A stretch of 55,277 bases of DNA from assembly GCF_023715605.1 (NCBI RefSeq), contig NZ_JAMBOL010000018.1, forward strand, positions 1 through 55,277, written 5' to 3'. The stretch comes from Halalkalibacter oceani (GTDB lineage Bacteria; Bacillota; Bacilli; Bacillales; Bacillaceae_D). Numbering within the stretch: the stretch's first letter is position 1; each line of letters opens with the position of its first letter. The notes beneath the pieces are model-generated. The model did no database searches, was not told the DNA's origin, and worked only from the letters and a program-made list of their open reading frames with translations. The position numbers were made by a program, and so were the translations under genes. This document shows positions 1 to 55,277 of the stretch, piece after piece.

Positions 1-39
1 TATCAAGTAGATTTGTAAAATGAAGGGGGAGCAAAGGAT

Positions 40-447
40 TGCTTCCTCTTCATTTTGGACAGTGAATCCGTCAGTTTTAGGACAATTAGCGCCGTCAAGA
101 TCCAGACATTGTAGAACGTCATTAACAACCTGATTTGCAACGGCTACGGACAGGTTGAGATTGTTAATCTATTTGCTTATAGATCGAAAGAGCAAAATGG
201 ATTGATTAATAGAGATGATAAACTGGAAAAGGACAACCTGGAATATGTAAGGCAGGCTTTAAGAGGGTCTGAGCTTATAATAGTTGGTTGGGGAAGAGAT
301 GCTGACGGAAAAGCAAAATATAGAGACGCCCTTGACTCTGTAAAACGAGAACTACTGCCCTTTAAAGACCGAGTAAAATGTTTTCGAGACAAGAAAGGAA
401 ATGTTAACTGTCATTTAAGTGTAGGATACAGTGATGAGTGGAGCTAG
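40..447 (+). pseudogene. DUF1643 family remnant, frameshifted
   Basis: Three pieces in three frames line up with the DUF1643 order. An NPS motif (FWTVNPSVLGQ) lies near 53-85, a QDPDIVERH piece at 96-122, and then a long piece from about 115 to 447 that contains NGYGQVEIVNLFAYRS and SELIIVGWG. The family carries an NPS motif, a DPT motif, a GYG..VVNLFAYR motif and a late WG motif in one frame. Here stops at 112-114 and 123-125 break it, so no full protein can be made. An 81-residue open frame from 202 could be read, but it lacks the N-terminal half and a ribosome site. The family match is from memory of the motifs. Confidence 0.6.
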
Positions 448-625
448 GTGAGCTATCCATTTGGGTAAGGGAAAGGGCTGAGCGCTGGTTGGCTTAGTCT
501 TTATAGAATTGAAAGTCCTGTAGAACTTCTTAATGGCCTTGAACAGCTCCCACTGAAATCTTTTTTTGAAGTGAAATCTCAGAGGAAAAATAATCGTAGA
601 GCGTTTGGTTAAGAACAAAAAATGA

Positions 626-793
626 AATCGATTAGCTGATCTAGAAAGACTAATTATTCAAATTGATAAGACTATCACTAAAGAAGAACAAAACAACGCA
701 GATGCCGAAAATATAATTGTTATTCAGGATGGCAAAGCAGCGTTTACGTTAAATATAGAAAATGATCATTATGGAATTATTAAGATAAATTAA
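626..793 (+). pseudogene. Unrecognised gene fragment, C-terminal end only
   Basis: An open frame without a start codon reads NRLADLERLIIQIDKTITKE and continues to EN..HYGIIKIN before TAA at 791. Its composition looks coding (K, E, I, N rich) but there is no in-frame ATG and no ribosome site, and the frame upstream is closed by TGA at 623-625. It is probably the tail of a lost gene. The stretch 448-625 holds nothing else I can name. Confidence 0.3.
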
Positions 794-821
794 TGTGTTT
801 AAATTATTTGTTGACTTGAAG

Positions 822-858
822 GAAATACCACCAACGATCAATTCGTTGGTGGTATTTC
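822..858. terminator. Bidirectional terminator hairpin
   Basis: A perfect 16-bp stem (gaaataccaccaacga and its complement) with a 5-nt loop lies between a plus-strand gene remnant and the end of the minus-strand lipoprotein gene. A-rich and T-rich flanks fit use in both directions. Confidence 0.75.
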
Positions 859-907
859 TCTTAAGCTTAGTTCCATTGCCGTTTCTAAAAAATGCAATTA
901 TCCTCTA

Positions 908-1363
908 TTACTCAAACTGGGCTTGGGTTAGCATTTGGCCGTCTTGGATGATGATGATGTCAACGGCGTGATCTGGGTATTTTTCTTTGATTAGTTCCGC
1001 ATATGTTTCTGCGACTTCTTCAGGTGACAGTTCCTGCTCGTCGTTGATTTCAATGTCAGCATTAATTCTGTTGGCTGATCCTTCTTCTACTTGCACCATG
1101 ACATCAACAATTCCCGGCTGCGAGGCAATTTCCTCCTGAAGCTCTTCTTCCGCTCCGAGGCTGAGAGAAGGTTCTTCTTCTGAAGTAGCAGGGTCCTGTT
1201 CTTCTTCAGAGGCAGCGTCTTCAGGCTGACCTTCTTCCTCTGGCTGATCCTGAACTTCTTCCTGTGGCTCGTCCTGCGGTTGCTCTTCAACTTCACCGTT
1301 ATTTGAGCATGCGCTTAAGCCTAGGCTGATCGCTAATGCGGCAATGACATATCTCTTTTTCAT
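908..1363 (-). CDS. Acidic lipoprotein of unknown function
   Basis: The protein is about 151 residues. It begins MKKRYVIAALAISLGLSAC, a signal peptide ending in a lipobox (LSAC), so the mature protein should be lipid-anchored outside the membrane. Residues about 20-75 are a low-complexity E/Q/D/P linker. A compact C-terminal part of about 75 residues (GIVDVMVQVEEGSANRINAD, then ELSPEEVAETYAELIKEKYP) looks folded, of alpha/beta type, but I do not recognise the family. An upstream ATG at 1378 is in frame, but the GGGGG ribosome site lies between the two starts, so 1363 is preferred. It stands alone and ends against a bidirectional terminator. Confidence 0.75.
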   Translation of the reverse strand: MKKRYVIAALAISLGLSACSNNGEVEEQPQDEPQEEVQDQPEEEGQPEDAASEEEQDPATSEEEPSLSLGAEEELQEEIASQPGIVDVMVQVEEGSANRINADIEINDEQELSPEEVAETYAELIKEKYPDHAVDIIIIQDGQMLTQAQFE

Positions 1364-1595
1364 AATTTGTACCCCCATTTATGATATAGCACTTGCTACT
1401 CTAGCTTACATTTATTTCAATCGCAAGTAAAGCTGTTGCGGGATTGTTACATATTTATGGACACTTATTTCAATTTTTGTTTAGGGAGTAGATTGTGGGG
1501 CGAACATTATTGAAAATGTCCACTGGCTTTACCCCTTAGTGTCTATGTTATAAAAGAGTCACTATTACATAGAACTTCCATTTCACGTCAACAAT

Positions 1596-1624
1596 TTGTC
1601 ACTTATCTGGCTGGAAAGTATGAT
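1596..1624 (+). promoter_or_regulatory. SigA-type promoter of the TolC-like gene
   Basis: TTGTCA at 1596-1601 and TATGAT at 1619-1624 are separated by 17 nt, about 100 nt upstream of the start. The rest of the 1364-1720 gap shows no gene. Confidence 0.55.
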
Positions 1625-1723
1625 AAAATAATATCAGTAGCGTTAAATTTTACCGTTGATGACATAGAACCTGAAAGCACAGACATGGCGATGAAACGAA
1701 CGTAAGGGAAGGGGAAGGTTTTG

Positions 1724-3046
1724 TTGAAGAAAAGTGCGACAGTCGGATTAGCGTTTTTGTTGGCCACATCAAGTATAGCACCAGTGGCTTTCGCGGATGA
1801 GGCTTCTGATGAAGTCCTGGAAGAAGAAGTAAGTGAAGATGTACAAGAAGGGGAAAAAGCAGAGGAAGGCAGTGAGGAAGAGGAAATCGAACTGGTTACC
1901 AGCCTTTCTCTTGAGCAGGCTCTTGAACGGGCGCTTGAGGACAATTCTTCTTTAATGCTCTTAAACTATCAGCTTGAAATTCTCGAAAATCAGGAAGGCA
2001 ACACGAACCTTGATTATCGTGATCTTGAAAAGGATATTGAAGACTTGGAGGATGCGTTAGACAATTTAATGGAGCGTCGTCGCAATCTTGATCCTTTTGA
2101 CCCGAGTTACATAGGTGAGCGCATAGGTCTTGGGCAGGAATGGAACGCGATGAACGACCAGCTTGAGATGCTTGAGGATACAATTGAGCAGCTGGAAGAC
2201 GCGCTTGAACAGCTTCGTTCCGGTCAAGTGACGCTTGTGTATAACCAGGATGAAGCAAGAGAAAGCATTAAAATGGCAACGGCGATGACGTTTACCCAGC
2301 TGTTAATGACCGAAGAGCAGCTTGAGCTGCAACGAAAGTCAATTGACGTATTGGAGACAGAGATCGCCAATCTTGATCGTCAGCGTGAGCTTGGTTTGAT
2401 TTCGTTCAACGAGTTTAATACAGAAGCGCGTGAGCTGAGAATCCAGAAGTCTGATCTTGAGCAGGAAGAAAAGAAATATCATCATGATCTGGCTGAGTTT
2501 GCGCTCGACTTAGGGCTTGTCTATCATCCTGACTTCTCGCTTGAGCCGATTGAGCTTTCCAGCTCTGCCTTACCAGAGCAGGAAACCGATACGAATGAGT
2601 TGATCGAAAATTCATTCCAGTATAAAGCTCAGCTTGAGGCGATTGAAATGGCAAAATATGAGCGTGAGCGCGTATATGACGATGAGGACTCATCCTCTTA
2701 TCAGAAAAACGAAGCCGACTTGAATGTGAAGGTCGAAGAGGAGAATTTGGCGCAATTGAAGCTGAATGCCGAAGCGGCCATCCGTCAGCTCTACTTCGAT
2801 ATCGAGGACAGCTATCAGGCGATTCAGGACGCGCAGCGAGATCTGGACTATGCCCGCTATGACTACAATATGTTAGAGCGCCGCTATCAGCTCGGGCTGA
2901 TGTCAAAGGCGACGTTTGAACAGGCGGCCATTCAAATTGATCAAGCCGAGCTTGCTCACGAAATGGCGAAGTATTCCTACTTCCTTGTCACCCAACAACT
3001 TAAAGCCCTTGAAGCCGGCGTTCTGCCGCAGCAAGGACAATCATAA
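1724..3046 (+). CDS. TolC-family-like exported coiled-coil protein
   Basis: The protein is about 440 residues. A signal peptide (to about residue 25, ending VAFA-DE) is followed by a very acidic stretch. Then comes a TolC-type opening, LSLEQALERALEDNSSLMLLNY, here in two halves: LSLEQALERALEDNSS and LMLLNYQLEIL. The rest is almost entirely heptad-like helix rich in E, Q, L and R, with repeated QRELGLISFNEFN-type and YQLGLMSKATFEQA-type segments, which are the hallmark of the duplicated TolC helical hairpin. TolC in Gram-negatives is an outer-membrane channel; monoderms have homologues of unknown role, probably in the cell envelope. Start: GGGAAGGGGAAGG precedes two in-frame TTG codons (1721, 1724). 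The second gives better spacing and an MKKS start. It is monocistronic, with a terminator just after it. Confidence 0.75.
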   Translation: MKKSATVGLAFLLATSSIAPVAFADEASDEVLEEEVSEDVQEGEKAEEGSEEEEIELVTSLSLEQALERALEDNSSLMLLNYQLEILENQEGNTNLDYRDLEKDIEDLEDALDNLMERRRNLDPFDPSYIGERIGLGQEWNAMNDQLEMLEDTIEQLEDALEQLRSGQVTLVYNQDEARESIKMATAMTFTQLLMTEEQLELQRKSIDVLETEIANLDRQRELGLISFNEFNTEARELRIQKSDLEQEEKKYHHDLAEFALDLGLVYHPDFSLEPIELSSSALPEQETDTNELIENSFQYKAQLEAIEMAKYERERVYDDEDSSSYQKNEADLNVKVEEENLAQLKLNAEAAIRQLYFDIEDSYQAIQDAQRDLDYARYDYNMLERRYQLGLMSKATFEQAAIQIDQAELAHEMAKYSYFLVTQQLKALEAGVLPQQGQS

Positions 3047-3070
3047 GAAGCATAAGCGCATAGCGAAAGA

Positions 3071-3107
3071 AGCACCAGTGGGGATGGCCCTGTTGGTGCT
3101 TTTTTTG
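3071..3107 (+). terminator. Rho-independent terminator
   Basis: AGCACCA pairs with TGGTGCT, with further partial pairing inside (GGG/CCC), followed by a run of T. It ends the TolC-like transcript. Confidence 0.75.
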
Positions 3108-3180
3108 ACGGAGAAATGATTCGGTGGAAAGGAATTATCAATTGGGGGGATGTTAGTGCATCCAAAACATTACTCCATAG

Positions 3181-3450
3181 CTTGTTTATTATGAACGTAT
3201 TAAAAGAGGAGAATTTGATCCTATCATTAACTTACATCAATTAGGAAAGACATTAATTGCATATCGCATTTACCTTGGAATGAGTCAACAAGACTTAGCA
3301 GAGCGATTAGGGGTATCCCCTTCTCAAGTATCAAGAGATGAGCGAAATGAATACTATGGGGCCAGGTTAGAAAGGCTTTAGCAAGTAATGGAAGCCATGA
3401 AGATGGTTTCAAAAACAGAAATTCATTCAGGTGATTTGGTATTAGCATAA
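3181..3450 (+). pseudogene. XRE-type HTH regulator, broken
   Basis: The frame reads YYERIKRGEFDPIINLHQLG, then AYRIYLGMSQQDLAERLGV and SPSQVSRDERNEYYG. This is an XRE helix-turn-helix followed by the DERNEYYG segment typical of a Bacillaceae HTH family. It is closed upstream by TAG at 3178-3180 with no start codon, and it is interrupted by TAG at 3379-3381, where the family would carry a residue such as Gln before QVMEAM. The frame then continues to TAA at 3448. Both ends are damaged, so it is unlikely to be functional. It may once have worked with the downstream HIRAN gene, which an IS scar now separates from it. Confidence 0.65.
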
Positions 3451-3482
3451 CAATCGGGAGGTGTGCTTAGGAACAGAGAAAT

Positions 3483-3680
3483 GTAGTTATTGATCTATCC
3501 AGAGCGTTTAAGGAAGCAGGAAGCTGTACGGCGGCAATTAGGAGGTTCATTGATTATCGTGGATCGTTTTCACTGTATGTGTTGGGCATTTGGTCAAGTG
3601 AAAAGAAGGGAATGGGTAATCCGCCTTTTGCTTTACCGGAAGGAATGGATCTTAAATTGGTTTGAAGGGAGGGTGAAAGC
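3483..3680 (+). mobile_element. ISL3-family transposase remnant, frameshifted
   Basis: One frame (3483 on) reads VVIDLSRAFKEA. Another frame (3490 on) reads KQEAVRRQLGGSLIIVDRFH and then WAFGQVKRREW. Put together they match the middle of ISL3-type transposases, where a D.SR.FK.A motif is followed by an I.ADRFH motif and a WA.D.VRR motif. Only about 65 codons remain, split by a frameshift, and no terminal inverted repeats are visible. It lies between a broken HTH gene and an intact HIRAN gene, so an old insertion may explain the damage. The assignment rests on motif memory, not on a search. Confidence 0.5.
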
Positions 3681-4436
3681 ATGAGTAAGAGACCGTTTGA
3701 ACTCTGGCTGATTTGGCAAAATGTTGAGACACGCCAGCGTTATCATGTAGGAAGGTTGCTTCATGAAGATGGCGCCTATACATTTTCCTACGAGAAGGAA
3801 GGATATAGAAGAAAGCTGAAAGAAGCGATGGACAATGGGTATCGACCTCACTTAGCATTCCCGGATACAAATAAGACGTATACTTCCAACACACTTTTTG
3901 GGCCGTTTGCGCGACGGTTACCAGACCGTCGAAGACCTGACTACCTATCAGTACTCCAGGATTTAGGTCTTTCAACGGAGTGCACGGAAATGGATGTGTT
4001 GCGGGCGACAGGCGGCATTTTAGCGACAGATTCCTATGAATTTGTTTCGCCGATTATTGTGGAACATAACAACTTTGTTTTAGACTTCTTTGTAGCAGGT
4101 TGGCGTTATTATCAGGGAGATCAGGTGATTGACCAGCTTCAAATCGATGATAGGGTAGAATTTTCTTTAGACCCTGAAAACCCTCATGATCATAAAGCAG
4201 TCGTAGTCATGTCGGTCAACGGAGAGAAGTTAGGCTTCATCCCTGCTTTTTACAGTGGATGGATGTTTGAGATCATGGAGCAGAACTGCAGCTATCAGGC
4301 AAAAGTGGAGGCTATTCATCCACAAGCGGTTGCTCATCGTAAAGTCTGCATTTCCATCACTGGGGAAGTGAATCAATTCGTTAATATCCAGAAAGTGCTG
4401 GATGATAAAGAGGAATTACGGGTAGTGATGTGCTGA
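3681..4436 (+). CDS. HIRAN-domain protein
   Basis: The protein is 251 residues. The N-terminal half (FELWLIWQNVETRQRYHVGR, then TLFGPFARRLPDRRRPDY) resembles the N-terminal subdomain of HipA-like proteins. Residues about 130-215 form a HIRAN domain: DFFVAGWRYYQGDQ, then LDPENPHDHKAVVV and GEKLGFIPAFYSG. HIRAN domains bind DNA ends or act as accessory domains in helicases and HipA-like proteins; a standalone form has no assigned reaction. GGAGGGTG is placed well before the ATG. The broken HTH gene upstream suggests a former regulator-HIRAN pair. There is no sign of damage in this gene. Confidence 0.75.
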   Translation: MSKRPFELWLIWQNVETRQRYHVGRLLHEDGAYTFSYEKEGYRRKLKEAMDNGYRPHLAFPDTNKTYTSNTLFGPFARRLPDRRRPDYLSVLQDLGLSTECTEMDVLRATGGILATDSYEFVSPIIVEHNNFVLDFFVAGWRYYQGDQVIDQLQIDDRVEFSLDPENPHDHKAVVVMSVNGEKLGFIPAFYSGWMFEIMEQNCSYQAKVEAIHPQAVAHRKVCISITGEVNQFVNIQKVLDDKEELRVVMC

Positions 4437-4506
4437 AGGAATTGAACGGATGTAGGGCGAAATTAGGACGCATGTTGTTTGTCGATGAGTTGAAAGCTTA
4501 TAAAAT

Positions 4507-4536
4507 GATCCTCTTCTTGCAGAGGGTCTTTTTTTG
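4507..4536 (+). terminator. Rho-independent terminator
   Basis: An 8-bp stem (gatcctct / agagggtc, one G-U pair) with loop tcttgc and seven T lies about 70 nt after the HIRAN gene. It also argues against an open frame that would run through it. Confidence 0.75.
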
Positions 4537-4676
4537 TTACAAAGAGTGTAAATCGAGGGGAACTGATCGAGGAGGCGAATGGTTCTATTTCTGTTTCAAA
4601 AGGTACCAGTCTCGACAGCTTTGTTCCGTATTTTATGGTATAATTTTTACAAAGGTATACGAAGAGGTATTTTAAT

Positions 4677-5540
4677 ATGGAACCAATAACATGGTTAAAA
4701 CCGAAAAATGATTTTATTTTTAAGCTTATTTTTGGAAGTGACAGGAAGAAGTCCAAAGCACTTTTATTATCGCTTTTAAATGATTTCTTACAAGTACCAG
4801 ATGGGAAAAGTTTTGGGGCCGTGGAAATAGTAAATCCTTTTACCGACAAACAAAATGTAAATGACAAGTTATCTGTTTTTGACATAAAAGCAAAAATTAG
4901 TGGATATGGTTATGCCAACGTGGAAATACAATTAACCAATCAAAAAAATATTCACAAGCGATCCCTCTATTACGGAGCAAAATTATATGAAGAACAGTTA
5001 GGCAAGGGAGATGACTATTATCAATTAACAAAAGTGACGACCATCAATTTATTGGATTTTGAGTTTTTTACATCGGATGCCTATTATAATTGTTATCGTT
5101 TGATGGAAGAGAAAACGGGTGAACCATTTCCGGATTTAATGCAATTACATTTTATCGAAATGCCTAAATTTGTTCGACAGCAGCAAGAACGATCGATCCC
5201 AAAGAATGATCGAATGGCAAAGTGGTTACACTTTTTAACAAATGAAGATGATATGAGGTGGGCAAAAATGGCAAAACAAGACCCGATGCTTGAAATGGCA
5301 GTAGATATATTGAAGCAGGCAAGCCTGGATCCAGAAACAAGAATGCAGTACGAAGCGAGGGAAAAAGCCTTAAAAGATATTGCTTCCATTCGCGGAGACA
5401 GCAAACGTGAAGGCAAATATGAAGGCAAACTTGAGATTGCGAAAAAGATGATTAAAAAAGGGATGGCGCTTGAGTTGATTGCAGAAATGACGGAACTTCC
5501 GCTTGAAGAAGTGGAAACATTGAAAAACAAACTAACGTAA
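4677..5540 (+). CDS. Rpn / PD-(D/E)XK nuclease-family transposase-like protein
   Basis: The protein is 287 residues. It opens with LKPKNDFIFKLIFGSDRKKS, the N-terminal signature of this family. The nuclease core is FDIKAKISGYGYANVEIQL: the Asp and the E-x-Q are the D...ExQ variant of the PD-(D/E)XK site. The YQLTKVTTINLLDFEFF segment and the C-terminal GMALELIAEMTELPLEEVE helix pair are also typical. Family members cut DNA and promote RecA-independent recombination, and some are linked to phage defence. A TATAAT box (4639-4644) lies upstream without a clear -35. A strong terminator follows. Two more distant relatives sit at 6.9 kb and 12.4 kb. Confidence 0.85.
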   Translation: MEPITWLKPKNDFIFKLIFGSDRKKSKALLLSLLNDFLQVPDGKSFGAVEIVNPFTDKQNVNDKLSVFDIKAKISGYGYANVEIQLTNQKNIHKRSLYYGAKLYEEQLGKGDDYYQLTKVTTINLLDFEFFTSDAYYNCYRLMEEKTGEPFPDLMQLHFIEMPKFVRQQQERSIPKNDRMAKWLHFLTNEDDMRWAKMAKQDPMLEMAVDILKQASLDPETRMQYEAREKALKDIASIRGDSKREGKYEGKLEIAKKMIKKGMALELIAEMTELPLEEVETLKNKLT

Positions 5541-5590
5541 TTCATTGGCCGGAATGTCTGTCAGTGAGCAAGCGTCATAACCGAAATAGG

Positions 5591-5630
5591 CACCTAACGA
5601 GTGGAGACGCCACTCTTTAGGTGTTTTTTA
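5591..5630 (+). terminator. Rho-independent terminator
   Basis: A stem of cacctaa-c-gagtgg with ccactc-t-ttaggtg, loop agacg, and six T ends the Rpn-like gene. Confidence 0.85.
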
Positions 5631-5732
5631 TGTTAAAAAACACCCTTCTCCGGCAACAATAACTAAGATGAAACGTAATGGCGTTTGTGATCGTAGAATT
5701 CGTATAGAGGATATTCGAAAGGAGTGCTTACA

Positions 5733-6716
5733 ATGAATCGGTATTTGACAGTGACGACTTCGCTCATGCTGGCGGGGCTTCTCGTGGCATGCGGCGGTGA
5801 GGAAGAGGGCAGCCCACAACCTATAGAAGAGGAACCAGTCGAAGATCAGGCGGAGGCGGTCGCGCCGGAGCAATTCGCGGAGCGCTATTTGGCTGGGGAG
5901 TTTGAGCGGCTGCACAGTCAGACGAGCGCTGAATTTCAGGCGCAGGTGCCGTTGCAGGAGTTTGTTCAGTTAGGCGAGACATTTATTGAAGGAGTCGAGG
6001 AATTTCAGCTCGTATCGGAAATTCCTGTGATGGGATATGAGGAGTACCAATGGATCAGTGATAATGGCGATAAAGGAATCCGCGCTTATTTCGCTGAAGA
6101 TTGGACGATTGAAGGTCTTCAGGTAATGCCGCTCAGCTCGCACCCGGAGACGGATGAACAGTATACGGAAGGCACATACCGGATGCCGATTACCGGCAGC
6201 TGGCTGACGTTTTGGGGTGGAACGAATCAACTGGTGAACTACCATTATCCGGTGGAAAGCCAGCGCTATGCCTACGATCTTGTTGTCGTTGAAAATGGCT
6301 CGACTTTCGAAGGCGAAGCAACAAATAATGAAAGCTATCACGCCTTCGGCAAGGAAGTCGTCGCCCCGGCTGCGGGGACGGTCGTCTCTGTTGAAAATGG
6401 CATTGCCGACAACACGCCGGGTATCGAGACAAACGAGCAGGAGCCGCTCGGCAATCATGTGATCATAGACCATCACAATGGTGAGTACAGTGTTCTTGCC
6501 CATTTTCAGCAGGGAAGTCTTCAGGTGAGCGAGGGCGATCAGGTCGAGGCTGGTCAGCTGCTCGGATTATGTGGCAATTCCGGCAACTCAAGTGAGCCTC
6601 ATATTCACTTCCACGTCGCCGACAGTGCCGAGTGGGAAGAGGCGGCCTCTATCCGGATTACGTTTGAGGACGGAGTCGAACCGGTGCGCGGTGAAGAGGC
6701 AACAGGGTTTGAATAG
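5733..6716 (+). CDS. M23 metallopeptidase lipoprotein with DUF3887-like domain
   Basis: The protein is about 327 residues. The signal peptide ends in a lipobox (LLVAC), so it is anchored on the outer face of the membrane. An acidic linker follows, then a DUF3887-like domain (about 45-135; EQFAERYLAGEFERLHSQTS), then a LytM/M23 domain (about 165-315). The second metal motif is clear, SSEPHIHFHVAD with HxH, and the lipoyl-like fold motif VSEGDQVEAGQLLGLCGNSG is present. In the first motif the usual HxxxD is replaced by YAYDLVV with YHAFG further on, so the zinc ligands there need checking. M23 enzymes cut peptide cross-bridges in peptidoglycan. The start is ATG 5733, behind AAAGGAG; the in-frame GTG at 5724 is too close to it. 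Confidence 0.85.
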   Translation: MNRYLTVTTSLMLAGLLVACGGEEEGSPQPIEEEPVEDQAEAVAPEQFAERYLAGEFERLHSQTSAEFQAQVPLQEFVQLGETFIEGVEEFQLVSEIPVMGYEEYQWISDNGDKGIRAYFAEDWTIEGLQVMPLSSHPETDEQYTEGTYRMPITGSWLTFWGGTNQLVNYHYPVESQRYAYDLVVVENGSTFEGEATNNESYHAFGKEVVAPAAGTVVSVENGIADNTPGIETNEQEPLGNHVIIDHHNGEYSVLAHFQQGSLQVSEGDQVEAGQLLGLCGNSGNSSEPHIHFHVADSAEWEEAASIRITFEDGVEPVRGEEATGFE

Positions 6717-6792
6717 GTGTTCGTTGGACAGGGAATGGTGGGGGAGAGGAACCTCCTGTTTTGTTAAATGTGGGTCAAGGCATGTATAAGCA

Positions 6793-6822
6793 TTGACGGT
6801 ATTTTCAGTTAACAAGTATGAT
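6793..6822 (+). promoter_or_regulatory. SigA-type promoter
   Basis: TTGACG at 6793-6798 and TATGAT at 6817-6822, 18 nt apart, lie about 30 nt before the next gene's start. Confidence 0.55.
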
Positions 6823-6850
6823 AAAATAAAAAGAAAAGGATGTACGGAAA

Positions 6851-7765
6851 ATGGGGAAACGAGCCGATGTTGCCTATGCCAATTATGACATTATTTTTCG
6901 CAGCATGACTGAGCAGTTTCGAGAAAAAGCCTTAGATTTTTATGGTATCAACACCGCTCCCATTGTGAGAGTTGTGCCAACTGATTTGCCGATCATTACC
7001 GTCAATGATCGCCGAATGGACTTTATGTTTTTGTTAAAGGATGACACGTATTTGCATTTAGAATTTCAGACCGTATTTTCTGAGAAAGAGCTAGACCGTT
7101 TTCTGCAATATGATGTGAGTGCTTATGAGAAATACAAGAAGCCAATTCAAACAGTTGTCATTTATGGCGCGGATGTCGATCATGCAACTGAAGTAAAAAA
7201 ATATGGCTCCGTGACATATGAGACGAAGGCGGTTTTCATGAAGGATTATGACGGGGACCAGATCATCTTAGATCTCTGGACAAAGATTGAAAACGGAGAG
7301 GAATTGACCGATGTCGATGAGCTGAACCTTATTTTTCTCCCATTGATGAAAAGCATTGTAGACCGCTCGGAACGGGCGATTGAAACCGTGGAATTAGCTA
7401 AGAGAATAAAGAATCAAAATCAGCAAGTAAAGCTCATGTCAACGATTATTGCGATTAGCGACAAGTTCATTGACGAGGAATACGTTGAAAAACTAATGGA
7501 GGTGGCGAGTATGGCAAGGGTGTTGCGCATGGCGGAGGAACGTGGCCGTATCTCAGAGAGCCAAAATGCAATAAAGTATTATTTGGATTCACGCTTTGGT
7601 CTGGAAGCAAAAAGTATGAAAAAAGAGGTTGAACAACTTATGGATTTAGAGTTGTTACATCATTTGCTCCAACGTCTTTACCGGGCAGAGACTCGCAAGG
7701 AAATGACTACCCTTATTCAAGAGGCATTAGAAAAGCAGGAGAGATGGTCTCAGTCGGCCGAGTAA
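6851..7765 (+). CDS. Rpn-like PD-(D/E)XK nuclease-family protein
   Basis: The protein is 304 residues. The core RRMDFMFLLKDDTYLHLEFQ gives Asp, a beta hairpin and E-x-Q, the D...ExQ nuclease pattern. The N-terminus (YANYDIIFRSMTEQFREKAL) and the QTVVIYGADV strand fit the Rpn/RpnC-like group rather than the closer PF12784 type seen at 4.7 and 12.4 kb. The C-terminal third is helical (VEKLMEVASMARVLRMAEER and DSRFGLEAKSMKKEVEQL), probably an oligomerisation or DNA-binding part. No partner gene is apparent. The exact subfamily is an inference. Confidence 0.7.
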   Translation: MGKRADVAYANYDIIFRSMTEQFREKALDFYGINTAPIVRVVPTDLPIITVNDRRMDFMFLLKDDTYLHLEFQTVFSEKELDRFLQYDVSAYEKYKKPIQTVVIYGADVDHATEVKKYGSVTYETKAVFMKDYDGDQIILDLWTKIENGEELTDVDELNLIFLPLMKSIVDRSERAIETVELAKRIKNQNQQVKLMSTIIAISDKFIDEEYVEKLMEVASMARVLRMAEERGRISESQNAIKYYLDSRFGLEAKSMKKEVEQLMDLELLHHLLQRLYRAETRKEMTTLIQEALEKQERWSQSAE

Positions 7766-7864
7766 ACTTTTTGTCGGGGAAGAACCTTGTACTGTGGAAG
7801 CTTGATGTAGTAAACATGCTTCAGATTGATCAGGAAAGAATGAAAAAATGGGCCGGTGAGAGGG

Positions 7865-8125
7865 ATGAAATGGTCAGACGTTAGAAAATTATATCCAAAT
7901 CAATTTGTGAAGTTAAAAGTTTTATCGTCTCATATTAAAAACGGTCAAGAATTTATTGAAGATATAGCAGTAATCAAGCCTGTCTCTGATGAAACAGCAA
8001 CAAGTGAATTGTTAAAATCAAAAGGTGATGAGTTAGTTTACCACACTGCTAATAAGAAGATCGTACTCGAAGTGCGTCAAGATGTAGGCTTGAGGAGATT
8101 GGACTATCATGAAAATCAAGCATAA
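7865..8125 (+). CDS. Small protein paired with a retropepsin-like gene
   Basis: The protein is about 86 residues (MKWSDVRKLYPNQFVKLKVL; FIEDIAVIKPVSDETATSEL). It looks like a small soluble beta-rich protein with no signal peptide. Its end overlaps the start of the downstream retropepsin-like gene by 17 nt, which suggests translational coupling. I know this pairing from other Bacillales by gene order only; the function is unknown. ATG 7865 is preferred over GTG 7856 because GGTGAG lies between them at suitable spacing. Confidence 0.6.
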   Translation: MKWSDVRKLYPNQFVKLKVLSSHIKNGQEFIEDIAVIKPVSDETATSELLKSKGDELVYHTANKKIVLEVRQDVGLRRLDYHENQA

Positions 8126-8467
8126 ATATGGGCTGCTTTTAGTGGATATTGCTTTAACATGGAATGAAAAAAATAAAGTGATAGAGAATATGGTTGTCGA
8201 TACTGGGGCTGCTAGAACCCTTATTTTCAAGGTGCAGTTGAAGTATCGGTCTTCATGTTGACTTACATTGGGATTGGAGGAAAAGAGCACGCCATTAGGA
8301 AGCGAGTAGATCAAATTCAAATCAGTGATTGCACGATTAAACACGTTGAGATAGATTTTAATGATTTTGGATATGAAGATATAAATGGATTGCTTGGACT
8401 AGATTTGTTAATGGAAGCTGGCTTTACAATTGATTTGTTACATCTTGAAATGGAGAGGAAAGCCTAA
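8109..8467 (+). pseudogene. Retropepsin-like aspartic protease, frameshifted
   Basis: From ATG 8109 the frame reads HKYGLLLVDIALTWNEK, then MVVDTGAARTLIF, with the aspartic-protease DTGA motif, and ends at TGA 8259-8261. The sequel lies in another frame: GAVEVSVFMLTYIGIGG (from about 8230), then QIQISDCTIKHVEIDFNDFG and GLLGLDLLMEAGFTIDL, ending at 8467. Intact relatives read through DTGA, a helix, a second GIGG strand and GLLGLDIL in one frame. Here a frame change at about 8225-8232, with a likely loss of several residues just after DTGA, breaks the gene. The second half (from ATG 8255) has no active-site Asp of its own. A sequencing error is possible but the missing residues argue against it. 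Confidence 0.65.
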
Positions 8468-8510
8468 AGCGATCTGACAAGAGCCGGAGAAAGAAAAAAG
8501 GGGAGAAATC

Positions 8511-8780
8511 ATGAAACGCATTGTTATTGGTGGCTTTGTCCTTCTTGGGGGCTTATTAATTACATTAACCATTTTGTTAGCGGGTACGATTTACGCTATG
8601 GAAATAACAGCTTGGTCAGGGAAATCTAAATTATGGCATGCTATTTTTGGAGCGCCACAGTACGGAGATGAACCTGTACAATCCTTATTTTTAGGTTTTC
8701 CGTTTGTGATAGGAATTTTGTTAACCGTTGGAGGGTTAATCATTTTAGGGCAGGAATATTATAAAACATGTAAGAATTAA
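8511..8780 (+). CDS. Small membrane protein, two transmembrane segments
   Basis: The protein is 89 residues. TM1 is at about residues 5-30 (IVIGGFVLLGGLLITLTILL). A middle loop of about 30 residues (ITAWSGKSKLWHAIFGAPQY) follows, then TM2 at about 60-80 (LGFPFVIGILLTVGGLIIL) with a short charged tail. GGGGAG is correctly placed before the ATG. I do not recognise the family. It stands alone and is followed by a strong terminator. Confidence 0.7.
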   Translation: MKRIVIGGFVLLGGLLITLTILLAGTIYAMEITAWSGKSKLWHAIFGAPQYGDEPVQSLFLGFPFVIGILLTVGGLIILGQEYYKTCKN

Positions 8781-8876
8781 GGCATAGAAAACCTTAGCCA
8801 ATGACTTTTTCAAGAAGCTTCTGCTTTTAGTTGATGAAAAATAAATCGCAATTCGCCGAAACAAGTTTTTCTGAAG

Positions 8877-8925
8877 GCGCAGCAAAGGAGGACTCCTCCA
8901 TCTTTTGCTGCGCTTTTTTCGTTTT
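8877..8925 (+). terminator. Rho-independent terminator
   Basis: gcgcagcaaa pairs with tttgctgcgc, with an inner ggagg/cctcc stem, followed by TTTTTTCGTTTTTT. Between it and 9032, TTGCCA (8943) and TACAGT (8966), 17 nt apart, are a weak promoter candidate for the tetR operon. Confidence 0.8.
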
Positions 8926-9031
8926 TTCATAAAGACAGGATCTTGCCAAAACAGAGGAAGCCTGCTACAGTATAAATGACTACAGAACTAATTTAGGATT
9001 TAAGTCACTTTTGAAAGGAGGGCTGCTGCAC

Positions 9032-9622
9032 ATGGATGCGAAGCGGGAGGCGATTTTGAAGGCTGCGGAAGAGACGTTTTCGACCTTTGGCTATAAAGGA
9101 ACCTCGGTTGATAAAATTGCGAAGTTTGCCAAGGTAGGAAAGGGAACGATTTATAACTACTTTGAGACGAAGGAGGATATTCTGCTTGAAATTATAAATG
9201 TCATTATCCGGGAGATGAAGGAGAAAGCGGATGAGGTTATTCAGCCTGAGCTTCCGGTGTTTATCAATTTTCATAACGCAATATCGGAGATTCTTAATTA
9301 TCGGGAAGTTCACGCGTTGCTGCGGACGATGGCAAAGGAGATTGACTGGACCGGCTCGCCACTCGTTGCTAACGCCTTGAAAAAAATTGAGACGGAAGCG
9401 ATTCAATATTTGGCCAGCTTGCTGCAACAGGCGATCAAAGCGAATAAAATCGAGCCTTGTGAGACGGAGATGACGGCGTTTCTCATTTTCAAATTGTACA
9501 TTGCTGTTGTGACGGAATGGGCGCCGCAGCACAGCTTATCGGACGATCAGTTGGCCGGTATTCTTGAGAACAGTATTATGAACGGGTTAATTACAGAGAG
9601 ACAGGCGGAGGAGAACCAATGA
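9032..9622 (+). CDS. TetR/AcrR-family transcriptional regulator
   Basis: The protein is about 196 residues. The N-terminal HTH is textbook: REAILKAAEETFSTFGYKGT, then VDKIAKFAKVGKGTIYNYFE and TKEDIL. The C-terminal ligand domain (residues about 60-190) is all-helical and unclassified. It overlaps the downstream HlyD-like gene by 4 nt (ATGA), so it very likely controls the efflux operon it heads, binding its own promoter and releasing it on ligand binding, as is usual for the family. AAAGGAGG supports ATG 9032; an in-frame TTG at 9011 precedes the ribosome site and is rejected. Confidence 0.88.
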   Translation: MDAKREAILKAAEETFSTFGYKGTSVDKIAKFAKVGKGTIYNYFETKEDILLEIINVIIREMKEKADEVIQPELPVFINFHNAISEILNYREVHALLRTMAKEIDWTGSPLVANALKKIETEAIQYLASLLQQAIKANKIEPCETEMTAFLIFKLYIAVVTEWAPQHSLSDDQLAGILENSIMNGLITERQAEENQ

Positions 9623-10980
9623 ACAAAGGAAGAATCATCACGATTGCGGTTTTTGTACTGTTGATTTCGGGAAGTATTTTCGCTCTTTCGGCGACGAAGG
9701 CGGGCAGCCAGTTTGTCAGCGGGGCGGAATCGATGCAAACGGCCTATGTCGAGGCGAAGCAGGCCAACGCCGGCTTTAAAATGGCAGGACGCGTCGTTGA
9801 ACTGCTCGTGGAAGAAGGGGAAACCGTTGAACAAGGGCAGGTCATTGCCAGACTGGAAAGCTCTGAGCTGGAAAGCCAGGTTGAGCAGGCGAGAGCGGCT
9901 GTCAAAGTCCAGGAAGGAAAACTCGCCGAAGCACGCGCGGCTGTTGGCCTGGCTGAAGGAAAAATCAATGAGTCGTCCGAAGCTGTTAATGCGGCGAAGG
10001 CGAAGCAATCTCAAGCCTCTTCTGCGGTAACATTAACCGCTGAAAGCGTCGAGCAGCAAATCAAGGAGGCCGAGGCTGCCTTGAAGGCGGCGGAGGCGAA
10101 GCTGGCGGCGGTGAAAAGCGGTCCGCGTCCCGAGGAACAGGCGCAGGCCGAAAGCCGGCGTGATGTCGCGAAGGAAGCGCTTGACGCCGCAAGCAAAAAT
10201 GTTGAGCGGGCGAAGGCGCTGTTAGCCGATGGATTGGCTTCAGAGGTCGACGTCGAGGAGCAGCAGCTGAAGTATGAAAAAGCAAAGTCCGATTATGACG
10301 TCGCGCAAAAGCAGGTGGAAATGAGCCAGAAAGGATCACGCCAGGAAGAAATCGACGCCGCCCAGGCTCAGGTCGAGCAGGCGAAAGCAGCTGTGAACCT
10401 GGCAAAGGCGAACAAGGCGCAAGTCAACATTAAGCAAGGTGATGTCGAGGCCGCCTCAGCCGGAGTTGCCCAGGCCGAGGCGACGGAACAAACGGCGAAG
10501 TCAGGCGTTTCCCAGGCGGAAGCGACTGTGTTATCCGCGGAGGCCGGGCTTGAGCAGGCGCAGGCTAATTTGGCCGAAGTGGAAACGTATCTTGGCTACA
10601 CGGAGCTTGTCGCGCCGACTGATGGCGTCGTCGTCAGCCAGCAGGCCGAGATCGGTGAACTCGTCAGCGCCGGCTATCCGGTTTATACGATTGAATCACA
10701 TGAGAATCGCTGGGCGACATTTTATTTTCCGGAAACGGACGTAGCCGGCGTCTCGGTCGGCGATACGGTCGAAGTCGGACTTGTCTCGCTCGACACATCG
10801 ATCAAGGGAGAAGTCGTGCAGCTTAGCCCTACCGCAAGCTACGCGACGCAAAAGGCATCGCAAAGCATCGGCGAAACCGATATACGCACATTTGGCGTCA
10901 AGGTGATGCTTAACGAGCTTCCTCCTGATGTGGCGACGGGGATGACGGTCATTTGGCACGGGACGGGAGAAGAGCAATGA
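9619..10980 (+). CDS. HlyD-family membrane fusion protein
   Basis: The protein is 453 residues. An N-terminal anchor (IITIAVFVLLISGSIFALS) is followed by the first half of a lipoyl domain (GRVVELLVEEGETVEQGQVI). A very long Ala/Glu/Lys/Gln coiled-coil hairpin spans about residues 85-315, and the second lipoyl half (TELVAPTDGVVVSQQAEIG) precedes a beta-barrel (TDVAGVSVGDTVEVGLVSLD). These adaptors link an inner-membrane pump to an envelope partner. The hairpin is long for a monoderm, and the TolC-like protein at 1.7 kb is a conceivable partner, although it is not in this operon. The gene overlaps both neighbours by 4 nt. Confidence 0.88.
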   Translation: MNKGRIITIAVFVLLISGSIFALSATKAGSQFVSGAESMQTAYVEAKQANAGFKMAGRVVELLVEEGETVEQGQVIARLESSELESQVEQARAAVKVQEGKLAEARAAVGLAEGKINESSEAVNAAKAKQSQASSAVTLTAESVEQQIKEAEAALKAAEAKLAAVKSGPRPEEQAQAESRRDVAKEALDAASKNVERAKALLADGLASEVDVEEQQLKYEKAKSDYDVAQKQVEMSQKGSRQEEIDAAQAQVEQAKAAVNLAKANKAQVNIKQGDVEAASAGVAQAEATEQTAKSGVSQAEATVLSAEAGLEQAQANLAEVETYLGYTELVAPTDGVVVSQQAEIGELVSAGYPVYTIESHENRWATFYFPETDVAGVSVGDTVEVGLVSLDTSIKGEVVQLSPTASYATQKASQSIGETDIRTFGVKVMLNELPPDVATGMTVIWHGTGEEQ

Positions 10981-12191
10981 AAGAGGAAGGATTGAGCGTA
11001 GGCGCAGTCATCATGGAGGAGTGGCGCAGCATGGTGAGAGATAAGCGGCTTTTGGCGATCCTGTTCTTGACGCCGCTTCTCTATACGCTGATGTTCGGCT
11101 ATTTATATTCCAATGATCGCGTCGACCAGCTGCCGACCGTCATTTTGGATCAGGATAATAGCAGCCTCAGCCGGCAAATGGTGCAGGCCTTTCAGCAGAC
11201 GGAAGCTTTTGCGATCACAAGTCAGGTGTACCGGGAAACGGAGGTCGAGCGAATGCTCGCCAGCGGGCAGGCTAAAGTCGGCATTATCATTCCCGCTGAT
11301 TTTGAGGTCGGCTTAAAACGCGGCGAACGTCCTGCGGTGCTGACGATGATCGACGGCAGCAATATGGTCGTCTCCAATGTCGCAACGAGAGGGGCGAATG
11401 AAGTCGTCTCGACATTTGGCCTCGGGGCGACGGTCGAACGGATGCAGCAGGAGGGTCTGCGGACGGAGGAAATTCAGTCGGCCTTTCAGCCGATTCCGTT
11501 CAGCTACCGGGTTCTATATAACCCAACGTATAATTACGGAGTCTTTCTCATTTTCGGCTTGATCGGCACCGTGATCCAGCAAGTATTGTTTTTAGGCATA
11601 TCCCTGACCGTCACGCGTGAGAAGGAACAGGGCACATGGCAGCGTTTCGCCGCATGGCGGGCCTCGCCTTGGAAAACGGCGTACGCCAAGTCGGCGCCTT
11701 ATTTTCTGATTGGTCTCGTCAATACGTTTTTTACGTTGGGCATCGGCGTTCTGCTGTTTGACCTGCCGTTCAGGGGCACGGTGCTTCCGTTGCTGCTGCT
11801 GGCGGCTGCCTTCATCTTCGCGTTGTTGGGCATCGGCTATGCCGCCAGTCTGTTCTCCGGCAACCAGGTTGGCGCGACGCAGGTGACGATGCTGATTGCC
11901 GTACCATCCTTTCTGCTCTCCGGCTATACATGGCCGGCCGAAGCGATGCCGGCGGCGTTGGCGTTTGTCAGCAAGCTGCTGCCGCTGACTCATTTTCTCG
12001 AGGGCGTCCGTGAAATCTTTTTAAAGGGCAACGGGCTGGAGATGGTGCTGCCCCCTGCGATCACGTTGCTCCTTATGGGGCTCGTCACATTCTTTCTCGC
12101 AATTCTCGTTTCAGGTACGGCGTTTTTCTGGAGGGAGAAGGGTGTGGCTGGTGAATTGCCGGAAGCAGGTTCGACGAAGTATGTTTCATAG
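10977..12191 (+). CDS. ABC-2-type transporter permease
   Basis: The protein is about 404 residues. It has the layout of YhhJ/YbhS-type permeases: a cytosolic N-terminus, TM1 (LLAILFLTPLLYTLMFGYLY), and a large extracytoplasmic domain at about 45-190 (VDQLPTVILDQDNSSLSRQM; GSNMVVSNVATRGANEV). Five TM segments follow, with the EKEQGTWQRFAAWRASPW coupling loop and PSFLLSGYTWPAEAMP. No nucleotide-binding subunit is encoded in the operon, so an ATPase must come from elsewhere or be dispensable. The start is ATG 10977, overlapping the hlyD stop as ATGA; GGGAGAAGAG serves as ribosome site. Drug or toxic-compound export is an inference from tetR and hlyD. Confidence 0.85.
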   Translation: MKEEGLSVGAVIMEEWRSMVRDKRLLAILFLTPLLYTLMFGYLYSNDRVDQLPTVILDQDNSSLSRQMVQAFQQTEAFAITSQVYRETEVERMLASGQAKVGIIIPADFEVGLKRGERPAVLTMIDGSNMVVSNVATRGANEVVSTFGLGATVERMQQEGLRTEEIQSAFQPIPFSYRVLYNPTYNYGVFLIFGLIGTVIQQVLFLGISLTVTREKEQGTWQRFAAWRASPWKTAYAKSAPYFLIGLVNTFFTLGIGVLLFDLPFRGTVLPLLLLAAAFIFALLGIGYAASLFSGNQVGATQVTMLIAVPSFLLSGYTWPAEAMPAALAFVSKLLPLTHFLEGVREIFLKGNGLEMVLPPAITLLLMGLVTFFLAILVSGTAFFWREKGVAGELPEAGSTKYVS

Positions 12192-12224
12192 AGTGGGATA
12201 TAGGTGATACAGGGGTTCTCATCG

Positions 12225-12269
12225 AGACGCCTCCGCAGGTGGTCATTCTTCTGCGGAGGTGTCTTTTTG
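12225..12269 (+). terminator. Rho-independent terminator
   Basis: agacgcctccgcag pairs with ctgcggaggtgtct (one G-U), loop of 12 nt, then TTTTT. It ends the tetR-hlyD-permease operon. Confidence 0.85.
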
Positions 12270-12367
12270 GCTTGTGATAAGGCAGATGATGTAGAAGAAA
12301 CCGGAGCTGGAGCCCTTCTATTCGATTTAGGTAAGATGCTATAATAGGAAAAAGGGGGCTGGGGGAT

Positions 12368-13381
12368 ATGGAAACGAAGCTTCTGAGACGTGTTTCATTA
12401 CATCGGCTGATGGACCTGAAAGTCGACTACGCCTTTAAGCAATTGTTCGGCACTGAAAAGAACAAAGCGATTACTGTTGTGTTTTTGAATGCTATTCTTA
12501 GACGCAGTGGCCGGGATAGCATTCAGGATGTTTCGTTTAAAAATAACGAAAACAGTGGAGAATATGAGGGAGATAAACAATCACGGCTTGATATTTTGGC
12601 TCTCACGAATAATCAGGAATGGGTTAATATTGAAATTCAATTTACAAACCAATATGACATGATTAAGCGTTCTCTTTACTATTGGGCTGGAATTTACCGT
12701 TATCCAATGAAAAAAGGAATGGGCTATCGCCAACTAACCCCTGCCATCGCCATTACTATTATGAATTTTTCATTATTTGATCAAACGGATCGTTTCCATA
12801 CCTCTTATCATTTGTATGAGGATACTGAGCAGTTCAAGCTGACCGACATGATGGAATTCCATTTTCTTGAGATGCCGAAGCTCATGAGCAAATGGAAAGC
12901 GAATAAACTGGATCCGTGGAATGACGCGCTTGCTAGATGGATGTTGCTGTTAGGCATTGTTGATCATCGTCAGGGTCATGTATATGAAGATATCTATCAA
13001 GAGCTGGAGGAGATCGCCATGAAAGATGATGTACTTAAGACTGCTTTTCAAGGCTGGGATCAACTCAGTGCAACGGAGGAAGAGGTACTTGCCTATGAGG
13101 CGCGCTTGAAGCAAGTGCTGGATGAAGAAGCGGCTAAGCGTGAGGCGGAGCTAAGAGAGCAGGAGGCTTTGCAAAAAGGGTTAGAACAGGGCAAAAGAGA
13201 AGGGGAACGGGAGCGGCTCATTCGTTCGACTGTCAACTTTTTAGAAGCGAGGTTTCCTGAAGAGGATAAAGGGACCATACTTGAACGGCTAAATGCGATG
13301 ACTGACATCGAAGAGCTGGATCAACGGCAAAAGGAAGTGTTCAGAGCCGAATCATGGGCTGAGGTCAAACGTATTTTGTAA
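12368..13381 (+). CDS. Rpn / PD-(D/E)XK nuclease-family transposase-like protein
   Basis: The protein is 337 residues. The opening LMDLKVDYAFKQLFGTEKNK is diagnostic. The catalytic region is SRLDILALTNNQEWVNIEIQ, with Asp then E-x-Q, and the KRSLYYWAGIY and YRQLTPAIAITIMNF segments follow as in the family. The C-terminal quarter is a charged helix (KQVLDEEAAKREAELREQEA) ending in a small helical domain. It is related to the gene at 4.7 kb by order of motifs but is longer. A TATAAT-like box lies at about 12341-12346. The expected activity is DNA cleavage tied to recombination or defence. Confidence 0.85.
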   Translation: METKLLRRVSLHRLMDLKVDYAFKQLFGTEKNKAITVVFLNAILRRSGRDSIQDVSFKNNENSGEYEGDKQSRLDILALTNNQEWVNIEIQFTNQYDMIKRSLYYWAGIYRYPMKKGMGYRQLTPAIAITIMNFSLFDQTDRFHTSYHLYEDTEQFKLTDMMEFHFLEMPKLMSKWKANKLDPWNDALARWMLLLGIVDHRQGHVYEDIYQELEEIAMKDDVLKTAFQGWDQLSATEEEVLAYEARLKQVLDEEAAKREAELREQEALQKGLEQGKREGERERLIRSTVNFLEARFPEEDKGTILERLNAMTDIEELDQRQKEVFRAESWAEVKRIL

Positions 13382-13418
13382 GAAAAAGTCATGGAGACGT
13401 ATTAAAAAAGTTTCATCC

Positions 13419-13457
13419 AAGGGTGATGAGGACGGAGAAGCCTCGTTACCCTTTTTT
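13419..13457 (+). terminator. Rho-independent terminator
   Basis: aagggtgatgagg pairs imperfectly with cctcgttaccctt, followed by TTTTT. Confidence 0.75.
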
Positions 13458-13538
13458 ATTGGCTCAACAGGAGGAAAGAAGCAGCCCGGAAGCGAATGCT
13501 ATCATTGTACGGAATCTTCCGAAAAGGGGCTGAGTCTG

Positions 13539-14843
13539 ATGAAGAAAGCGACAGAGACGTTGTTGGTCAATTCATTTATCGATGGAGTGCTGGACCCTGA
13601 AAAAGAGATGCTAGGACCGGTTAAGGATGGAGGACATATTATCGCCAACACGGCGCCCGGCTGCTGGGGACCGATGATTACACCGTGCATTCGCGGCGGG
13701 CATGAGGTGACGAAGCCGGTCTATGTTGAAGGGGCGGAGCCAGGTGACGCGATCGTGATTAAGATTCATTCGATGCATGTGACATCGCTGGCGACAGCGT
13801 CGGGCAATGATCAGCCGGTCGATGGCCGCTTTCTCGGCGATCCTTTCGTCGCCGTGCAGTGTCCGGAGTGCGGTACGCTTTATCCTGATACGGTGATTGA
13901 AGGAATCGGACAAGAGGCGATCCGCTGCGCAGCCTGTCATGCGGATGTGACGCCGTTTGTTTTTACAAATGGCTATACGATTGGTTTCAGCGAAAACGGC
14001 GATGTCGGTGTGACGCTGGCAAAGGAAGCGGCAGAAACAATCGGGCTTGATGGGCGTGCCTATATGAAAACGCCTGATGCCTCTGTCCAGAATCCGATCG
14101 TTACCTTCGCGCCGCACGATTTAGTTGGCACGGTCGCTCGGATGAGGCCGTTTTTAGGCCAGCTCGGCACCACGCCGTCGAAGCCGCTGCCCGATTCGCA
14201 TAACGCCGGTGATTTCGGCTCGTTTCTCGTCGGGGCGCCGCATGAATATGCAGTGACACAGGAGGAACTGGATGAGCACCGCACGGACGGACATATGGAT
14301 ATTAGCCGGGTTCGGGCTGGCGCGACATTGATTTGTCCTGTGAAAGTCGCGGGCGGCGGCGTTTACCTCGGCGATATGCACGCGATGCAGGGGGATGGTG
14401 AAATTGCCGGTCATACGGCTGATGTTTCCGGTATCGTGCATTTGCAGGTGCACATTCTGAAAGGCGTAAACCTTGAAGGGCCGATTCTTCTGCCAAATGA
14501 AGAGGATTTGCCTTATACGGCTAAGCCGTTTACGGAAGCCGAGCTGAAATCAGCACGTGCCGTCGCTGCGCAGTGGGGAATGAAGGAGCTTGAAGAGTCG
14601 CTGCCGATTTCTGTTCTCGGCACTGGCCCGACGTTGAATGCGGCAACCGACAATGGGCTAAAGCGTGCGGCTGATCTATTTGGTGTAACCGTTCCGGAAA
14701 TCATGAACCGAGCGACGATTACCGGCTCGATCGAAATTGGTCGCCACCCTGGCGTTGTGACGATTACGTTCCTCGCACCGAAGCCTTATTTACAAAAGGC
14801 GAAGCTTCTACAGGTCGTCTCTGCTCATTGTAAACGAGAATAA
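13539..14843 (+). CDS. Acetamidase/formamidase-family amide hydrolase
   Basis: The protein is 434 residues. It matches the FmdA/AmdA family: DGGHIIANTAPGCWGPMITP near the start, then VYVEGAEPGDAIVIKI, ICPVKVAGGGVYLGDMHAMQ, GDGEIAGHTADVSG and a late FLAPKPYL. The family hydrolyses short amides (formamide, acetamide) to ammonia and acid in the cytosol. An unusual insert at about residues 109-135 carries CPECG and CAAC, a four-Cys zinc-ribbon-like unit. There is no signal peptide. AAGGGG lies about 9 nt before ATG. It is monocistronic, with a terminator shared with the convergent araC-like gene. The exact substrate is not readable from the sequence. Confidence 0.88.
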   Translation: MKKATETLLVNSFIDGVLDPEKEMLGPVKDGGHIIANTAPGCWGPMITPCIRGGHEVTKPVYVEGAEPGDAIVIKIHSMHVTSLATASGNDQPVDGRFLGDPFVAVQCPECGTLYPDTVIEGIGQEAIRCAACHADVTPFVFTNGYTIGFSENGDVGVTLAKEAAETIGLDGRAYMKTPDASVQNPIVTFAPHDLVGTVARMRPFLGQLGTTPSKPLPDSHNAGDFGSFLVGAPHEYAVTQEELDEHRTDGHMDISRVRAGATLICPVKVAGGGVYLGDMHAMQGDGEIAGHTADVSGIVHLQVHILKGVNLEGPILLPNEEDLPYTAKPFTEAELKSARAVAAQWGMKELEESLPISVLGTGPTLNAATDNGLKRAADLFGVTVPEIMNRATITGSIEIGRHPGVVTITFLAPKPYLQKAKLLQVVSAHCKRE

Positions 14844-14856
14844 CACGTTGATAAAC

Positions 14857-14906
14857 GAAAGGCGGCGGCAAAGTCTGGATTATCGGACTAAACCGTCGCC
14901 TTTCTT
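14857..14906. terminator. Bidirectional terminator
   Basis: gaaaggcggcgg pairs with ccgtcgcctttc (one mismatch). It sits between convergent stops at 14843 and 14923 and can serve both. Confidence 0.8.
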
Positions 14907-14922
14907 AGCTTTGAAAGCTGTT

Positions 14923-15798
14923 TTACTCAATTTTCCTCACAGGAATCCAGATTTCACTTTTAAATGCCGGCGAAGTCGTGTCCTTTCCTTCATTCCAAAG
15001 AATTTCAGGGCCTTTCGTCTGCTCGTAGCCGGAGGTTGGAAACCACTCCGAATAGATGCGTCCCCAAATGTTTTGCAACGTCTCTGGAAATGGGCCGACT
15101 GCTTCAAATACCGCCCATGTTGAGGCGGAAACCTCAAGCGCTGAAAGCCCGTCCGGACAAGCCGCTGTTGTCGCGACGCCGATATAATGATCGAGCTCCC
15201 CCTCTTCACGCATTCGGCCCTCTGAGAAGTTGGTCGAAGCGCTTATCATGCCTGCTGGAGTAAGATTTGAAAGCCCCTTTAACGTAGTAATTGTCTGTTC
15301 ATCAAGCGAAGCCCACATGGCGGCGATCTCAGGGTTCACCCCGTGAAACACAATCGGCACGCGCTTCTTAAGACCGACGATCCGGAAAGCGTCTTTTTCT
15401 TCAATGCGGTAATTCATTGCTTCTCCTCCTTCAATTGTAAGCTGGAAGGTCATTCTCGGGAAAGACTTGAGCGGCTGGCTCAGCTTTCTCGCCTCCGATG
15501 GTGTCACGCCGTGAACGGTCTGAAAAGCCCGGCTGAACGCGTCAGGAGAGCTGTAGCCGTATGTAAGCGCGACATCAATTACTCTGAGCTGATGATGCTG
15601 CAGTTCAAACGCGGCGAGAGTCAGCCGGCGGCGCCGAATGTATTCTGATAAGGTGATCCCGGCGAGAGATGAGAACATTCTCGTGAAGTGATACGCCGAG
15701 CAGGAAGCAAACGCGGCGGCGCGCTCAACATCAATCTCCTCTGTCAGATGATCCTCAATGTATTGCATCGCGTTGTTCATCCCCTCAAGCATGTTCAT
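14923..15798 (-). CDS. AraC-family regulator with GyrI-like ligand domain
   Basis: The protein is about 291 residues. Residues 1-105 hold two HTH motifs of AraC type: [20 protein letters not shown], then [20 protein letters not shown] and HGVTPSEAR. Residues about 130-290 form a GyrI-like small-molecule binding domain ([50 protein letters not shown]). This Rob/BmrR-like layout often responds to drugs or cationic compounds. The start at 15798 is chosen because GGGAGG lies just before it on this strand; an in-frame ATG 48 nt upstream lies beyond that ribosome site, inside a repeat. It is convergent with the acetamidase gene. Confidence 0.87.
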
Positions 15799-15819
15799 GC
15801 AAATAACCTCCCTTTCAAG

Positions 15820-15955
15820 AAGCTGCTGAAAAAGTAAGGTTTTCATTTTTTAGCAGCTTTTTCGTAATGAGCGGAGCCGTTGCCTGGTTTTGAAAGCCTT
15901 GCTACGAGTGGTTTTCTCGAAGCAAGACGCGCAACGCGCGGAGCCATTGCTCTTC
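15820..15955. repeat. Mosaic palindromic intergenic repeat, copy A
   Basis: A hairpin (gctgctgaaaaag with an imperfect tttttagcagc) is followed by an AATGAGCGGAGCCG module. A second hairpin (cttgctacgag / ctcgaagcaag around tggtttt) follows, then GGAGCCATTGC. The same modules recur at 29.0, 31.8 and 50.4 kb. Copy A is the most diverged. The rest of 15956-16332 holds no gene I can support. Confidence 0.6.
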
Positions 15956-16332
15956 TTCGAGTTACGAAAAATAAAGTTTTCAGTGGCCTCCCTTTCAAAT
16001 GAAAGTATATCAGCTCATGACGAGCAAGATCCGTCAATGACTGCCCGAATTTGTCGGATGGAAAGAAGCATCGTTGTAGTGCTGTCAGAATCTTAAAAAT
16101 GATGATGACCTCTATGCTAATTTTATCCGAATGTCAGAGGAGGTACACATAAAACTGTCTACTTACATTCTGCTTATAGATTGGAATAAAATGAGCAGTA
16201 GTATGGCCTTATCGTGTTCCCCTTTTTAATAGAGGTTTTTTAAGGTGAATCTGAAAAAAATAGAGTAGGAAAAATGAGAAAATGGTTTTATAATGTAAGA
16301 AGATTTCGAAAATACCGAGAGGAGTAAAAAGT

Positions 16333-18873
16333 ATGAAAGGGAAAGCGGGAAAGCGTGCTTTAAGTTGCCTTATTAGTTCTATCGTCTTTTTTCTTATTTT
16401 TTTTAGTGTGATGCCGCCGGCTTTTGCCGCTGGGAAAGGAGAGCGTTCTTTTGTCGTCGACAACGTTGTTGGTGATGTCTTCATTCAAAAGGCGGGAGGA
16501 GCAAAAGAAGTGCTGGTTTATCCTGGCACGATTTTTCAGGAAGGGGATATGCTTCGTACGGAAGACGGTTCCTCGGCAACAATCAGCAGCATGGATCGTG
16601 ATGATTCGCTTGTCCTGACTGAAAATACCGAGCTGTATGCCGCAACGCTTTCTGAAAGAAATGGTGTAAAACAAACGAGGCTGCAAATGCTGGCAGGCTC
16701 GGTTTATGCAGAGGTGGAACCGCTTTATGAATCGGCCGATACATTTGAAATTGTCAACTCGGAGGCCGCTTTTTCGGCGCGGGGAACCCATTTTTCAATT
16801 TCGATTGATCCGGTAACGGGGCTTCCGACTACTTATGTTTATTCGGGCGTGGTTACCACGCAGTCGCTGAGACCAACGGATTATCCAGCATTAATAGCAT
16901 ATCCTGGTCAGCAGATAAATACCAATTCAAATGCTTTAGCGAGAAATGCTGTAGTTAGCCAGTTGGATATTAACCAGCTTCCCGATCAAATAAAAGAGGA
17001 AGCCCTCCGCATGCTGTTAGAGAATAAGGAAAGAATTGAGCAGGAAAACGAGCAGAGAAGGCAGGATATCATAAATGGCTACGCTAGTCAGGATTGGTTG
17101 GCTATGGATGAAGACGGGCCGGATCCCGAAGAAGTGGACCGACTTTCCCGAAATCTAGAGAACCTTGTCGGGAATATTATAAAACAAGCATTGGAAAGTG
17201 GAACGGTAGATAGAGAACGTATGGAGCAGCTGATAGAGGAGATAAATAATCAAGGATCTTCTTCTCCAATTGATCTCGATAATGTCCCGCCACTGGAGGA
17301 TCTTAGAGGTGAAGGGGCAAGACAGGCGCTGGAAGAACGGGAGCGCCTGAATCAGCAAAAAAGAGAAGAGCAGGAACGACGCGAGCAACAAAGGGAACAG
17401 TATGAGGAGCGGAACAGAGAGCTGTTAGAAAGAATACAGGAGCAGCAACGTCAGCAGCAGGAAGCGAACGAGCGGGCGGCAGAGGAAGCGAGAAATAACG
17501 CACTCAATCGTTACCTCGAGCAGTTGCCGGAAGCAGATCGAATGCGGTTTGAAGACGCAGATCGGCTGCGCGCGGAGGAACGGGAGCGAGCTCAGCAGGA
17601 GCGGGAGCAGCGGCAACCGTCAGCGCCACCACCACCGCCATCTCGTCCGCCAAGTGGTGGTTCAGGGGGAGGCGGTGGAAGCAGTCCTTCACCAACTATT
17701 GTAGAGGTCATTCAGCCGGAGCCGGTTAAGATTGAAGCGGGTACAACCTTTACTCCTCCTACACAAGTCGAGGTGATGATGAGTAATGGAACGACTCGGA
17801 ATGCACCCGTGCAGTGGAATAACGCCATTGATACATCGACGTATGGCTACTACACGCTCACCGGCACGATTGCTGGTCTAGGAAGAGAAGTGACACTAGA
17901 GGTCTTAGTCTACGTCCCGTATGGAGAACCGATTGAACTGAATCCGGCAAAGCGGGTTATTCCATTGCCTGCTGGTGCGATCCGATTTAATGAAGCCTAT
18001 ATACCGGATGGAGATAGTACTCTCGCGACCGTTTCACAGTTTGAATTTACGGAAGGAGAGAGGGAAATAACTGGTCTTGTTCCTGCCGGTGCTGTTCTTC
18101 AATTTGCGACATTTGAAGTAGCAGGAGAGGGCATCGAGCTGCAATTTATCGTAGAAGATGGAGCAAATGAAGACGAAGTAGGTATTTTCTATCAGCAGGA
18201 GAGTGGGGTCTGGAACTATCTTCCGACCACGATTGAGAATGGAATCGCGAGTGCGACGGTGGAAAACATTAACGGAATATATGGTGTCTTCTATGCTGAT
18301 CAAGCAGAATTCCCTACTGTTTGGCCAGGGTCTGGTCTTATTCACGAGCCGAATCAAGGAATGGAGATCTATTATGAAGATGAGTCGATCTCTCAGTTTG
18401 AAGGTGAAGTTCGTTATTATTATCAAACAGAAAATGGAGCTTGGGAAGAGAAGGGGGACGACTTCACAATCGATTATCCAGACTGGAACGGAAACTTAAG
18501 AGCCATTTACCCGAACCGATTGTTTAGTGAGACGCGCCAGTTCTCTTATACATTTATTGAAGAAAGCACGCTATATATTGGAGAAGAGGAAGGCGAAGAC
18601 CAAATGACGGCAAAAATCGTTTTCTCAGGACCGGTCGAGCTTGAAGATGATCAGCTAATCGTGAATGGTCTTCGATATGATGTGAAAGTTTATAATTGGG
18701 GAGATGAGGAAACCCCTCGGGATATTGTGTCACTGGATTTAATTGAGGAGAATGAGCTGTTGATTACCCTTCAAGGAATGCAAGATGTGCTGATTGTCAG
18801 CTTTAATTCTGTCGACGGGTCTGAACAAATTAAAGAAGAAGTTAATTCTAGTGCCGCTGATGATAGCTTATAG
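16333..18873 (+). CDS. Exported FecR-domain protein with coiled coil and Ig-like part
   Basis: The protein is 846 residues. A signal peptide (about 1-32) is followed by a FecR domain (about 38-155: VVDNVVGDVFIQKAGGAKEV, LRTEDGSSATISS, AAFSARGTHFSISIDP, TTYVYSGVVTTQS). A long charged coiled coil rich in R, E and Q spans about 220-425. A Pro then Gly/Ser hinge leads to an Ig-like domain (about 460-530: VEVMMSNGTTRNAPVQWNNA) and a beta-rich C-terminus. In Gram-negatives FecR domains sense and signal, but freestanding forms in monoderms are thought to be surface-associated. The next gene begins 14 nt downstream, so the two are one operon. GAGGAG precedes the ATG. No SLH, LPXTG or TM anchor is visible. 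Confidence 0.8.
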   Translation: MKGKAGKRALSCLISSIVFFLIFFSVMPPAFAAGKGERSFVVDNVVGDVFIQKAGGAKEVLVYPGTIFQEGDMLRTEDGSSATISSMDRDDSLVLTENTELYAATLSERNGVKQTRLQMLAGSVYAEVEPLYESADTFEIVNSEAAFSARGTHFSISIDPVTGLPTTYVYSGVVTTQSLRPTDYPALIAYPGQQINTNSNALARNAVVSQLDINQLPDQIKEEALRMLLENKERIEQENEQRRQDIINGYASQDWLAMDEDGPDPEEVDRLSRNLENLVGNIIKQALESGTVDRERMEQLIEEINNQGSSSPIDLDNVPPLEDLRGEGARQALEERERLNQQKREEQERREQQREQYEERNRELLERIQEQQRQQQEANERAAEEARNNALNRYLEQLPEADRMRFEDADRLRAEERERAQQEREQRQPSAPPPPPSRPPSGGSGGGGGSSPSPTIVEVIQPEPVKIEAGTTFTPPTQVEVMMSNGTTRNAPVQWNNAIDTSTYGYYTLTGTIAGLGREVTLEVLVYVPYGEPIELNPAKRVIPLPAGAIRFNEAYIPDGDSTLATVSQFEFTEGEREITGLVPAGAVLQFATFEVAGEGIELQFIVEDGANEDEVGIFYQQESGVWNYLPTTIENGIASATVENINGIYGVFYADQAEFPTVWPGSGLIHEPNQGMEIYYEDESISQFEGEVRYYYQTENGAWEEKGDDFTIDYPDWNGNLRAIYPNRLFSETRQFSYTFIEESTLYIGEEEGEDQMTAKIVFSGPVELEDDQLIVNGLRYDVKVYNWGDEETPRDIVSLDLIEENELLITLQGMQDVLIVSFNSVDGSEQIKEEVNSSAADDSL

Positions 18874-18887
18874 AAAGTAGGGAGAAC

Positions 18888-20459
18888 ATGATAAAGCGAA
18901 TAAAACTCTTTCTGCTCCTGACAATAATCTGGCTGGGAGGCGGAGCAAGCATCGCTGCCGCTGAGCCGATTTACGGCGAAGACGGTGCGCTTCTTTCAGA
19001 AGTTGCCGTCTATCTCGGCAGCGGGCAGTATACACATGAAAATGGTCAATTGCTTGAGGCAGGAGTCAGAATGCCTCAAGGAATAGCCCTCCTTCCTGAT
19101 GGATCACTGCTTGTCGCTGATACACGCAATCAGCTGATCAAGCTCGCAAAAGGTGATCAAGTGACGATCTATGCTGGAATAGAAGGGCTGCCGGTTGATG
19201 CTTATGGGCTTCCTGTCGGCGCTTTGCTTGACGGCGCGGCCGAGGAAGCGACATTCCAGCGTCCGCAAGGAATAGCGATCGCCGAGGATGGGACAGTATA
19301 CATCGCCGATACGAATAATCATGCGATCCGGCGAATTTCTCTGTCTGGGGAAGTGACGACTGTGGCTGGTGATGGCGTTGCCGGCAGCAGCGACGGAGCC
19401 AGCGAGGAGGCCCGCTTTGATCATCCATCGGATGTCGCTGTTGCCGACGATGGGACGATTTATGTCGCCGACCGTGGCAACCATCTCATTAGACGGATCG
19501 TCGATGGAGAAGTAGAGACGTTGACTGCGGCTTCAGAGCGTTATGTCGAAGTGGTGGAGGGCGTGCCTCTGTTGGCCGGTGATTATGCGGATGGGACGCT
19601 GGCCGAAGCGAAATTTAATGAACCTTCTGGCCTGGCGCTGGACGACGCTGGCAATCTCTATGTAAGTGATACTGGCAATCAACTGATTCGCTACATTGAT
19701 TTGGCGGCTGGCGAAGTGACGACCGTGGCCGGAGATGTCACAGCGGCACGGCAGCTTGAGCGGGGTCAGGAGCTTTTTGCGAGGGGAGGCTTTGCTGACG
19801 GTGAGGCGCATGCAGCCCGTTTCCATGCACCGCGAGGGCTGGCGGCAACAGCTGATGGCGGCGTTGTGATTGCCGACAGTCTCAATCATGCGGTCCGTTA
19901 TTTGCACAACGGTACGGTGAGCACACTGGCTGGCAGCGGGGAAGGTCTGGCCGGGGACCGGGATGGCATGAATGGCCATAATTTGCTTAGGGAACCGACC
20001 GATGTCGCGGTAAATGAGAACGGTGATATGTATATTGCTGATTCTGGAAACAACCTGATCAAAAGGTGGTCGCTGTACAAGTTGCCGGAGCTTCCGCAAA
20101 ATGAAGAGATCAAGGTCGTTTACGGACAGGAGCGGATTGTATTTGATACGCAGCCTGAGCTGAAAAATGGCCGGACGATGGTTCCTGTCCGCGCCGTTGT
20201 CGAAGCTTTTGGCTATACGAGCTCCTATCAGTCGCAAACCGTAACGCTGCGCAAAGGAAACACCTCGATTGACATGGAGGTGGGCAGCCGGACGATGAAG
20301 GTGAAAACGGAGGATGAGACCTATACGAAAGAGCTTGATGCAGCTCCGTATATTGAAGGGGATCGTTTTATGGTTCCGTTACGCTTCTTCTCTGAGGAGT
20401 TCGCACTTGATGTCCAATGGCATGCCCCGTTAAAAACAGTTATATTACGTGATAAATAA
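18888..20459 (+). CDS. Exported NHL-repeat protein with stalk domain
   Basis: The protein is 523 residues. A signal peptide (about 1-25) precedes six NHL-type blades, each ending in an ADT.NH.IRR-like strand (RPQGIAIAEDGTVYIADTNN, HPSDVAVADDGTIYVADRGN and so on), which predicts a six-bladed propeller over about 55-400. Residues about 415-523 are a copper-amine-oxidase N-terminal-like 'stalk' domain (NGRTMVPVRAVVEAFGYTSS; GDRFMVPLRFFSEEFAL), common in wall-associated proteins of Bacillales. The propeller probably binds a protein or glycan partner, and the co-transcribed FecR-domain protein is the obvious candidate. AGGGAG lies just before ATG. No catalytic motif is seen. Confidence 0.85.
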   Translation: MIKRIKLFLLLTIIWLGGGASIAAAEPIYGEDGALLSEVAVYLGSGQYTHENGQLLEAGVRMPQGIALLPDGSLLVADTRNQLIKLAKGDQVTIYAGIEGLPVDAYGLPVGALLDGAAEEATFQRPQGIAIAEDGTVYIADTNNHAIRRISLSGEVTTVAGDGVAGSSDGASEEARFDHPSDVAVADDGTIYVADRGNHLIRRIVDGEVETLTAASERYVEVVEGVPLLAGDYADGTLAEAKFNEPSGLALDDAGNLYVSDTGNQLIRYIDLAAGEVTTVAGDVTAARQLERGQELFARGGFADGEAHAARFHAPRGLAATADGGVVIADSLNHAVRYLHNGTVSTLAGSGEGLAGDRDGMNGHNLLREPTDVAVNENGDMYIADSGNNLIKRWSLYKLPELPQNEEIKVVYGQERIVFDTQPELKNGRTMVPVRAVVEAFGYTSSYQSQTVTLRKGNTSIDMEVGSRTMKVKTEDETYTKELDAAPYIEGDRFMVPLRFFSEEFALDVQWHAPLKTVILRDK

Positions 20460-20488
20460 GAATGGTAGATAGAGCCAAAAGGCTGATT

Positions 20489-20558
20489 GAGGCGGCGAGT
20501 GACGTCTGCGCGGGTACTACTTTGCGCGGAACGGAACCGCCGTCTTTTTTCGCCGCCT
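20489..20558 (+). terminator. Terminator with alternative pairing
   Basis: GAGGCGGCG (20489-20497) can pair either with the CCGCC just before TTTTTT (20545-20550) or with CGCCGCCT just after it. The first form is a terminator, the second hides the T run. It ends the FecR/NHL operon. Confidence 0.55.
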
Positions 20559-20559
20559 G

Positions 20560-20949
20560 ATTAAAAATCCTGAAGTGGTTTTAAAACGTGCTGAAGCACT
20601 CAACCATAAAGTATGCAACAACTCTTTTTGCGAAAGGTCACTTCCGAACCAGCTGGGTTATTTTCTCATATGGGTAAAATAGGCATTCGCCGTTTCAAGT
20701 ATAGGCAAACATACATAGAGTACGAAAGGATTCATTAACTGCGGGGCAGGAGGAAACGTTCAGATATATCATCTGTCTTACTCTCATTCAGTGCGCTGGC
20801 ACACTCTTCTGGGCTACTAGTAAGTGGGGAAAAGCCCCGCCGGAGGAAGTTTCACTTTATTTGCAGTTTTCAAGATTTGGGCGGATAGGCAAGCTACGAA
20901 AAAGGGCTACAGGCAGTAAGTTACTGTATAAGCAAAAGGGGTGAGAAAA
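20560..20949. other. Gene-free stretch before cwlJ
   Basis: About 390 nt with no supportable open frame. A short hairpin (gtgctgaagcac at about 20589) and a GC-rich patch (gcggggcagg, about 20742) are visible. The sporulation promoter expected for cwlJ should lie near its 3' end, but I could not identify convincing SigE or SigK boxes. Confidence 0.4.
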
Positions 20950-21426
20950 ATGGGTAGGCGAATCAAACATACGGAAAATGACGTGAATGCTTTAGCAAGG
21001 CTCATGCTGGCGGAGGCCATTGGTGAAGGCGCCGAAGGAATGGAAATGGTTGGAACGGTTGTAGCCAATCGGGTTGAGGCAGACTGTGAGCCGGACTTCG
21101 CCAATTTACGTAATATCCGACATGCTATTTATCAAACGATACCGGGAACGGAAATTCCTCACTTCGAGCCTGTTTTAAATGGAGCCTTGTATACACAGCG
21201 TCCTACTGAAGAAGACCTCCAGAGAGCTAGAAATTTGTTGCAAGGTCATAGGAACCCACGGTCCCGAATGAATTTGTGGTTCTTTAATCCGAGTCCGGGG
21301 CAAACATACCGAGAGCCTTGCACGGCTACGATGCCAAGATCCCCTATGACACAGTTCGACTTTGCACACAAGAATCATTGCTTCTATGTCGGTGTACCGG
21401 GCTACTGCCCAGAGTTTTATAGATAA
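20950..21426 (+). CDS. cwlJ: Spore cortex-lytic cell-wall hydrolase CwlJ
   Basis: The protein is about 158 residues, close to B. subtilis CwlJ in length. The hydrolase_2 motif ALARLMLAEAIGEGAEGMEM carries the expected catalytic Glu, followed by VGTVVANRVEADC, IRHAIYQTIPGTE, NLWFFNPSPGQTY and NHCFYVGVPGYCPEFY. CwlJ degrades cortex muramic-lactam peptidoglycan during germination, especially when triggered by Ca-dipicolinate, and sits in the spore coat. gerQ, needed for its placement, follows at once, the conserved pair in Bacillales. The ATG at 20950 is chosen because AAAAGGGGTG precedes it by 7 nt; GTG 20941 lies inside that ribosome site. Confidence 0.9.
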   Translation: MGRRIKHTENDVNALARLMLAEAIGEGAEGMEMVGTVVANRVEADCEPDFANLRNIRHAIYQTIPGTEIPHFEPVLNGALYTQRPTEEDLQRARNLLQGHRNPRSRMNLWFFNPSPGQTYREPCTATMPRSPMTQFDFAHKNHCFYVGVPGYCPEFYR

Positions 21427-21450
21427 ATGAAAAAAGGAGATGGCTTTCTC

Positions 21451-21915
21451 GTGAATAATGGAAATTCTAGTTTTTATCCAATGAGCAATCAGACTGGTTT
21501 TCAACCAGCTACTATGATGGGGAGCGATGCCCCGCAAAACTTTAACGGCCTCCAGGCGGGTATACCTTCTGGACCTGCGTATTCTGTGCCGGTTGTTCCG
21601 ATGGGAACTGGGCAGCAGCTACCGACAGGCAGGATTGAAGAATCGTTTATCGAAAATATCCTGCGTTTCAACAAAGGTAAGGTTGGTACTTTCTACTTTA
21701 CGTACCAAGGGAACAGCGAATGGAATGCAATGGTTTACCGTGGTCGTATTGAAACAGCTGGCCGTGACCACATCATCATCAGCGACCCTGCTAGCGGTAA
21801 ACGCTACTTGCTGATGATAGCAAACCTTGACTGGGTAGAATTTGAAGAACGAATTAACTATCCTCACACGGAAATTAGTCCGGAAATCCAGGCGTCCATG
21901 GAAGTATCGGAGTAA
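21451..21915 (+). CDS. gerQ: Spore coat protein GerQ
   Basis: The protein is about 154 residues from a GTG start. The N-terminal third is low-complexity (N, G, P, Q, M), as in GerQ. The conserved core follows: EESFIENILRFNKGKVGTFY, then YRGRIETAGRDHIIISDPAS and GKRYLLMIANLDWVEFEERI. GerQ is a coat protein cross-linked by transglutaminase and is required for CwlJ localisation. AAAAAAGGAG (21430-21439) favours GTG 21451. The in-frame ATG at 21427 has no ribosome site and lies inside the spacer after the cwlJ stop. Confidence 0.9.
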   Translation: MNNGNSSFYPMSNQTGFQPATMMGSDAPQNFNGLQAGIPSGPAYSVPVVPMGTGQQLPTGRIEESFIENILRFNKGKVGTFYFTYQGNSEWNAMVYRGRIETAGRDHIIISDPASGKRYLLMIANLDWVEFEERINYPHTEISPEIQASMEVSE

Positions 21916-22011
21916 TAGAATAGAACACTAAAAAACAAGCTGCCAATGATTGGTGGTATATGGACGGAAAGCATTTTTTGAAAGAGTGAAAAGAGATAAG
22001 GAAGCTAACAA

Positions 22012-22044
22012 GAGCCAGTAATATTGGCTCCTTCAGACTTTTTT
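22012..22044 (+). terminator. Weak terminator-like hairpin after gerQ
   Basis: GAGCCA/TGGCTC around gtaatat, then CTTCAGACTTTTTT. The same GAGCCAGTATATTGGCTC hairpin recurs at 22452-22475. Confidence 0.5.
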
Positions 22045-22264
22045 AGGTTCATGGCAACAAGCGTCCCCTGCATCAAATTTTTTTCACTCTTTTCAGGTTT
22101 GTCAAACGCAACCCAAGCTTTTGTTTCAAATCTGTAAAGACACGTTCCATCGTTTCTTGACGCTTTGTGTAAATCTTTATTTCTATCTGTATGCCGTTAG
22201 TGTCCGGCTTCATCCGAGGCATCCTGCCAACTGTCCCTTATTAAATTCTACTAGAAAAAGCGGA

Positions 22265-22475
22265 CGGGATGGGAGGGCCGACTCCTGCAGGAGGAGAGGG
22301 CAGGTTGAAATCCACCGGCGTGCCGGTTAGTTCAACGCCCTCCTGCGGAAAGCGTGCCCCCCATCCCGGGAGCGAGGTCGAAGAGCTAAACCCTGACTAC
22401 CGAAAAAGCCTGTCGACCGTCTCGCTTTTGCGAGACTTTGTCGACAGACTGAAAGAGCCAGTATATTGGCTCTTT
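22265..22475. repeat. Structured intergenic element (Bacillaceae-type palindromic repeat)
   Basis: An outer stem CGGGATGGG/CCCATCCCG (22265-22273 with 22360-22368) encloses GAGGGC-GTTGAA paired with TTCAAC-GCCCTC and an inner ACCGGC/GCCGGT hairpin. CTCCTGCAGGAG and CCTCCTGCGGAAAGCG resemble the GACTCCTGCGG...GCGGAAAGC repeats common between Bacillaceae genes. Two more hairpins follow: CTGTCGAC-GTCTCG (22410-22447) and AAAGAGCCA (22452-22475). No open frame explains it. The stretch 22045-22264 shows nothing else. The family match is from memory. Confidence 0.6.
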
Positions 22476-22553
22476 ATCCTGTTTAAATATATGTAGGTCT
22501 TATTTATTTTTATGGATTATATAAGAAGATGGATGTAATTTGAAACAATTGAA

Positions 22554-22597
22554 ATGAGCCTTGCTACGAAGATGTAGGAAGGCTCATATCTTTTTTT
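22554..22597 (+). terminator. Rho-independent terminator
   Basis: atgagcctt..ctac pairs with gtag..aaggctcat, followed by TTTTTTT. No coding gene lies just upstream, so any transcript it ends would start in or before the structured element. Confidence 0.7.
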
Positions 22598-22666
22598 GTA
22601 CAAATGGGTTATGTCATATAGCCATGCTACAATAAAGGAACCAAATCAATCGAAAGGAACCGATTT

Positions 22667-23389
22667 ATGTATTTAAAGAGAATAACTTTATTGCGTGACG
22701 ACATTTCCTCATTTGACCGTTATCCTTATTCAATTCCGGCGATTAGCAGCTTGAACGAGCTTGAGCTGACGAAAAGCGTGACGTTTTTCGTCGGGGAAAA
22801 CGGGTCAGGCAAATCGACGCTGCTTGAGGCGATTGCCGATAAATGTGACTTTCATACAGCGGGAGGGGGACGAAACAATTTTTATGAGGTGCATGCGGCG
22901 GAGGCGTCGTTAAGTGAACATATCCGTCTGTCGTGGATGCCAAAGCTGACAAACGGGTTCTTTTTACGGGCGGAATCGTTTTATCAGTTTGCGACTCATA
23001 TTGAGGAGGTTGATGAGAATGGCTTTAAAGATTATGGCGGTCGTTCGCTTCATCAGCAGTCGCACGGGGAGTCCTTCCTCTCGCTTTTTCTCCATCGTTT
23101 TAAAGGAAAGGCGATTTATTTGCTTGATGAACCGGAGGCGGCCCTCTCACCAGCGAGGCAGCTGACATTTTTAAGGATTATGCGTGATTTAACGGCGAAT
23201 AAGCAGGCTCAGTTTATCATTGCTACCCATTCGCCGATTTTATTAGGGTATCCGGAAGCGGATATTTTCAGTTTCGATGATGGCCGCATCTCTTTAACGA
23301 GATATGAAGAAACGGAACATTATCAACTAACGAAATATTTTCTTCAGCATCGCGAGAAAATGCTGGCTGAGCTTTTTGCCGATGAGTGA
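22667..23389 (+). CDS. ABC/AAA-type predicted ATPase
   Basis: The protein is 240 residues. Walker A is FFVGENGSGKSTLLEAIADK, with a signature-like SHGESFLSLF, Walker B GKAIYLLDEPEAALSP and the H-loop FIIATHSPILLGYP. This is the short COG3910-type ATPase, built like an ABC nucleotide-binding fold but with no transporter partner; biochemical roles are mostly unknown. GAAAGGAACC lies before the ATG. Its stop abuts the stop of the convergent DUF3231 gene at 23390 with no spacer, so the two transcripts must overlap. Confidence 0.85.
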   Translation: MYLKRITLLRDDISSFDRYPYSIPAISSLNELELTKSVTFFVGENGSGKSTLLEAIADKCDFHTAGGGRNNFYEVHAAEASLSEHIRLSWMPKLTNGFFLRAESFYQFATHIEEVDENGFKDYGGRSLHQQSHGESFLSLFLHRFKGKAIYLLDEPEAALSPARQLTFLRIMRDLTANKQAQFIIATHSPILLGYPEADIFSFDDGRISLTRYEETEHYQLTKYFLQHREKMLAELFADE

Positions 23390-23941
23390 CTATTCTGCTG
23401 GCGATCCAGGTGGAAAGTATGCAGGAGGCACCTTGAGCCAACCGCGTTTTTTCATTGATGCTTTTAAAATAGCGGATACATTGACCGCTTCCATTTGGAA
23501 TTTCAGTAGCATTATACTGACATCATTTCGGACCGATTGTGAGATTCCAGTGGCACATAAGGTGATAGAGGTAGCCAGCTTTGCGCTGACGGCACTGGCT
23601 ATTTCCGAGTCGGTCATTTTTGCCCCTTCTGGGATGGCTCGTGGGTCAGAGTCCGGCTTTTGTTCAGAGGCTGGCGGAAGTGGGACGCCTTCCTGTTGCA
23701 GGAACTTTTTTAGTGTTGTCACTTGATCACTGCACTTGCTTTGAATCTTTTTAAGAAGCTCCTGCAGTTCGGTATCTTCTGTCGTATTTAAGCAAATTTG
23801 TTCAAGCACCACGGTTTCTTCTAACAAGGCTAAATACGTCCAGCAAGTCATCACCTCTCCCACATGTATAGGTGGTTTACTATCATCGTCGTATAAGCTA
23901 TGTAGAACTTTTGTTAAGGCTTCGACTGCATGAATCGGCAT
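23390..23941 (-). CDS. DUF3231 family protein
   Basis: The protein is about 183 residues. It is helical: AVEALTKVLHSLYDDDSKPP, IHVGEVMTCWTYLALLEET, then SVRNDVSIMLLKFQMEAVN and a C-terminal KRGWLKVPPAYFPPG. The 'GW..PP' end and the four-helix pattern fit DUF3231, distantly like ferritin-type or CotF-like spore proteins. The usual two-domain form is about 330 residues; this is the single-domain form. GGGGAGATG precedes ATG 23941. It starts 4 nt after the stop of the 51-residue membrane peptide, so the two are very likely co-translated. Confidence 0.78.
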   Translation of the reverse strand: MPIHAVEALTKVLHSLYDDDSKPPIHVGEVMTCWTYLALLEETVVLEQICLNTTEDTELQELLKKIQSKCSDQVTTLKKFLQQEGVPLPPASEQKPDSDPRAIPEGAKMTDSEIASAVSAKLATSITLCATGISQSVRNDVSIMLLKFQMEAVNVSAILKASMKKRGWLKVPPAYFPPGSPAE

Positions 23942-23945
23942 GGAA

Positions 23946-24101
23946 TCATCTCCCCTGTAATGGAATCGTTGCAAGCTGATTTAATTTAGAAAGTATGCGG
24001 CGGGATGAAAGAATCAAAATGGTACTGAATAGGCAGGTGAGTAATGTACTGCCAACCCCCATCCAAATAAGAACTAAAAGCTTTTTATGGTAATTCGACA
24101 T
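23946..24101 (-). CDS. 51-residue single-TM membrane peptide
   Basis: This short gene reads MSNYHKKLLVLIWMGVGSTL, then LTCLFSTILILSSRRILSKL, NQLATIPLQGR, stop. It has a basic start, one hydrophobic helix of about 23 residues and a basic cytosolic tail, a typical small type-II-like membrane protein. The ribosome site AAAAAGGAG lies 9 nt before its ATG. Its stop lies 4 nt before the DUF3231 start, so coupled translation is likely. No family is recognised. It faces away from the Fur-box region, and box 1 (24184-24198) lies about 85 nt upstream of its start. Confidence 0.65.
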   Translation of the reverse strand: MSNYHKKLLVLIWMGVGSTLLTCLFSTILILSSRRILSKLNQLATIPLQGR

Positions 24102-24183
24102 AAAAGGTGGCTCCTTTTTCAAGTTGTGTTATTAGTAATGACCAAAGAAAAGACGATTATGCGAAAAACAGCAGGCTATTTAT

Positions 24184-24198
24184 TGAAAATGATTATCA
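24184..24198. promoter_or_regulatory. Fur box 1
   Basis: TGAAAATGATTATCA matches the 7-1-7 Fur consensus TGATAATNATTATCA at all but one position. It lies just upstream of the -35 of the promoter at 24207. Confidence 0.65.
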
Positions 24199-24206
24199 AT
24201 TATCCT

Positions 24207-24235
24207 TTGACAAATGAAATTACACAGTTTATCAT
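24207..24235 (+). promoter_or_regulatory. Strong SigA promoter between Fur boxes
   Basis: TTGACA (24207-24212), a 17-nt spacer and TATCAT (24230-24235) form a near-consensus promoter reading towards the SLH gene. Fur boxes lie immediately up- and downstream. Confidence 0.7.
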
Positions 24236-24244
24236 AATTAGTAA

Positions 24245-24259
24245 TGATAATCGTTATCA
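24245..24259. promoter_or_regulatory. Fur box 2
   Basis: TGATAATCGTTATCA has one mismatch to the 7-1-7 Fur consensus and covers the expected transcription start, a typical repression position. Confidence 0.65.
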
Positions 24260-24285
24260 GTTATTTGTAGGGAGAAAGGAGGATT

Positions 24286-24311
24286 AAACTCAAAGGAGTT
24301 TCTTTTTTTGT
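24286..24311 (+). terminator. Leader hairpin, possible attenuator
   Basis: AAACTC-aaag-GAGTTT followed by CTTTTTTTG lies in the leader between the promoter and the SLH gene. The stem is short (6 bp). It could end a short transcript or act as an attenuator. Confidence 0.5.
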
Positions 24312-24322
24312 TTGTTTTTCGG

Positions 24323-24337
24323 TGATAATGATTATCT
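24323..24337. promoter_or_regulatory. Fur box 3
   Basis: TGATAATGATTATCT matches the Fur 7-1-7 consensus at 14 of 15 positions and lies about 30 nt before the SLH gene start. Confidence 0.65.
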
Positions 24338-24367
24338 ATATCAATGAAAAGGAGGAAATGGAGAGCT

Positions 24368-25891
24368 GTGAAACACGATAAAGCTAAAAGGTCTGGTCTT
24401 ATTGTATTCTTTTTCGTAATCGCTTTTATTGTCACAACCGTTGCTCCTGTCTCGGGGGAAAGCTGGTATTCGACTGAGGTGGAGGAGTTAACGGAACGAG
24501 GTATTCTTAAACCGGGGCAGTTTATCGCCGATGCTGAGATTACGCGTGCTGAATTTGCATCGCTCATCATGCGTGCCTTACCACTTGAGGAGGAGCTGTC
24601 TGCTTATTCCTTTCCTGATGTTGAAGAGGAAAAACATGATGTGGAAGCCGTCCGGGCTGTCACTGCTGCCCAAATGATGAACGGGTATCCGGATGGAAGC
24701 TTTCGCCCCGAAGATAGCCTGACGCGGGCTGAAATAGCCAAGGTTCTTTCACTGGCCTATCAAATTGAGCCAAGTGGGAAGGAGCTGCCTTTTTCTGATC
24801 TGACTGATTCCCATTGGGCGGCAGACTACATAGCGGGGCTTGTGTCAGAAGGAATGGTATCAGGGGTAACACCCGATCTTTATAAGCCGGATGAGCCGCT
24901 AACATGGGCCCAGGCGGCTGTGCTCATTCATCGGGCAAATGAAAGGAAAAGTGAGACCATAATAACGCCAAAGGAAGCAGCGGCTGACATTGTTGAGGTC
25001 GAAGCATTAAGCTCAGATGGACGGTTTCTTGAACTGACCTTTAGCGAGCCGGTTCATTCGGTTGATAAATCGCAATTTTCTATTTTTCATACAGCCTCCG
25101 GGCAAAAGCATGGCGTCGAGAGCATCGAGCTAATGGAAGACGGCCGAAAAGCGCTCGTCACGCTGTTTAAAGGAGCGGGACTGCTCGCTGTGGCAGATTA
25201 CACAATTCAATATACCGTGGCAGGAGAAACGAGCACGTATCATTATTATCGCAACGAGTATCTTCGCATTCCTAAAGCTAAAATAACGGAAGTCGATGTG
25301 ACGGACAGAGAGATCAGCATTTCCTATGGAAATGGGCAAAAAATCACACTAGAGGTGCCTGCGGAGATAGAAATCGATTTTGTGGATGCCTTTAATCGGG
25401 AAGCTGATATTTGGCACAACAGCTTAGGGGAACTGACTCTTTACAAATTGACGAATGAGGCCAAGGATGTTAAAAAGAACAGCAAATTTATCAACCAATT
25501 TAAGCTGGATGAGTTTATCTATATCGAAGGGCTTGAAGGCACGACGGTCCGCGGCTTGCATGATGAAATCGATTTAGCCGATTATGATGTCATTGTTAAA
25601 GGTCATAAAACAATTAGCGCGGAAGAGGTGAAGCAAGGTGACCTCCTCCTATTCAACAGCAGCGACAAGGTGGTGGAAGTGTGTACAAACCTCCTTACAG
25701 GCAGAATTGACGCTGTCTTTGCAGACGGTGTCGACATTGACGATGACTTCTATGAATATGACGGTTATTACTGGGCTCAACGGGATGAACGCCTCTATGA
25801 TTTTGACTTAAAAATAGCGGAAGAGCTTGAAGGACGCCGGGTCACCGTCTTCTTAAATAAGGACGATGATGTTGTGTTTGTAAAGAGGTAA
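24368..25891 (+). CDS. SLH-domain surface protein, likely iron-regulated
   Basis: The protein is about 507 residues. A signal peptide (to about residue 30, VAPVSG) is followed by three SLH repeats (about 35-195): ITRAEFASLIMRALPLEEEL, MMNGYPDGSFRPEDSLTRAE and WAADYIAGLVSEGMVSGVTP. SLH domains bind pyruvylated secondary wall polymer. The rest (about 210-507) is beta-rich, with an Ig-like opening (VVEVEALSSDGRF-type) and an unrecognised Asp/Lys-rich end. Fur-box candidates upstream suggest that the gene is expressed under iron limitation, so a surface iron or haem role is a reasonable guess only. The GTG start at 24368 keeps AAAGGAGG upstream; ATG 24344 is in frame but has no ribosome site. Confidence 0.82.
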   Translation: MKHDKAKRSGLIVFFFVIAFIVTTVAPVSGESWYSTEVEELTERGILKPGQFIADAEITRAEFASLIMRALPLEEELSAYSFPDVEEEKHDVEAVRAVTAAQMMNGYPDGSFRPEDSLTRAEIAKVLSLAYQIEPSGKELPFSDLTDSHWAADYIAGLVSEGMVSGVTPDLYKPDEPLTWAQAAVLIHRANERKSETIITPKEAAADIVEVEALSSDGRFLELTFSEPVHSVDKSQFSIFHTASGQKHGVESIELMEDGRKALVTLFKGAGLLAVADYTIQYTVAGETSTYHYYRNEYLRIPKAKITEVDVTDREISISYGNGQKITLEVPAEIEIDFVDAFNREADIWHNSLGELTLYKLTNEAKDVKKNSKFINQFKLDEFIYIEGLEGTTVRGLHDEIDLADYDVIVKGHKTISAEEVKQGDLLLFNSSDKVVEVCTNLLTGRIDAVFADGVDIDDDFYEYDGYYWAQRDERLYDFDLKIAEELEGRRVTVFLNKDDDVVFVKR

Positions 25892-25900
25892 TGGAGAAAA

Positions 25901-25941
25901 GAGCAGGTGAAAAGGCATAAGCCTTTCGATTCTGCTCTTTT
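25901..25941 (+). terminator. Rho-independent terminator
   Basis: gagcag/ctgctc outer stem with an inner aaaggc-ataa-gccttt hairpin, followed by TTTTTGTTTT. Confidence 0.8.
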
Positions 25942-26326
25942 TGTTTTGCAGGAAGGGTGATTAGTATTATTGACCAGATTAAGGATAAATCTCTCAATCT
26001 CGCTAACCTTTAGTGAGTCTTCCATCAATGCACGATTGAATAAAAGGTTTAATAAATCTAAGATGAACATGTACTTCGAACTGAGCTTGTCTTTTACATT
26101 CATTTCATCGCCAATTATTTTTGGGAAAGTAGAGACAAAATACATAAAATAATCTGAAATTCTCAAAAAGTGAACAAAAGTAGTTTACGAGACGAGAATT
26201 TATGGTAGATGAATGAAGGGGGTCAGTGAATTCTATTGGGAATGCTGATCAGGATTGGATGCTGGATCGGAACGGAGTCACTGTCACTTTGATTATTTTC
26301 TTACTAATAAGGAGGAATTATTTTCG
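25942..26326. other. Region before the S-layer gene
   Basis: About 385 nt. On the minus strand, 25960-26166 reads like a protein piece (DKLSSKYMFILDLLNLLFNR, then SEIERFILNLV), but its only starts are a TTG at 26166 and an internal ATG, both without a ribosome site, so it may be a fragment of a lost gene. The 3' part must hold the long leader of the S-layer gene. I could not fix its promoter. Confidence 0.35.
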
Positions 26327-28948
26327 ATGAACAAGCACTCTAAAGCGTACCGTAAGTATATGGCGACAGGAATCGCGACGGCTATGGTGGCCACGATTGC
26401 TGCGCCGGTTGTCTCTCCATTGACTGTAAGCGCAGACGCCAGTCAGTTCTCTGATGTTGATGAAAATGCTTGGTATTATGATAATGTAAATTATTTGGTT
26501 GACAAAGGAGTTCTTGGCGGCTATACAGACGGTACACTTCGTCCATTAGGAACGTTGACTCGTGCAGAAGCTGCAAAAATGATCGCCGACTCACTTGAGA
26601 TTGGTACAGATGCAAACGCAACCCTTAATTTCACAGATACAAAGAACGGTGTATGGTACACAGCTCCAGTCGCAGCGTTAGTAGAACGCGGCATTCTGAA
26701 CGGCTTCCCGGATGGATCTTTCCGCCCGAATGCTACTGTCACGCGTGCTGAATTCGCGGTTATGGTAAAGGCTGCGTATATGCTTGAAGCGGAAGAAGGA
26801 ACAGGAAACAACACGACGTTCCCGGACGTTGTAGCTGGTTCTTGGTATGAAGGAGCAGTTGAAACGCTTGTTAATCTTGGAATTGTTGGCGGTCGGACAA
26901 ACGGAACCTTTGATCCGGGCGCAACGGTGCTTCGCGCTGAATCAGCTGCGTTCATACACCGTACAGAGGTACCAAGTGAGCGTATTGGTTACGAAGAAGA
27001 TGAAGAGCTAAGCCTCGGTGACGTTCAAGTGACAACAAGCAACTCAGGCGTAACAAACGTAAGCGTTGAAGTAGCTGGTGCAACTGCAGGTCTAGGTGCT
27101 ACAATTGAAATTTTCGAAGATGGCGCTACAGATGAAGAAGCTGTTTATTCTGAGTCTGTTCCAGTTGAAGCAGGTGTCGCTGCGGCTGATTTCAGCCAGC
27201 TTCCACTAGGTAATTATGTCGCCCGTGTTACAGTCGGCGAAGATGAAGAGGCGCTGACAGCTGAAGCGGAATTTACTGTTGAGGCGCTTGAAATCGAAGA
27301 AATTGTTGGAACAACAACAACTGTCGATGCGGAAGCAGAAGAGCAGTTCTTAACATTCTCAGTGAACGGTGAAGCTCTGCCAATGGCTTATCTCGAAGAT
27401 ATGGGCTATGAGTTTGAATTCCTTGCTTCAAATGATGATGTAGTTGCTGATGCACGTACGGGAGAGCTTGATGCAGCGAGCCTGCAAGCAGGTGAATCTT
27501 TCGACTATCAAGTAAGAGTAACAGGAGAGAATGACTTCGAACTGACGTCTGACGTGACAACTGTGAGCGTTGAAAGCTTCGCAACATCGATTGTGTCAAT
27601 TGACGGCGCAGACATTCTTTTCAATGATGATGTCAACAGCGAAAGTGGCGTGATCAGTACATCTGATGATAACATCAGCCTTGCTGATATTGCTGTTGAA
27701 TACCGCGATGGTGAAACAACTCGCTTAGCTGCCGATCACGTGGAAGGTGGAGAGCGCGTATTTGAATTCTCTTCTTCCGATCAGACGGTTGCCTTAATTG
27801 ACGAGGATGGCGTGATTACGCCAATTTCTGATGGAGACGTGACATTCACGATTACAGCTGGCGGCGTTGACTATGAAGTTGAAGCGACTGTGACCTCTGA
27901 GGAAAGAGAAGCGACAGAAGCTGAAGTTTCCAAGGATGAAATCGGTCTTGTTATCAACGGCACTGATAACTTCGCTTTAACGGTAAGAGACCAGTTTGGC
28001 GATGCGGTAAAAGGATTTGCTGAATCGATTGAAGCTGTTGAAAACAGCGATGAGGAAACGATTCTAACAGCTGCCTATGATCCTGCTGACGGTACAGACC
28101 GTGAAGGAAAAGTTGTCGTGGATGTAAGCGCAGATAGCGCCAACGAAGGGACTGGCACATTGGAAATCGTCAATGAAGCAGGAGATGTTTTGGCTTCCCT
28201 TGATGTAACTGTTGATGCAGACCTTGAGGTTGCCAGCCGCTCGATTGAGCTTGTCAATCCATCCAGAGATGTAGAAGTCGATGTGAATCCGTTCAATGCC
28301 GATAACAATACACTTGAACTTGTTCTTAACGAGTACAATGAATCAGGCTTGAAGATCGGCGGTCATAACTTCAATGCGGAAGGTCGTTATACGATTGAAT
28401 CTTCAAATGAGGACGTGCTTGAAGTAGGAGGCACACCGGCCGCTGATTCAACGGATGGTCGCTTCACGGTGGAAGCTGTTGCTGAAGGTACGGCAACGGT
28501 TCAAGTGAAAGAAGGATCAATCGTTCGTTATGAGACAGAAGTGACAGTCGCTGACACAACACCTGCGCTTGCTGGAGCATCATTCGTTGATGGTCTTGAC
28601 ATTACATCAACAGAAGCGTTAGCTGTTGAAGACATCATTGATTCTCTTACTTTCTCAGGTGAAAGAGGAGAGGCTGAAGTGACTTACGCGGTTAGTGATA
28701 ACAATGAGTTAGTCATTAGCCTAAGTGATGACAATGAGACAGTAAGTGTCGCGACAATCAGCGCGTTCTCTGTGAACGTGAGCGATGCCGGATTCTATAC
28801 TGATGAAGATGGTGACATCTTCTTAGGTGATGCAGAATTAGAAAGCGGCTTTGCTGCTGGTACGGAAGGCTCCATCGTTCTTCGTCTTAACCGCAGTGGT
28901 GCGAACAATGCGTTAATTACGACTGTGGTTACTGTCGATGTTAACTAA
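26327..28948 (+). CDS. S-layer-type protein: three SLH repeats and Ig-like domains
   Basis: The protein is about 873 residues. A signal peptide (MNKHSKAYRKYMATGIATAM..., cleavage near TVSA-DA) is followed by three SLH repeats (about 32-210): FSDVDENAWYYDNVNYLVDK, LNGFPDGSFRPNATVTRAEF and VGGRTNGTFDPGATVLRAES. The rest is made of Ig-like, BIG2-like modules rich in D, E, T, V and almost free of Lys, such as EEIVGTTTTVDAEAEEQFLT, DEDGVITPISDGDVTFTITA and LDVTVDADLEVASRS. The very acidic composition and clean codon use fit an abundant surface-layer protein. TAAGGAGGAATT before ATG 26327 sets the start; an in-frame ATG 72 nt upstream has no ribosome site. Whether it is the main S-layer subunit cannot be told. 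Confidence 0.85.
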   Translation: MNKHSKAYRKYMATGIATAMVATIAAPVVSPLTVSADASQFSDVDENAWYYDNVNYLVDKGVLGGYTDGTLRPLGTLTRAEAAKMIADSLEIGTDANATLNFTDTKNGVWYTAPVAALVERGILNGFPDGSFRPNATVTRAEFAVMVKAAYMLEAEEGTGNNTTFPDVVAGSWYEGAVETLVNLGIVGGRTNGTFDPGATVLRAESAAFIHRTEVPSERIGYEEDEELSLGDVQVTTSNSGVTNVSVEVAGATAGLGATIEIFEDGATDEEAVYSESVPVEAGVAAADFSQLPLGNYVARVTVGEDEEALTAEAEFTVEALEIEEIVGTTTTVDAEAEEQFLTFSVNGEALPMAYLEDMGYEFEFLASNDDVVADARTGELDAASLQAGESFDYQVRVTGENDFELTSDVTTVSVESFATSIVSIDGADILFNDDVNSESGVISTSDDNISLADIAVEYRDGETTRLAADHVEGGERVFEFSSSDQTVALIDEDGVITPISDGDVTFTITAGGVDYEVEATVTSEEREATEAEVSKDEIGLVINGTDNFALTVRDQFGDAVKGFAESIEAVENSDEETILTAAYDPADGTDREGKVVVDVSADSANEGTGTLEIVNEAGDVLASLDVTVDADLEVASRSIELVNPSRDVEVDVNPFNADNNTLELVLNEYNESGLKIGGHNFNAEGRYTIESSNEDVLEVGGTPAADSTDGRFTVEAVAEGTATVQVKEGSIVRYETEVTVADTTPALAGASFVDGLDITSTEALAVEDIIDSLTFSGERGEAEVTYAVSDNNELVISLSDDNETVSVATISAFSVNVSDAGFYTDEDGDIFLGDAELESGFAAGTEGSIVLRLNRSGANNALITTVVTVDVN

Positions 28949-28966
28949 TATTGTAAATGAATGAAA

Positions 28967-29010
28967 GAGGCTGGGGCAAAAGGTTGTTTTTTACCTTTTG
29001 CCCCAGCCTC
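28967..29010. terminator. Strong terminator, perfect 18-bp stem
   Basis: gaggctggggcaaaaggt pairs perfectly with its complement around tgtttttt. Related GGCTGGG.CAAA..GGTTGT sequences occur at 31.9, 34.1 and 36.6 kb, so it is part of a repeated cassette. Confidence 0.85.
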
Positions 29011-29014
29011 TAAG

Positions 29015-29097
29015 CAATGAGCGGAACCGCCACGATCTTTTAAAGCCCGTTGTGAGTGGGTTTCTCACAACGGGCTTGTGGCGTGTGAAGCCATTGC
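29015..29097. repeat. Mosaic palindromic intergenic repeat, copy B
   Basis: AATGAGCGGAACCGCCACGAT is split here as AATGAGCGGAACCG and CCACGAT. A perfect 14-bp hairpin aagcccgttgtgag/ctcacaacgggctt (29043-29056, 29064-29077) follows, then TGTGGCG..GAAGCCATTGCC. It is nearly identical, in inverse orientation, to 50388-50466. The stretch 29098-29346 shows no other gene. Confidence 0.75.
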
Positions 29098-29346
29098 CAA
29101 TAGGTTCAAAGCTAGTTTTTTTTGGGGGAAAAGTGGTATAGGGACGGAGGGCAGCTTTGACCGGCGTTTTCAGAAAAGCTGCTGGACGGCTTTCTTATTG
29201 TCATGGCGCGGGTTTTCATCATCGTCAGGTTAGAATAGCGGAACCAATTTTCAAAAAAGTCTGTAAAATTATATCACAAAATAAAAAATATTCAGAAAAG
29301 ATCAAATTATACTGATGATGAATCTACTAACAAGAGGAGGGTTAAT

Positions 29347-30951
29347 TTGGAACAGAAACGCGGCATGACACGAAGAGACTTTCTAAACCGGGTTGGAAAG
29401 GTTGGAGGAGCAGTAGCAGTATTTGGAGCGATGGAGTCACTTGGGCTTTTATCAACATCAGCTTCAGCAAGTTCCTTTCAGCCTCCCACTCAAGGAGATT
29501 TAGCCCTTACTGGTAGAAATGGGAAGAGGATTCTCATCTTAGGAGCGGGGATTGCTGGAATGACGGCAGCCTATGAGCTTGGGAAAGCCGGCTATGACTG
29601 CCATATCCTTGAAGCCCGTCAGCGTACCGGTGGACGAAATTGGACAGTGCGCCGGGGCACCCGGGAGCAGGAAATCAACGGTGAGATGCAAACAGCGACT
29701 TATGATCCGGGGCACTATTTTAATGCCGGACCGGCGCGGATTCCTCAGCACCATGTGACGATGGATTACTGTAAGGAGCTTGGTGTTCCGTTGGAAGTAT
29801 TCTCGAATGGAAACGAGCATGCTTTCTATTATCAGGAGAATGCCGGCGCACTGTCTAATCAACGTTACAGAAAATATGAAGTGAAGGCGGACGGGCGCGG
29901 GTATGTGGCGGAGTTGCTCGCCAAAGCGGTCAATCAATCGGCGCTTGACGATCCTTTGACAAGTGAGGATGCAGAGCGGTTGCTAGAATACTTAAGGAGA
30001 GAAGGCGGACTATCATCCGATTATACTTATCAAGGCTCAAGTGCTCGCGGTTACGCAGAGCTTCCGGGAGCCGGGGATCAGCCGGGCACGTTAGGACAGC
30101 TGCACTCATTTACTGATTTACTTCAATCAGGCATGATGAACAATTTCAGTTCAGAATACAGCTTTAACCAGCAGATGATGATGTTCCAGCCAATTGGCGG
30201 GATGGATCAAATTCCGAAAGCGCTTGAGAGGAAGCTTCCGGGTAAGATCACATTCGGAGCGATCGTCCGCGAAATCCGCCAGACAAATGGCGGAGTGCGA
30301 ATCGTCTACACCACCGGATCTGGTGGAACCCAGTCGATGTCAGGAGATTATTGTATCTGTACGATTCCACTTCCGGTTTTGAAAAAAATCCCGGCTGACT
30401 TCAGCGCGGAAATGAAAAATGCGATGAACCAGATCGGCTATGCGACGACCGGAAAAATCGGCCTGCAATTTAAGAGCCGCTTTTGGGAAAACGAAGATCG
30501 CATTTATGGCGGAATCACGACGACGAATATGGATATTAACCAAATCTGGTATCCGTCTTCGGACTTCCTCGCGCAAAAAGGAATTTTGGTCGGCTATTAT
30601 AACTTCGGAAATAATGCGGTGGCGCTGGGCAATATGTCATTAGCCGAGCGCCAGGCACACGCGCTGGCACAAGGGACGAAGATTCATCCTCAGTACGCCG
30701 CGGAGTTTGAAACCGGATTCTCTCTAGCGTGGCATAAGATCCGGTACAATGAAGGCGGATGGGCTTCCTATTCCGAGTCGGATTTGCAGAACTATTACCC
30801 AATCTTGAACAGACCTCAAGGACGCGTTTATTTGGCAGGGGAGCACTTAAGCTATTATACCGGCTGGATGGCAGGTGCATTTGAATCGGCACGCAAAGTG
30901 GTCACTGAAATTCACGAACAAGTCATGAAAGAAGAACCGGTATCGGCTTAA
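29347..30951 (+). CDS. Tat-exported flavin amine / L-amino-acid oxidase
   Basis: The protein is 534 residues. The twin-arginine signal is GMTRRDFLNRVGKVGGAVAV, with cleavage near SASA-SS. The FAD site is RILILGAGIAGMTAAYELGK, then DCHILEARQRTGGRN. YFNAGPARIPQHH matches the place where L-amino-acid oxidases hold the substrate carboxylate-binding Arg. The C-terminal flavin motif is VYLAGEHLSYYTGWMAGAFE. The likely reaction is oxidative deamination of an amine or L-amino acid to an imine, with H2O2, outside the membrane. It is followed by an exported RidA-family protein, tatA and tatC in the same direction, so the cell appears to carry a dedicated Tat route for it. TTG start behind AGGAGGG; the next in-frame ATG (29365) would still keep the RR motif. 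Confidence 0.85.
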   Translation: MEQKRGMTRRDFLNRVGKVGGAVAVFGAMESLGLLSTSASASSFQPPTQGDLALTGRNGKRILILGAGIAGMTAAYELGKAGYDCHILEARQRTGGRNWTVRRGTREQEINGEMQTATYDPGHYFNAGPARIPQHHVTMDYCKELGVPLEVFSNGNEHAFYYQENAGALSNQRYRKYEVKADGRGYVAELLAKAVNQSALDDPLTSEDAERLLEYLRREGGLSSDYTYQGSSARGYAELPGAGDQPGTLGQLHSFTDLLQSGMMNNFSSEYSFNQQMMMFQPIGGMDQIPKALERKLPGKITFGAIVREIRQTNGGVRIVYTTGSGGTQSMSGDYCICTIPLPVLKKIPADFSAEMKNAMNQIGYATTGKIGLQFKSRFWENEDRIYGGITTTNMDINQIWYPSSDFLAQKGILVGYYNFGNNAVALGNMSLAERQAHALAQGTKIHPQYAAEFETGFSLAWHKIRYNEGGWASYSESDLQNYYPILNRPQGRVYLAGEHLSYYTGWMAGAFESARKVVTEIHEQVMKEEPVSA

Positions 30952-30982
30952 TTTGAAAATGACTGGAGGATGATGAGTAAAG

Positions 30983-31510
30983 ATGAAAAAAACGTTGAAA
31001 ATGACACTGGCCTCCTGTTTTATCGGGACAAGCTTTCTAATAGGTTCCTTAGTAGGGGCGAATAGTGATAAACAGGCGATTGAAGAGCTTTCCGAGGTGA
31101 CTTTTTTTGGAAACCCTTCTTCTTCGATCTCAAGCTCTGTCGCGATTCCAAGCGATTACAATGTTCTTTCCTTTAGCGGCACAGTCCCAAGCGCGATTAA
31201 CAGCGAAGGGGCAACCTTGTATGAGCGGTACGGCGACACGAAAACACAGGCCATGTCGATTTTAGAAAAGTTTAAAGTCGACCTGGAGGAAAAAGGACTG
31301 TCACTGGCCGATGTTACCTATTTACGAGTCTATATTACACCTGATCCGATGAAAGGAAACGAGTTTGACTATCAGGGATGGTTTGACGCTTATGCCGAGT
31401 ATTTTGATACGGAGAATACACCGAAAGTAGCCCGGTCAACGGTAGGGGTGAGCAGCCTGGTGAATTCAGACTGGCTGATTGAAATAGAAGCGGATGTTGC
31501 GTTTAAATAA
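30983..31510 (+). CDS. Exported RidA (YjgF)-family protein
   Basis: The protein is 175 residues. A signal peptide (KMTLASCFIGTSFLIGSLVG) precedes a RidA-like fold: YNVLSFSGTVPSAINSEG, TKTQAMSILEKFKVDLEEKG, SLADVTYLRVYITPDP and the C-terminal PKVARSTVGVSSL...EIEADV. The Arg in VARST aligns with the RidA Arg that binds the imine's carboxylate. RidA enzymes hydrolyse reactive enamines and imines to keto acid and ammonia, normally in the cytosol. An exported version 31 nt after an exported amino-acid oxidase would act on that enzyme's product. Export is probably by Sec, since no RR pair is present. ACTGGAGGATG gives a ribosome site before ATG 30983. Confidence 0.8.
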   Translation: MKKTLKMTLASCFIGTSFLIGSLVGANSDKQAIEELSEVTFFGNPSSSISSSVAIPSDYNVLSFSGTVPSAINSEGATLYERYGDTKTQAMSILEKFKVDLEEKGLSLADVTYLRVYITPDPMKGNEFDYQGWFDAYAEYFDTENTPKVARSTVGVSSLVNSDWLIEIEADVAFK

Positions 31511-31540
31511 GGCACGGAAAAAAGAGAGGAGTGAAAGGAT

Positions 31541-31744
31541 ATGTTCCTTCAAAATATTGGAATACCAGGTTTGATTCTGCTTTTAATCATTGCCCTCGTG
31601 ATTTTTGGTCCGTCAAAATTGCCGGAAATCGGCCGGGCTTTCGGGCGAACGTTAACAGAGTTTAAGAGCGCGACGAGAGAGCTCGTGTCCGGTGAACCTG
31701 AAAAGGAACCGACTGAGCTGCAAAGCGCCGAAAAAAAGCAGTAA
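31541..31744 (+). CDS. tatA: Twin-arginine translocase TatA
   Basis: The protein is 67 residues. One N-terminal TM helix ([20 protein letters not shown]), the [14 protein letters not shown] hinge and an amphipathic helix ([13 protein letters not shown]) with a charged tail are exactly the TatA plan. TatA oligomers form the Tat passage once TatC has bound an RR signal peptide. It sits between its probable substrate genes and tatC. In monoderms TatA usually does TatB's job too. GAGAGGAG lies before ATG. Confidence 0.93.
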
Positions 31745-31796
31745 TGGTTTGAGAAAAAAGAGGCGGTGAGGATGAGATAAAACGAGCTTTGCCCTG

Positions 31797-31925
31797 TTGG
31801 CGATAGCTTCATCCGTCAAAAGCCAGTTGTGAGAATGCGAAAGCTGCTGAAAAAGTGAAAATCCGTCCTTTTTCAGCAGCCTCCTCATTGCTTAGGGACT
31901 GGGCAAACGATAAACAACCTTTGGC
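31797..31925. repeat. Mosaic palindromic intergenic repeat, copy D
   Basis: GATAGCTTCATCCGTCAAAAGCC-AGTTGTGAG is a partial arm related to copy C. A perfect 13-bp hairpin gctgctgaaaaag/ctttttcagcagc (31843-31855, 31868-31880; shared with copy A) and CTCATTGCTTAGGGACTGGGC (inverse of copy B's GCCTCTAAGCAATGAG) follow. It lies between tatA and tatC and could reduce read-through or shape mRNA processing. Confidence 0.6.
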
Positions 31926-31974
31926 CGGTCTCTGCCTTATTTTTACATGGTGAACGGGGAAAGGGAGTGTGTGT

Positions 31975-32700
31975 ATGGAAGAGCTCAGGCTGGAGGAGCA
32001 TTTGGGAGAGCTGAGAAAACGTCTGATTATTATCCTTGTTTTTTTTGTTCTCTCTTTTGCCGGTGCCTTCGCTTTCGTTCCTAACGTGTATGATTGGATT
32101 GTCGAAACGGCTGGTCAGCAGCTGGCGATTCTCGGACCGAGTGACATTCTGTGGATTTACTTCACGCTTGCCGGCTCGTGCGCGTTGATTATCACGACGC
32201 CGCTGATTCTCTATCAGCTTTGGAAATTCGTGGAACCAGCGATTACAGCCGAAGAAAAGGGTATCGTCGGTGTTTACATTCCGGCTGTGTTTTTATTTTT
32301 TATCATCGGCATTTTATTTGGTTATTTTATTTTGTTCCCGAGCGTGTTAGCATTCTTGCAAACGCTGGCGGAGGATCATCTCGTGATGATGTACACAGCC
32401 GAAAGGTACTTCGGCTTTTTGTTCAATTTAACGATACCGATCGGGCTTCTGTTTGAAATTCCGATCCTGATCATTTTGTTGACACGACTCGGCCTGCTGA
32501 ACCCGGCGCGGCTGGCGAAGACACGCAAAATCGCCTACTTCGTGCTGACATTATTGGCGACGCTCGTCACCCCGCCTGATTTGATTTCCGCCTTGATCGT
32601 GCTCGCGCCTCTCGCTCTGCTCTATGAAATGAGCATTTCGATCTCGAAGGTTGTCTATAAACGACGGCTCGCCCGTCTTGAAGCGGTTAGTGAAACGTAG
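31975..32700 (+). CDS. tatC: Twin-arginine translocase TatC
   Basis: The protein is about 241 residues with six TM helices. The start is MEELRLEEHLGELRKRLIII, the TatC signature around the conserved E and the HL.ELRKR motif. The cytosolic loop FVEPAITAEEKGIVG and the late LARKTRKIAYFVLTLLATLVTPPD-like stretch (TRKIAYFVLTLLATLVTPPD) also match. TatC recognises the RR signal peptide. The gene follows tatA by 230 nt, which are occupied by a repeat. The start is ATG 31975, 7 nt after AAGGGAG; GTG 31969 lies too near. Together with tatA this resembles the substrate-linked phoD-tatAd-tatCd arrangement known in B. subtilis. Confidence 0.93.
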   Translation: MEELRLEEHLGELRKRLIIILVFFVLSFAGAFAFVPNVYDWIVETAGQQLAILGPSDILWIYFTLAGSCALIITTPLILYQLWKFVEPAITAEEKGIVGVYIPAVFLFFIIGILFGYFILFPSVLAFLQTLAEDHLVMMYTAERYFGFLFNLTIPIGLLFEIPILIILLTRLGLLNPARLAKTRKIAYFVLTLLATLVTPPDLISALIVLAPLALLYEMSISISKVVYKRRLARLEAVSET

Positions 32701-32713
32701 GCGGAAAGGCTTT

Positions 32714-32760
32714 AGGGGTTATCGCGAAAGGCTAAGCATCAGCCTTTTGCGATAACCCCT
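32714..32760. terminator. Bidirectional terminator
   Basis: A 20-bp stem (aggggttatcgcgaaaggct, one G-U pair) with a 7-nt loop sits between tatC and the convergent DUF4306 gene, and overlaps the last codons of the latter. Confidence 0.85.
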
Positions 32761-33212
32761 GTTTTGCGCAGCAAATAAGCAGCGAGAAGCGAGCTTGTGA
32801 GCGTCACCAGCCACATCACATTCAGAAAGGCTCGCACCCCATCCGTCGAAGAGCCGATGAATAGCAGGGATAACGCCAGATTGATTGCTGCCGCGCCAAA
32901 TAAATAATAGCAAAAAGCCTTTGTGCGTTTGCTCAACAAATAGACGAGCAAACTAACAAAATAGAGTCCGCTTAAATAGAGTAGGATCGGAAACAGCGGT
33001 CTGAATTTCAGTGCATAGACAAAATGATCAATCACCAAAATCTCACCCGCATCCTCTATCCGGCCGCCGGTCAAAAGCTGGGTGAAAATCGCCGTATACT
33101 CCCATTCTCCCGGGTTGATTAACAGTTCACTCCCTTCATACCACGCTGCCAATAGAGAAAAAAGAAAGACGATCAACGATACCCCAATTTGCAGTAAAAT
33201 GGTAAATGAAAT
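32739..33212 (-). CDS. DUF4306 (YjdJ-like) membrane protein with ATT start
   Basis: The protein is about 157 residues with four hydrophobic segments. The N-terminal part ISFTILLQIGVSLIVFLFS, AAWYEGSELL, GEWEYTAIFTQLLTGGRIED and VIDHFVYALKFRPLFPIL corresponds to B. subtilis YjdJ (MSFRYIIQ..FLFS..WYEGSQLL as I recall it). The first ATG/GTG/TTG in frame is at 33176, which would remove the first helix and has no ribosome site. An ATT at 33210-33212, lying 6 nt after AAGGAGGG, falls exactly at the family's start. ATT initiation is therefore likely. The function of the family is unknown. Confidence 0.75.
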   Translation of the reverse strand: MSFTILLQIGVSLIVFLFSLLAAWYEGSELLINPGEWEYTAIFTQLLTGGRIEDAGEILVIDHFVYALKFRPLFPILLYLSGLYFVSLLVYLLSKRTKAFCYYLFGAAAINLALSLLFIGSSTDGVRAFLNVMWLVTLTSSLLAAYLLRKTGVIAKG

Positions 33213-33320
33213 AGGACTCCCTCCTTAGTTTGTTTCCTTTATAGTAAATAAAAGGGAAAGATTCTTCAATCTATTAGATCAGGATGCAGACTATAATTTT
33301 CAAAAAAATGAAAAAATTAC

Positions 33321-33374
33321 TTGCGATCTGCAAGGAGAAAGATGTATAATTTAGGAGAAAATAGTATTATTTTC
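33321..33374 (+). promoter_or_regulatory. comK promoter and K-box-like palindrome
   Basis: TTGCGA (33321-33326) and TATAAT (33345-33350) are 18 nt apart. Just downstream, GAAAATA-gtat-TATTTTC (33357-33374) is a perfect inverted repeat of the AAAA-N-TTTT kind bound by ComK, though its gap is 8 rather than the usual 5. The leader to comK is about 260 nt and contains a TGCCTG/CAGGCA hairpin near 33491. Confidence 0.5.
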
Positions 33375-33621
33375 ATAAATCTTTAGGTCGACAGAAGATC
33401 TAATGAAGAAGGGAGAGAAGTGGAGGCTGTAGGAAAATAGTAAGCTGGCATGCTGCTGATAAGATTGCAAATCTGTCATGGCACACGTTGCTGCCTGTTC
33501 ACGAGGTGTAGCAGGCATTGTTCTCACTGGAATGTTTCTTTGTTTCCACATTGTTGCTTTGTTTTGCGTCGTCGATGGACAAGGTCTGACAAGAAACAAT
33601 AATAAAATGGGGGAATGGAAA

Positions 33622-34119
33622 ATGAAATCTTATTTTGTGAGTACGTACGAAATTCATGAAGAGACCCTTGCACTCTATCCACACCGCGATGTGGAATATC
33701 AGACGAAGGTCATTGAAATGGAAGCGGTTTATTATGTGAAGGAGCCTCCTTTGCGGATCATCGAGCAGTCCTGCAAGCTGAATGGTGCCTCCTATGCCGG
33801 CAGAAGGGAGTGGGCAGCCTATGTCACGAAGCATACATACAAACTCCCGATCCTCATTCAGGAGCGGGGCAGTATGATTGCCAGTCCGACTCATTCACCG
33901 GAGCATATTGACTGCATCTGGATTTTGACGGCCCATGTCACTGATCTTTACCCGGATCGTACCGGCCCGGATGAAAAGACAACGATTCATTTTCATACCG
34001 GATTAAAGCTGACCTTACCTGTTTCCTATGCCTCTTTCCGCTCACAGCTTCTAGTTAGCCGGGCGTGCCTCGGATATTTCCAGGCAAGGTCCTTACGGCA
34101 CAAGCCGAAAAACTACTAA
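33622..34119 (+). CDS. comK: Competence transcription factor ComK
   Basis: The protein is about 165 residues. Key family segments are conserved: VEYQTKVIEMEAVYYVKEPP, IIEQSCKLNGASYAGRREWA, YVTKHTYKLPILI, CIWILTAHVTD, and LTLPVSYASFRSQLLVSRAC, matching B. subtilis ComK (SCRFFGSSYAGRK, ISHKPPI, GWISHVHV, ELPISYNSFENQV). The C-terminal tail that MecA uses for degradation in B. subtilis ComK (192 residues) is mostly missing here. ComK activates DNA-uptake genes. GGGGGAATGG sets the start at ATG 33622. It is convergent with a small sigma-factor gene. Confidence 0.85.
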   Translation: MKSYFVSTYEIHEETLALYPHRDVEYQTKVIEMEAVYYVKEPPLRIIEQSCKLNGASYAGRREWAAYVTKHTYKLPILIQERGSMIASPTHSPEHIDCIWILTAHVTDLYPDRTGPDEKTTIHFHTGLKLTLPVSYASFRSQLLVSRACLGYFQARSLRHKPKNY

Positions 34120-34135
34120 AAGAAAGAGGGTGCCG

Positions 34136-34163
34136 GGCCTGGGACAAATGGTTGTGCCCAGCC
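34136..34163. terminator. Bidirectional terminator between comK and the sigma gene
   Basis: ggcctgggacaa pairs imperfectly with ttgtgcccagcc. It belongs to the GGCTGGG.CAAA repeat group seen at 29.0 and 36.6 kb. Confidence 0.65.
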
Positions 34164-34180
34164 TTTAAGCCCGTTTTAGT

Positions 34181-34705
34181 CTACATTCCGTCGGCACCGG
34201 CCTCCCGGTGGAGAGGCTTGAACCTATCGCGCAATTTCTTTAGCGCCTGTTTCCGCCAGGACGCAACAGTATTGGGGGATACGCCCTGCTCGGTCGCAAT
34301 TTGACCGAGCTTTTTTTGCTGGACAAAGGTTTCCAAAACCCATAGCCGTTCCCGGGCTGAAAGAGGATGAAGATACTCCTCAAGCGGTGCGGTGACCGCT
34401 TCAAACGCTTCTTCTGCATCGTTATCGGCGAGTCGATATGTGGTGTCGTCATCATGCAGCAAATGGCGCTCGCTGAAATGCTGTTCTTTCTTCATAAACA
34501 TTAGCATATGCCCACGGACAACCTTCTGCGCATAGGCAGGGAATGCTCCCTTTTCAGGATCGAACTGGCAATACGCGGTCCAGAGGGCGATCATTCCGAT
34601 TTGGTAATACTCCTCGTAATCCCGGTAAAGGTTCAGCTTTTGAATACAGCTTTTCAGTAATGGCTCGTAATCTGTTACAAGTTGTTCAAATGGTTGATCA
34701 TGCAT
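34181..34705 (-). CDS. Small sigma-70-family factor, SigH/ComX-like
   Basis: The protein is about 174 residues. Region 2 is visible (FEQLVTDYEPLLKSCIQKLN, YRDYEEYYQIGMIALWTAYC, then FDPEKGAFPAYAQKVVRGHM), as is region 4 (LSARERLWVLETFVQQKKLG, QIATEQGVSPNTVASWRKQA), joined by a short acidic linker. The short region 2 with YEEYYQIG..ALW resembles staphylococcal SigH and similar alternative sigma factors linked to competence. No anti-sigma gene adjoins it. Its tail-to-tail position with comK suggests, but does not prove, a link to competence. AAAAAGGAAAGAG precedes ATG 34705. Confidence 0.78.
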   Translation of the reverse strand: MHDQPFEQLVTDYEPLLKSCIQKLNLYRDYEEYYQIGMIALWTAYCQFDPEKGAFPAYAQKVVRGHMLMFMKKEQHFSERHLLHDDDTTYRLADNDAEEAFEAVTAPLEEYLHPLSARERLWVLETFVQQKKLGQIATEQGVSPNTVASWRKQALKKLRDRFKPLHREAGADGM

Positions 34706-35040
34706 CGCTCTTTCCTTTTTCAGAAGCGCTTCTGCAAGATTCCGCGGTAGTCTTAGCGTACAAAAGAACAGACAAAGGGTCATCTTCTTAAATAGGGGAA
34801 ACCGCCTTCGTTTAAAGGAGGATAACGCCGTTTTGGATACGCTGTTTAATGGAATTCAACAGAGCGCCCTTGTGAAATTGAGCCAAACCACCATTTTTTT
34901 TAAGGAAAGCGATTGTCTGTAGCACGATTTTTTTTGACCAGTGAGAAAAAAGCTCTGTTAGAAAATCTGTCAAAAATATGTATTTAGTTTAGCGAAATAT
35001 TTTAAAATGGGTGGTGATTATTTCAAAAAGGAGGAAAAAA
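34706..35040. other. Upstream region of the sigma gene and the SLH-asparaginase gene
   Basis: About 335 nt between divergent genes. It is AT-rich near the asparaginase side (ATATTTTAAAATGGG). No open frame or clear palindrome is present, and I could not assign promoters with confidence. Confidence 0.35.
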
Positions 35041-36552
35041 ATGCAGCTTAAAGGCAAACATATGCTGATGATCATCTCGTTGCTCTTTTTTCTGGCGGTG
35101 ACCCCGCTGACCACATTAGCCAATGAGGGCTTTTCGGATGTGGAAGGAGCGCTGAAGGATGAAATCATCGCAGCGTACGAGTTACATTTCGTAAATGGAT
35201 TTCCAGATGGTACATATCGGCCTCAAGCTAAGGTAACGACGGGTCAATTTTCGATTATTCTTTCACGAGTGTTCCAAGAGAGTGGAATGAGCGTGGAGCT
35301 TGAAGAAGGAGATGCGACTCCGATTACAAGAGAGCAGGCTGCCCATTATATGAATCTTGGTTTACAGCTTGAACCAGCAAATGAAAGCTTCCGTGATGTC
35401 CCGGATGAAAGTGAATATGCCGGAGATATTGGCGCGATTGCCGACACGGGGCTGATCACCGGCTATTCGGCGGAGCGCTTCGGCTATGGCGACACGCTGA
35501 CCCGTGCTCAGGCGGCGGCTTTGGCGGTTCGACTGTATGAATATATCGCACCGGCTGAAGAGCTTGACTTCACTGCAGATAACGAATTGCCGAACGTCGC
35601 GATTCTGGCGACAGGAGGGACAATTGCCGGTTCCGCGCCTTCCAATACGGCTACGACCGGTTACCAGGCCGGCGCGATTGCGATTGAAACTTTGATTGAA
35701 GCGGTTCCTGAGATGGAGGAGATCGCCAACATTAGCGGCGAGCAAATCGTCAGTGTCGGCAGTCCGAACATTACGAATGACACTCTTCTTACATTGGGCA
35801 AACGGATCAACGAACTGCTGGCTACCGACGAAGTTGATGGAATCGTCGTCACTCATGGTACGGATACGCTTGAAGAAACAGCCTATTTCCTCAATCTCGT
35901 TGTCAAAAGTGAGAAGCCGGTTGTCGTCGTAGGAGCAATGAGACCGGCGACGGCGATTAGCGCCGATGGTCCGATGAATCTTTACAACGCTGTACTCGTA
36001 GCGGGAGATGAAGAAGCGAAAGGCCGAGGCGTCCTTGTAACCTTTAACGACCGGATCGGCGCGGCGAGGGAAGTAACGAAAACAAACACGACGGCGCTGG
36101 ATACGTTCCGCTCAACCGAGCAAGGCTATTTAGGAAGAATTGTTGGCGGCAAACCGTATTTTTATAACGAAACAACACGTAAGCATACGACGGAAACCGT
36201 CTTTGATATTAGCAATCTATCAACATTGCCGCAGGTTGATATTATTTACGGCTACCAGAATGACAATCGCTATATGTATGATGCCGCTGTTGAAAATGGG
36301 GCAAAAGGAATTGTTGTCGCCGGATCAGGTAATGGTTCGATGTCAAGCATTAGCGCGGAAGGGGCCCAAGCCGCAACAGAAAAAGGTGTTCATGTCGTGC
36401 GCTCGACCCGCGTCGGCAATGGTACGGTTTCGGAAAGAAGCGCCTTAACGGCTGATTCTCTTAACCCGCAAAAGGCCCGTATTCTATTAATGCTTGCTCT
36501 GACAGAAACCGATGACCCGGCTGAGATTCAGAGGTTCTTTAACGAATATTAA
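35041..36552 (+). CDS. Surface-anchored type II L-asparaginase with SLH module
   Basis: The protein is about 503 residues. A signal peptide (to about 28, TTLA-NE) is followed by an SLH module (about 30-180): [38 protein letters not shown] and [20 protein letters not shown]. The asparaginase domain (about 190-503) has [10 protein letters not shown] with the nucleophilic Thr, [36 protein letters not shown], and late [12 protein letters not shown] and RVGNGTVSE. The reaction is L-Asn (possibly Gln) to Asp plus ammonia, on the wall. Fusion of SLH repeats to an asparaginase is unusual. AAAAAGGAGG fixes ATG 35041. The next gene carries the same SLH module on a different amidohydrolase. Confidence 0.9.
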
Positions 36553-36598
36553 GCTTAGTAGTCCGATGGTCAGCGAAAGCCATAGACCTTTGAAGGAA

Positions 36599-36645
36599 GG
36601 GGTCGGGCATAAAGGGAACAAAACAACCTTTTTGCCCGGCCCCTT
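36599..36645 (+). terminator. Terminator between the two SLH-hydrolase genes
   Basis: ggggtcgggcataaagg pairs with cctttttgcccggcccc (one mismatch). It resembles the 28967-29010 terminator in sequence (CAAAA..AACCTTTTTGCCC). Each gene may therefore have its own transcript. Confidence 0.75.
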
Positions 36646-36726
36646 GCAGTGATTCCTTTCTGGGCGCATTTTAGTGGAAAGAAGCTGCTTTTTTCTCTTT
36701 AACTTTAATTCAATTAGGAGGGAACT

Positions 36727-38691
36727 ATGCGAAACGAGATGAAACAACTGTTTATGGTCATTTCATTTTTATCGGTGCTGTTCGTGAGTCCGCTCATGAC
36801 ATTGGCGGAAACGGATGTCTTTTCCGACATACAGGGGCAAATGGGGCAGGATATTATGGAGGCCTATGACCTTCAATTGGTCAACGGGTATCCTGATGGA
36901 ACATACCGGCCAAACGAGGAAGTCACGACTGCTCAGTTTTCAACGATTTTATCGCGCGTCTTTGCAGAGCATGAAGTGGACGTGTCGCTTGGCATCGGCG
37001 ATGCCACACCTCTCACACGGGAAGAAGCGGCTTATTATATGAATCTGGGACTTGGATTGGAAAAGCAGGCTGAAGGTTTCAGCGACGTGCCTAATTCCAG
37101 TCCGTATGCCGGAGATATTGGCGCGGTTCAGCAGACAGGAATCATTACCGGCTATAGCGAAAGCCATTTTGGCTATGGCGATACATTGACCCGGGCCCAG
37201 GCAGCTGTATTTGCTCTTCGTGTCTATCACTATCTCGATCCATTTGAGCTTGAGGAAACGACGATTGCCGATATTCAGGCGGCGATGGATCGTGGGAAGC
37301 TGACAGCCGAAGAGCTTGTCGGAATGTATCTTGAGCGGATTGACTTATATGATCAGCAAGGGCCGGCGATTAATTCGATTATTACGATTAACCCGGAGGC
37401 CGAAGCGATTGCGCGGGATTTGGACCAGGAACGCGCTGTAAGCGGACCGCGCAGCCCGCTGCACGGGATTCCGGTCGTCGTGAAGGATAATTTTGATACA
37501 GTAGATATGGCGACAACAGCCGGCTGTCTATGTTTAAAAGATTCCTTCCCGCTTGATGATGCCGAGCAAATTAAGCTATTGAAAGACGCTGGGGCGATCA
37601 TCATTGCGAAAGCGAATCTGCATGAATTTGCATTCGGTATTACAACGGTCAGCTCACTCGGCGGGCAGACGCTTAATCCGTATAATCTCGATTATTTGCC
37701 CGGCGGATCAAGTGGGGGAACAGGGGCGGCGCTGGCGGCGAACTTTGCTGTTGCCGGACTTGGGACGGACACCGGCGGGTCAATCCGGATTCCGGCCGCC
37801 TTTAACAGCCTGGTCGGGATCCGCCCTACTATCGGGCTAACGAGCCGCGACGGCATCATTCCGTTAGCCTTGACACAGGATGTCGGCGGGCCTCTCGCGC
37901 GGACGGTCGCGGATGCGGCGCATATGCTTGATGCGACCGCGGGCTATGATGAGAAAGATGTGGTGACCGCGTGGAGCAAAGGACAAATCCCGGCTAGCTA
38001 TACTGATTATCTGGATGTTGATGGCCTGCAAGGAGCGCGAATTGGCGTCGCTCGCGAGCTGTTTAGTGATGCGGCTGAAAGTGAGGAGGTTAATCGCCTT
38101 GTCGAGCAGGCTGTCCGGGACATGGAGCGTCTCGGTGCGGAAATGATTGACATTACCTTGCCGAATCTTGAGGAAATCAGTCAGTATCCAAGCTTGAGCA
38201 GCTGGGAATTCAAATTCCAATTAAATGATTATCTAGCTGAATTGGGACCGGACGCCGCCCATCAATCGTTAACCGATATTATCGAATCCGGTGACATTGA
38301 AGAATCAATGAGAGATTCCTTGATTGCAAGAAATGAGCGCGAATCATTGGATGAAGAAGAGTATAAGGATATTGTTCTTTTCCGCACAAGGCTCACGCAG
38401 GAATCGATTATGAAAGTGATGGCCGATCATGAGTTGGATGCGATTGTTTATCCGACAACGACACATCCGGCGGCAATGGTCGGTCAAAGCCAGACTTCTG
38501 GCGCAAATAACCGTCTCTCGGCCTTCAGCGGCTTTCCGGCGATTTCTCTTCCGGCCGGATATACGTCTGTTGGAACACCGGTTGGCGTTGAATTGCTGGC
38601 TGGCCGTTTTGAAGAACCGACATTACTTAAACTCGGTTACTCATACGAGCAAGGAACGCGGCATCGAAAAGCGCCTGCTCTACTTCAATAA
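36727..38691 (+). CDS. Surface-anchored amidase-signature enzyme with SLH module
   Basis: The protein is 654 residues. A signal peptide (to about 28, TLA-ET) precedes an SLH module (about 30-180) nearly parallel to that of the upstream gene: LVNGYPDGTYRPNEEVTTAQ, LTREEAAYYMNLGLGLE and [20 protein letters not shown]. The amidase-signature domain (about 185-650) has the catalytic Lys in GIPVVVKDNFD, the cis-Ser and Ser nucleophile in PGGSSGGTGAALAANFAVAG and LGTDTGGSIRIPAA. These enzymes hydrolyse amides such as glutamine-like, peptide or xenobiotic amides; the substrate is not readable here. AGGAGGG precedes ATG. It probably works at the surface with the SLH-asparaginase. Confidence 0.9.
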   Translation: MRNEMKQLFMVISFLSVLFVSPLMTLAETDVFSDIQGQMGQDIMEAYDLQLVNGYPDGTYRPNEEVTTAQFSTILSRVFAEHEVDVSLGIGDATPLTREEAAYYMNLGLGLEKQAEGFSDVPNSSPYAGDIGAVQQTGIITGYSESHFGYGDTLTRAQAAVFALRVYHYLDPFELEETTIADIQAAMDRGKLTAEELVGMYLERIDLYDQQGPAINSIITINPEAEAIARDLDQERAVSGPRSPLHGIPVVVKDNFDTVDMATTAGCLCLKDSFPLDDAEQIKLLKDAGAIIIAKANLHEFAFGITTVSSLGGQTLNPYNLDYLPGGSSGGTGAALAANFAVAGLGTDTGGSIRIPAAFNSLVGIRPTIGLTSRDGIIPLALTQDVGGPLARTVADAAHMLDATAGYDEKDVVTAWSKGQIPASYTDYLDVDGLQGARIGVARELFSDAAESEEVNRLVEQAVRDMERLGAEMIDITLPNLEEISQYPSLSSWEFKFQLNDYLAELGPDAAHQSLTDIIESGDIEESMRDSLIARNERESLDEEEYKDIVLFRTRLTQESIMKVMADHELDAIVYPTTTHPAAMVGQSQTSGANNRLSAFSGFPAISLPAGYTSVGTPVGVELLAGRFEEPTLLKLGYSYEQGTRHRKAPALLQ

Positions 38692-38699
38692 GAAAGTTG

Positions 38700-38738
38700 A
38701 AAAGCATCCCAGGGCCGAGGCCTTCCGGGATGCTTTTC
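38700..38738 (+). terminator. Rho-independent terminator
   Basis: agcatccc/gggatgct stem with an inner agggcc/ggcctt pairing, then TTTTCG. Confidence 0.7.
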
Positions 38739-38881
38739 GTATGAATCCTTTTGAAAACGATTTCAACAAATGAGCAGGAGAAAAAAGCTTGGATGATCTG
38801 CCTGCAAGTTCGTTATGTAAATCAGTCTTCTTTTTTAGAATGTGAGCGAGTAGCCTTCTGGTGGTATTTCCATGGAAGCAC

Positions 38882-40012
38882 TCATTGACCATGCTGGATA
38901 CGCGCATACAGCCTTTGCGTTTTTTCTTCCGGCTCCAGGCCGATGTCGTTAAGAATGGTAGCTTTAAAGTGTTCATACACTTGGAGCGCCTTCGCTCGGG
39001 AACCGGCTTTCGTATACGCGATCATCAATTTTTGCACGACATGTTCAGCGTACGGACTCAGCCTTTGCAGCCAATGAAGGTATTTGATCTGCGAGGAGGA
39101 TAGCCCGGCTTCTTCAAAATAGCTGGCCAGTCTGTCGAGCTGCACGATCATTCGTTCATGTAAATAGCTCGCCTTGGCGTGAGCCCATTCATACCCCTCC
39201 TGCTCGAGATAGCCCCCGGTGTAAAGCTCAAGCGTCTTCTCAATGGTGTTAATCGTTTCATGATTGACTGCATGACAGGTGTCAAGTGTATGTTCAAAAG
39301 TATCAGCATCGCATTGATAATTTGCGAGAGACAGCTGATAATACTGGCTCGAAAAAGTAATACTCTCTTCAGTTCCGATCGTAGCAAGCAATTTTCTTAA
39401 ATAGGTCAGAGAGGTATGCAGCTGGATTTTTGCTTTCCGATATTCATGGTTAGTCCACAGCTGGTCAATAATTGTGTCCCGGTGTACAGGAGTGTTAAGG
39501 TGCATAAACAGATAAGCGAATAACTCTTTAACCTTCAATGTTTTCCATTTGACCGGTGTATTGTAGATTTTTACAGAGAAATGATGAAAGCAGTTGATTT
39601 GTAACGGCGCATTCTCCATTACCTTTGGAGGAACGGAGAGGCTATTAGTCTGTTCCAGCTTTTTCTTCACTCTCGCTATCGTTTTCTCTAAACGGTGCCG
39701 CAGGATCGGTTTTAGTATGTAATCGACCGTATCTTGTTCAAAAGCAGCTACGGCATAATCTGTATAGCCGGTGACAAACACAATTTGAACGGTCGGCTTC
39801 CACTTTTGTATTTCGCTGGATAACTCTAACCCGTTTATCATTGGCATTTCAATATCCAAAAAGGCGACATCGAAATCGATCATCGCTAATTCCTTCATCA
39901 TTTTCTCACCGCTGGAAAATGAAGCGACAACAGTAACATCTACTTCCTCTAAATTTCGGACCAATCTTTGGCGAGAGAGTTCTTCATCCTCAACAACGAT
40001 TGCTCGAATCAT
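38882..40012 (-). CDS. SARP-like response regulator (REC + DNA-binding + BTAD)
   Basis: The protein is 376 residues. The receiver domain (1-120) has the acidic pocket VVEDEE, phospho-acceptor Asp53 in VAFLDIEMP and the late Lys in DYILKP. Residues about 140-225 form an OmpR-type winged helix (KVKELFAYLFMHLNTPVHRD; DQLWTNHEYRKAKIQLHTSL). Residues about 230-376 are a BTAD helical repeat domain (YTGGYLEQEGYEWAHAKASY; LQVYEHFKATILNDIGLEPE). This is the SARP layout, common in actinomycetes for antibiotic control but found in Bacillales with an N-terminal REC. No histidine kinase adjoins it. It is divergent from the giant LPXTG adhesin gene, which is its most likely target. Confidence 0.87.
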   Translation of the reverse strand: MIRAIVVEDEELSRQRLVRNLEEVDVTVVASFSSGEKMMKELAMIDFDVAFLDIEMPMINGLELSSEIQKWKPTVQIVFVTGYTDYAVAAFEQDTVDYILKPILRHRLEKTIARVKKKLEQTNSLSVPPKVMENAPLQINCFHHFSVKIYNTPVKWKTLKVKELFAYLFMHLNTPVHRDTIIDQLWTNHEYRKAKIQLHTSLTYLRKLLATIGTEESITFSSQYYQLSLANYQCDADTFEHTLDTCHAVNHETINTIEKTLELYTGGYLEQEGYEWAHAKASYLHERMIVQLDRLASYFEEAGLSSSQIKYLHWLQRLSPYAEHVVQKLMIAYTKAGSRAKALQVYEHFKATILNDIGLEPEEKTQRLYARIQHGQ

Positions 40013-40328
40013 GACATTCCCTCCTTCTTCCTAAATAATTTTAATTTTTATATTACAAGTAACTTACTATAACTTCCATTCAATATTTGTCGATTGAAAG
40101 CGGCTTTATCAATCAGAAAGATAAAATGATCCTTTTGGCATAGTTCTAAATGTCTGCGAAGTGCAAATATTTTCTTTTTCATGAACGGGCATTTCATGGG
40201 AAACGGGCGTTGTATAAGTGTTTTGTAAGAAAAGATAAAGAGCTGAATAAGAGTGCTTGCTTATGATGACACAGTAAAAGCCGAATCATGTAAGGCTTAA
40301 TTTCGGAAGGAAAAGGAGGAAGCAGCAA
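40013..40328. promoter_or_regulatory. Divergent control region with a direct repeat
   Basis: This 316-nt region separates the SARP-like regulator from the adhesin. TTCATGAACGGGCA (40178-40191) and TTCATGGGAAACGGGCG (40193-40209) form an imperfect direct repeat, the kind of site SARP-type regulators use. AAGGAGGA at 40313-40320 is the adhesin's ribosome site. Confidence 0.4.
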
Positions 40329-43300
40329 TTGGTTAGAAAAATTGGTTTAGCTGCTTTTATTTTGCTGTTTGTCATGCAAACACTGACGCTAAATATGGGA
40401 ATGGTACCTCGCGCAAGTGCTTCGCAACAATCAATTTTTACAAATGTAGTGCTGACGGATCAAAATGGCAAACGCATTGATGAAAGTACGGCAGTGGATA
40501 AAAACTCGTTAGTCCATGTACATATTGGTTGGGAACTCAATCAACATGTCACTAAAGAAACATTTTCGCTGACATTGCCTAAGGAACTAACAATCTCTCA
40601 GGAACAAAGTGGTGTCTTAAACGGAGAAGGCGGGATGAACGCCGGGACGTATCGCGCCACTACGAATGGAACCATTACAGCGACGGTCGACAGCCAGCAA
40701 CAAGGAAAAGGCATATTTATGCTTAAGGCTGGCTTCAATCAGGGGATGGTCCAGGACCGTGATCACATGCAACTTAGCATTTCTGCCGGTGGAAAGGCAT
40801 ATACGAGCACGATTGCTTTTACTGACAAGATAAAAGCCGCAGAAGCTGAAATGCCTGGAGAACAGGAAGAGCAAGAGCTTCCTGCTTCTGAGGAAGAGAC
40901 AGCAGAAGTGGAGGAGGACTTCAGTTCAGAGGACGGAGTAGAAGAAGGAAACGAACAGGGACAGGACTCCAATTCAGCAGATGAAATGGAGGAAGGGAAC
41001 GAGCCGGATGCTGAAGACGGAACCAAGGAAGAACATCCAGATCCAGAAGCCGGTCATGATGATGAGGGAATGGATTCAACTGAGCCGGATGCAGACAACC
41101 CAAGCGATGTAGATCAGGAGACAGAAGCTGGGGAAGGCCAGGAAGATAGTGCGGAGGACGTTCTGGAGGAAGAAACGGATCAGGAGCCAGTTGAGGAAGA
41201 GGCTGAGGCCATCGAGGACGAAGAGGGGCTGTTAGATGAGTTTCTTGAACAAAATGATCCCACTATCATTTCAGAAGCTATTATTACGAGCGTCCTGTTG
41301 AAGGATGAAGATGGCAACGAGATTCATTACGAAGAACATCCAGGCAATCAGCCCTCGTTAGGTGACATTGTCGAGCTCCATTTTAATTGGAAATTAGAAA
41401 ACGGTCACGGCTACAAAGCAGGTTCTACCTTTACTTTTTATTTGCCTGACGTTTTTGAAGTCTATAATGAGGTGGACGGAGAACTCGTCTTCGGCTCGAC
41501 TAATGTGGGAGCATTTGAGCTTGGGATGGATCGAAAAGTAACGATGACGTTCAATGACAAAATTGAACAGCTTTCTAACATTATCGGTACGCTTACGTTC
41601 TGGACAGGGTTTCGGGAGGATCTTGGCGGAGACATTATTCAGGAAATCATCTTCGAGGTCGAAGATCGGGTCATTGCCGTCATTCCCATTCATTTTCAAG
41701 GGCGACCAGGCAGCACGCTGGAAAAGCGCGGAACTCCGGACAAAGGCTATAATGCAAAAGAAATTACATGGACGATTGATGTAAACAAAGGACTTGATTC
41801 GATCGAAGGAGCCGTTCTGGATGATCCGATTGAGGACGGTCAGGCCTTTCAGCCAGGCTCAATGGAAGTGTATGAGCTGAATATGCAGCTGGATGGCAGT
41901 GCGGTACAGGGCGATCAAGTAGCCGTTGGAGATGGCACGTTCCCGCTCGTCTTTGGCGACATTTCAACCGCCTATCGGGTTACCTTTAAAACGGATGTCA
42001 TTGATAAGAACGCCACCTCTTATAAAAATAAAGCGATTTTAAAAGGCGACAATGTCTCTGATCGGGAAGCTTCGGCGGAAGTAGAGACCCGTCGCGGGAA
42101 GCCGTTAGAAAAGAGAGCTGCTCATTATGATGCTCCTAATCAGGTCATTACGTGGGAAATCAAATTTAACTACAATGAAAAATCAATTCCTAAAGACGCG
42201 GCGAAATTAACTGATCTGTTTTCAGCTAGTCATGAGCTTGTTGACGGCTCCTTTAACGTGTATCAAGTAGAGATTAATGAAAACGGAGAGGAAGCTGGAC
42301 AGACTGATTTTGCCAATTATTCCGTTAACCCAGGCAAAAACGGGTTTGAGCTGCAATTTAATGAGGACATTTCCCATGCCTATAAAATTATTTATCAAAC
42401 GAGATCAAAAGACCGTGTCTATCAAGGCGACACAGTCAAAAATAAAGTAGAATTCGGCGAACAAGAATCCTCTGAAGTGCAGCCTATCAGGCAGCAGATT
42501 CTTGAAAAGAGCAACAGAGATGCTGACTATAAAGAGAAAACAACGAATTGGACGATTGCATTTAATAAAGACTCTCACGAAATGAATAACGTTGTGCTGA
42601 CAGATGAATTTACGAATAAAGGGTTAAGCTTTATTGAAGACAGCTTGGTTATTACGGGCCCTGATGGACCTCTGGAAAAAGAACAGGATTATGAGCTTGA
42701 ACGGCTTCCTCTTGATGCCGGCTTTACAATTACATTTTTAAGCCCAATCAGTAAGCCGCATACGATAACATACACAACAGGCTTTGAGTATGAGACACGT
42801 CAAGATAAAACGAAAAACTTCATCAATGAAGCCCTTTTAACGTGGACGGATGTTGATGGGAAGGACAGGGAACTCAAAGCGGAGGCCGTGTTCAACCCGG
42901 ATCGGTATACGCAAAACAATGGCTTTAAGTATGGCTCCTACAATGCGATTACAAAGGAAATTACTTGGAATGTCGGCTTGAATTATAACTTGAGCGAACT
43001 GGAGAATGTTGTCGTAACAGATTACATTCAAGGCAATCAGCAACTTCTTGAAGACTCGATAACAGTCTATCATATGGAGTTGACAGGCGGTGCTGACGGG
43101 GTGAGGCTCGGAGAACCATTGCAACCGAATACGGATTATTCACTTAGAATGATAGAGGGTGATGATGGGGAGCCGGGATTTGAAATCTCTTTCCCGGGCA
43201 CAATCACAACACCATATTGGATCACGTACAAAACAAGTTTAGCGGAGCAGCTTATTAAAGACCGCTATCACAATAGCGCGACAGTTCAAAGTGAAAACGA

Positions 43301-45392
43301 TGACACACTTGAGCTTCATGCTTCGCTTTCCATTAACCATGGCGGCGAATTCACAGGGAAAACAGGAACGCAACATGGTAAGGTCATCGATTGGCAAGTG
43401 AAGATCAATTATAGCCAGTCTCATATTTCCAATGCTGTATTGACCGACCGGCCAAGCTCGAATCAAATTTTAATGCGCGATTCATTTAAGCTTTATGCGA
43501 CGAATGTCGATGAAGAAGGCAATCTATCAAAGGGAGAGCAATTGAATTTTGGCGAGGATTATTTGCTTGAATTTTTAGAGGATGAGAACGTGGAGTACTT
43601 TAAGCTTCACTTCAAGCGCGATCTTGATCGTGCCTATCTTCTGGAATATCAATCTTATATTAGTGCTAAGCATGAAGATAGCGTGACGAATACAGCAGTT
43701 TTATCGGGCGAGCATATTACAATAGAAGAAACAGAATCAAATGAAACGATTATTGTCAGATTTACGGATGGCTCCGGAACGGGGAGCGGTGTAACAGGAA
43801 GCCTCGAAGTGACGAAGGTCGCTGCCGAAACTGATAAACCGTTAGCGGGCGCGCGTTTTACACTCTATGACAGTTCGGGAACCATTGCCATCAGAACGTT
43901 GGAAACCGGAGCTGACGGGAAGGTGAAATTTGAGAATTTGTTGTATGACGAATATTTATTGAAGGAAGCCAAGGCCCCGGAAGGGTATGTCGTCGGCATT
44001 ACGGACACATTGCTTGTGGCAATTGATGGGGACAATGCAGTCAAAGTTGAAAACCGAAAGCTGAAGCGGGCGGTTCAGCTTGAGAAGCTTGATCAAGATA
44101 CACGGGAAACATTAGAGGGAGCTGTGTTTGAGTTGCAGCAAAAACAAGGAAATGAATTTGTTACGCTTGAGCAACTGACGACGGATGAAGACGGTGTGTT
44201 ATTACGTCACGACCTGGAACCGGGCGAGTATCAATTCGTTGAAGCCATTCCTCCTTTCGGATATGAGCTTGATCAGACGCCAATTCCATTTACGATCACT
44301 CACAACCAAGTGGAATTGATCAAGTTGCAAATGGAAAATACGATTGTATTGGGAGCGGTTGAGCTTGTAAAAGCTGACAAGGACGAACCGACACTAGTTT
44401 TGGAAGGAGTCGAATTTGAGCTTCAAGATAGTCAAGGAACGACGCTACAGACCGGCTTAACGACGGATCAGGACGGCAGGCTGATTGTTGGCGACTTACG
44501 GCCGGGAACGTATCAATTTGTGGAAACGAAAGCAGCCGAACATTACATGCTTCCTGATAAACCGTTTGGATTTACGATTGTCAAAGGGCAAGAAGAGCGG
44601 CTGATTGTTAGCATCGAGAATCAATTGATACCGGGCGCTGTGGAACTGACTAAGGTTGATCGCCGAAATCATGGAAATGTGCTTGCCGGGGCGGAATTTG
44701 AGTTGCAGAACCGCCACGGCGTAACGTTGCAAGCGGGGTTAACGACAGACGAAAATGGAAAGCTCGTTGTCGATGAACTGCGACCGGGTTCCTATCAATT
44801 TATCGAAACGAAGGCACCGGCCGGCTATCGGCTTGACCAGACACCCCATCCATTCACAATTGAAGTAGACCAAAAGGAGAGCGTTAAACTTCTTGTTGAA
44901 AATCAGCGCCGCAGCTCTGGTGGAGGAGGCGGTGGACCAAGACCGCCTGAGGATCCGGACGAGGTGGAAGACGAAGAACCAGAAGAGCCGGGTGAGCATG
45001 ATGGTGAAGAACCGGGTGATCACGACGAGGAAGAACCAAGTGGCAATGATGGTGAGGAGCCTGGTGACCATGGAGACGGTGATGATCCAGGTCATCCGGA
45101 AGAGCCGGGTGACAATGGCGGAGATGATCGACCAGAGCCGGGTCCTGGATCCGGAGATAACCCGGGGGATGGCGGGAAAGAAGATGATGAGGAACATCCG
45201 AATGGCGGCGGAGCTGGAGAGGGGAAGACGCCAAATGACCGCGAGCCAGCGTTAGAAAAAGAAACAAATTCAGGACAGCAGCTTCCGCAAACAGGGGAAG
45301 AAAAACTTCTTTATATGCTAATCCTTGGAGTCATTTCCCTCATGCTCGGGGGCGGAATTCTTCTTCATCGCCGATTCAAAACAATTGAGTAA
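40329..45392 (+). CDS. Giant LPXTG surface adhesin
   Basis: The protein is 1687 residues, about 170 kDa or more. A signal peptide (to about 31) is followed by a first MSCRAMM-like beta domain (about 33-170), an acidic D/E-rich linker (about 172-305) and a second beta domain (about 306-460). Five collagen-adhesin-like repeats of about 130-145 residues start near 461, 593, 724, 860 and 1007, with recurring ITW.I..N.. and A..I.Y.T motifs. Four SpaA/Cna_B repeats start near 1158, 1248, 1343 and 1437. Each begins with a VTK/LEK-type Lys and ends in EN, so intramolecular isopeptide bonds are likely. A Gly/Pro/Asp/Glu spacer leads to LPQTGEE at 1652, a TM helix and an RRFK tail. The sortase gene follows at once. 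TTG start, with AAGGAGGA 8 nt upstream. Confidence 0.9.
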   Translation: MVRKIGLAAFILLFVMQTLTLNMGMVPRASASQQSIFTNVVLTDQNGKRIDESTAVDKNSLVHVHIGWELNQHVTKETFSLTLPKELTISQEQSGVLNGEGGMNAGTYRATTNGTITATVDSQQQGKGIFMLKAGFNQGMVQDRDHMQLSISAGGKAYTSTIAFTDKIKAAEAEMPGEQEEQELPASEEETAEVEEDFSSEDGVEEGNEQGQDSNSADEMEEGNEPDAEDGTKEEHPDPEAGHDDEGMDSTEPDADNPSDVDQETEAGEGQEDSAEDVLEEETDQEPVEEEAEAIEDEEGLLDEFLEQNDPTIISEAIITSVLLKDEDGNEIHYEEHPGNQPSLGDIVELHFNWKLENGHGYKAGSTFTFYLPDVFEVYNEVDGELVFGSTNVGAFELGMDRKVTMTFNDKIEQLSNIIGTLTFWTGFREDLGGDIIQEIIFEVEDRVIAVIPIHFQGRPGSTLEKRGTPDKGYNAKEITWTIDVNKGLDSIEGAVLDDPIEDGQAFQPGSMEVYELNMQLDGSAVQGDQVAVGDGTFPLVFGDISTAYRVTFKTDVIDKNATSYKNKAILKGDNVSDREASAEVETRRGKPLEKRAAHYDAPNQVITWEIKFNYNEKSIPKDAAKLTDLFSASHELVDGSFNVYQVEINENGEEAGQTDFANYSVNPGKNGFELQFNEDISHAYKIIYQTRSKDRVYQGDTVKNKVEFGEQESSEVQPIRQQILEKSNRDADYKEKTTNWTIAFNKDSHEMNNVVLTDEFTNKGLSFIEDSLVITGPDGPLEKEQDYELERLPLDAGFTITFLSPISKPHTITYTTGFEYETRQDKTKNFINEALLTWTDVDGKDRELKAEAVFNPDRYTQNNGFKYGSYNAITKEITWNVGLNYNLSELENVVVTDYIQGNQQLLEDSITVYHMELTGGADGVRLGEPLQPNTDYSLRMIEGDDGEPGFEISFPGTITTPYWITYKTSLAEQLIKDRYHNSATVQSENDDTLELHASLSINHGGEFTGKTGTQHGKVIDWQVKINYSQSHISNAVLTDRPSSNQILMRDSFKLYATNVDEEGNLSKGEQLNFGEDYLLEFLEDENVEYFKLHFKRDLDRAYLLEYQSYISAKHEDSVTNTAVLSGEHITIEETESNETIIVRFTDGSGTGSGVTGSLEVTKVAAETDKPLAGARFTLYDSSGTIAIRTLETGADGKVKFENLLYDEYLLKEAKAPEGYVVGITDTLLVAIDGDNAVKVENRKLKRAVQLEKLDQDTRETLEGAVFELQQKQGNEFVTLEQLTTDEDGVLLRHDLEPGEYQFVEAIPPFGYELDQTPIPFTITHNQVELIKLQMENTIVLGAVELVKADKDEPTLVLEGVEFELQDSQGTTLQTGLTTDQDGRLIVGDLRPGTYQFVETKAAEHYMLPDKPFGFTIVKGQEERLIVSIENQLIPGAVELTKVDRRNHGNVLAGAEFELQNRHGVTLQAGLTTDENGKLVVDELRPGSYQFIETKAPAGYRLDQTPHPFTIEVDQKESVKLLVENQRRSSGGGGGGPRPPEDPDEVEDEEPEEPGEHDGEEPGDHDEEEPSGNDGEEPGDHGDGDDPGHPEEPGDNGGDDRPEPGPGSGDNPGDGGKEDDEEHPNGGGAGEGKTPNDREPALEKETNSGQQLPQTGEEKLLYMLILGVISLMLGGGILLHRRFKTIE

Positions 45393-45400
45393 GGGATCAA

Positions 45401-46024
45401 GTGATTGATATGAGGAACAGTCAAAGCAAATTAATTATCGGTATCTGGCTGCTGCTGGTTGGCTTCATCCTGATTCTGATTCCCTTTCTATCTGAATGGC
45501 AAAGTAATCGAGACGCGAGGGCTTTGGAAGAAGCCCTCTCTCTCGTTGCTGATTCGGAGCAGAGCAATATCGAAGTGAATGTGATGGGGAAGACGATGAC
45601 CGAGAACGAGCTCGAACAGGTGATGAGGCTTGAAATCCCGGTCATTGATCTTAATCAGCTTGTCTTACCTGAGACAACAGAGCAAAACCTGAAGGTAGCG
45701 CTCACGCAAATAAAAAAGGAGCAAGTACCGGGGGAAGGGAATTTTACGATTGCAGGGCATAGAGGATATCGGGCTGAGCGTCATTTTAGCCGCTTACCGG
45801 AGATAGACAAAGGCGATACGATTTTATTGCATGCGAATGATAAAACATATAAGTACCAAGTATTCTCTACAGAAATAATCGAACCAACTTATCTGGAAAT
45901 ATTGGAAGACCATCCATTCCGGCGGGAAATTACGCTGATCACATGCACGCGCGGAGGGCAGGAGCGAATCGCGGTAAGAGGGACATTAATGAATGAGACA
46001 GCCGCACTTGCTGTAGGAGAGTAA
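45401..46024 (+). CDS. Class D sortase
   Basis: The protein is 207 residues. An N-terminal signal-anchor (LIIGIWLLLVGFILILIPFL) precedes the sortase barrel: GNFTIAGHRGYRAERHFSRL (catalytic His), ITLITCTRGGQERIAVRGTL (catalytic Cys and Arg). It starts 8 nt after the adhesin stop, so it should be co-translated and dedicated to that LPQTG substrate, joining it to peptidoglycan or a like acceptor. The short size and GHR motif fit class D. GTG 45401 is taken as start, with AAGGGA just upstream; ATG 45410, three codons later, is an alternative. Confidence 0.88.
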   Translation: MIDMRNSQSKLIIGIWLLLVGFILILIPFLSEWQSNRDARALEEALSLVADSEQSNIEVNVMGKTMTENELEQVMRLEIPVIDLNQLVLPETTEQNLKVALTQIKKEQVPGEGNFTIAGHRGYRAERHFSRLPEIDKGDTILLHANDKTYKYQVFSTEIIEPTYLEILEDHPFRREITLITCTRGGQERIAVRGTLMNETAALAVGE

Positions 46025-46058
46025 AGCTAGGAAGTACCCTTTAAGGTACATGAAAAGT

Positions 46059-46102
46059 ACGGAGCGAAACGGGATTTAGCCCCTTTCACTCCGTCTTTTT
46101 TT
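46059..46102. terminator. Terminator after the sortase gene
   Basis: acggagcgaaacggg pairs imperfectly with cccctttcactccgt, then CTTTTTTT. It lies between convergent genes. Confidence 0.8.
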
Positions 46103-46103
46103 C

Positions 46104-46760
46104 TTATGTACGTAAACAAATCCCGGCCCCTAAATAAAGGTACTGCGTGCCATCAAGGTCGATTTTAAGGGGGATCCATTCGCTGCCATCGTTCAGGTAA
46201 GCTGTGGCATCTTTCCAGTCCGGGCTGCTCTCGACTGCTTGGAGACGTAGCGTATCCATCTTCGACCAGTCTTCTTCGATTAATTGCTCTAAGTATTGCT
46301 GCTGCTCTTCCAACTCGTCTGAGCAGGCAATGATCTGTTCCTTGACTGAGAGAGCGAGGTCGGCGAGGTCAGTAAGCTGAGGCTCCGCTACGGCGGGAAT
46401 CAGCCATATCCGTTTTAGCTCATCCAAGCTGATGTCAGAGACCAGCGCAAGGTCGGCTGCCGGATCGTAGCGCAGGGCTGTCCATAGCTCAGTAAATTGC
46501 CGCTCGGTAAACAGGAGAGGTACATATGAATCTTTGCCGGGCAGAGGCAGTTCCGGTGTCCAGATAATATGGTCGCCAAGCTTTCGCGCATTGACCCTGG
46601 AAATCTTCTTCGTGCCAAAGTTCAGTTTCAATTGCAGATCACCTGAGGCGGAGGTGACCAAATCATCGGTGTATCCTTCAAAAATCAGTTGGGACCCATA
46701 AGTGAGTTTAAGACGTTCGTCTGTCAGCTCGCCCTCTGTTTGATAGTGCAGCTGCTTCAA
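46104..46760 (-). CDS. Putative immunity protein for the LXG toxin
   Basis: The protein is about 218 residues from a TTG start (MKQLHYQTEGELTDERLKLT; LNFGTKKISRVNARKLGDHI; SPDWKDATAYLNDGSEWIPL). It is a soluble, mixed alpha/beta protein with no signal or TM segment. I do not recognise the family. It directly follows the LXG toxin gene (24 nt after its stop, same strand), which is the standard place for the cognate immunity gene, and its length is typical. AAGGAGG lies 8 nt before TTG 46760; an in-frame TTG at 46778 lies just upstream of that ribosome site. Confidence 0.6.
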   Translation of the reverse strand: MKQLHYQTEGELTDERLKLTYGSQLIFEGYTDDLVTSASGDLQLKLNFGTKKISRVNARKLGDHIIWTPELPLPGKDSYVPLLFTERQFTELWTALRYDPAADLALVSDISLDELKRIWLIPAVAEPQLTDLADLALSVKEQIIACSDELEEQQQYLEQLIEEDWSKMDTLRLQAVESSPDWKDATAYLNDGSEWIPLKIDLDGTQYLYLGAGICLRT

Positions 46761-46784
46761 GTGCTTCTCCTCCTTCAATAAGTG

Positions 46785-48155
46785 CTAATTAATGTCATTT
46801 ATCGACGGTAAGCCCCAGCGGTTGGAGTAACGCTGCCAGTCACTTTCCGGAATGAAGGAACGGTGCGTAATGACATCATCTTTTATTGTAATATGGTAGA
46901 CGCCCGGCTGTCCGTTAATTGAGCCCGTATTTAAAAATTCCTCGCGTCCGTCCGCCCGTTTTACGGCCGGTTTCTTTGAAAGAATCGTCTGATCAAAAGA
47001 AGAAGGGAAGTTATGATGAGTGCCTCCATCCTCTCTCATTCTTCTGATTACGCGGTCATCATAGCGGATTGGCACATTCGATCCAAGCTTTGTCACCGCT
47101 CTCGTACCACGCGAGAAAAGTTTTCCGAAGCCGCCTAACAGAATGGAGGCGCCGGCCAAGCCCTGTTCCCAGCCTTCCAGCTCACGCCCTGTAATTGGAT
47201 CACTGCCGCTTCCCGCCTCCACACCGGCCTTAATATTGCCGACAATCGGGATGAAGTCGAGGACGAACGACCCCGCTTCCGCCCAGCCGGAAGGAGTATC
47301 GATTTCATACTGCGCATCGTCGGTGTTCGATACTTGCTGCACGTTGTGCGCAGAATGAGCGAGAGGCACCGTGCCAAAGGTCAGGCTGCCATAAGGCTGC
47401 AATGTTGGATTGAACCAGTTGGGAAAACCGATTGGCGGATACCGGAAAGGATCATGACCAGCCAAAGCCAGAAAGGAAGACTGTTTCTGAAACAGTTCGG
47501 TTCTAAGATTAATGTGAGAGGCCTGAAACGTCAATTGGCCCGGATGGAACGTATTGACCGTCAGCCTGCCAAATTGAAACATTCTTTCCACATCAGTCAC
47601 ATACTGCTTCATCAGTTGGAGATCAGCCGCCACATTCGCCAGGGCCGATGTTTGCCGATGGTCGAATGTCAGCAGCTTCTCGACCGTTTCATCCGCTTCC
47701 TGTCGTGCCCGTTCAAGATGGTGCAACGCCTCTTCGTCCTGAATCCGTGGCAGGAAGAGGATGTCGCCCACTTGCTGAATAGCCTGATTGGCCGAATCCG
47801 TTAATTGAGTGATCACTGTTTTCGCCTGTTCAATTCCGGTTTGAATATTGTGGTCAAGGTAGCTTTGCTGAATAACCCCTTCTTGCGCGGGCTCCATAGC
47901 CTCAAGGGAGTTTATCATCTGTTGGATCGTCCGCTGGTAGTCTAAGAGGAAATGCTGAAAAAAACGTAAAAACGGCAGGTGGCATTCCTGAAAGAAGTTG
48001 CGGATTGCTCCTCCACCTTCGCCTTCAAAAGAATCGATGCTAATAAAAGCTGAAAGTTCTGCCTCAAGCCTGGCCATTTGTCCGGCTTGTTCGTGTAGCT
48101 TGGTCTGCAGGGATTGGAGATCATGATGCAGCGAGCTGACGACCAATGTTTTCAT
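46785..48155 (-). CDS. LXG-domain polymorphic toxin
   Basis: The protein is 456 residues. Residues about 1-210 form the helical LXG-type N-terminus (LHHDLQSLQTKLHEQAGQMA; FEGEGGGAIRNFFQECHLPF) that directs export by the type VII (Esx/Yuk) system. A pre-toxin linker follows (VLDFIPIVGNIKAGVEAGSG; DPITGRELEGWEQGLAGASI), the PT-TG-like module. The C-terminal 100 residues are the toxin proper, with GGTHHNFPSSFDQTI, NGQPGVYHITIKDDVITHRS and a WQRYSNRWGLPS end. The paired His and late His suggest a nuclease related to the YeeF/YobL-type ends, but this is an inference. GGAGGGT precedes the ATG. No WXG-like small partner genes sit upstream, which is unusual. Confidence 0.85.
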   Translation of the reverse strand: MKTLVVSSLHHDLQSLQTKLHEQAGQMARLEAELSAFISIDSFEGEGGGAIRNFFQECHLPFLRFFQHFLLDYQRTIQQMINSLEAMEPAQEGVIQQSYLDHNIQTGIEQAKTVITQLTDSANQAIQQVGDILFLPRIQDEEALHHLERARQEADETVEKLLTFDHRQTSALANVAADLQLMKQYVTDVERMFQFGRLTVNTFHPGQLTFQASHINLRTELFQKQSSFLALAGHDPFRYPPIGFPNWFNPTLQPYGSLTFGTVPLAHSAHNVQQVSNTDDAQYEIDTPSGWAEAGSFVLDFIPIVGNIKAGVEAGSGSDPITGRELEGWEQGLAGASILLGGFGKLFSRGTRAVTKLGSNVPIRYDDRVIRRMREDGGTHHNFPSSFDQTILSKKPAVKRADGREEFLNTGSINGQPGVYHITIKDDVITHRSFIPESDWQRYSNRWGLPSINDIN

Positions 48156-48422
48156 CGGCTACCCTCCTCTCTCACTGGAAAGATTTACTCTTTTTTTATT
48201 ATAAAATTGATTTTACCGAGATGACATAGGAAAAAGTATAGATAAATGATCGGAAAATTCTCTATTTTTAAGAAAAGGGGTAAAGAGTATGGGGAGGAAA
48301 GGCGGAGCTCTGTGCCAATGGAACAAATCGTTGCTGTGCAGCTACCAGTCAAAAAAAGCTCAGTTTTTCGATTTTTTTGAAATTGATCATAGACAAACAG
48401 GGAAAGGTTATGTACTGTAAAA

Positions 48423-48442
48423 ATAGATTATCGATAATCTAT
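48423..48442. promoter_or_regulatory. Palindromic operator of the GntR/FadR-type gene
   Basis: ATAGATTATCGATAATCTAT is a perfect 20-bp palindrome, with an extra half-site GATAATCT directly after it (48444-48451). It lies 35 nt before the regulator start and is a strong autoregulation candidate. The rest of the 48156-48422 gap shows no gene. Confidence 0.65.
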
Positions 48443-48477
48443 TGATAATCTTAGTTGTATGAGATAGGAGTAATCGT

Positions 48478-49125
48478 ATGGCTCAAGCTGAGAAAAAATT
48501 GCTTAAACAAAAAATCTACTCGGAATTACAGCAGAGGATCCTCACCGGAGAGCTTCAGCCGAGGGAGCGTTTAGTGGAACTTGAAATCGCAGGCTGGTTT
48601 TCATGCAGTCAGGCTCCGGTAAGAGAAGCACTGCAAAAGCTAGAGGAAGATGGATTCGTTGAGCTGATTCCATTTACCGGGTCATTTGTGACAGCGCTGT
48701 CAGTCGAAGAAATGAAAGAGTTGTTTGAATACAGGAAGATGATCGAGCTCAATGCCGTTAAAAAGGTGATCGACTATTTAACAAATAAAGACCTGGAGGT
48801 GCTGGCTGACACGATCCAGTTAATGAGGGAAGCAGCGGCGGAAAAGGATTTGGGGAAGCTGATATCTTATGATATGTTTTTCCACCGTTATCTCGTCGAA
48901 AAAACCGGAAAAACAATCAGCCTGAAAATTTGGAGCCGGATTGATATGCATGTGCGCCGTTTTATTGCCCATACGCACCCCCGCTATTTTCATAAGCTTG
49001 AGGATATTGCGGAAACTCATGTTGCGTTATTCGAGGCGTTGAAGAACAGGGATGTCCAACAGGCAGTAGAGACATTTACAAGCCATATGGAAGTTAACGA
49101 TATGCTAACGAAGCTTGGGCTGTAA
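48478..49125 (+). CDS. GntR-family (FadR/FCD) regulator
   Basis: The protein is 215 residues. The winged HTH at the N-terminus reads KQKIYSELQQRILTGELQPR, then CSQAPVREALQKLEEDGFVE. The FCD ligand domain (about 80-210) carries the metal-site residues: D in LISYDMFFHRYLVEKTG with the H of FHR, then HVALFEALKNRD and the final FTSHMEVND. FCD regulators usually sense sugar acids or related carboxylates. It precedes a galactonate-dehydratase-like gene by 26 nt, so the two form an operon in which it would control its own enzyme. A perfect palindrome lies upstream. ATAGGAG precedes ATG. Confidence 0.9.
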   Translation: MAQAEKKLLKQKIYSELQQRILTGELQPRERLVELEIAGWFSCSQAPVREALQKLEEDGFVELIPFTGSFVTALSVEEMKELFEYRKMIELNAVKKVIDYLTNKDLEVLADTIQLMREAAAEKDLGKLISYDMFFHRYLVEKTGKTISLKIWSRIDMHVRRFIAHTHPRYFHKLEDIAETHVALFEALKNRDVQQAVETFTSHMEVNDMLTKLGL

Positions 49126-49151
49126 GAGCGGCTCAATAAGGAGGACGGAAA

Positions 49152-50354
49152 GTGAAAATTACAAAGGTTGAAACGATTCGAACACCGGAACACCCCAATT
49201 TATTATGGGTACAGCTTCATACCGATGAAGGGATCATCGGGCTTGGAGAAACGACGCCGCGTGTCATGGGGGCTGAAACGATTATCCATGATATTTTGGC
49301 GGATATTTTACTTGGTCAGGACCCTTTACATATTGAGAAGCTCTGGCATGATATGTACCAGAGCGCCCACTATCACGGTTATGCCGGCTCTGAAATGCGG
49401 GGGATCAGTGCGATTGATCTGGCGCTGTGGGACATTTTAGGCAAATATACGAATCAGCCGCTTTACCGGTTGCTTGGTGGAAAATGTCGGGAGTCCATTC
49501 GGGTGTACAATACATGTGTGAGTCATGGAGCCTACAATGATTGGGAGCTCTCGCGCGAAAAACCGGGTGAGCTGGCGGAATCGCTGCTGAAAGACGGCAT
49601 TACCGCGATGAAAATTTGGCCCTATGACCAGTTTAGCGAAAAAACGAGAGGACATTCGATTTCCAACGCCGATCTGCAAAAAGGGGTAAGCGTCTTTAAA
49701 CAAATACGAGAGGCGGTTGGAGATGAAATCGAGATCGCTTTGGAAGGACATGCTTGCTGGAATGTACCGAGCGCGATTCGAATTGCCCAAGCGGTGGAGC
49801 CGTACCGGCCGATGTGGCTTGAGGACTTAATTGCTGTCGACTCGATTAGCTCGCTGAAGGAATTAAAAGAAGCGACATCAACCCCGCTTTGTGTCAGTGA
49901 GCGCCTGTTCTCACGCTTTCAATTTATGCCGGTGCTTGAGCAGCGGGCGGCAACGATTATCATGCCTGATATTTGCTGGGTCGGCGGAATTTCTGAAATA
50001 AAGAAAATAGCGACGCTTGCTTCGGCGTACCAGCTGCCGATTGCCCCTCACAACTGCGGCGGACCTGTACAAACGATTGCCTACTCTCACGTTTGTACGA
50101 GCACGGAAAATGTCATGATCGTCGAAACGGTACGCGCTTTCTATCGAAGTTATTATGAGGCTCTAGTTACTGAGCAGCCGGTTATTAAAGAGGGGCATTT
50201 ATATCCACTGGAAAGCCCCGGACTTGGAACGGAGCTTTCTCCTTCGTTGCTAAAACGTGATGATCTCATACGCAAAGTGAGCACGCAAAAAAGCACGACA
50301 ATCGGCTGGACGTCAGGCGATCCGTGGGAAGGGGAAGTCGGGAACCATTTTTAA
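49152..50354 (+). CDS. Enolase-superfamily sugar-acid dehydratase, GalD/DgoD-like
   Basis: The protein is 400 residues. The N-terminal capping domain (ITKVETIRTPEHPNLLWVQL; EGIIGLGETTPR) precedes a TIM barrel. Its metal ligands are Glu in IALEGHACWN, Glu in MWLEDLIAVD and Glu in LCVSERLFSR, and the acid/base His is in IAPHNCGGPVQTIA. EGH with the later His is the galactonate-dehydratase pattern of the mandelate-racemase group. The expected reaction is dehydration of an aldonic or related acid to a 2-keto-3-deoxy acid. GTG start 7 nt after AAGGAGG. It follows its GntR/FCD regulator. No kinase or aldolase gene follows. Confidence 0.85.
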   Translation: MKITKVETIRTPEHPNLLWVQLHTDEGIIGLGETTPRVMGAETIIHDILADILLGQDPLHIEKLWHDMYQSAHYHGYAGSEMRGISAIDLALWDILGKYTNQPLYRLLGGKCRESIRVYNTCVSHGAYNDWELSREKPGELAESLLKDGITAMKIWPYDQFSEKTRGHSISNADLQKGVSVFKQIREAVGDEIEIALEGHACWNVPSAIRIAQAVEPYRPMWLEDLIAVDSISSLKELKEATSTPLCVSERLFSRFQFMPVLEQRAATIIMPDICWVGGISEIKKIATLASAYQLPIAPHNCGGPVQTIAYSHVCTSTENVMIVETVRAFYRSYYEALVTEQPVIKEGHLYPLESPGLGTELSPSLLKRDDLIRKVSTQKSTTIGWTSGDPWEGEVGNHF

Positions 50355-50387
50355 GCCTGCCGGAAAGAACAGAGCAAGACTCGTTTC

Positions 50388-50466
50388 GATGGCTTCATAC
50401 GTCACAAGCCCGTTATGAGCGGGTTTCTCATAACGGGCTTTTAAACAATCGTGGCGGTTCCGCTCT
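50388..50466. repeat. Mosaic palindromic intergenic repeat, copy C
   Basis: GATGGCTTCATACGTCAC is followed by a perfect 14-bp hairpin aagcccgttatgag/ctcataacgggctt (50406-50419, 50427-50440) and AATCGTGGCGGTTCCGCTC. It is the inverse of copy B at 29.0 kb, with compensatory differences in the stem (G/A with C/T). It lies between convergent genes and may end both transcripts. Confidence 0.75.
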
Positions 50467-50504
50467 TTGGACGGGCCCTGCCTCATGGAACTAATTCTTT
50501 ATTT

Positions 50505-51659
50505 TTACTGCTCCTTTATCATTTCGTACACTTGCTGGACATCCTTGTCTCCCCGACCGGAGAGGTTGACGATAATAATATCGTCCTTGTCCAATTCCTG
50601 GGCGAGCTTGCCGGCATAGGCGACAGCATGAGCGCTCTCCAGAGCAGGGATGATTCCTTCTACTTTTGAAAGCAGCTGGAACGCTTCAAGCGCTTCGGCC
50701 CCGGTGACGGTAACATATTCCGCCCGTCCCGTTTCTTTTAAATAGCTGTGCTCCGGCCCGATGCCCGGATAATCGAGCCCGGCGGCAACAGAATAGGTCG
50801 GCTTCGGATTTCCCTCTTCGTCAAGCAAGGTTAAGCATTTAAACCCGTGGATGACCGCGGGAACTCCTTCTGTAAGAGAAGGCGCTTCAGCCGGTTCGAC
50901 GCCAATTAAACGCACGTCCGGCTCATCGAGATAGTGCGCGAAGGCCCCAATCGCATTACTGCCGCCGCCGGCACAAGCAACAACCGCGGTCGGAAGGCGA
51001 CCTTCCTTTTCAAGAATTTGCTTCTTCGACTCTTCGCTTATCACCGACTGAAAGAATTTCACCATCGTTGGAAACGGATGGGGCCCAACAGCAGATCCTA
51101 ATAAATAGAACGTGTTCTGATAGTTTTCAACGAGGTCATTTAAGGCGGCGTCAACGGCATCCTTCAACCGTCCTTGCCCGGCATCGACGGCGACGACCTT
51201 GGCCCCGAGCAGCTCCATTCTAAATACATTTAATGCTTGTCTCTCCGTGTCGAGTTTTCCCATATAAATTGTGCAGTCCATCCCGAAAATCGCGCAGGCT
51301 GTAGCCGTTGCCACGCCATGCTGCCCAGCGCCGGTTTCGGCGATAATGCGCGTGGCACCCATTCGTTTCGCCAGCAGAATCTGTCCGATCGCATTGTTGA
51401 TTTTGTGCGCGCCTGTATGGTTTAAGTCCTCGCGCTTTAAATAAATTTTGGCCCCGCCGTTTTTCTCTGTTAAATGCTTGGCAAACGTCAGCGGATTTTC
51501 GCGGCCGACGAACTCCTTTAAGTAATACTTGAATTCCTCGATAAACTCGGGATCCTCTTTATACCGTTCAAATTGCTCATCTAACAGTCCAAGCACCTTC
51601 CCTAAATCTTCAGGGACGTAGCTGCCGCCAAATTGACCAAAGCTTCCTTTTTCACTCAT
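50505..51659 (-). CDS. trpB: Tryptophan synthase beta chain, standalone
   Basis: The protein is about 384 residues. It is classical Trp[34 protein letters not shown] with the PLP Lys, [29 protein letters not shown] and the C-terminal NLSGRGDKD. It makes tryptophan from indole and serine with PLP, normally in complex with TrpA. No trp gene adjoins it, so it is either a displaced single copy or a second TrpB acting on free indole. ATG 51659 is taken as start; TTG 51668 would overlap the AGGAG site. It has its own near-consensus promoter. Confidence 0.93.
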
Positions 51660-51722
51660 GACCTTCAACTCCTATCTATTTGCATGGAAAAATGTGTGAA
51701 AATTCTGTACAACCTTACTGCT

Positions 51723-51751
51723 ATTATAAAGCGTTGAATGATACGTGTCAC
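51723..51751 (-). promoter_or_regulatory. trpB promoter
   Basis: On the minus strand GTGACA (51751-51746), a 17-nt spacer and a perfect TATAAT (51728-51723) lie about 60 nt upstream of trpB. No leader peptide, T-box or TRAP repeat array is seen in the short leader. Confidence 0.7.
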
Positions 51752-51980
51752 TACCTGGAGAGAGAAGGGAATTTCTGTCGTTTTCTGAAATCCAGCTGTT
51801 ATAGCAAGCTGTTCAACGTAAACAGGAGGCAAGAGAAAAGGCTGATTAACAGGAAATTCAGCTTTTTTGTACATAAAGGGTATAGCAGTAAGAAAAAAAT
51901 GGGAATTCTATAGGAAAATAAATGAAGGAGTCAGTCTGATGAATAGTGATCAAATTGAAATGTTTGAATAGGTTCGTTCC

Positions 51981-52505
51981 ATGCAAATCGAGTTAACGAA
52001 AGCCTATAAGGAATACTGGAAGCTGCATTCCGGCTTTGATGCGTGGCAATTCTGGTTTAATCTCGCACTCCTCATTATTCCGTTAATCGTCCTCTATTTT
52101 AAGATTGATAAAAAGCGTGCTTTTTTGCTCGGGTTTTATGGTTTTAACATTCATGTCTGGATCACCTATATTGATTCGATCGGGATAAGGCACGGCTTCT
52201 GGGGCTATCCCCATCAGATTCTGGTCGAAGTATCAAGCAATCTTGGCCTGGATGCCTCACTTGTTCCAGTATCTTTCATGCTGATGTATCAATGGACATT
52301 AAAGCACAACAAAAATTACTATTTGTACGCCATCCTATTAGCCGCGGTGTTCTCTTTTATTTGCAAGCCGATCTTTATTGCCATCGGCCTGCTGCGCCTA
52401 TATGAGGGAACGTTATTCTACATGTTCTTCTTGTATATCGTCGTGCTTCTCTTTTCAAAGTTCATTACGAATGTGTTTATTATGCTGCGTAAGAAGGCGG
52501 AGTAA
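51981..52505 (+). CDS. CBO0543-type membrane protein, early stop upstream
   Basis: The protein is 174 residues from this ATG. It has five or so TM helices: FWFNLALLIIPLIVLYFKID, FLLGFYGFNIHVWITYIDSI, LVPVSFMLMYQWTLKHNKNY and two more. IRHGFWGYPHQILVE is characteristic of the CBO0543 group; the role is unknown. The same frame extends upstream to ATG 51939, which has a good GAAGGAG site and encodes MNSDQIEMFE, but TAG at 51969-51971 interrupts it. The present start lacks a good ribosome site, so the product depends on re-initiation or read-through. Confidence 0.7.
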   Translation: MQIELTKAYKEYWKLHSGFDAWQFWFNLALLIIPLIVLYFKIDKKRAFLLGFYGFNIHVWITYIDSIGIRHGFWGYPHQILVEVSSNLGLDASLVPVSFMLMYQWTLKHNKNYYLYAILLAAVFSFICKPIFIAIGLLRLYEGTLFYMFFLYIVVLLFSKFITNVFIMLRKKAE

Positions 52506-52550
52506 GTTATGACCACAGCCGAATATAGTAATGCTGAACTGTGGGGCTTT

Positions 52551-52576
52551 AGCCAGGAAGGAGCTATCCTGGCTTT
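52551..52576. terminator. Terminator-like hairpin
   Basis: agccagga/tcctggct around an 8-nt loop lies between convergent genes. The T run is weak. Confidence 0.5.
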
Positions 52577-52614
52577 GTATACTAGTCGCAGATAATTCAG
52601 AAGCAAAAGGAGCA

Positions 52615-53841
52615 TTAAAGGGGGAGAGCAGCTTTTATCCCGTTCGTACTGCTTGTATCATTAATTAATTTAAGAGCAGGGGAAAGGGCTGTTTGTAAAG
52701 CGATCGTCCCCGCGCCGGTTAGCGTGAAAGGAATATTTTGTTGATGTTTCGGTAATTCGATTTTGGCGTAAGCTCTATCGTTTAAATCAATTGTATTTTC
52801 ATACGATTTCTGAACCCAGTCTAATTGGGGCAGCTCATCATTCGTGCAGGTTCCCGCTAACACAATTCTGGAAGGATCATGTATTAATGATAGATGGGCT
52901 AAAAATTCACCTAAACGACGGGCTCGCTCCCGAAGTAATTGTGTTAAAGCTGGCTCGACCGTACTATGGGCGATCAGCTCATGAATATTATTAAAGGTAA
53001 CGGGCAAATGTAAGCCTTTTGCTCTAGAAAGTATAGCCCGATCTGTAAGCAAGCTTGTCAGACAGCCTCTTTTTCCACACTCACAAAGCGGTCCTTGAGG
53101 ATCCCATGGGATGTGCTCTAAAATACCAGCTTGCCCCTGTTTTCCGCGAATCACTGTATTATTGACGACAATCGCCATCCCGATCGTTGTCCCTACATTG
53201 ATAAAGAGTAAGGCATGATCTTGCGGGAGCGGCTGGGCTTTATAGGCTGTAACCGCCATTGAATGCACATTTGTATCGATAACCGTTTTAATTTGCAGCT
53301 GATTTTCGAAAATAGAGACAATTGGGACGTTCTCCCATCCAAGCACATTTTGATCAAGGATTGTTCCTTTCTCAATATCAACTTTTCCGTATAAAGTAAT
53401 GCCGATACATAAAACCGTTTTGTCGCCTGTGTTAAGCTTTTTGATATGTTCCACTATAAGCTCTAGCACTGCTTCTGCGGACTCCGGCCTGTCAAGCCGA
53501 ATAAAGTCGCTTATCTCTCCAAGTAAATTCATTAAGCCAATATCAATCCAGAAGTTCCCTATATGCACACAGGCAACAAAATAAGTACGGTCATTTAATG
53601 ACAAAGGAATAGGTCTTCTTCCAGACGAAATAGAAATCGAGTCATTTTTTTTCTCAACGACCAGTTGAGCACCGATGCATTCATTAATAATTCTCGTTAC
53701 ACTTGCTCCTGTCAATCCGATATGTTCCGAAATTTGATTCCTGGCCATAGGTTCTTTTGTAGAGAGCAGGTTAAGAATATTACTGCGGTTAATGGCTCTT
53801 AAAGAGTCCGCTTCTTTCTTTTCTGAATAGAGTTTCGTCAT
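52615..53841 (-). CDS. ROK-family transcriptional repressor
   Basis: The protein is 408 residues. The N-terminal winged HTH is LRAINRSNILNLLSTKEPMA, then RNQISEHIGLTGASVTRIIN. The ROK domain follows, with ALLFINVGTTIGMAIVV (phosphate loop region), the zinc site GPLCECGKRGCLTS with three Cys and a preceding EHIP, and a late FTLTGAGTIAL. The usual GHxx zinc His is in ILEHIPW. This is the NagC/XylR-type repressor group, which releases DNA when a sugar or derivative binds. It is divergent from an enolase-superfamily gene, and two long inverted repeats fill the space between them, so it probably represses both directions. GGGAGG precedes its ATG. Confidence 0.87.
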   Translation of the reverse strand: MTKLYSEKKEADSLRAINRSNILNLLSTKEPMARNQISEHIGLTGASVTRIINECIGAQLVVEKKNDSISISSGRRPIPLSLNDRTYFVACVHIGNFWIDIGLMNLLGEISDFIRLDRPESAEAVLELIVEHIKKLNTGDKTVLCIGITLYGKVDIEKGTILDQNVLGWENVPIVSIFENQLQIKTVIDTNVHSMAVTAYKAQPLPQDHALLFINVGTTIGMAIVVNNTVIRGKQGQAGILEHIPWDPQGPLCECGKRGCLTSLLTDRAILSRAKGLHLPVTFNNIHELIAHSTVEPALTQLLRERARRLGEFLAHLSLIHDPSRIVLAGTCTNDELPQLDWVQKSYENTIDLNDRAYAKIELPKHQQNIPFTLTGAGTIALQTALSPALKLINDTSSTNGIKAALPL

Positions 53842-53878
53842 AAGGGCCTCCCTAGCTAATCTGTCTATAAAATTTTAT

Positions 53879-53915
53879 CATAATTAATTGCACAATGTAA
53901 TTAATTATGATACAT
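53879..53915. promoter_or_regulatory. Operator 1 of the ROK/dehydratase pair
   Basis: TATCATAATTAATT and its exact complement flank a 9-nt centre (gcacaatgt). It lies 38 nt from the ROK start in the divergent spacer. Confidence 0.65.
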
Positions 53916-53957
53916 TAAGAATCAAGAAACGTCTGAAAATTATTAATTAAACATATA

Positions 53958-53980
53958 TAATTACTTTCTGTAAGTAATTA
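53958..53980. promoter_or_regulatory. Operator 2 of the ROK/dehydratase pair
   Basis: TAATTACTT and AAGTAATTA flank a 5-nt centre (tctgt), a perfect inverted repeat 15 nt before the dehydratase start, well placed to block transcription or loop with operator 1. Confidence 0.6.
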
Positions 53981-53995
53981 AGAAAGGGTAAGTAG

Positions 53996-55150
53996 ATGAA
54001 AATAGAAGAAGTGAAGGTCTATTATGTGAAGGCGTCTAACGATTCATGGGTTTGGCTGAGAATGACGACGGATGAAGGTTTTGAGGGGTGGGGTGAAATT
54101 ACAGGAAGCAGTAATGACGAAGCAACAGCCCAAATAGTCGAGAAAATAGCAAAAGAAATTTATGGGCAGAACCCTCTTCATGTTCTGAGTCATCTTTCCA
54201 CTTATATAAAAGCCTCCTATCCGTTTAATGGAGTAAATCGCTATTTCTCGACCGCCTGGAGCGGGATTGATCAATGCTTATGGGACATTAAAGCCCAGTC
54301 GTTTGGCCTGCCGTTAAACTGGCTGCTTGGAGGATACGGTAAAAATGAAATCGCTTTATATGCGAATTTAAACAGAGGGCTTCTCCATGATCGTTCCCCG
54401 GACGCTTTATTGGAAAATGGAAAGCAGGCGATAGAGAATGGGTTTTCTATTATTAAATGCACACCGTTCGATGAGGTAACACCGGCAGCATCAGTTCAGA
54501 GCATGGAGAAGGGGATTAAAAGACTTGAGAAGCTGGCATCCCAGGTGCCGCTGAGTAAGGTTGCCATTGATTGCCACCATCGATTTCACAGAGTTCATTT
54601 AAATCATTTGACGAAAGAGCTTGAGCAACTCGGGATGCCTTATTGGATTGAAGATCCTGTCCCAGTAGCTCAATTAGAAACACAGCAGATGATAGCACAA
54701 AGCTTTCCGGCAATCCGTTGGGCAGGCGGTGAAACTTCCTACACCATAAGTGAAATCATTTCTTTGTTGCAGTCGCGCGCTTTTGACATCGTTATGCCTG
54801 ACGTCAAGCATTGCGGAGGTGTCAGTGCCTTGAAAACAATTATCCCGTTAATTGAAGCAAGTGGAGCCAAGGTGTCTTTGCATAATCCAAGTGGTCCAAT
54901 TGCAACAGCTTTTTCAGCTCATTTGTTGGCGCTTGCTGCAAGTCCTGAACCGTTAGAGTTTCCTTGGGGGGCTGCGATGGAGAGAAGAGAGGCGGTGTTA
55001 CCATTTGAAAATATTCAAAAAGGGAGCTATCAGCTTAATGAAAAGCCGGGAATCGGGATAAGGCCGAGTCAGGAATTCCTGGACGAATTCTCTCTGGTCT
55101 GGTCAAAAGGCTGCTGGATTCGTACAAATCAAACAATCGTGAAAGGATAG
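53996..55150 (+). CDS. Enolase-superfamily (mandelate racemase/MLE) enzyme
   Basis: The protein is 384 residues. A capping domain (IEEVKVYYVKASNDSWVWLR; GFEGWGEITGSSND) precedes a barrel whose metal ligands are Asp in VAIDCHHRFH, Glu in YWIEDPVPVA and Glu in WAGGETSYT. The conserved Asp in DIVMPDVKHCGGVSAL and His in VSLHNPSGPI would complete the acid/base set. It is related to, but clearly different from, the enzyme at 49.2 kb (Asp rather than Glu as first ligand). Dehydration of a sugar acid is likely; the substrate is unknown. GAAAGGGTAAG precedes ATG. It is divergent from a ROK repressor with two operator-like repeats between them. Confidence 0.83.
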   Translation: MKIEEVKVYYVKASNDSWVWLRMTTDEGFEGWGEITGSSNDEATAQIVEKIAKEIYGQNPLHVLSHLSTYIKASYPFNGVNRYFSTAWSGIDQCLWDIKAQSFGLPLNWLLGGYGKNEIALYANLNRGLLHDRSPDALLENGKQAIENGFSIIKCTPFDEVTPAASVQSMEKGIKRLEKLASQVPLSKVAIDCHHRFHRVHLNHLTKELEQLGMPYWIEDPVPVAQLETQQMIAQSFPAIRWAGGETSYTISEIISLLQSRAFDIVMPDVKHCGGVSALKTIIPLIEASGAKVSLHNPSGPIATAFSAHLLALAASPEPLEFPWGAAMERREAVLPFENIQKGSYQLNEKPGIGIRPSQEFLDEFSLVWSKGCWIRTNQTIVKG

Positions 55151-55277
55151 TAAGGAGCATTCCTGTAATGAAGAAATTTGAGGATTGAACAAAAAAGAGC
55201 CCTCTTGGTATTATACGAGGTGTCCAAAGCTTCGAAGCAAAAATGGACCCTTAAATTAGTAACCAAGGAGGACTCGT
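55151..55277. other. End of window, upstream of a further gene
   Basis: No open frame can be supported. AAGGAGG at 55265-55271, six bases from the end, is a likely ribosome site, so a new gene probably starts at or just beyond the edge. Confidence 0.4.

Follow-up and report, generated by a model that had tools for sequence, protein, structure and literature searches.

A compact set of four genes at positions 29347 to 32700 of the window (the 55,277-nt stretch of DNA that was analyzed) probably constitutes a horizontally moving secretion cassette, in which an exported L-amino-acid oxidase (LAAO), an exported imine-clearing Rid protein, and TatA-TatC are combined for nitrogen gain; we put the probability of this reading at about 0.7. 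The four genes lie on one strand without an intervening gene, separated by gaps of 31 nt (oxidase-Rid), 30 nt (Rid-tatA), and 230 nt (tatA-tatC). The first-pass annotation had described a flavin oxidase with a Tat signal, a signal-bearing Rid protein with the arginine of an ARS motif, tatA, and tatC, all in one direction, and each of these elements was found. For tatC, the ATG at 31975 was taken as the start; the listed open reading frame begins at 31969. The features are as follows.

29043..29077, no strand: perfect inverted repeat (I4) upstream of the oxidase gene, boundary after an S-layer gene
29347..30951, + strand: gene for a probable L-amino-acid oxidase of the FAD amine-oxidase family, 534 aa, from PF01593, PDB match, and conserved residues
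29347..29469, + strand: predicted Tat (twin-arginine) signal at the N terminus of the oxidase, TRRDFL ... ASA, from sequence and alignment
30983..31510, + strand: gene for a putative exported imine deaminase, Rid3-like, 175 aa, from PF01042, PDB matches, and predicted fold
30983..31060, + strand: predicted Sec-like signal peptide of Rid (MKK followed by a hydrophobic core; cleavage possible after VGA), from sequence and alignment
31541..31744, + strand: tatA, from PF02416 and PRK14861
31840..31889, no strand: palindromic dispersed repeat (inverted repeat I2) in the tatA-tatC gap
31975..32700, + strand: tatC, TatCd-like, from PF00902, TIGR00945, and tree
32714..32760, no strand: inverted repeat (I3) just past tatC, between convergent genes

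The first gene starts with TTG, with AGGAGGG just 5′ of it, and its product begins with MEQKRGMTRRDFLNRVGKVGGAVAVFGAMESLGLLSTSASA. The proposed LAAO-like character of this protein was borne out by a match to Pfam Amino_oxidase (PF01593; 1.9e-55) and by a best PDB match to the Rhodococcus opacus LAAO (2jae; 3.8e-116), its best solved relative. Residues R131 (within GPARIP, residues 128 to 133), Y418, and W507 were the same in 42 of the 43 rows of the alignment and fell in a gap in the last one, and the glycines of the FAD-binding GxGxxG motif (G66, G68, and G71) were identical in 41 of 43, with two rows gapped. In the alignment to 2jae, R131 falls on chain position 83, which we take to be the carboxylate-binding Arg84. 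The protein is therefore described here as a probable LAAO, an FAD enzyme of the GMC-unrelated amine-oxidase family. All parts of a Tat signal were present (S/T-R-R-x-F-L motif, hydrophobic core, and AxA); TRR was invariant in 10/10 aligned oxidase rows, and the pattern RR-x-hydrophobic was seen in 46/50 oxidase loci.

The second gene product matched Pfam Ribonuc_L-PSP (PF01042; 3.3e-10). Its two best PDB matches, both by sequence and by fold, were PFL_1385 (9bkc; 8.7e-19) and PSPTO_3006 (9bka; 2.2e-13), to which it is about 30 to 36% identical, and the predicted fold matched 9bka with a TM score of 0.90 by target length. In Rid3 proteins, the catalytic Arg and Glu are kept and Ile replaces Tyr (PMC4433059). 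The cassette protein carries this same signature, which is shared with both solved relatives: R151 (in ARST, residues 150 to 153) was kept in 43/43 rows, E169 in 42/43, and I49 in 42/43. A tree fork (95/96) united PFL_1385 and PSPTO_3006 with the 43 Rid rows, only five cytosolic Rids being placed outside. The cassette Rid is thus best described as Rid3-like with the imine-hydrolyzing Arg, a putative imine deaminase. Its N terminus looks like a secretion signal. Among 13 aligned orthologues, MKK was invariant, the hydrophobic core was variable, and small residues occupied the possible cleavage site. A similar hydrophobic segment was recognized by eye in 42/42 orthologues, and a cytosolic Rid with a miscalled start was rejected because of this recurrence. 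A lipoprotein reading (LASC, residues 9 to 12) was set aside, since scarcely any hydrophobic core precedes the motif and the Cys is missing in 11 of the 13 aligned rows. The genome encodes five further Rids, none of which showed a signal-like N terminus, and this favors export of the cassette Rid. As the first-pass annotation had proposed, the oxidase and the Rid bear two different export signals, Tat and Sec-like, so far as sequence can tell, and both enzymes are presumably exported and active.

The four-gene order had been open to the objection that it might be unique to this strain. This was rejected: the order is present in numerous Bacillaceae and Paenibacillaceae, between differing flanks, and one copy lies on a Metabacillus plasmid. 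The differing flanks and the plasmid copy favor mobility of the cassette. Of the 48 oxidase loci on genome contigs that could be tested, 44 had Rid directly downstream of the oxidase and 4 lacked it; the neighbors span Bacillota, Cyanobacteriota, Actinomycetota, and one Bacteroidota metagenome-assembled genome. In a family sample, a close oxidase (71% identity or more) was detected in 6 of 41 genomes, and a strong Rid match occurred in the same 6. Together with the adjacency, this co-occurrence indicates a pairing beyond chance. Tree distances of oxidase and Rid correlated at 0.90 over 43 pairs, a value reached in 0 of 999 permutations. In one genus, an intact Rid was found where the oxidase is lost (genome G387) or, in one copy, survives as a remnant (G328), so Rid may do something else. 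Among Bacillota loci, tatA came next in 26/26 and tatC in 24 of 25 readable ones, two of the 24 being interrupted; no tat genes were found by oxidase-Rid pairs outside Bacillota in the fetched stretches. Because the pair occurs there without tat, the core of the system is the oxidase with its Rid, the latter predicted to be exported, and tatAC appears as an addition made in Bacillota. Relatives of the lao-cccA-ridA cluster of Gluconacetobacter diazotrophicus (see below), carried by Sulfitobacter, Paracoccus, and Microvirga plasmids, likewise encode a signal-bearing RidA, and AQ-type sites were seen in three proteobacterial RidA proteins. In the Komagataeibacter and Azospirillum plasmid stretches (two of six fetched), no oxidase adjoined RidA.

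The third and fourth genes matched TatA (PF02416, 7e-21; PRK14861 above cutoff) and TatC (PF00902, 2.4e-54; TIGR00945 above cutoff). They follow each other without tatB, and the Tat substrate is the next gene but one. In Bacillus subtilis, phoD-tatAd-tatCd similarly places a Tat substrate gene before its own tatA-tatC, and PhoX-tatA-tatC loci were seen among the compared tatC loci. The cassette shares with both the position of tatA-tatC downstream of a Tat substrate gene and differs from both in that the substrate is an oxidase and a Sec-type Rid gene stands in between. The cassette TatC grouped with PhoD-linked TatC, apart from the only other tatC of the genome (fork 100/100), in a clade that includes tatC genes adjoining PhoD, PhoX, and metallophosphoesterase genes; the PhoD beside one of them (L147) was identified by PF09423. 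Inheritance of cassette tatC as one lineage was rejected (AU test, p 0.008). The claim of a dedicated translocase is therefore weakened: tatAC does follow the pair in Bacillota, while its PhoD/PhoX-linked kind, the rejected single clade, and the pairs without tat elsewhere tell against the word "dedicated".

The proposal that an exported RidA beside an oxidase is new finds no support, as precedents appear in the available text of PMC10805672, PMC5053998, and PMC4433059. LAO1 and LAO2/RIDA of the green alga Chlamydomonas are assigned to its periplasm (PMC10805672). This system resembles the cassette in that an extracellular LAAO and RidA share a compartment and nitrogen is drawn from amino acids; it differs in being eukaryotic and without tat genes, and it is likened here by its published description. 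The plant-associated Gluconacetobacter diazotrophicus has a lao-cccA-ridA cluster (PMC5053998), in which an LAAO with a Tat signal is likewise encoded beside a RidA gene. There, however, a cytochrome c gene separates the two, whereas the cassette has only the short gap; the annotation of the fetched stretches of this cluster and its plasmid relatives shows no tat genes, and the available text of the paper states a signal for the oxidase alone. Genes of RidA and Rid3 cluster with FAD amine oxidases, according to PMC4433059, which also states that the substrates on which Rid1 to Rid3 act in vivo are not known. When an LAAO generates imines from Leu, Gln, Phe, Met, or His, the Rid3 proteins PFL_1385 and PSPTO_3006 lower the amount of semicarbazone formed (PMC5619798), and this activity favors the clean-up reading of the LAAO/Rid pair. 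PFL_1385 seems to begin with a signal, like the cassette Rid; the chain of PSPTO_3006 before the match is too short for a full one. Failure of PFL_1385 to complement ridA was dropped as evidence of export, since four of six plasmids complemented and the failing ones are unnamed in the source text.

In the mechanism that we propose, the LAAO would fold with FAD in the cytoplasm, exit through a TatA-TatC pore, and convert free L-amino acids outside into imino acids and H2O2. Rid would leave unfolded through Sec, trimerize outside, and hydrolyze the imino acids before these can attack the cell surface, releasing ammonium and 2-oxo acids. We infer that Rid acts on the product of the neighboring oxidase and that tatAC serves the latter. 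The usual benefit is probably that amino acids outside the cell become a nitrogen source, as with algal LAO1; H2O2 would be either a by-product or a weapon. Imino acids hydrolyze spontaneously, so the need for an extracellular Rid is not obvious.

Several other explanations were weighed. There is perhaps one chance in a few that Rid serves the oxidase chiefly as a partner, structural or regulatory, and does not work as a free imine hydrolase: the adjacency and matched trees suit a complex equally well as a pathway, and a Chlamydomonas LAAO-RidA complex (M-alpha and M-beta subunits) with a RidA subunit termed non-catalytic is cited in PMC5053998. Nevertheless, the near-universal conservation of Arg151 and Glu169 goes beyond the needs of a scaffold, and genome G387 keeps an intact Rid without an adjoining oxidase. 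A little less probable still is a weapon, in which H2O2 from the secreted LAAO hits competitors and Rid merely limits side damage. LAAO chemistry does yield H2O2, and PMC7412212 discusses a bactericidal effect of the H2O2 that LAO1 produces, but the cassette holds no toxin or immunity gene, no catalase was seen adjoining the four-gene unit, and the asparaginase and amidase nearby, in this strain and near kin only, point to nitrogen.

The strongest competitor concerns one part of the proposal: tatAC may be a general TatAd-TatCd pair serving several substrates and carried by chance, a view we hold to be a real prospect, somewhat short of even. The position of the cassette TatC among PhoD- and PhoX-linked ones, the presence of just one other tatC in the genome, and the pairs without tat outside Bacillota speak for it; the near-constant order in Bacillota and the correlation of Rid and TatC tree distances (0.78) speak against it. 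An uncleaved membrane anchor at the Rid N terminus, or an intracellular Rid guarding membrane or cytoplasm, seems improbable. Signals and anchors do look alike in the low-confidence helix (residues 5 to 34) of the predicted model; however, the N-terminal pattern of the aligned orthologues and the AQ-type sites argue for cleavage, and an anchored Rid would face outward anyway.

Beyond the cassette itself, we consider it somewhat likelier than an even bet that an exported Rid3 branch clears the imines of Tat-exported LAAOs in Bacillota, Cyanobacteriota, Actinomycetota, Pseudomonadota, and Bacteroidota, and that the Bacillota pair became mobile and self-exporting through TatA-TatC; this branch would include PFL_1385, which was assayed as though it were a cytosolic protein. 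Three things are new as far as the open-licence literature was searched: the breadth, an exported branch of Rid3 to which PFL_1385 apparently belongs, and the variant that carries tat genes. If Rid3 proteins with signals are indeed tied to a Tat-exported oxidase, a source of their substrate and a compartment for their action become concrete enough to test, and damage pre-emption in bacteria would extend outside the cytoplasm. As a compact natural unit that encodes an enzyme together with its clean-up enzyme and an exporter, the cassette might also be useful for producing secreted LAAO.

At the boundaries, the repeat upstream of the oxidase (I4) has 14-nt arms (100%) and that after tatC (I3) has 20-nt arms (95%). 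Intrinsic terminators at both cassette ends were rejected, as both repeats went unscored under the T-run rule of the terminator scan; terminator-like sites were not above shuffles (4 observed versus 5.3 shuffled), and the promoter scan found no promoter-like site on the + strand ahead of the oxidase. Nearby downstream lie the S-layer-anchored asparaginase and amidase, seen in this strain and near kin only. The repeat in the tatA-tatC gap (I2; 22-nt arms, 86%) had at least 45 matches in its own genome, its own site included (40 of 165 candidates scored).

The cassette in the window encodes a probable L-amino-acid oxidase (LAAO), a Rid3-like protein, TatA and TatC. It is laid out as follows:

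29043-29077, perfect 14-nt inverted repeat upstream of the oxidase gene
29347-30951, + strand, oxidase gene, start TTG behind AGGAGGG
30983-31510, + strand, Rid gene
31541-31744, + strand, tatA
31840-31889, palindromic dispersed repeat with GCTGCTGAAAAAG arm, inside the 230-nt tatA-tatC gap
31975-32700, + strand, tatC
32714-32760, 20-nt inverted repeat directly 3' of tatC

All four genes lie on the + strand, in one direction as the first-pass annotation had read them, and are separated by 31, 30 and 230 nt, in this order. An intrinsic terminator scan scored neither boundary inverted repeat, nor did scanning the region upstream of the oxidase reveal a promoter-like site on the + strand. The tatA-tatC gap palindrome had at least 45 matches across its own genome (40 of 165 candidates scored); a second arm pair is located at 15819-15860.

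The oxidase is a PF01593 protein (1.9e-55); among solved structures, it matches the Rhodococcus LAAO 2jae best (3.8e-116), with the snake-type LAAO far behind (1.6e-40). R131, the Arg of the GPARIP motif, pairs in the alignment with 2jae chain position 83, which we take to be Arg84, the substrate-carboxylate Arg. Of 43 aligned rows, 42 share R131, Y418 and W507, and one is gapped there. Judged by sequence, the N-terminus is a Tat signal, and an RR-x-hydrophobic motif was called in 46/50 oxidase loci. Among the other four, which include L110, L066 carries the motif on a separate frame, L094 is truncated where its contig begins, and L109 reads TRRAWL.

In the Rid protein, Pfam Ribonuc_L-PSP spans residues 60-172, and, of the proteins with solved structures, two Rid3 members come closest, PFL_1385 (9bkc, 8.7e-19) and PSPTO_3006 (9bka, 2.2e-13). 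A structure model built from 27 aligned sequences (mean pLDDT, 87.6; 54 to 56 for residues 1-30) also matched 9bka (TM by target, 0.90) and 9bkc (0.83 to 0.87) best. Over 43 rows (42 loci plus the window), R151 and E167 were kept in 43, and E169 and I49 were kept in 42; in Rid3 as described in PMC4433059, Tyr is replaced by Ile, while Arg and Glu are retained. A signal-like N-terminus was judged by eye to be present in 42/42 loci, and the other five Rids of the window's genome have no such segment. This N-terminal segment contains RR in 6/42 loci, and therefore a Tat route is possible for those six; the window's Rid has no RR.

A genome search proposed by the first-pass annotation found the four-gene order in at least seven genomes besides the window's. 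The whole order was present on one contig in the window and seven other examined genomes (G019, G024, G015, G351, G181, G126, and G309), with differing flanks. G410 also has the order (its tatA comes from the named record L088); G014 retains it with oxidase and tatC interrupted, and in G012 the oxidase is separated by a contig break. Among 41 genomes of the family sample, Rid gave a strong match in 6 and a weak match (28 to 31%) in 3, and the genomes with a close oxidase were the same 6. At 1e-10, 10/397 genomes of the order sample and 1/398 of the phylum sample (the window's own) matched. tatA came next in 26/26 readable Bacillota loci, and tatC was found in 24/25, being interrupted in L066 and L072 and absent in L084. 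In one genus, the cassette is undergoing decay: in G387, Rid is intact and no other cassette gene lies within 16 kb, G328 has an intact Rid adjoining remnants and a broken second copy, and Rid is broken in G368. These copies are L054, L055, L056 and L058; Rid outlasts the oxidase and tat genes in G387 and one G328 copy, and the G368 copy and the second G328 copy are broken. A complete cassette is carried by Metabacillus dongyingensis plasmid pBY2G20 (L176; 362 kb), where a gene annotated as subclass B1 metallo-beta-lactamase lies approximately 2 kb away and spore-germination genes are close by. The names of many hosts hint at alkaline or saline environments.

Scanning the wider contig collection (genome_contigs) with the oxidase yielded 50 loci, 28 from Bacillota and 22 from cyanobacteria, Actinomycetota, single Bacteroidota and Chloroflexota metagenome-assembled genomes (MAGs), an acidimicrobial MAG and two alphaproteobacterial MAGs. 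L086 and L104 end right after the oxidase; in the remaining 48 loci, a hidden Markov model called Rid directly downstream in 42, to which L100 and L108 were added by eye (Rid start at the contig tail), and Rid was absent there in L095, L097, L109 and L110. No match to tatA or tatC came from the 22 non-Bacillota loci, several of which end soon after Rid. An oxidase-cytochrome c-RidA order, the same arrangement as published for Gluconacetobacter, occurs on plasmids of Sulfitobacter, Paracoccus and Microvirga. All three plasmid RidA proteins have a signal-like N-terminus; the oxidases of Sulfitobacter and Microvirga contain RR, and the annotated Paracoccus start lacks it.

To the first-pass annotation, an exported RidA beside its probable substrate source had looked new. 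This is not supported, since the literature already describes LAAO with RidA in the periplasm as well as LAAO-RidA gene clusters. Among open-licence papers, we found none joining amino-acid oxidase, RidA and TatC, and, among those listed, none clearly on exported bacterial RidA.

Tree distances of oxidase and Rid were correlated at 0.90 (43 pairs; 0/999 permutations as high), to which host relatedness contributes. For the 23 cassettes with full-length TatC, the correlations were 0.81 (oxidase-Rid), 0.68 (oxidase-TatC) and 0.78 (Rid-TatC), each with 0/999 permutations as high and likewise with a contribution of host relatedness. In a tree of these 23 TatC rows and 48 others drawn from part of all hits, every cassette TatC fell in one half (100/100) together with 18 others. 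The window's genome has a second tatC, which fell in the other half (30 rows); its tat pair adjoins what is presumably rex, and B. subtilis tatAy-tatCy adjoins rex. A single clade of cassette TatC rows was rejected (p 0.008), and the checked neighbours of other tatC genes included one PhoD, four PhoX and one metallophosphoesterase. Hence, these bacteria have repeatedly used substrate-tatA-tatC units, and exchange of the tat part has occurred. Other Bacillaceae tatC genes adjoining PhoD, PhoX or metallophosphoesterase are at L147-L149, L157, L150, L137, L135 and L156, so that such units seem to be common.

The present analysis establishes the families, residues, signals and conserved adjacency. 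In the mechanism that we propose, the oxidase would leave the cell via Tat because it carries FAD, and Rid would be exported via Sec. Outside the cell, Rid would accelerate imino acid hydrolysis, as suggested by its kinship with PFL_1385 and PSPTO_3006, both of which lowered semicarbazone formation from LAAO-made imines (PMC5619798). Residues 12-23 of the PFL_1385 chain (9bkc) read LLFAASSSWAAG, starting at residue 12 in the printed alignment, and resemble the final part of a signal peptide. This assayed and crystallised Rid3 thus seems to start with a signal peptide and may be exported, although it was studied as a cytosolic protein; the words "signal" and "periplasm" are absent from the main text of PMC5619798.

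By analogy with algal LAO1 (PMC10805672 and PMC7412212), and given two S-layer-anchored enzymes nearby, the cassette could have a nitrogen role:

35011-36552, asparaginase, S-layer homology domains, signal-like N-terminus
36727-38691, amidase, S-layer homology domains, signal-like N-terminus

These adjoining genes encode enzymes predicted to be ammonia releasing and extracellular. Asparaginase is also near the cassette in G019, an H. oceani genome. Further along the window (40329-46024), a sortase gene follows that of a large surface protein (collagen-binding, SpaA repeats, LPXTG anchor).
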